Shown here: positions 1-14,895 of the stretch, in pieces
How the letters are laid out: every line of letters begins with the position of its first letter
How positions within the stretch are numbered: position 1 is the stretch's first letter
Assembly: GCA_017557665.1 (NCBI GenBank)
Contig: JAFYYI010000020.1
Location: forward strand, 1 to 14,895
DNA: 14,895 bases
From: Muribaculaceae bacterium
Lineage (GTDB): Bacteria; Bacteroidota; Bacteroidia; Bacteroidales; Muribaculaceae
Reading direction: 5' to 3'
Made by a program: the position numbers and the translations under genes
Notes under the pieces: generated by a model
What the model was told of the DNA's origin: nothing
The model's database searches: none
The model's input: only the letters and a program-made list of their open reading frames with translations

Positions 1-34
1 CATCCTGAGCCAGGATCAAACTCTTCGTTGTTGT
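1..34 (-). rRNA. 16S ribosomal RNA, 5' end only (partial)
   Basis: The minus strand reads AGAGTTTGATCCTGGCTCAG followed by GATG at the left edge. This is the universally conserved 5' start of bacterial 16S rRNA (the 27F primer site). Only about the first 30 nt are inside the window; the rest of the gene, and presumably the rRNA operon, lies off the left edge. The exact mature 5' end is not defined by sequence alone; I place it a few bases before the conserved block by analogy with other Bacteroidales. Confidence 0.95.
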
Positions 35-341
35 ATTATCGTTTTTCTCTTTTGCAAGAATCAAATGAAAACGCAACGGCGATGTTGCCCGGTGCCCGGC
101 CCGCTCGACCCGCGTCCCCTGCATGAGGACCGGGCGGCTCGGATTTGCTGTGCTCGTATTCTCTACCTGTTTCTCGGAATCTTGACGTGGACTCGGCGGT
201 TTCCCTTCCTTGTCTCTGCACTATCAATTTTCCTCATTGCAAACATTTCAATGAACTCAAGCTTCACGGCCCGGACCCTCCGAAAAAGGCGTCAAAAAAA
301 TCGCTCACGCAATTTACCATATTGTGAGCCGAAAAGCGTTG
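35..341 (-). other. rRNA operon leader (transcribed, non-coding)
   Basis: This stretch lies between the predicted rRNA promoter and the 16S 5' end and has no credible gene. Small ORFs on both strands here have no start context or recognisable product. The part nearest 16S (about 80-165) is GC-rich, and the promoter-proximal part is A/T-rich. It is expected to hold antitermination and RNase III processing signals, but I see no clear boxA match. The partner strand of any processing stem would lie downstream of 16S, outside the window. Confidence 0.6.
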
Positions 342-372
342 CAAAATTACAACCACTTCCAGAACTGGCCAA
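342..372 (-). promoter_or_regulatory. rRNA operon promoter (Bacteroidetes type)
   Basis: The minus strand has TAATTTTG at 342-349, matching the Bacteroidetes -7 consensus TAnnTTTG. A TTG (370-372) lies 20 nt upstream, the expected -33 spacing. Transcription would start near 335, giving a leader of about 300 nt before 16S. Other promoters further upstream cannot be excluded. Confidence 0.6.
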
Positions 373-466
373 ATAAAATCGAGAAAAAGTTTAGAAAATA
401 ACATTCTTTAAGATTTCAATAGTCGCCCTTTATATAAATAATGAGAAAGCCGGTGACGGGGCGGGG

Positions 467-676
467 CGAGATGGCATCTCGCAATACAGGACGACACAGA
501 CGACAGGGGGGGCAACGGGCAGCAGAGGGCGGCAGGGCGGGCGGAGCATTACGAGATGGTATCTCGCAATACAAGAACGGCACGGACGACAGAGGGGGCA
601 AGGGGCAGCAGAGGGCGGCAGGGCGGGCGGAGCATTACGAGATAGTATCTCGCAATACAAGAACGACACGGACGGC
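467..676. repeat. Tandem 85-86-bp intergenic repeat with hairpin core and G-rich tail
   Basis: Two full units and one partial unit begin at 467, 552 and 638. Each opens with the dyad CGAGAT-nnn-ATCTCG (loops GGC, GGT, AGT), followed by a conserved CAATACA(A/G)GA block. Units 1 and 2 then share a G-rich tail with five G-tracts. The array lies between the coiled-coil gene's terminator and the rRNA promoter. ORFs through it only translate the repeat (a recurring LYCEI.SR on the minus strand) and are not genes. I do not recognise the family. A copy of the core is at 5196. Confidence 0.85.
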
Positions 677-741
677 ACAAACGGAGGAGGAATCAACGGA
701 CAAAGGACAGCGGGGATGACCGCACTAACAACTAGAAAAAA

Positions 742-753
742 AGGGACCACCCT
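742..753 (-). terminator. Weak secondary terminator-like hairpin
   Basis: On the minus strand a short stem AGGG-TGGT-CCCT is followed directly by a run of T. The stem has only 4 bp, so this is at best a backup to the stronger terminator at 812-847. The flanking 736-810 contains degenerate repeats of an ACCCTG..GA.GAG-type motif and no gene. Confidence 0.3.
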
Positions 754-811
754 GCTGATGAGAAAAACGGCAACCCTGACGACGAGAGAAAAGGCGGGCG
801 GGATGATAACG

Positions 812-847
812 AAAAAAGGGGGCCGCCTTGATGGCGCCCCCCCCTTT
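812..847 (-). terminator. Rho-independent terminator of the coiled-coil gene
   Basis: A GC-rich inverted repeat lies just past the stop codon at 862: GGGGGCCGCC on one arm and GGCGCCCCCC on the other with a short loop. On the minus strand it is preceded by A and followed by TTTTTTC, the layout of an intrinsic terminator. It separates the coiled-coil gene from the repeat array and the rRNA promoter. Confidence 0.8.
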
Positions 848-861
848 GGGTTTATCCTCGA

Positions 862-2262
862 TTAGAAGAGGGAGAGCTGACGGGGATCCTCACCGGGATG
901 GGGAGGCATGGAGCCGTCGTCGTCCCAGTCGATGTCGTCAATCGCGCGCAGGGCGGGATCATCGGGAATCGCGTCTGCAGCGGGCTGAGCTGCGGCAGGG
1001 CGCTTGTTGAGTTCCTCGATCTGACGCTCGAGCATCGCGATGCGACGGTTCTTCTCGTCGATGGCATCGTTCATGGCCTGTGCCTCGTGCTGCTTTTTCT
1101 GCAGGGTGGCCTGAGTGCGCTTGAGCTCAGCCTTGGCATCATCGCGCTCGGCGGTGATCTTGGCGAAGTTGGCGGCCTTCTCGTTGCCGTCAACGCTGAG
1201 CGAGTTATACTTGCGCTTGAAGTCTTCGGCGACAGCGCTCACCGACGCCAGTTGCTGCTTGAGGCCGTCAATCAGGTTGCCGGTCTCGATGCTGCGGCGA
1301 TTCTGCACCTCGGCGTTCTGCTTAGCCGTCTGCTCGAGCTGGTCGATGTGCTTGCGCAGGTCGTCGTTCTCGCCCTGGAGGACGATGTGCTGCTTGCGCA
1401 ACTGGTCATACTCCGAAGCGCGGTGCTGGAGGTCGATAATCTGCTGACGAAGCGACGAAATCTCGGAGTTCTTCTTGTCCTTGAAGTCCTCGACCTCCTC
1501 GATGGTCTTCTGCAACTCATCAATGCTCTTGAGCTCCTCGGTTGCAGCATTGAGCTGGCCCTCGAGGTCCTCGACATTGGAACGGAGGCGCTCAATCAAC
1601 TCGTCACGCTGCTCCACCTGGACCTTGAGCTGATCGATCGTGGGTCCGTCATCGGCGGGCAACGGCATGTTGTCGCGGCGCTCTATCTCGGCATCTTTCT
1701 CAGCAAGCTGCTTGGTGAGGTCCTCAATGGTGGCGGCCATTTCCTCGACCTTGGCATTCAGGTCGCCCATATTCTCGCCACGCACCTCCATTGCCTTGAT
1801 ACGGCTCTCGAGGCCTTTCTTCTCGATCACCATCTTCTCCTGCTCGGTCTCAAGCTCAGCCACCTTGGCTGAGAGCTCGTTGGCGCGCGTCTGGGCCTGC
1901 ACCTTACCGGCTTCGAGAACTTTAATTTTCTCTTTGTACTCATCAACGACCTTCTGGGCGTCACCGGCCACTGCCGACAGTTCCTCACGCTCCTTCTTCC
2001 AGGCCTCCTTCATCATGTCAATCACAGCCTGGGTGTGCTCGTTCATCAGCCTTGCTGCCTTGTCGGCGAACTCGGCATCGATGGCGTACTCCTCATGCTT
2101 GTCGGGCTCAGCCAGCACGACGTCATCAGCCGGATGGTCGTGGTTGGGCACATTCTTGTCCTTACTGAAAGGATTGACAAAGCTGGTGGGCTGTCCAAAA
2201 ACATCATACTCTTCATTCTCGGAGCCACCGAAGGCGTTCTTGATTGATTTAAAAAATGACAT
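862..2262 (-). CDS. Coiled-coil protein with a C-terminal clamp-binding-like motif
   Basis: A 466-aa cytoplasmic protein; no signal peptide or membrane segment. The start chosen is the ATG before SFFKSIKNAFGGS; an in-frame ATG 18 codons upstream adds only a basic, low-complexity leader. After an acidic N-terminal segment of about 65 residues, the protein is nearly continuous coiled coil from about residue 70 to 430, rich in E, K, Q and regularly spaced leucines. There is a Pro/Gly/Asp break near the middle (PLPADDGPT). The end is an Ala/Pro linker, an acidic patch (DDIDWDDDG) and the final residues RQLSLF. QL(S/D)LF is the known bacterial beta-clamp binding pentapeptide, so a replication- or chromosome-associated scaffold is a plausible inference. 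No Walker motifs are present, so it is not an SMC ATPase. I do not recognise the family. It follows topA but has its own leader and terminator. Confidence 0.85.
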   Translation of the reverse strand: MSFFKSIKNAFGGSENEEYDVFGQPTSFVNPFSKDKNVPNHDHPADDVVLAEPDKHEEYAIDAEFADKAARLMNEHTQAVIDMMKEAWKKEREELSAVAGDAQKVVDEYKEKIKVLEAGKVQAQTRANELSAKVAELETEQEKMVIEKKGLESRIKAMEVRGENMGDLNAKVEEMAATIEDLTKQLAEKDAEIERRDNMPLPADDGPTIDQLKVQVEQRDELIERLRSNVEDLEGQLNAATEELKSIDELQKTIEEVEDFKDKKNSEISSLRQQIIDLQHRASEYDQLRKQHIVLQGENDDLRKHIDQLEQTAKQNAEVQNRRSIETGNLIDGLKQQLASVSAVAEDFKRKYNSLSVDGNEKAANFAKITAERDDAKAELKRTQATLQKKQHEAQAMNDAIDEKNRRIAMLERQIEELNKRPAAAQPAADAIPDDPALRAIDDIDWDDDGSMPPHPGEDPRQLSLF

Positions 2263-2406
2263 AGTCTTCTTGTTTTTTATAGTTTTGGTTTGTTCTATTT
2301 GATTTCTATCACACAATGCCGCTCATGAGCCAGGGTAAATCTTAAAAACAACTTTAAGTTTTAATATCTTACTTCTTGTTTTTCAATAATCTATCTACTC
2401 GAAGAG

Positions 2407-2451
2407 CGACCGGAAAGGAAGGCTCGGGGAGTCGTTTTTCCTCTCCAGTCG
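2407..2451 (-). other. Wobble-compensated 14-bp hairpin in the coiled-coil gene's leader
   Basis: The arms are 2407-2420 and 2438-2451 with a 17-nt loop. Read as minus-strand RNA, CGACUGGAGAGGAA pairs along all 14 positions with UUCCUUUCCGGUCG, including two G-U wobbles. On the plus strand the same two positions would be A-C mismatches, so the structure favours the minus-strand transcript. No U-tract follows, so it is not a standard terminator. It lies about 145-190 nt before the start codon. Function unknown. Confidence 0.5.
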
Positions 2452-2545
2452 GTAAAATTACGATGAATTTTTCTAATACGCGGCACAAATAAAGAATTAT
2501 TTTCGCTATTTGGACTGAATATCTTTTTACAAGTTCAAGAACAGT

Positions 2546-2590
2546 AAAACAAAACAGGCTGTGTTATAACATTTTGTCAAACACAGCCTG
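2546..2590 (-). terminator. Rho-independent terminator of topA
   Basis: A perfect 11-bp stem, CAGGCTGTGTT / AACACAGCCTG, has arms at 2580-2590 and 2555-2565 and a 14-nt loop. On the minus strand it is followed by TTTTGTTTTA. It begins about 20 nt past the topA stop codon. Confidence 0.85.
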
Positions 2591-2609
2591 AAGTATTACT
2601 ATAGGGTTA

Positions 2610-4988
2610 TTAATCCTTTTTTGCGCTTGACTTGGCGGTTGAACGTCCCTTAACACCTCGCTTGCGGGCTGTGCCTTTGGAGATGTTCGACTCATCGGCA
2701 ACGATCTCCCGGCACTCCTCCAGCGTGAGGCTTTCGGCATCCTTGCCTTTGGGAATCTTGACATTCTGTTTCTTGTAAACGATGTAGGGACCGTAGCGTC
2801 CGTTCATCACCTTCAAGTCGGGTTCCTCGTCAAAGGTCTTGAGCACCTTCTTGGCCTCAGCCTCGCGTTGAGCCTTGATCAGGTCAATCGCCTCGTCGAG
2901 GGTGATGCTTGTGGGTGAGAACTCCTTGGGGATGGAAGTGTACTTGCCGTTGTGCTTCACATAGGGGCCATAGTGTCCGACACCGATGGTCACCAGTTCA
3001 CCCTCGAAAGTGCCCAGGTCGCGCGGCAGCTCAAAGAGCTTCACCGCCTCCTCCAGCGTGAGGGTCTCAATGCTCTGGCCGCGCTGCAGCGAGGCAAACC
3101 TCGGTTTGCTCGAGTCATCGGCGCTGCCCATCTGCACGAGAGGGCCATAGCGGCCAATCTTCACCATGACGGGCAGTCCTGTCTTGGGATCGTTACCCAA
3201 CAGGCGCTCACCCACCTTGTGTTCAAGCCTAAGCGCTGAAACCTTGCTGATGTTGGGATGGAAGTCCTCGTAGAAATCGGCGATTTCCTTGTTCCACACG
3301 ACATTGCCCTGAGCGACCTCATCGAACTCGTTCTCCACCTTGGCGGTGAAATTGTAGTCCATGATCGAGGGGAAATACTTCACCAAGAAATCATTGACCA
3401 CCATGCCGACATCGGTGGGGATGAGTTTTCCCTTCTCGACACCAAAGAGCTCACTCTTCTTGCCGGTCGTGATCTTGCCACCCTTGAGGGTAATGATTTC
3501 ATAGTCGCGCTTGTGACCCTTGTCTTCGCCCTTCTCGACATACTGACGTTCCTGAATGGTCGAGATGATGGGTGCATAGGTCGAAGGACGGCCGATGCCG
3601 AGTTCCTCCAGACGGCGCACGAGCGATGCCTCGGTGTAGCGGTTGGGCTGCTGGGTGTAGCGCTGGATGGCATTCACGGCAAGGGCGTTCAGCGCCTCAC
3701 CGGCGTTGAGAGACGGCAAGGTGTGAAGCTCAGAGAACGCCTGAGTCTTGGCGTCGATATTCACGCTGTCGTCGGTGCTCTCGAAATACACCTTGAGGAA
3801 ACCGTCAAACTTCACTACCTCACCCTCGGCTACAAAGAGTTCCTTACGGCCCGACACGGTAATGTCGGCCGTGGTCTTCTCGAGCTCGGCGTCTGCCATC
3901 TGGGAGGCAATGGTGCGTTTCCAGATGAGGTCATAGAGCTTCTTCTCCTGCGGAGTGCCCGTGATGGTGTGGTTGCTGATATAGGTGGGACGGATGGCCT
4001 CATGGGCTTCTTGAGCACCCTTGCTGGTGGTGCGGTAGCGGCGCACCTTGAGGTAACGCTCACCGATGTTTTCCTTGATTTCCTTGCTGATGGTGCCCAG
4101 AGCCAGGTTGCTGAGGTTGACCGAGTCGGTACGCATGTAGGTGATAAGACCTTCCTCGTACAGACGTTGTGCCAGCCTCATCGTCTGCTTGACAGAGAGA
4201 CCCAACTTGCGGGCCGCCTCCTGCTGCAGGGTGCTGGTGGTGAAGGGAGGTGCAGGAGAGCGCTTGACAGGCTTCACAGTGACGTCGGCCACCGTGAACG
4301 TTGCCTGCTTGCAGTCCTCGAGGAAGTTCACTGCAGCGTCATGGTCAGCCAAATGGCGGTTGAGCTCGGCCTGGAACTCGCCACCATCGGCAGCAGCGAA
4401 TTGAGCGGCGACACGGTAATAGGGCTCGCTGACAAAGGCCTTGATTTCCTTTTCACGCTCGGCAATCAGACGCACGGCCACGCTCTGGACTCGTCCAGCA
4501 GACAGACCCGGCTTGATTTTGCGCCACAGTACCGGCGAGAGCTCGAAGCCCACGATACGGTCCAGCACACGTCGTGCTTGCTGGGCATCGACCAGATTCA
4601 AATCGATGCTGCGCGGATGCTCAATGGCCTCAAGAATGGCAGGCTCAGTAATCTCGTGGAAAACGATGCGACGCGTGTTGTCGGCCGAGAGGCCCAACAC
4701 TTCGAACAAATGCCATGCGATGGCCTCTCCCTCGCGGTCTTCATCACTTGCGAGCCAGACGACATCGGCCTTGGCAGCCTCATCTTTCAGTTTCTTGACT
4801 TGTTCTTCCTTGTCCTCGGGTATTTCATAAAGCGGCTTGAAGCCGTCCTCCACGTCGATGCTAAAGTTCTTCTTGTGCAAGTCACGGATGTGTCCGAAAC
4901 TTGACATCACTTTGTAATCACCGCCCAGGAACTTCTGGATGGTCTTTGCCTTGGCGGGAGACTCGACGATAACTAAGTTTTTTGCCAT
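2610..4988 (-). CDS. topA: DNA topoisomerase I (type IA)
   Basis: A 792-aa cytoplasmic enzyme that relaxes negatively supercoiled DNA by single-strand cleavage and strand passage. The N-terminal TOPRIM domain (about 3-120) has the catalytic Glu in IVESPAKAKT (E9) and the acidic metal motif SDEDREGEA (residues 81-89). The core carries LSAGRVQSVAVRLI (162-175), and the catalytic tyrosine is Y284 in LITYMRTDS. The C-terminus (about 590-770) lacks the tetracysteine zinc fingers of E. coli TopA. It has instead three glycine-aromatic repeats (GRYGPLVQ, GHYGPYVK, GRYGPYIV) of the topoisomerase C-terminal repeat type, as expected in Bacteroidetes, and ends in a Lys/Arg/Ser-rich tail. Length and start are normal for the family. 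It is a single-gene unit with its own -7 box and terminator. Confidence 0.98.
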   Translation of the reverse strand: MAKNLVIVESPAKAKTIQKFLGGDYKVMSSFGHIRDLHKKNFSIDVEDGFKPLYEIPEDKEEQVKKLKDEAAKADVVWLASDEDREGEAIAWHLFEVLGLSADNTRRIVFHEITEPAILEAIEHPRSIDLNLVDAQQARRVLDRIVGFELSPVLWRKIKPGLSAGRVQSVAVRLIAEREKEIKAFVSEPYYRVAAQFAAADGGEFQAELNRHLADHDAAVNFLEDCKQATFTVADVTVKPVKRSPAPPFTTSTLQQEAARKLGLSVKQTMRLAQRLYEEGLITYMRTDSVNLSNLALGTISKEIKENIGERYLKVRRYRTTSKGAQEAHEAIRPTYISNHTITGTPQEKKLYDLIWKRTIASQMADAELEKTTADITVSGRKELFVAEGEVVKFDGFLKVYFESTDDSVNIDAKTQAFSELHTLPSLNAGEALNALAVNAIQRYTQQPNRYTEASLVRRLEELGIGRPSTYAPIISTIQERQYVEKGEDKGHKRDYEIITLKGGKITTGKKSELFGVEKGKLIPTDVGMVVNDFLVKYFPSIMDYNFTAKVENEFDEVAQGNVVWNKEIADFYEDFHPNISKVSALRLEHKVGERLLGNDPKTGLPVMVKIGRYGPLVQMGSADDSSKPRFASLQRGQSIETLTLEEAVKLFELPRDLGTFEGELVTIGVGHYGPYVKHNGKYTSIPKEFSPTSITLDEAIDLIKAQREAEAKKVLKTFDEEPDLKVMNGRYGPYIVYKKQNVKIPKGKDAESLTLEECREIVADESNISKGTARKRGVKGRSTAKSSAKKD

Positions 4989-5018
4989 ATAATTGAATCC
5001 TTTTTAGAAAATCGGGTG

Positions 5019-5026
5019 CAAAGGTA
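5019..5026 (-). promoter_or_regulatory. topA promoter -7 element
   Basis: The minus strand reads TACCTTTG, matching the Bacteroidetes TAnnTTTG consensus, 31 nt before the topA start codon. The predicted transcript start near 5013 gives a leader of about 25 nt. No TTG is seen at the expected -33 distance, so the promoter is supported by one box only. Confidence 0.55.
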
Positions 5027-5084
5027 CGCTAATAAATCGAGATAAGAATGCCATCGAGCAAGATTTTTTCTCTTTACACATCTT

Positions 5085-5102
5085 TTAATAATATATTATT
5101 AA
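5085..5102. repeat. 18-bp perfect AT palindrome upstream of topA
   Basis: TTAATAATATATTATTAA is perfectly self-complementary and entirely A/T. It lies about 60-75 bp upstream of the topA -7 box. It may be an operator, a cruciform-prone site or chance in an A/T-rich stretch. Confidence 0.4.
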
Positions 5103-5195
5103 TGTGATTTTAAAACTACCGGTTCCCGTAGTGGGACGGAGAAGACGGAGAAGACGGAAAGAACGGAGGGACGACGGAGGGACGACGGAGCGGTG

Positions 5196-5232
5196 CGAGA
5201 TGGTATCTCGCAATACAAGAACGGCACGGACG
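5196..5232. repeat. Dispersed copy of the hairpin repeat core
   Basis: These 37 bases are identical to 552-588 in the array upstream of rRNA, including the CGAGAT-GGT-ATCTCG dyad and the following CAATACAAGAACGG block. The preceding CGGAGC is shared as well. The G-rich tail that follows is related in composition but diverged. Confidence 0.85.
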
Positions 5233-5331
5233 GCGGAGGGCGGCCGGGCGGCGGACAGGGCACGGACGGCGGAGGGCGGCCGGGAGGCAGACGGGGCACG
5301 GGCGGCAGAAGGCGGACGGACGAGCAGAGGG
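5224..5331. repeat. 36-bp GC-rich tandem repeat, about three copies
   Basis: A 25-bp block beginning GCACGGACGGCGGAGGGCGG occurs at 5224 and again identically at 5260. A degenerate third copy (GCACGGGCGGCAGAAGGCGG) begins at 5296, giving a 36-bp period. A further GCACGGACGGGCAGGG starts at 5340, out of phase. The array continues directly from the hairpin repeat core. Confidence 0.7.
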
Positions 5332-5371
5332 CGAACGGGGCACGGACGGGCAGGGTTACTGGGAGGGTGTC

Positions 5372-5418
5372 AAAAAAAGAAGTGCATCCTTGTGGCATCA
5401 CTGCCACAGGGACGCACT
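5372..5418 (-). terminator. Rho-independent terminator of the B12-regulated operon
   Basis: A 16-bp stem (arms 5403-5418 and 5381-5396) has a 6-nt loop, one wobble and one mismatch. On the minus strand it is followed by TTCTTTTTTTG. It lies about 40 nt past the DUF4465-type gene's stop codon and ends the two-gene transcript. Confidence 0.85.
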
Positions 5419-5458
5419 ATCACACATCAGGTTACTATATACTACTATTCTTCTTTTC

Positions 5459-6715
5459 TCACTTGATCACCTTCACGGCGCTGGTGGTGCCGTCGGTGTA
5501 GGTGGTGACAACGATGGTCAGACCCTCGGCCTGCTGCATCTCCTGACCAGCCATGTTGAAGTAGCGAACGCCAGCCACGGTCTTGCCACCCATCATCTCG
5601 TCGATGCCGGTGGGAGTTTGCTTCTTGGTAACGGTTACCTCAACAGCCTCGCTGCTCATGATTACGCCATTGTCATAGGTAGCAATGGCAACGATGGTCA
5701 CCTTGTAGTCCTCTGACTCGCGAGCGAAGCTCTCGGGATTGGCAATCTCATGGTACTCACCTTCCTCATCGATGCGATAGAGAGCCACGGTAGCGTGGTC
5801 GGCAGCGGCGCCCTCAATGATACCACCAACAACCACGTCATCGGAGTTGGTAACGATGGTCACCTTGGGAGCAACGGGGGTATAAGCGGGATCGTCCTCA
5901 CCCTTAACCTGGAACTTATCCATGCAGAAGTAAGCGGCCGTGTTCATGCCATAATCACCTGTATCGGTAGAGTTCATGGTGAAGTAAACCGACTCCACCT
6001 CACCCAGGCTGGAGAGGTCAAAGAAGGTCCAATCATTCAGAGCGTGAAGCTCACCATTGGTGAAATCCACGAGGTTGATGCTTACGGTAGTCTCCGAGCC
6101 ATCGGCAGCAACGCCATGAGCAATCAGCTCAAAGTAGTCGCCCTCGGCAAAGGGAGCTCCAAAACCGTCACCATGCTCACAACCGTAGTAGGGCCAGGGG
6201 TGATTGCACACGTACACACCGACGGGCTCAAAGGTTGTCTGGCGATCCTTGCCCACAAACATCACCTGGTTACTGGGGCCTTCATATGCCCAGCTGCTGT
6301 AATAGCCCACGAGATAGGGCTGTGAGGGATCAGCAGTCACTGTGCCATCCTCGTTGATGACGCAGCCACCACCAGCCATGCAACCGCCAAAATAAGTCGT
6401 CCACGTGCCGCTACTGCCGGGCTGACCATAGTCGGTCTGGTCACCACCGATAGCGGGGCAGAAACCGTCCCAGTAATAGCCACCCCACGAGGCGCCTTCA
6501 CCGTCGATGAGGTGCGAGAGCATAAACTCACCGTTTTCATCGCCAAACTCAAGCCATGTGTAATTCACATCATCGTAGCAATTGGTCCAAATGCCATACT
6601 CGTTGTATTCCAGCGAAGTGGGATTCAACGGCTTGTTCAAGTCAAGCGTAATCACACCAGCCCATGCGGCCGAAGCCATCAGAGCGCTTACTGCTAAAGT
6701 AAAAATCTTCTTCAT
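5459..6715 (-). CDS. Secreted DUF4465-type protein with a Por-secretion-like C-terminal tail
   Basis: A 418-aa exported protein. The start chosen is the ATG of MKKIFTLAVSALMASAAWA, a clear signal peptide with cleavage expected after A19; an ATG four codons upstream is less likely. Residues 20-270 resemble DUF4465 proteins from memory of the family pattern: W.....G....Y, GDYFELIAHG, VDFTNG, W.FFDLSSLGEVESVYFTMNSTD, and YGMNTAAYFCMDKF near 255-268. A beta-rich linker (about 280-365) follows. The end (about 370-418: TGID.., VRYFNMAGQEM, a final strand, VKVIK) resembles type IX secretion sorting tails. It is the second gene of the riboswitch-controlled operon, 61 nt after the BtuG-like gene. DUF4465 proteins often sit in Bacteroidetes B12-uptake loci, so a role in cobamide capture is inferred. 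No lipobox cysteine is present. Confidence 0.85.
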   Translation of the reverse strand: MKKIFTLAVSALMASAAWAGVITLDLNKPLNPTSLEYNEYGIWTNCYDDVNYTWLEFGDENGEFMLSHLIDGEGASWGGYYWDGFCPAIGGDQTDYGQPGSSGTWTTYFGGCMAGGGCVINEDGTVTADPSQPYLVGYYSSWAYEGPSNQVMFVGKDRQTTFEPVGVYVCNHPWPYYGCEHGDGFGAPFAEGDYFELIAHGVAADGSETTVSINLVDFTNGELHALNDWTFFDLSSLGEVESVYFTMNSTDTGDYGMNTAAYFCMDKFQVKGEDDPAYTPVAPKVTIVTNSDDVVVGGIIEGAAADHATVALYRIDEEGEYHEIANPESFARESEDYKVTIVAIATYDNGVIMSSEAVEVTVTKKQTPTGIDEMMGGKTVAGVRYFNMAGQEMQQAEGLTIVVTTYTDGTTSAVKVIK

Positions 6716-6776
6716 ATTGTCAAACAAAGTATTAAAATGGTTAAACAGATGTTATGATAAATCTATATTTCTAAAC

Positions 6777-9344
6777 TTAAGTCTCATTTAATATCTTATT
6801 AATCAGCAATATGGCATCACTGATAGTGATTTCTCCGTCACCATTGAAATCGGCTGCTACCGGGTCATAGTCGGCGAGTACCGAGCCCAGCAAGATTGTA
6901 ATGAGCTTGGTCACGTCAGAGATAGTCACCTCACCGTCCATATTCACATCGCCGGGAATCGACACATGGGTCACCGTCACGGTGAATGAAGTGGTCGCCA
7001 ATTTGCCGTTGCTGTCGACAGTGACCGAAACTGTTGCACTGCCAGGTGCCACAGCCTCGAGATGAAGGTCTGTTCCGCTCACCCAAGCCTTGGCTACCGA
7101 GAGGTCGGCACTCCTTGCCTTCGTCACCGCCAGAGCCGCCATGTTGTCGTCATCGGCCACTGCAGTGAGCAGGTCGATGGTCTCGCCCTGCCCCCTTGGC
7201 AACTGCCTATCGCTGATGGTTACTGATGGAGCGCACACGTCAGGATAAACCGCCATGGCGGGGAACCAGTAAGCGTCCTGCAGGCGAATCTGGCGCTTGA
7301 GTTCCAGTGTGTTGGCGTCATAGAACAACACCCAGTTGTGATTGAAGTTCTGGTAAGACATGAGAGCCGCCTCGATGGTCTGGACAACCATGTCGCCCGT
7401 ATGGGGGTCAAAGCTGATGGCCGAAGAGTAGAGTCCTTGAAGTTCCTTGGTGCCGTCCCAGTTGATTTCCACGCCCTCGGGCAGAGAGATGAGCGCATCG
7501 GTAAACTCACGCGTCGTGAAATCATAGCAGCTGATGTAGTTCTGATACTCATTATAGCCATAGTACACGCGCTCGGCATGAGGATCCACACAGACCATGC
7601 AAGCGCGCCATGCGCCCCACGAGCTGATAGCACCGTGGGTCTCTCCGAGCTCATACACATCCTCAACCTCGAAGGTAACCGGATTGATGCGGGTAAAGTT
7701 GGCCTCATAGGGTCCGCCGCTCATATCGTAAATCTCTCGGCTGTTATTGGCCACATATAAATTGCCGCCCACCGTCACGAACACGGTGACGATATTGGGG
7801 AAAGGCAGCGTGGTCACAATGGCATCGGTGGCAGGATCAATCACGTGGAGTCCCCTACCCTGCTGTACAGCAAACACATACTGACCAAAGCGCACCATGT
7901 CGCCGCACTGATCGCGGTAGAGGCTGTTATAGTCCCCCTTGGCACTGGACAGCGTGCCGTCGATGGCTCCAGTGACACACATGCCCTGTACGTCAATCAC
8001 AAAGATGCCGCCGCTGGTGGAGACATAACCCTTACTCGGCGAGACAGCGCAATAAGCTCGTCCGTCATAGATGCTGTCGGGCGAATTGCCGAAGCGCAGG
8101 ATGCTGCCCTGCTGCTTGAGGGTCGACGCGTCAAGCACCGCCAGACGTGAGCCCAAAGTGCTGCCCGATGCCTCATTGGCATTGGCCTGCTTGCTCACAA
8201 GGAAGAGTTTGTTGCCGTACAATTGGCCGAACTGGGTGGTGACGCCCAACTTAGTCTCAGGATTCATGATGGAATACACATTGTACTCCATCTCATCATA
8301 GTCATAATTATAATAATTGAGAGAGCCCTGATTGGGTCCATAGCGGTCCTCATTGACAAAGATGATACCATTAGTGAACGTGAAATCGCCAGGTCCCGGG
8401 CCGGGCTCATCGGCTTCGGCATCAGGATGCAGGTCCTCGGCACCACACACCTCGGTCGATACCTCGCCCAGCCATCCGCAGTAGTCCAGCTGTCCGCTAT
8501 ACACCTTGATGAAGTCAATGTGGTCAAGAGTAACAGGATTGCCGTCCTCATCAATGGCCCAATCAATCATGAAACCAGGTTCCTGGTTATTGGGCAGGTT
8601 GTCGGCATAGCCCCCATCGAAGAAAGGCTGGAACCAGTTGTTGCCTTTACCGCCGCTCATGTCAATGGAGCTGTTGGGCAACTTCGTGCCCCTGAAAGTC
8701 AGCACCGTATCCTCACGCCACAAGGGCCAGTAGGGCTGGGTGTGGAACGTGTTCTGCCACACGTAGCCTTCGGGCGCCTGGGCATCATTACTCGTCCAAT
8801 GGACATACTCGATATCGGTGATGAAGCGCCAGCTGTCATGAGGCACAGGCGCCTTGTTCGCGTCAGGCTTGTAGTAAGTCACCTCAAAACCGCGCATGCA
8901 ACGGTCATAGTCGCTGCCTTTAATCTCGTACCAACGGTCGGCAGCACTGGGCACGCCATCACCGTCCATGTCAACACCCACCATGATAATGCCAGGTTCA
9001 CAGCTGCCACCTGCCTGATCGGGCACGGTGTTACTCTGCATGGCATTGCCGTAGATTTTCACGTCATAACCATGCTTGTTGATCACGGGATGATCAAAAC
9101 CAAAGATGATGTAGCCGCCATAGCTTCCCAAGCTGACGGAGCCATTCACGCCGCCACACAGTGAGTTCTCAAGCTGTGCATTGATGCTATCCTGTGTGTA
9201 ACCGGGCTTGTAGGACGGGAAAACATTCACGAACTGACCCGGAGCAGGCAGGTAGTCATACACATGTGCAATATAGGGCGAGTTGTCGGCGCTTGCCGTC
9301 AACGCAGCCGTCATAGCCATTGCGAGAAGTAACGATTTCTTCAT
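6777..9344 (-). CDS. Secreted BtuG-like (DUF5074-type) beta-propeller protein with C-terminal dockerin
   Basis: An 855-aa exported protein. The signal peptide is MKKSLLLAMAMTAALTASA, cleavable after A19, with no lipobox. Residues 20-305 form a Bacteroidetes surface-protein module (SLGSYGGYIIFGFDHPV, YGNAM, EPGIIMVGVDMDGDGVPSA, RWYEIKGSDY, EVTYYKP). A Pro/Gly linker (EPGPGPGD, 313-320) leads to a region of about 321-703 matching the DUF5074/BtuG propeller pattern: NEDRYGPNQGSLNYY, TQFGQLYGNKLFLVSKQ, GGIFVIDVQG, YVFAVQQGRGLHVIDPATD. An Ig/cadherin-like domain (about 704-793) and a type I dockerin (794-855) with two calcium loops (DVNMDGEVTISD and DFNGDGEITISD) follow. BtuG binds cobalamin beside the TonB receptor BtuB in Bacteroides. 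The riboswitch directly upstream supports B12 capture here. The dockerin and absence of a lipid anchor differ from classical BtuG. Confidence 0.88.
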   Translation of the reverse strand: MKKSLLLAMAMTAALTASADNSPYIAHVYDYLPAPGQFVNVFPSYKPGYTQDSINAQLENSLCGGVNGSVSLGSYGGYIIFGFDHPVINKHGYDVKIYGNAMQSNTVPDQAGGSCEPGIIMVGVDMDGDGVPSAADRWYEIKGSDYDRCMRGFEVTYYKPDANKAPVPHDSWRFITDIEYVHWTSNDAQAPEGYVWQNTFHTQPYWPLWREDTVLTFRGTKLPNSSIDMSGGKGNNWFQPFFDGGYADNLPNNQEPGFMIDWAIDEDGNPVTLDHIDFIKVYSGQLDYCGWLGEVSTEVCGAEDLHPDAEADEPGPGPGDFTFTNGIIFVNEDRYGPNQGSLNYYNYDYDEMEYNVYSIMNPETKLGVTTQFGQLYGNKLFLVSKQANANEASGSTLGSRLAVLDASTLKQQGSILRFGNSPDSIYDGRAYCAVSPSKGYVSTSGGIFVIDVQGMCVTGAIDGTLSSAKGDYNSLYRDQCGDMVRFGQYVFAVQQGRGLHVIDPATDAIVTTLPFPNIVTVFVTVGGNLYVANNSREIYDMSGGPYEANFTRINPVTFEVEDVYELGETHGAISSWGAWRACMVCVDPHAERVYYGYNEYQNYISCYDFTTREFTDALISLPEGVEINWDGTKELQGLYSSAISFDPHTGDMVVQTIEAALMSYQNFNHNWVLFYDANTLELKRQIRLQDAYWFPAMAVYPDVCAPSVTISDRQLPRGQGETIDLLTAVADDDNMAALAVTKARSADLSVAKAWVSGTDLHLEAVAPGSATVSVTVDSNGKLATTSFTVTVTHVSIPGDVNMDGEVTISDVTKLITILLGSVLADYDPVAADFNGDGEITISDAILLINKILNET

Positions 9345-9345
9345 G

Positions 9346-9377
9346 TCACATCGTGTTTATTAGTTTCACATCGTGTT
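9346..9377 (-). repeat. 12-bp direct repeat at the start codon of the BtuG-like gene
   Basis: TCACATCGTGTT (plus strand) occurs at 9346-9357 and 9366-9377, 20 bp apart. On the minus strand each copy reads AACACGATGTGA, so each contains ATG immediately followed by TGA. The second copy read ends one base before the true ATG. It lies in the riboswitch expression platform. Confidence 0.6.
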
Positions 9378-9499
9378 GTGAATCAAGCGACAAGACGAGC
9401 CGACCAGAGGTCGTTGAAGATTTCAGGAAAAGGCACAGATTGCTCTGCATCATCTCACTTCGCCAGGGTTCAAATGCCGCGTGAACCAACACTGATTGG

Positions 9500-9712
9500 C
9501 AGTGTGAAGGCAGGTCTTCTGACTCCTCCCCCGTCGCCGCGGCGCCTTCCCGGTGATGATGCAGACCCTAGAGTGTATGCAACCAGTGGCGTGCGTGCCG
9601 CGTGACGTTTGTCAGGGAGTTACAGCAGCGGGTACTGTCCAGGATTCTCACCTGATTCCCTTTTGATTCCTAGCCTCTCCCAAAGAGGCAGGAAACCTCA
9701 ACACGTTCAATT
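9500..9712 (-). promoter_or_regulatory. Adenosylcobalamin (B12) riboswitch
   Basis: On the minus strand, in order: GGGAATCAGGTGAGAATCC with GGACAGTACCCGCTGCTGTA (the conserved core), CCACTGG, CCGGGAAGGC, and the B12 box AGTCAGAAGACCTGCCT at 9508-9524. These are the diagnostic blocks of the cobalamin riboswitch in the right order and spacing. A short hairpin follows the B12 box (ACACTG-CCAAT-CAGTGT, about 9490-9506), where P13 is expected. About 145 nt separate it from the BtuG-like start codon. No hairpin with a U-tract is seen in that interval, so control is more likely at translation than at termination. B12 should repress the downstream two-gene operon. Confidence 0.96.
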
Positions 9713-9721
9713 TTCTCGTCG

Positions 9722-9752
9722 CAAAGGTAATAAGGATTTTCGTGGCAGCCAA
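9722..9752 (-). promoter_or_regulatory. Promoter of the B12-riboswitch operon
   Basis: TACCTTTG on the minus strand (9722-9729) with TTG (9750-9752) 20 nt upstream matches the Bacteroidetes promoter well. The predicted transcript start near 9715 coincides with the 5' edge of the riboswitch. The promoter overlaps the space just past the nrdG stop, so the B12 operon is transcribed separately from nrdDG. Confidence 0.75.
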
Positions 9753-9770
9753 GTGTTTTTATGATTTTAT

Positions 9771-10250
9771 TCACAGCCATAGAGTGACTTGGCCAGTTGT
9801 GATAGTGCGCTGGACGTCGATGAGGCGCTGATTGCGGCTACCACGGAACCGCAGACTGATGTCCCGTTCGGCTTGGATGAAGGGGCCGTCGACGAGGACG
9901 TCGAGCTCGCGCACGACGTCGAGAAGGGCGGGGTCTGCTGCTATCTCCTCCCAGGTGAAACCTGTGAAGCACCAGACGTTGTAGCCCAGCTCCTGCTTGA
10001 TGCGGTGGATGAGGGCACGCGTTTCACCGGGCTGCAGCAGGGGATCACCGCCGCTCAGGGTTACAGGGGCCTCGTTGTAGGCGATGACCTGCATCAGCTC
10101 GTCGAGGGTGCGCTCTTCCCCACCCTTGAAATCCCAAGAGTCGGGATTGTGACAACCGGGGCAACGATGATTGCAGCCCGCCAAGTAGATTGACGTGCGC
10201 AGGCCCGGACCATCGACGCTGGTGCCCTCGACTATGTGTAACACTCTCAT
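9771..10250 (-). CDS. nrdG: Anaerobic ribonucleoside-triphosphate reductase activating protein
   Basis: A 159-aa cytoplasmic radical-SAM enzyme that uses a 4Fe-4S cluster and S-adenosylmethionine to install the glycyl radical on NrdD. The start chosen is the ATG of MRVLHIVEGTSVDGPGLRTS; the in-frame ATG 13 codons upstream (MPWHRHG..) would read through the intergenic palindrome and is not conserved-looking. The cluster motif CNHRCPGC gives C26, C30 and C33 (CxxxCxxC). SGGDPLLQ supplies the glycine-rich SAM-contact region, and DVLVDGPF is the typical later motif. Length is normal. It follows nrdD by about 100 nt and has no visible promoter of its own, so it is probably co-transcribed. Confidence 0.97.
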   Translation of the reverse strand: MRVLHIVEGTSVDGPGLRTSIYLAGCNHRCPGCHNPDSWDFKGGEERTLDELMQVIAYNEAPVTLSGGDPLLQPGETRALIHRIKQELGYNVWCFTGFTWEEIAADPALLDVVRELDVLVDGPFIQAERDISLRFRGSRNQRLIDVQRTITTGQVTLWL

Positions 10251-10268
10251 TGGGTTAACTCTCTTGGG

Positions 10269-10343
10269 GCCGTGGCGATGCCACGGCATACGGAACGGGG
10301 GTTGCTTCTCGCGCGAGAAGCAGCCCCGTCTCTCGCGCGAGAG
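10269..10343 (-). other. Cluster of three palindromes between nrdD and nrdG
   Basis: Three stem-loops fill the 102-nt gap. 10269-10287 is an 8-bp stem GCCGTGGC-GAT-GCCACGGC. 10303-10322 is a perfect 20-bp palindrome, extended outward by G4/C4 arms to 10298-10327. 10330-10343 is a perfect 14-bp palindrome. The last two share the 12-mer TCTCGCGCGAGA, with centres 24 bp apart. None is followed by a U-tract on the minus strand. They may act as a stability or processing element that sets nrdD:nrdG expression, or as protein-binding sites. Confidence 0.7.
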
Positions 10344-10352
10344 GTCAGTATA

Positions 10353-12560
10353 TCACTTGTGGACGACACGGTCCTTGAGCTCGGCGAGCTTGCCGCTGTT
10401 CCAGCGGTCGGTGGTGCCGACGAGGTAGCCGGTGATGCGCTGCAGGCGGTCGATATTGTGGCTGTGGCACTCGGGGCACTCGTGGAGGTCGTCGGTGGCA
10501 TCTTCATAGCCACAGTCCATGCAGCGGTTGCGGTTGTGGTTAACCGAACAGTAACCCATGTTGTACTTATCCATCAGGTCCACAACGTTGGCAATGGCCT
10601 CGGGGTTGTGGGTAGCGTCGCCATCAATCTCGACATAGAAGATGTGGCCGGCACGCGTCAACTCGTGATAGGGAGCCTCAACCTCGGCCTTGTGCTTGGG
10701 AGAGCACTTGTAATAGACGGGCACGTGATTGCTGTTGGTGTAATAAATCTTGTCGGTCACACCGGGAATCTCGCCGAAGTCCTTGCGGTCGCGGCGTGTG
10801 AACTTGCCGGCCAAGCCCTCGGCAGGGGTTGCCAGGATGCTGTAGTTGTGACGATAACGCTCGCTGAACTCGTTGGCGCGGTCACGCATGTAGGTGACAA
10901 TCTTGATGCCCAGCTGCTGGGCCTCGTCGCTCTCGCCGTGATGCTTGCCCACAAGGGCAATCAGGCACTCGGCAAGACCGATGAAACCGATGGCCAGTGT
11001 ACCCTGATTGATGACACTCTCAATCTTGTCGTCGGGGGAGAGCTCACTGGCTCCGTTCCACAGCTGCGACATGAGCAGCGGGAACTGCTTGGCCATTGCA
11101 GTCTTCTGATACTGGAAACGCTCGTCGAGCTGGCGAGCAGTAATCTCCAGCATCCTGTCGAGCTTGGCAAAGAAGCGGTCGATGCGTTCCTGCTTGTCCT
11201 TGATACCCATGCACTCGATGGCAAGCTTGACGATGTTGATGGTCGAGAACGAGAGGTTGCCGCGACCGATTGACGTCTTCTCGCCGAAGCGGTTCTCAAA
11301 CACGCGAGTGCGACAGCCCATAGTGGCCACCTCGTGGATGTAGCGTTTGGGGTCGTCGGGACGCCACTGGTCATCAACGTTGTAGGTGGCATCCAGGTTG
11401 ACGAAGTTGGGGAAGAAACGGCGAGCAGTCACCTTGCAGGCAAGCTGGTACAGGTCGTAGTTGGGATCGCCAGGCTTGTAGCTCACGCCCGTCTTCTTTT
11501 TCCAGATTTGGATGGGGAAGATGGCGGTGGAGCCGTTGCCCACACCCTCGTAGGTCGAGTTCAACAGTTCGCGAATGATGCAACGTCCCTCGGCGCTGGT
11601 GTCGGTGCCATAGTTGATGGAGCTGAACACCACCTGATTGCCGCCACGCGAGTGGATGGTGTTCATGTTGTGGATAAACGCCTCCATCGCCTGGTGAACG
11701 CGGCGCACCGTCTTGTTGATGGCGTGTTGCAGGATGCGCTCGTCGCCCTGCAGGAAGTCCAGTTCGCGCTCGGTGTAATCGTCCAGCTTCACGTCATAGA
11801 GGCGGCTGTAGTCCTGGCCCATCAGAGCCTCAAGGTTTTTCACTTCCTCGATGAACGAGCGGCGCACGTAGGGTGCCAGATAAAAGTCAAAGGCGGGAAT
11901 GGCCTGTCCACCGTGCATCTCGTTCTGAGCCGTCTCCATGGTGATGCAGGCGATGACGCCAGCCGTCTCGATGCGCTTGGCCGGACGAGATTCGCCATGA
12001 CCAGCCATATAGCCCTGCTCGAGCACCTTGTCAAGCGGATGCTGCACACAGGTCAGGCTCTTGGTGGGATAATAATCCTTGTCGTGGATGTGCAGGTAAT
12101 TGCCACGCACCGCCTCACGGGACTCCTCACTGAGCAGGTAGTCATCGACAAAAGGCTTGGTAGTCTCGCTGGCGAACTTCATCATCATGCCGGCAGGGGT
12201 GTCGGCATTCATGTTGGCGTTTTCGCGCGTGATATCGTTATTCTTGGCATTGATGATTTCCAGGAACATGTCGCGCGTCTTGGCCTTACGGGCAACGCTG
12301 CGTGCATGACGGTAATTGATATAACAGCGGGCGACTTCCTTGCGCGGACTCTTCATCAGCTCCAGCTCCACCTGGTCCTGAATGTCCTCGACGCTCATCT
12401 GGCTGCGGCCACGCTGACCGATGCGGTCGGCAATGCGCTGTATCAGGCTCTCGTCTTCACCATCCTCGGTGGCAATCATCGCCTTGCGGATGGCAGCCTT
12501 TATTTTTTCCTCATTATAGCCGACGACGCGGCCATCACGTTTAAGTACGGTCTGAATCAT
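10353..12560 (-). CDS. nrdD: Anaerobic (class III) ribonucleoside-triphosphate reductase
   Basis: A 735-aa cytoplasmic glycyl-radical enzyme that reduces ribonucleoside triphosphates to dNTPs without oxygen. An N-terminal ATP-cone (about 1-90: VLKRDGRVVGYNEEKIKAAIRKA) gives allosteric control. The catalytic barrel includes VATMGCRTRVFENRFG, which probably holds an active-site cysteine. Near the C-terminus, CMDC..CPEC (C680, C683, C695, C698) forms the structural zinc site. The glycyl-radical motif RITGYLVG (G711 the likely radical site) is followed by TTDRWNSGKLAEL. Length and domain order are normal. The start is supported by the ATP-cone beginning at once and by an upstream promoter. nrdG, its activase, follows. 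The enzyme does not use B12, so the riboswitch downstream is not expected to control it. Confidence 0.98.
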   Translation of the reverse strand: MIQTVLKRDGRVVGYNEEKIKAAIRKAMIATEDGEDESLIQRIADRIGQRGRSQMSVEDIQDQVELELMKSPRKEVARCYINYRHARSVARKAKTRDMFLEIINAKNNDITRENANMNADTPAGMMMKFASETTKPFVDDYLLSEESREAVRGNYLHIHDKDYYPTKSLTCVQHPLDKVLEQGYMAGHGESRPAKRIETAGVIACITMETAQNEMHGGQAIPAFDFYLAPYVRRSFIEEVKNLEALMGQDYSRLYDVKLDDYTERELDFLQGDERILQHAINKTVRRVHQAMEAFIHNMNTIHSRGGNQVVFSSINYGTDTSAEGRCIIRELLNSTYEGVGNGSTAIFPIQIWKKKTGVSYKPGDPNYDLYQLACKVTARRFFPNFVNLDATYNVDDQWRPDDPKRYIHEVATMGCRTRVFENRFGEKTSIGRGNLSFSTINIVKLAIECMGIKDKQERIDRFFAKLDRMLEITARQLDERFQYQKTAMAKQFPLLMSQLWNGASELSPDDKIESVINQGTLAIGFIGLAECLIALVGKHHGESDEAQQLGIKIVTYMRDRANEFSERYRHNYSILATPAEGLAGKFTRRDRKDFGEIPGVTDKIYYTNSNHVPVYYKCSPKHKAEVEAPYHELTRAGHIFYVEIDGDATHNPEAIANVVDLMDKYNMGYCSVNHNRNRCMDCGYEDATDDLHECPECHSHNIDRLQRITGYLVGTTDRWNSGKLAELKDRVVHK

Positions 12561-12608
12561 ATCCTGAAGGTCAATAAAATTATCAAAAAACCATTGCTAT
12601 CGAAAGAA

Positions 12609-12627
12609 AAACCGGCTAAACCGGTTT
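12609..12627 (-). other. Hairpin at the 5' end of the nrdD transcript
   Basis: A 7-bp stem AAACCGG-TTTAG-CCGGTTT on the minus strand begins at about the predicted transcript start and is followed by TTCTTTC. It could stabilise the mRNA 5' end or act as a weak attenuator. Confidence 0.45.
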
Positions 12628-12634
12628 GCGTCTG

Positions 12635-12664
12635 CAAAGGTAATATCGCCCGTTGAAACAACAA
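12635..12664 (-). promoter_or_regulatory. nrdDG promoter
   Basis: TACCTTTG on the minus strand (12635-12642) with TTG (12662-12664) 19 nt upstream matches the Bacteroidetes consensus. Predicted start is near 12629, giving a leader of about 70 nt before the nrdD ATG. Confidence 0.7.
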
Positions 12665-12670
12665 ACGATT

Positions 12671-12688
12671 TTTGATAAAAATTTCAAA
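12671..12688. promoter_or_regulatory. Candidate CRP/FNR-like operator upstream of nrdD
   Basis: The dyad TTTGA-N8-TCAAA is centred about 50 bp upstream of the predicted nrdD transcript start, next to the -33 element. This is a usual place for activator binding. It resembles, but does not match, the FNR site TTGAT-N4-ATCAA. The A/T-rich setting makes chance occurrence possible. Confidence 0.3.
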
Positions 12689-12872
12689 AAATTTTCGTTT
12701 TGGAAAACTTTTTGGACTGAGTAAAAATTTAATCCGTTGAAATTCAGTTAATTGCAGAATTTTTTGGAAAACTTTTCCCGTAAACGGAATTGTAAAAAAT
12801 TATCTATTAGACGTTTAACGCCTCGCGATTAGCCAGTTCATCATCTTCGCTACAGAACCCATATAACAGAAT

Positions 12873-12908
12873 CAGGCAGGCAATCCACAACACGGGAAAG
12901 CCTGCCTG
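12873..12908 (-). terminator. Possible terminator hairpin after the dockerin protein gene
   Basis: A perfect 9-bp stem CAGGCAGGC / GCCTGCCTG has an 18-nt loop. It lies about 30 nt past the stop codon of the dockerin-containing protein but has no U-tract on the minus strand. A smaller 6-bp stem (TCATCC / GGATGA, 12921-12936) sits between. They may be 3'-end structures rather than a classical intrinsic terminator. Confidence 0.4.
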
Positions 12909-12936
12909 CAAGAATGGCGTTCATCCTGACGGATGA

Positions 12937-14532
12937 TTAATTATTATTGAGCACCTTGTTAATCAGGTCAATCACATCCGAGATATTGATCTCATTGTTA
13001 TTGTCCAGATCGGCATTGACCAAATTCACCTCAGTAAAATCGTCATTCAACACAGCATTGATGAGCTTAATGACGTCAGAGATATTCACCTCACTGTCAT
13101 TATTCACATCACCGGGAAGCGCAGCATCGGCCTGACAAGTGAAGGTGACCTTGGGAAGGAACTTGATCAACTCGGCATTGTCACCCGACCACTGTGAATG
13201 AGTCACCGACAGGCCAGCGTTGTAATCCGTCACCTCACCATAGAATTGAGTGGTGCCGTAATTGCCATTGGAGTCCATAACGCGAGCCTCAACAGCCAGG
13301 TTGCCGCCCATATATTTATAAGGTGTATCAAAGTAGAAGGTGATGACCTCAAGACCCTTGGCCAACGGCATGGAAGCAACGGGCGTCATATCGGCGACAG
13401 CCACCTTGGAGGTGAACTCGCTTTGGTCAGTCTCCTTGAGGGATATCTGCACGGTTCCGTCCTTGAGGACAGTGGGCTTGTTGGTATAGAACGAGAGCGC
13501 CACAATCTTGCTGCCAGCGATATCGGCAAGCATGTCGGCAGGATAAATCATCTGGCCATAGGTGCCCGCGTCGCTGAAGTACACACCGTTGAAGGGCAGC
13601 TTGGCATTAACGCTCGTGCCGTCACACACGGTGAAGTCGGTGCCATTCTCAAGCGCCGTGCCACTCAGGGGCACCTCAAGAACACCTGCCTGGCCGCAGT
13701 CGATGCTGAGCACGCCGTCGAATGTGCCAGCCTCCACAGGCTCAAAGGCCACAACAATCTCTTGTGTCGCTCCGGGCTCCAACAGACCACCTGCCGGCAT
13801 GCTGGCGCTGAAAGGCGCATCGGCCGACACTGTCGCGGTAAAGGCATTCAAGCCGTTGTTCTTCAGGTAAATCGTATACACATCACTCTCGCCCGAGCGT
13901 ATCGTGTTGAATGTCACGTGTCGAGGTGACGTCTTGGCCGAATAGGCCGGCGTCTCGCCATACTCAAAGGTCGTCTTGGGGATGAACTCGCGGTATTCAT
14001 TACCCTCATCGCCGGTGGTCATGGAGGTGTGGCCCTGTTGGAAGAGGCCATAGAAATAGGTGAAGTTATAAGCCTCGGACGATCCAGCGACCTGGACATA
14101 GAAGTCAATGACAAGATTACCACCGCCATAGATGTAGGGTGTGTCAAAGTCAATGTCTATCTCTTCCAGGCCCGTTCTCATCTCGGCAAGAGCGACAGTG
14201 GTCAATTCAGTGAAGAAAGACGGAGCACTGAAGACAGATTCTTCCACTTCACCCATCGACACCCTCAAGGCGCCGCCGTTCATTTTGCAGCCCTCATTGT
14301 TCACATAGAGCGTGATGGCCGAGATGGGTTGCCCCACCATCGCCGTAAGTTCACTGGCAGGATAAATCACTTGTCCCCGTGTCCCGGGCACGTTATAGTT
14401 TGCCGTTGGCAGTGGCACATAAGGCGACACCTGTGTCCCGTCAAATACGGTTAAATTGTTGGCGTGGCCGACAGCCGCAAAGCAGCACATCACAACCAGC
14501 ACGACAAACGCGGTTTTCAATCGATTGTACAT
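12937..14532 (-). CDS. Secreted protein with two homologous modules, Ig-like domain and C-terminal dockerin
   Basis: A 531-aa exported protein with an N-terminal signal peptide (LKTAFVVLVVMCCFAAVGHA, cleavage near A24). Two related modules flank a central domain. Module A (about 27-191) and module B (about 299-466) share TV.DGT.V at the start, RGQVIYPA versus YGQMIYPA, a mid-module Y(V/T)N, FDTPYIYGGGNL versus FDTPYKYMGGNL, and FIPKTTF versus FLPKVTF at the end. The central 197-294 has the pattern of ASPM/HYDIN or choice-of-anchor Ig-like domains (L.PGATQEIVVAFEP....TFDGVLSI..). The last 61 residues are a dockerin with two calcium loops (DVNNDSEVNISD, DLDNNNEINISD). The modules are not recognised. 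Adhesion or glycan binding is possible but not shown. It has its own promoter. Confidence 0.87.
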   Translation of the reverse strand: MYNRLKTAFVVLVVMCCFAAVGHANNLTVFDGTQVSPYVPLPTANYNVPGTRGQVIYPASELTAMVGQPISAITLYVNNEGCKMNGGALRVSMGEVEESVFSAPSFFTELTTVALAEMRTGLEEIDIDFDTPYIYGGGNLVIDFYVQVAGSSEAYNFTYFYGLFQQGHTSMTTGDEGNEYREFIPKTTFEYGETPAYSAKTSPRHVTFNTIRSGESDVYTIYLKNNGLNAFTATVSADAPFSASMPAGGLLEPGATQEIVVAFEPVEAGTFDGVLSIDCGQAGVLEVPLSGTALENGTDFTVCDGTSVNAKLPFNGVYFSDAGTYGQMIYPADMLADIAGSKIVALSFYTNKPTVLKDGTVQISLKETDQSEFTSKVAVADMTPVASMPLAKGLEVITFYFDTPYKYMGGNLAVEARVMDSNGNYGTTQFYGEVTDYNAGLSVTHSQWSGDNAELIKFLPKVTFTCQADAALPGDVNNDSEVNISDVIKLINAVLNDDFTEVNLVNADLDNNNEINISDVIDLINKVLNNN

Positions 14533-14584
14533 GATTCAATAGTAGTTAATGTTATAAAAAAAATAATGGTATCAAATGAGCTGC

Positions 14585-14615
14585 CAAAGGTATATCAAAA
14601 AAACCAAACCTGCAA
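14585..14615 (-). promoter_or_regulatory. Promoter of the two-module dockerin protein gene
   Basis: TACCTTTG on the minus strand (14585-14592) with TTG (14613-14615) 20 nt upstream. Predicted start is near 14578, a leader of about 45 nt. Confidence 0.7.
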
Positions 14616-14650
14616 AAATATACTCATTAATGATGAGAAGGCCACCCTAT

Positions 14651-14686
14651 TATAAAAAGTAGAGACGCAAAATTTTGCGTCTCTAC
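14651..14686 (-). terminator. 28-bp perfect palindrome acting as terminator of the right-edge gene
   Basis: 14659-14686 is perfectly self-complementary; its half-site is GTAGAGACGCAAAA. On the minus strand it is followed by TTTTTATAAT, so it can terminate transcription from the gene ending at 14778. Very similar GTAGAGACGC palindromes are dispersed in many Bacteroidetes and cyanobacterial genomes (from memory), so it may also be a mobile intergenic repeat recruited as a terminator. Confidence 0.75.
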
Positions 14687-14703
14687 AATTCGTCTGCAAT
14701 AGG

Positions 14704-14774
14704 CCTAAAGCCTAACAGTTATGGCCTGAATAGTCAATACCTAAAGCCTAACAGCTAAAGCCTAAAGCCTAATA
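14704..14774. repeat. Short CCTAAAGC-type repeats
   Basis: CCTAAAGCCTAACAG occurs at 14704-14718 and again at 14740-14754, followed by further CTAAAGC units up to 14774. The run sits between the right-edge gene's stop codon and the palindrome. It looks like degenerate slippage-type repeat, with no function visible. Confidence 0.6.
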
Positions 14775-14777
14775 AAA

Positions 14778-14895
14778 TTACTTCATCACCTTAACAGCGC
14801 TGGTGGTGCCGTCGGTGTAGGTGGTAACAACGATGGTCAGACCATTGGCCTCGGTCATCTCCTGACCGGCAAGGTTGAAGTAGCGTACGCCAGCA
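14778..14895 (-). CDS. Secreted protein C-terminus with Por-secretion-like tail (partial)
   Basis: The minus-strand reading frame enters from the right edge and gives 38 codons before a TAA: AGVRYFNLAGQEMTEANG, then LTIVVTTYTDGTTSAVKVMK. This is the same C-terminal domain as in the DUF4465-type protein (33 of 38 residues identical), so the gene most likely encodes another exported protein of the same surface-sorting class. The rest of the protein lies outside the window, so its function cannot be given. The tail type resembles type IX secretion C-terminal domains of Bacteroidetes. Confidence 0.8.
   Translation of the reverse strand, partial: AGVRYFNLAGQEMTEANGLTIVVTTYTDGTTSAVKVMK

Follow-up and report, generated by a model that had tools for sequence, protein, structure and literature searches.

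In Bacteroides, the capture of vitamin B12, as described in the literature searched, rests on lipid-anchored surface proteins and on vesicles. B12 operon 1 of B. theta has the order btuK1-btuK2-btuH1-btuB1-btuGH-btuJ1. Of its products and their paralogues, BtuK1, BtuH1/2, and BtuJ1/2 are described as binding B12, while BtuK2 does not bind cobalamin (PMC12751083). BtuG1, renamed BtuGH, is reported to be a fusion of BtuH and a propeller (PMC12751083, PMC10404256). BtuJ belongs to the DUF4465 family, of which more than 70% are given as lipoproteins and the remainder as carrying periplasmic signals (PMC13398666).

Dockerins have a separate literature. In the cellulosomal proteins of Ruminococcus and Clostridium, a canonical type I dockerin is found at the C-terminus. 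Dockerins in rumen Bacteroidetes are already in print (PMC6071333, PMC7260996); their role is called unclear in PMC7260996, where cohesins are said to be absent or too divergent to see, and PMC5831590 describes a genome with neither cohesins nor dockerins as in line with other Bacteroidetes. The terms dockerin, Bacteroidetes, and cobalamin occur together in the text of PMC6118326. Dockerin-bearing B12-capture proteins were not found in the literature searched, nor was a text joining dockerin, vitamin B12, and BtuG. Each domain of the locus analyzed here, like its riboswitch, is of an already known kind.

The locus is a two-gene operon on the minus strand of a 14.9-kb stretch of DNA (the whole stretch analyzed, termed the window), between nrdG, whose stop is at 9771, and topA. 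It runs from a promoter-like element, TACCTTTG, through a riboswitch, gene 1, and gene 2 to a terminator. The element (9729–9722, minus strand) ends 7 nt 5′ of the riboswitch and is promoter-like by the Bacteroidales −7 consensus TAnnTTTG, which lies outside the coverage of the sigma-70 scan run on the window. The cobalamin riboswitch aptamer at 9715–9492 (minus strand) matches RF00174 over its full length (1–189) and scores 97.1 bits, well over the gathering threshold of 31.5 (E = 1.3e-23). Beyond it, the putative kissing element GATGATGCAGA (9454–9444, minus strand), of the L5–L13 type, is perfectly complementary to the aptamer loop TCTGCATCATC (9565–9555). All 38 leaders, those of the 37 relatives and that of the window, have a perfect loop complement of 8–12 nt in the equivalent position, and many leaders have a short hairpin 3′ of the aptamer that overlaps the complement. 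An L5–L13-type contact is a class feature expected of cobalamin riboswitches. With the complement kept throughout and the contact expected of the class, the window riboswitch looks functional, the loop pairing being a prediction. An intrinsic terminator at 5418–5372 (minus strand) consists of a hairpin of −29.6 kcal/mol followed by a T tract; its fold has a z score of −6.0, with none of 200 shuffles equally stable, and it is absent from the results of a pattern scan of the window. The first-pass annotation had described a promoter, a complete cobalamin riboswitch, a terminator, and thereby a closed two-gene unit, and all of these elements are located around genes of 855 and 418 amino acids.

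Gene 1 (9344–6777, minus strand) encodes an 855-residue chain with a signal peptide, a BtuH domain, a BtuK/BtuG-type propeller, an Ig-like domain, and a dockerin. The BtuH B12-binding domain, residues 22–306 (9281–8427, minus strand), is homologous, by both sequence and structure comparison, to the domain with which BtuH2 binds B12 at its C-terminus. The extra N-terminal module of about 290 residues noted earlier is thus present without being a novel one, and this homology rules out the candidate of an unknown N-terminal module. Gene 1 has the fold and most of the ligand residues of BtuH2 (7biz): five of six polar contacts placed by hand on the sequence alignment are kept (Q333, N399, H476, W511, and W577), and Y510 is replaced by N. 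BtuH2 differs in being a lipoprotein whose B12-binding domain is preceded by PKD domains, whereas the BtuH domain of the window is N-terminal to a propeller.

The propeller, residues 325–701 (8372–7242, minus strand), matches PF16819 with E = 2.3e-73 and is nearest to BtuK1 by sequence. When the orthologue profile of the propeller was compared with the PDB, BtuK1 (9s6c) was the sole match at E ≤ 0.01, with no BtuG at that level, and the BtuG1 sequence gave a weak 9-bit stretch. In structure comparisons of the propeller model, BtuG and BtuK1 structures rank above non-Btu propellers by at least 5 Z units, the best matches being BtuK1 (9s6c) and BtuG2 (8bmx) at about 20% identity, with the window protein differing in having no lipobox. 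The BtuG-like propeller of the first-pass annotation, to be checked by comparing residues 321–703 with BtuG structures, therefore stands as a fold, but its nearest sequence is BtuK1 and not BtuG proper. Because B. theta BtuK2 does not bind cobalamin, the propeller, whose binding would follow from its family, is the most doubtful of the B12-binding assignments.

Two further domains complete the chain. An Ig-like domain at residues about 708–792 (7223–6969, minus strand), claimed from the start, is plausible: strands appear there in the predicted model, but the Pfam matches (Big_2, E = 0.11; He_PIG, E = 0.16) stay below threshold. The type I dockerin at residues 797–852 (6956–6789, minus strand) matches PF00404 with E = 5.3e-11 and has both calcium-loop repeats, in agreement with the claim of a dockerin. 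A simple pattern finds no lipobox in gene 1, as expected from the plain, non-lipoprotein signal peptide assigned to it, and the signal is of the Sec type only, with no known outer membrane export signal seen.

Gene 2 extends from an ATG at 6715 to 5459 (minus strand; the open reading frame listing begins at TTG 6727, and the ATG is used here) and encodes 418 residues, comprising a signal peptide, a DUF4465 (BtuJ) domain, an Ig-like domain, and a C-terminal sorting-like tail. Its assignment as a DUF4465-type protein is borne out by a Pfam match of E = 2.1e-35 at residues 20–273 (6658–5897, minus strand) and by the fold, the augmented jellyroll of BtuJ1/DUF4465 structures (9qpm, 9fct, 9hmu). The N-T-x-x-Y motif is kept, with N258, T259, and Y262 at the positions of BtuJ1 N241, T242, and Y245, which form the contact motif (PMC12751083). 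Members of this family have shown B12 binding according to PMC12751083 and PMC13398666, and by analogy gene 2 may bind as well. Compared with BtuJ1, gene 2 has an extra Ig-like domain and the C-terminal tail (RYFNMAGQ...KVIK; 5617–5459, minus strand), which by eye resembles a T9SS CTD; TIGR04183, the NCBIfam T9SS sorting domain, matched none of the six gene 2 tails searched. Non-lipidated DUF4465 members are in print (PMC13398666), so the want of a lipid anchor does not by itself set gene 2 apart within the family. Elsewhere among genomes of the bacterial family (G062, G077, G132, G076, and G123; loci L118–L122), DUF4465 occurs within proteins of ~2,150–2,350 residues that end, by eye, in a T9SS-like tail.

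Set against B. theta operon 1, the H, K, and J families are under a cobalamin riboswitch in both loci. Here, however, H precedes the propeller, the opposite of the order given for BtuG1/BtuGH in PMC10404256, and the propeller is BtuK-like. The chains have no lipoprotein-like start and end in a dockerin or a C-terminal tail, and in relatives of the window btuB and btuG are in another operon.

Relatives were collected as genomes of GTDB species found with six gene 1 peptide patterns, a sample of close relatives only. All 37 are titled uncultured or metagenome-assembled and labeled Prevotellaceae, Muribaculaceae, Porphyromonadaceae, or Bacteroidales; their titles name goat, sheep, water buffalo, and roe deer as hosts, and rumen “RUG” genomes are frequent among them. 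In 37/37 the gene 1 unit follows a B12 riboswitch, and nrdG upstream with topA downstream flank 25 loci, the others being cut short or arranged differently. The H–K fusion of the window recurs in 24 loci; in the other 13, H and K are two adjacent genes. In the split loci, a dockerin match is present on all 13 K and on 12 of the 13 H proteins, the remaining H tail (L037) being dockerin-like by eye. On a tree of both H and K domains, made with a quick search and SH-aLRT values without bootstrap, the fused or split state changes at least two times on branches with SH-aLRT of 95 or more, and three times on the best tree. A DUF4465 gene is directly 3′ in 36 loci, and the 37th contig ends inside gene 1. 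These 36 genes end in a tail (30) or a dockerin (2), with four ends uncallable (three at contig ends and the altered open reading frame of L020). By the simple pattern, 84 of the 88 H, K, H–K, and J sequences show no lipobox; the other four are all J, and their matches fall within the hydrophobic core of an ordinary signal peptide.

In the Bacteroides BtuBG surface lipoprotein locus, btuB is in the operon, whereas the window has neither btuB nor a lipobox and the neighbor of btuB in the relatives is another gene. The search for btuB and for other cobalamin riboswitches proposed with the first-pass annotation was run in the relatives: btuB is present in 36 of 37 (88–100% identity to the query), and every genome has 1–5 cobalamin riboswitches. 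Each of the 36 btuB genes starts within about 85 nt 3′ of a cobalamin riboswitch, which agrees with the earlier proposal that the receptor is encoded elsewhere. All nine fetched regions with a whole btuB (L073–L078, L080, L082, and L087) have the order btuB-btuG-btuH-dockerin, and rpoC is upstream of btuB in eight, with none within the 5.6 kb fetched for L087. In L076, BtuB is closest to B. theta BtuB1 (E = 1e-133), and the product of the next gene is closest to BtuG1 (E = 1.9e-37), with a start that is lipoprotein-like by eye. The btuB-adjacent BtuG homologue of the relatives is therefore not the propeller of this unit, contrary to the BtuG role first given to that propeller. This separate gene likewise rules out the candidate reading of a BtuG left behind without its BtuB.

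Twenty genomes have btuB on the same contig as the gene 1 riboswitch and in the same direction, at a distance of 10–22 kb in 19 of them and of 52 kb in the remaining one; one further genome has the end of btuB on the gene 1 contig, and in the other 15 the two are on different contigs. Given that the window stops 5 kb upstream of the riboswitch, a btuB so placed would fall outside. The statement that no btuB lies on either side thus holds for the 14.9 kb, but this absence is probably an edge effect, with btuB of the relatives in its separate riboswitch operon, upstream in those genomes whose contigs show the linkage.

Other regions show further arrangements. In two of 10 additional regions, drawn from further genomes of the same family, accessory genes adjoin btuBGH: L125 has btuJ after btuBGH with no additional riboswitch between, and L124 has a K gene with its own riboswitch after btuBGH, the K protein ending in a tail and not a dockerin. 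The other eight have no H or K gene. Among 15 regions, L081, L083, and L084 have a riboswitch, but the btu and CbiK genes looked for are missing from all three. A further cobalamin riboswitch, in L085 and L086, stands at the head of two TonB receptor genes that flank CbiK, followed by cobamide synthesis genes. Together with cbiD in 32 of 37 relatives, these riboswitch-headed genes suggest that the relatives probably make cobamides besides capturing them.

The dockerin of gene 1 belongs to a large set. Dockerin matches number at least 135–153 per genome in nine of nine genomes (best 150 of 210–322 candidates), which rules out the candidate of the dockerin as a B12-specific feature. Among 99 genomes of the family of G001, 61 have none, 30 have 1–4, one has 9, and only 7 have at least 31 (counts from the best 58 candidates), so the expansion is lineage-specific and not family-wide. 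Cohesins matching PF00963 over the cut-off are present in 18 of 37 genomes; a clade cohesin profile (A4), built from nine sequences of five of these same 37 genomes, finds 3–18 cohesin-like domains in each of the 37. Dockerins exceed cohesin-like domains at least eightfold in the nine genomes with both counted. Compared with cellulosomes, the canonical dockerin and the cohesin-like domains are held in common; the vitamin-binding-family cargo, the Gram-negative cell with a T9SS, and this excess of dockerins are not. One protein in L068 has four cohesins and a dockerin, and proteins in L071 and L072 have a cohesin, a dockerin, and a C-terminal tail (tails by eye; TIGR04183 in L071 only at E 0.026). 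In L071, and by coordinates also at G001:C25:170588-172466, a large cohesin protein is followed by a small cohesin–dockerin protein of ~220 residues; the pair looks recurrent and is possibly a scaffold with an adaptor.

Dockerin and tail are linked in gene 2 of two relatives, L030 and L033, where the DUF4465 gene ends in an extra beta domain and a dockerin instead of a tail. The L030 cassette is 60% identical to a neighboring dockerin protein on the same contig, and its dockerin 83%. Past the new stop codon in both, a decayed old tail can be aligned as DNA to the L034 tail (scores given without a significance estimate), which indicates that the tail was overwritten by the dockerin. L030 groups in the tree with tail-bearing L031 and L034, and dockerin-bearing L033 is just outside; J-domain identities are 85.4% for L030–L033, 85.7% for L033–L034, and 83.3% for L030–L034. 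One swap with later exchange and two swaps are both possible. A replacement of this kind with a remnant did not appear in the portion of the literature on Bacteroidetes dockerins searched. By inference from these sequences, dockerin and tail would do equivalent jobs. With the T9SS translocon SprA in 36 of 37 genomes, the interchange suggests that the final location of dockerin proteins is that of T9SS proteins, reached via cohesin binding or otherwise. A count of proteins with both dockerin and tail was dropped, as both are C-terminal by definition and mutually exclusive by construction. Several relatives (e.g., G001:C18, G029:C4, and G021:C3) have a second, short SprA-like stretch of ~480 residues, some with an in-frame TGA, possibly an SprA fragment or paralogue.

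The locus is probably an operon for accessory cobamide capture within the B12 uptake system of rumen-type Bacteroidales, its products non-lipid-anchored, placed by dockerin or tail, and passing cobamide to BtuG–BtuB. At low B12, the riboswitch would be unbound and genes 1 and 2 switched on. Ordinary signal peptides, with no lipid anchors, would carry the two proteins over the inner membrane. Between them they would bring three B12-family domains, BtuH joined to a BtuK1-like propeller in gene 1 and BtuJ in gene 2, identified by sequence and structure and presumed to bind cobamides as their families do. The dockerin of gene 1, presumably partnered by a cohesin, or the T9SS-like tail of gene 2 would then place them outside the cell as interchangeable address labels, the interchange itself being seen in relatives. 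Cobamide would then pass, as in Bacteroides, to BtuG and on to the transporter BtuB, both of which the relatives encode in a separate riboswitch operon.

Whether such proteins stay attached bears on the first-pass proposal of a released or non-lipid-anchored capture complex, whose latter half agrees with the missing lipobox in a B12 riboswitch unit. Soluble cobamide scavengers, resembling protein siderophores and joined by the dockerin mutually or to a released scaffold, would also account for the 84 proteins without a lipobox match, and B. theta is described as using freed vesicles with BtuJ (PMC12751083). Release nevertheless seems unlikely: the dockerin is a genome-wide label that replaces the tail in gene 2 orthologues, suggesting a common fixed location, and a multi-cohesin scaffold is found in only two genomes (G029 and G036) among the matches listed. 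Surface attachment fits the same data at least as well, because dockerin and tail interchange and cohesin-like domains are found in 37/37 genomes. Retention inside the outer membrane, with gene 1 as a periplasmic cobamide store or chaperone, would suit its Sec-type signal and the absence of a recognized export signal; it is very improbable given the tail/dockerin interchange and the reported action of BtuH and BtuG at the surface of Bacteroides cells and of BtuJ on vesicles (PMC8941943, PMC10404256, PMC12751083).

A rival of another kind concerns the ligand. BtuH and BtuJ alone might bind cobamides, with the propeller recognizing a different ligand or acting structurally, as may be the case for BtuK2, which does not bind. 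The lead of BtuG and BtuK1 structures over non-Btu propellers, the B12 riboswitch before the unit in all relatives, and the two B12-family domains that accompany the propeller make this improbable. A “cobamidosome”, in which this Gram-negative rumen clade would organize cobamide capture on a scaffold of cohesins and dockerins, is a rather doubtful idea: the dockerin would be a general outer-surface address replacing the T9SS CTD, and a few T9SS-secreted cohesin proteins would hold, or even export, dockerin cargo including the B12 binders.

Relative to Bacteroides, the binding domains seem to be retained while the mode of holding has changed, so that binding and anchoring would be separable roles. 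The operon offers a handle on the dockerin role in rumen Bacteroidetes that PMC7260996 calls unclear, and the decayed tail behind the new dockerin in gene 2 of two relatives amounts to a natural swap experiment on that role.

The window has other features besides the operon. A 531-residue secreted protein (12937–14532, minus strand) has choice-of-anchor-D-like repeats and a dockerin, and in relatives a cluster of similar choice-of-anchor-D/dockerin proteins is found between the btuB operon and nrdD. A 484-residue protein (862–2316, minus strand) has Pfam matches of coiled-coil type below the cut-off. GC-rich repeats span 488–682 and 5178–5330: an 86-nt tandem pair is at 488–659, and a 63-nt unit is common to 534–596, 620–682, and 5178–5240, the last copy adjoining an array of 18-nt period just past the operon terminator.
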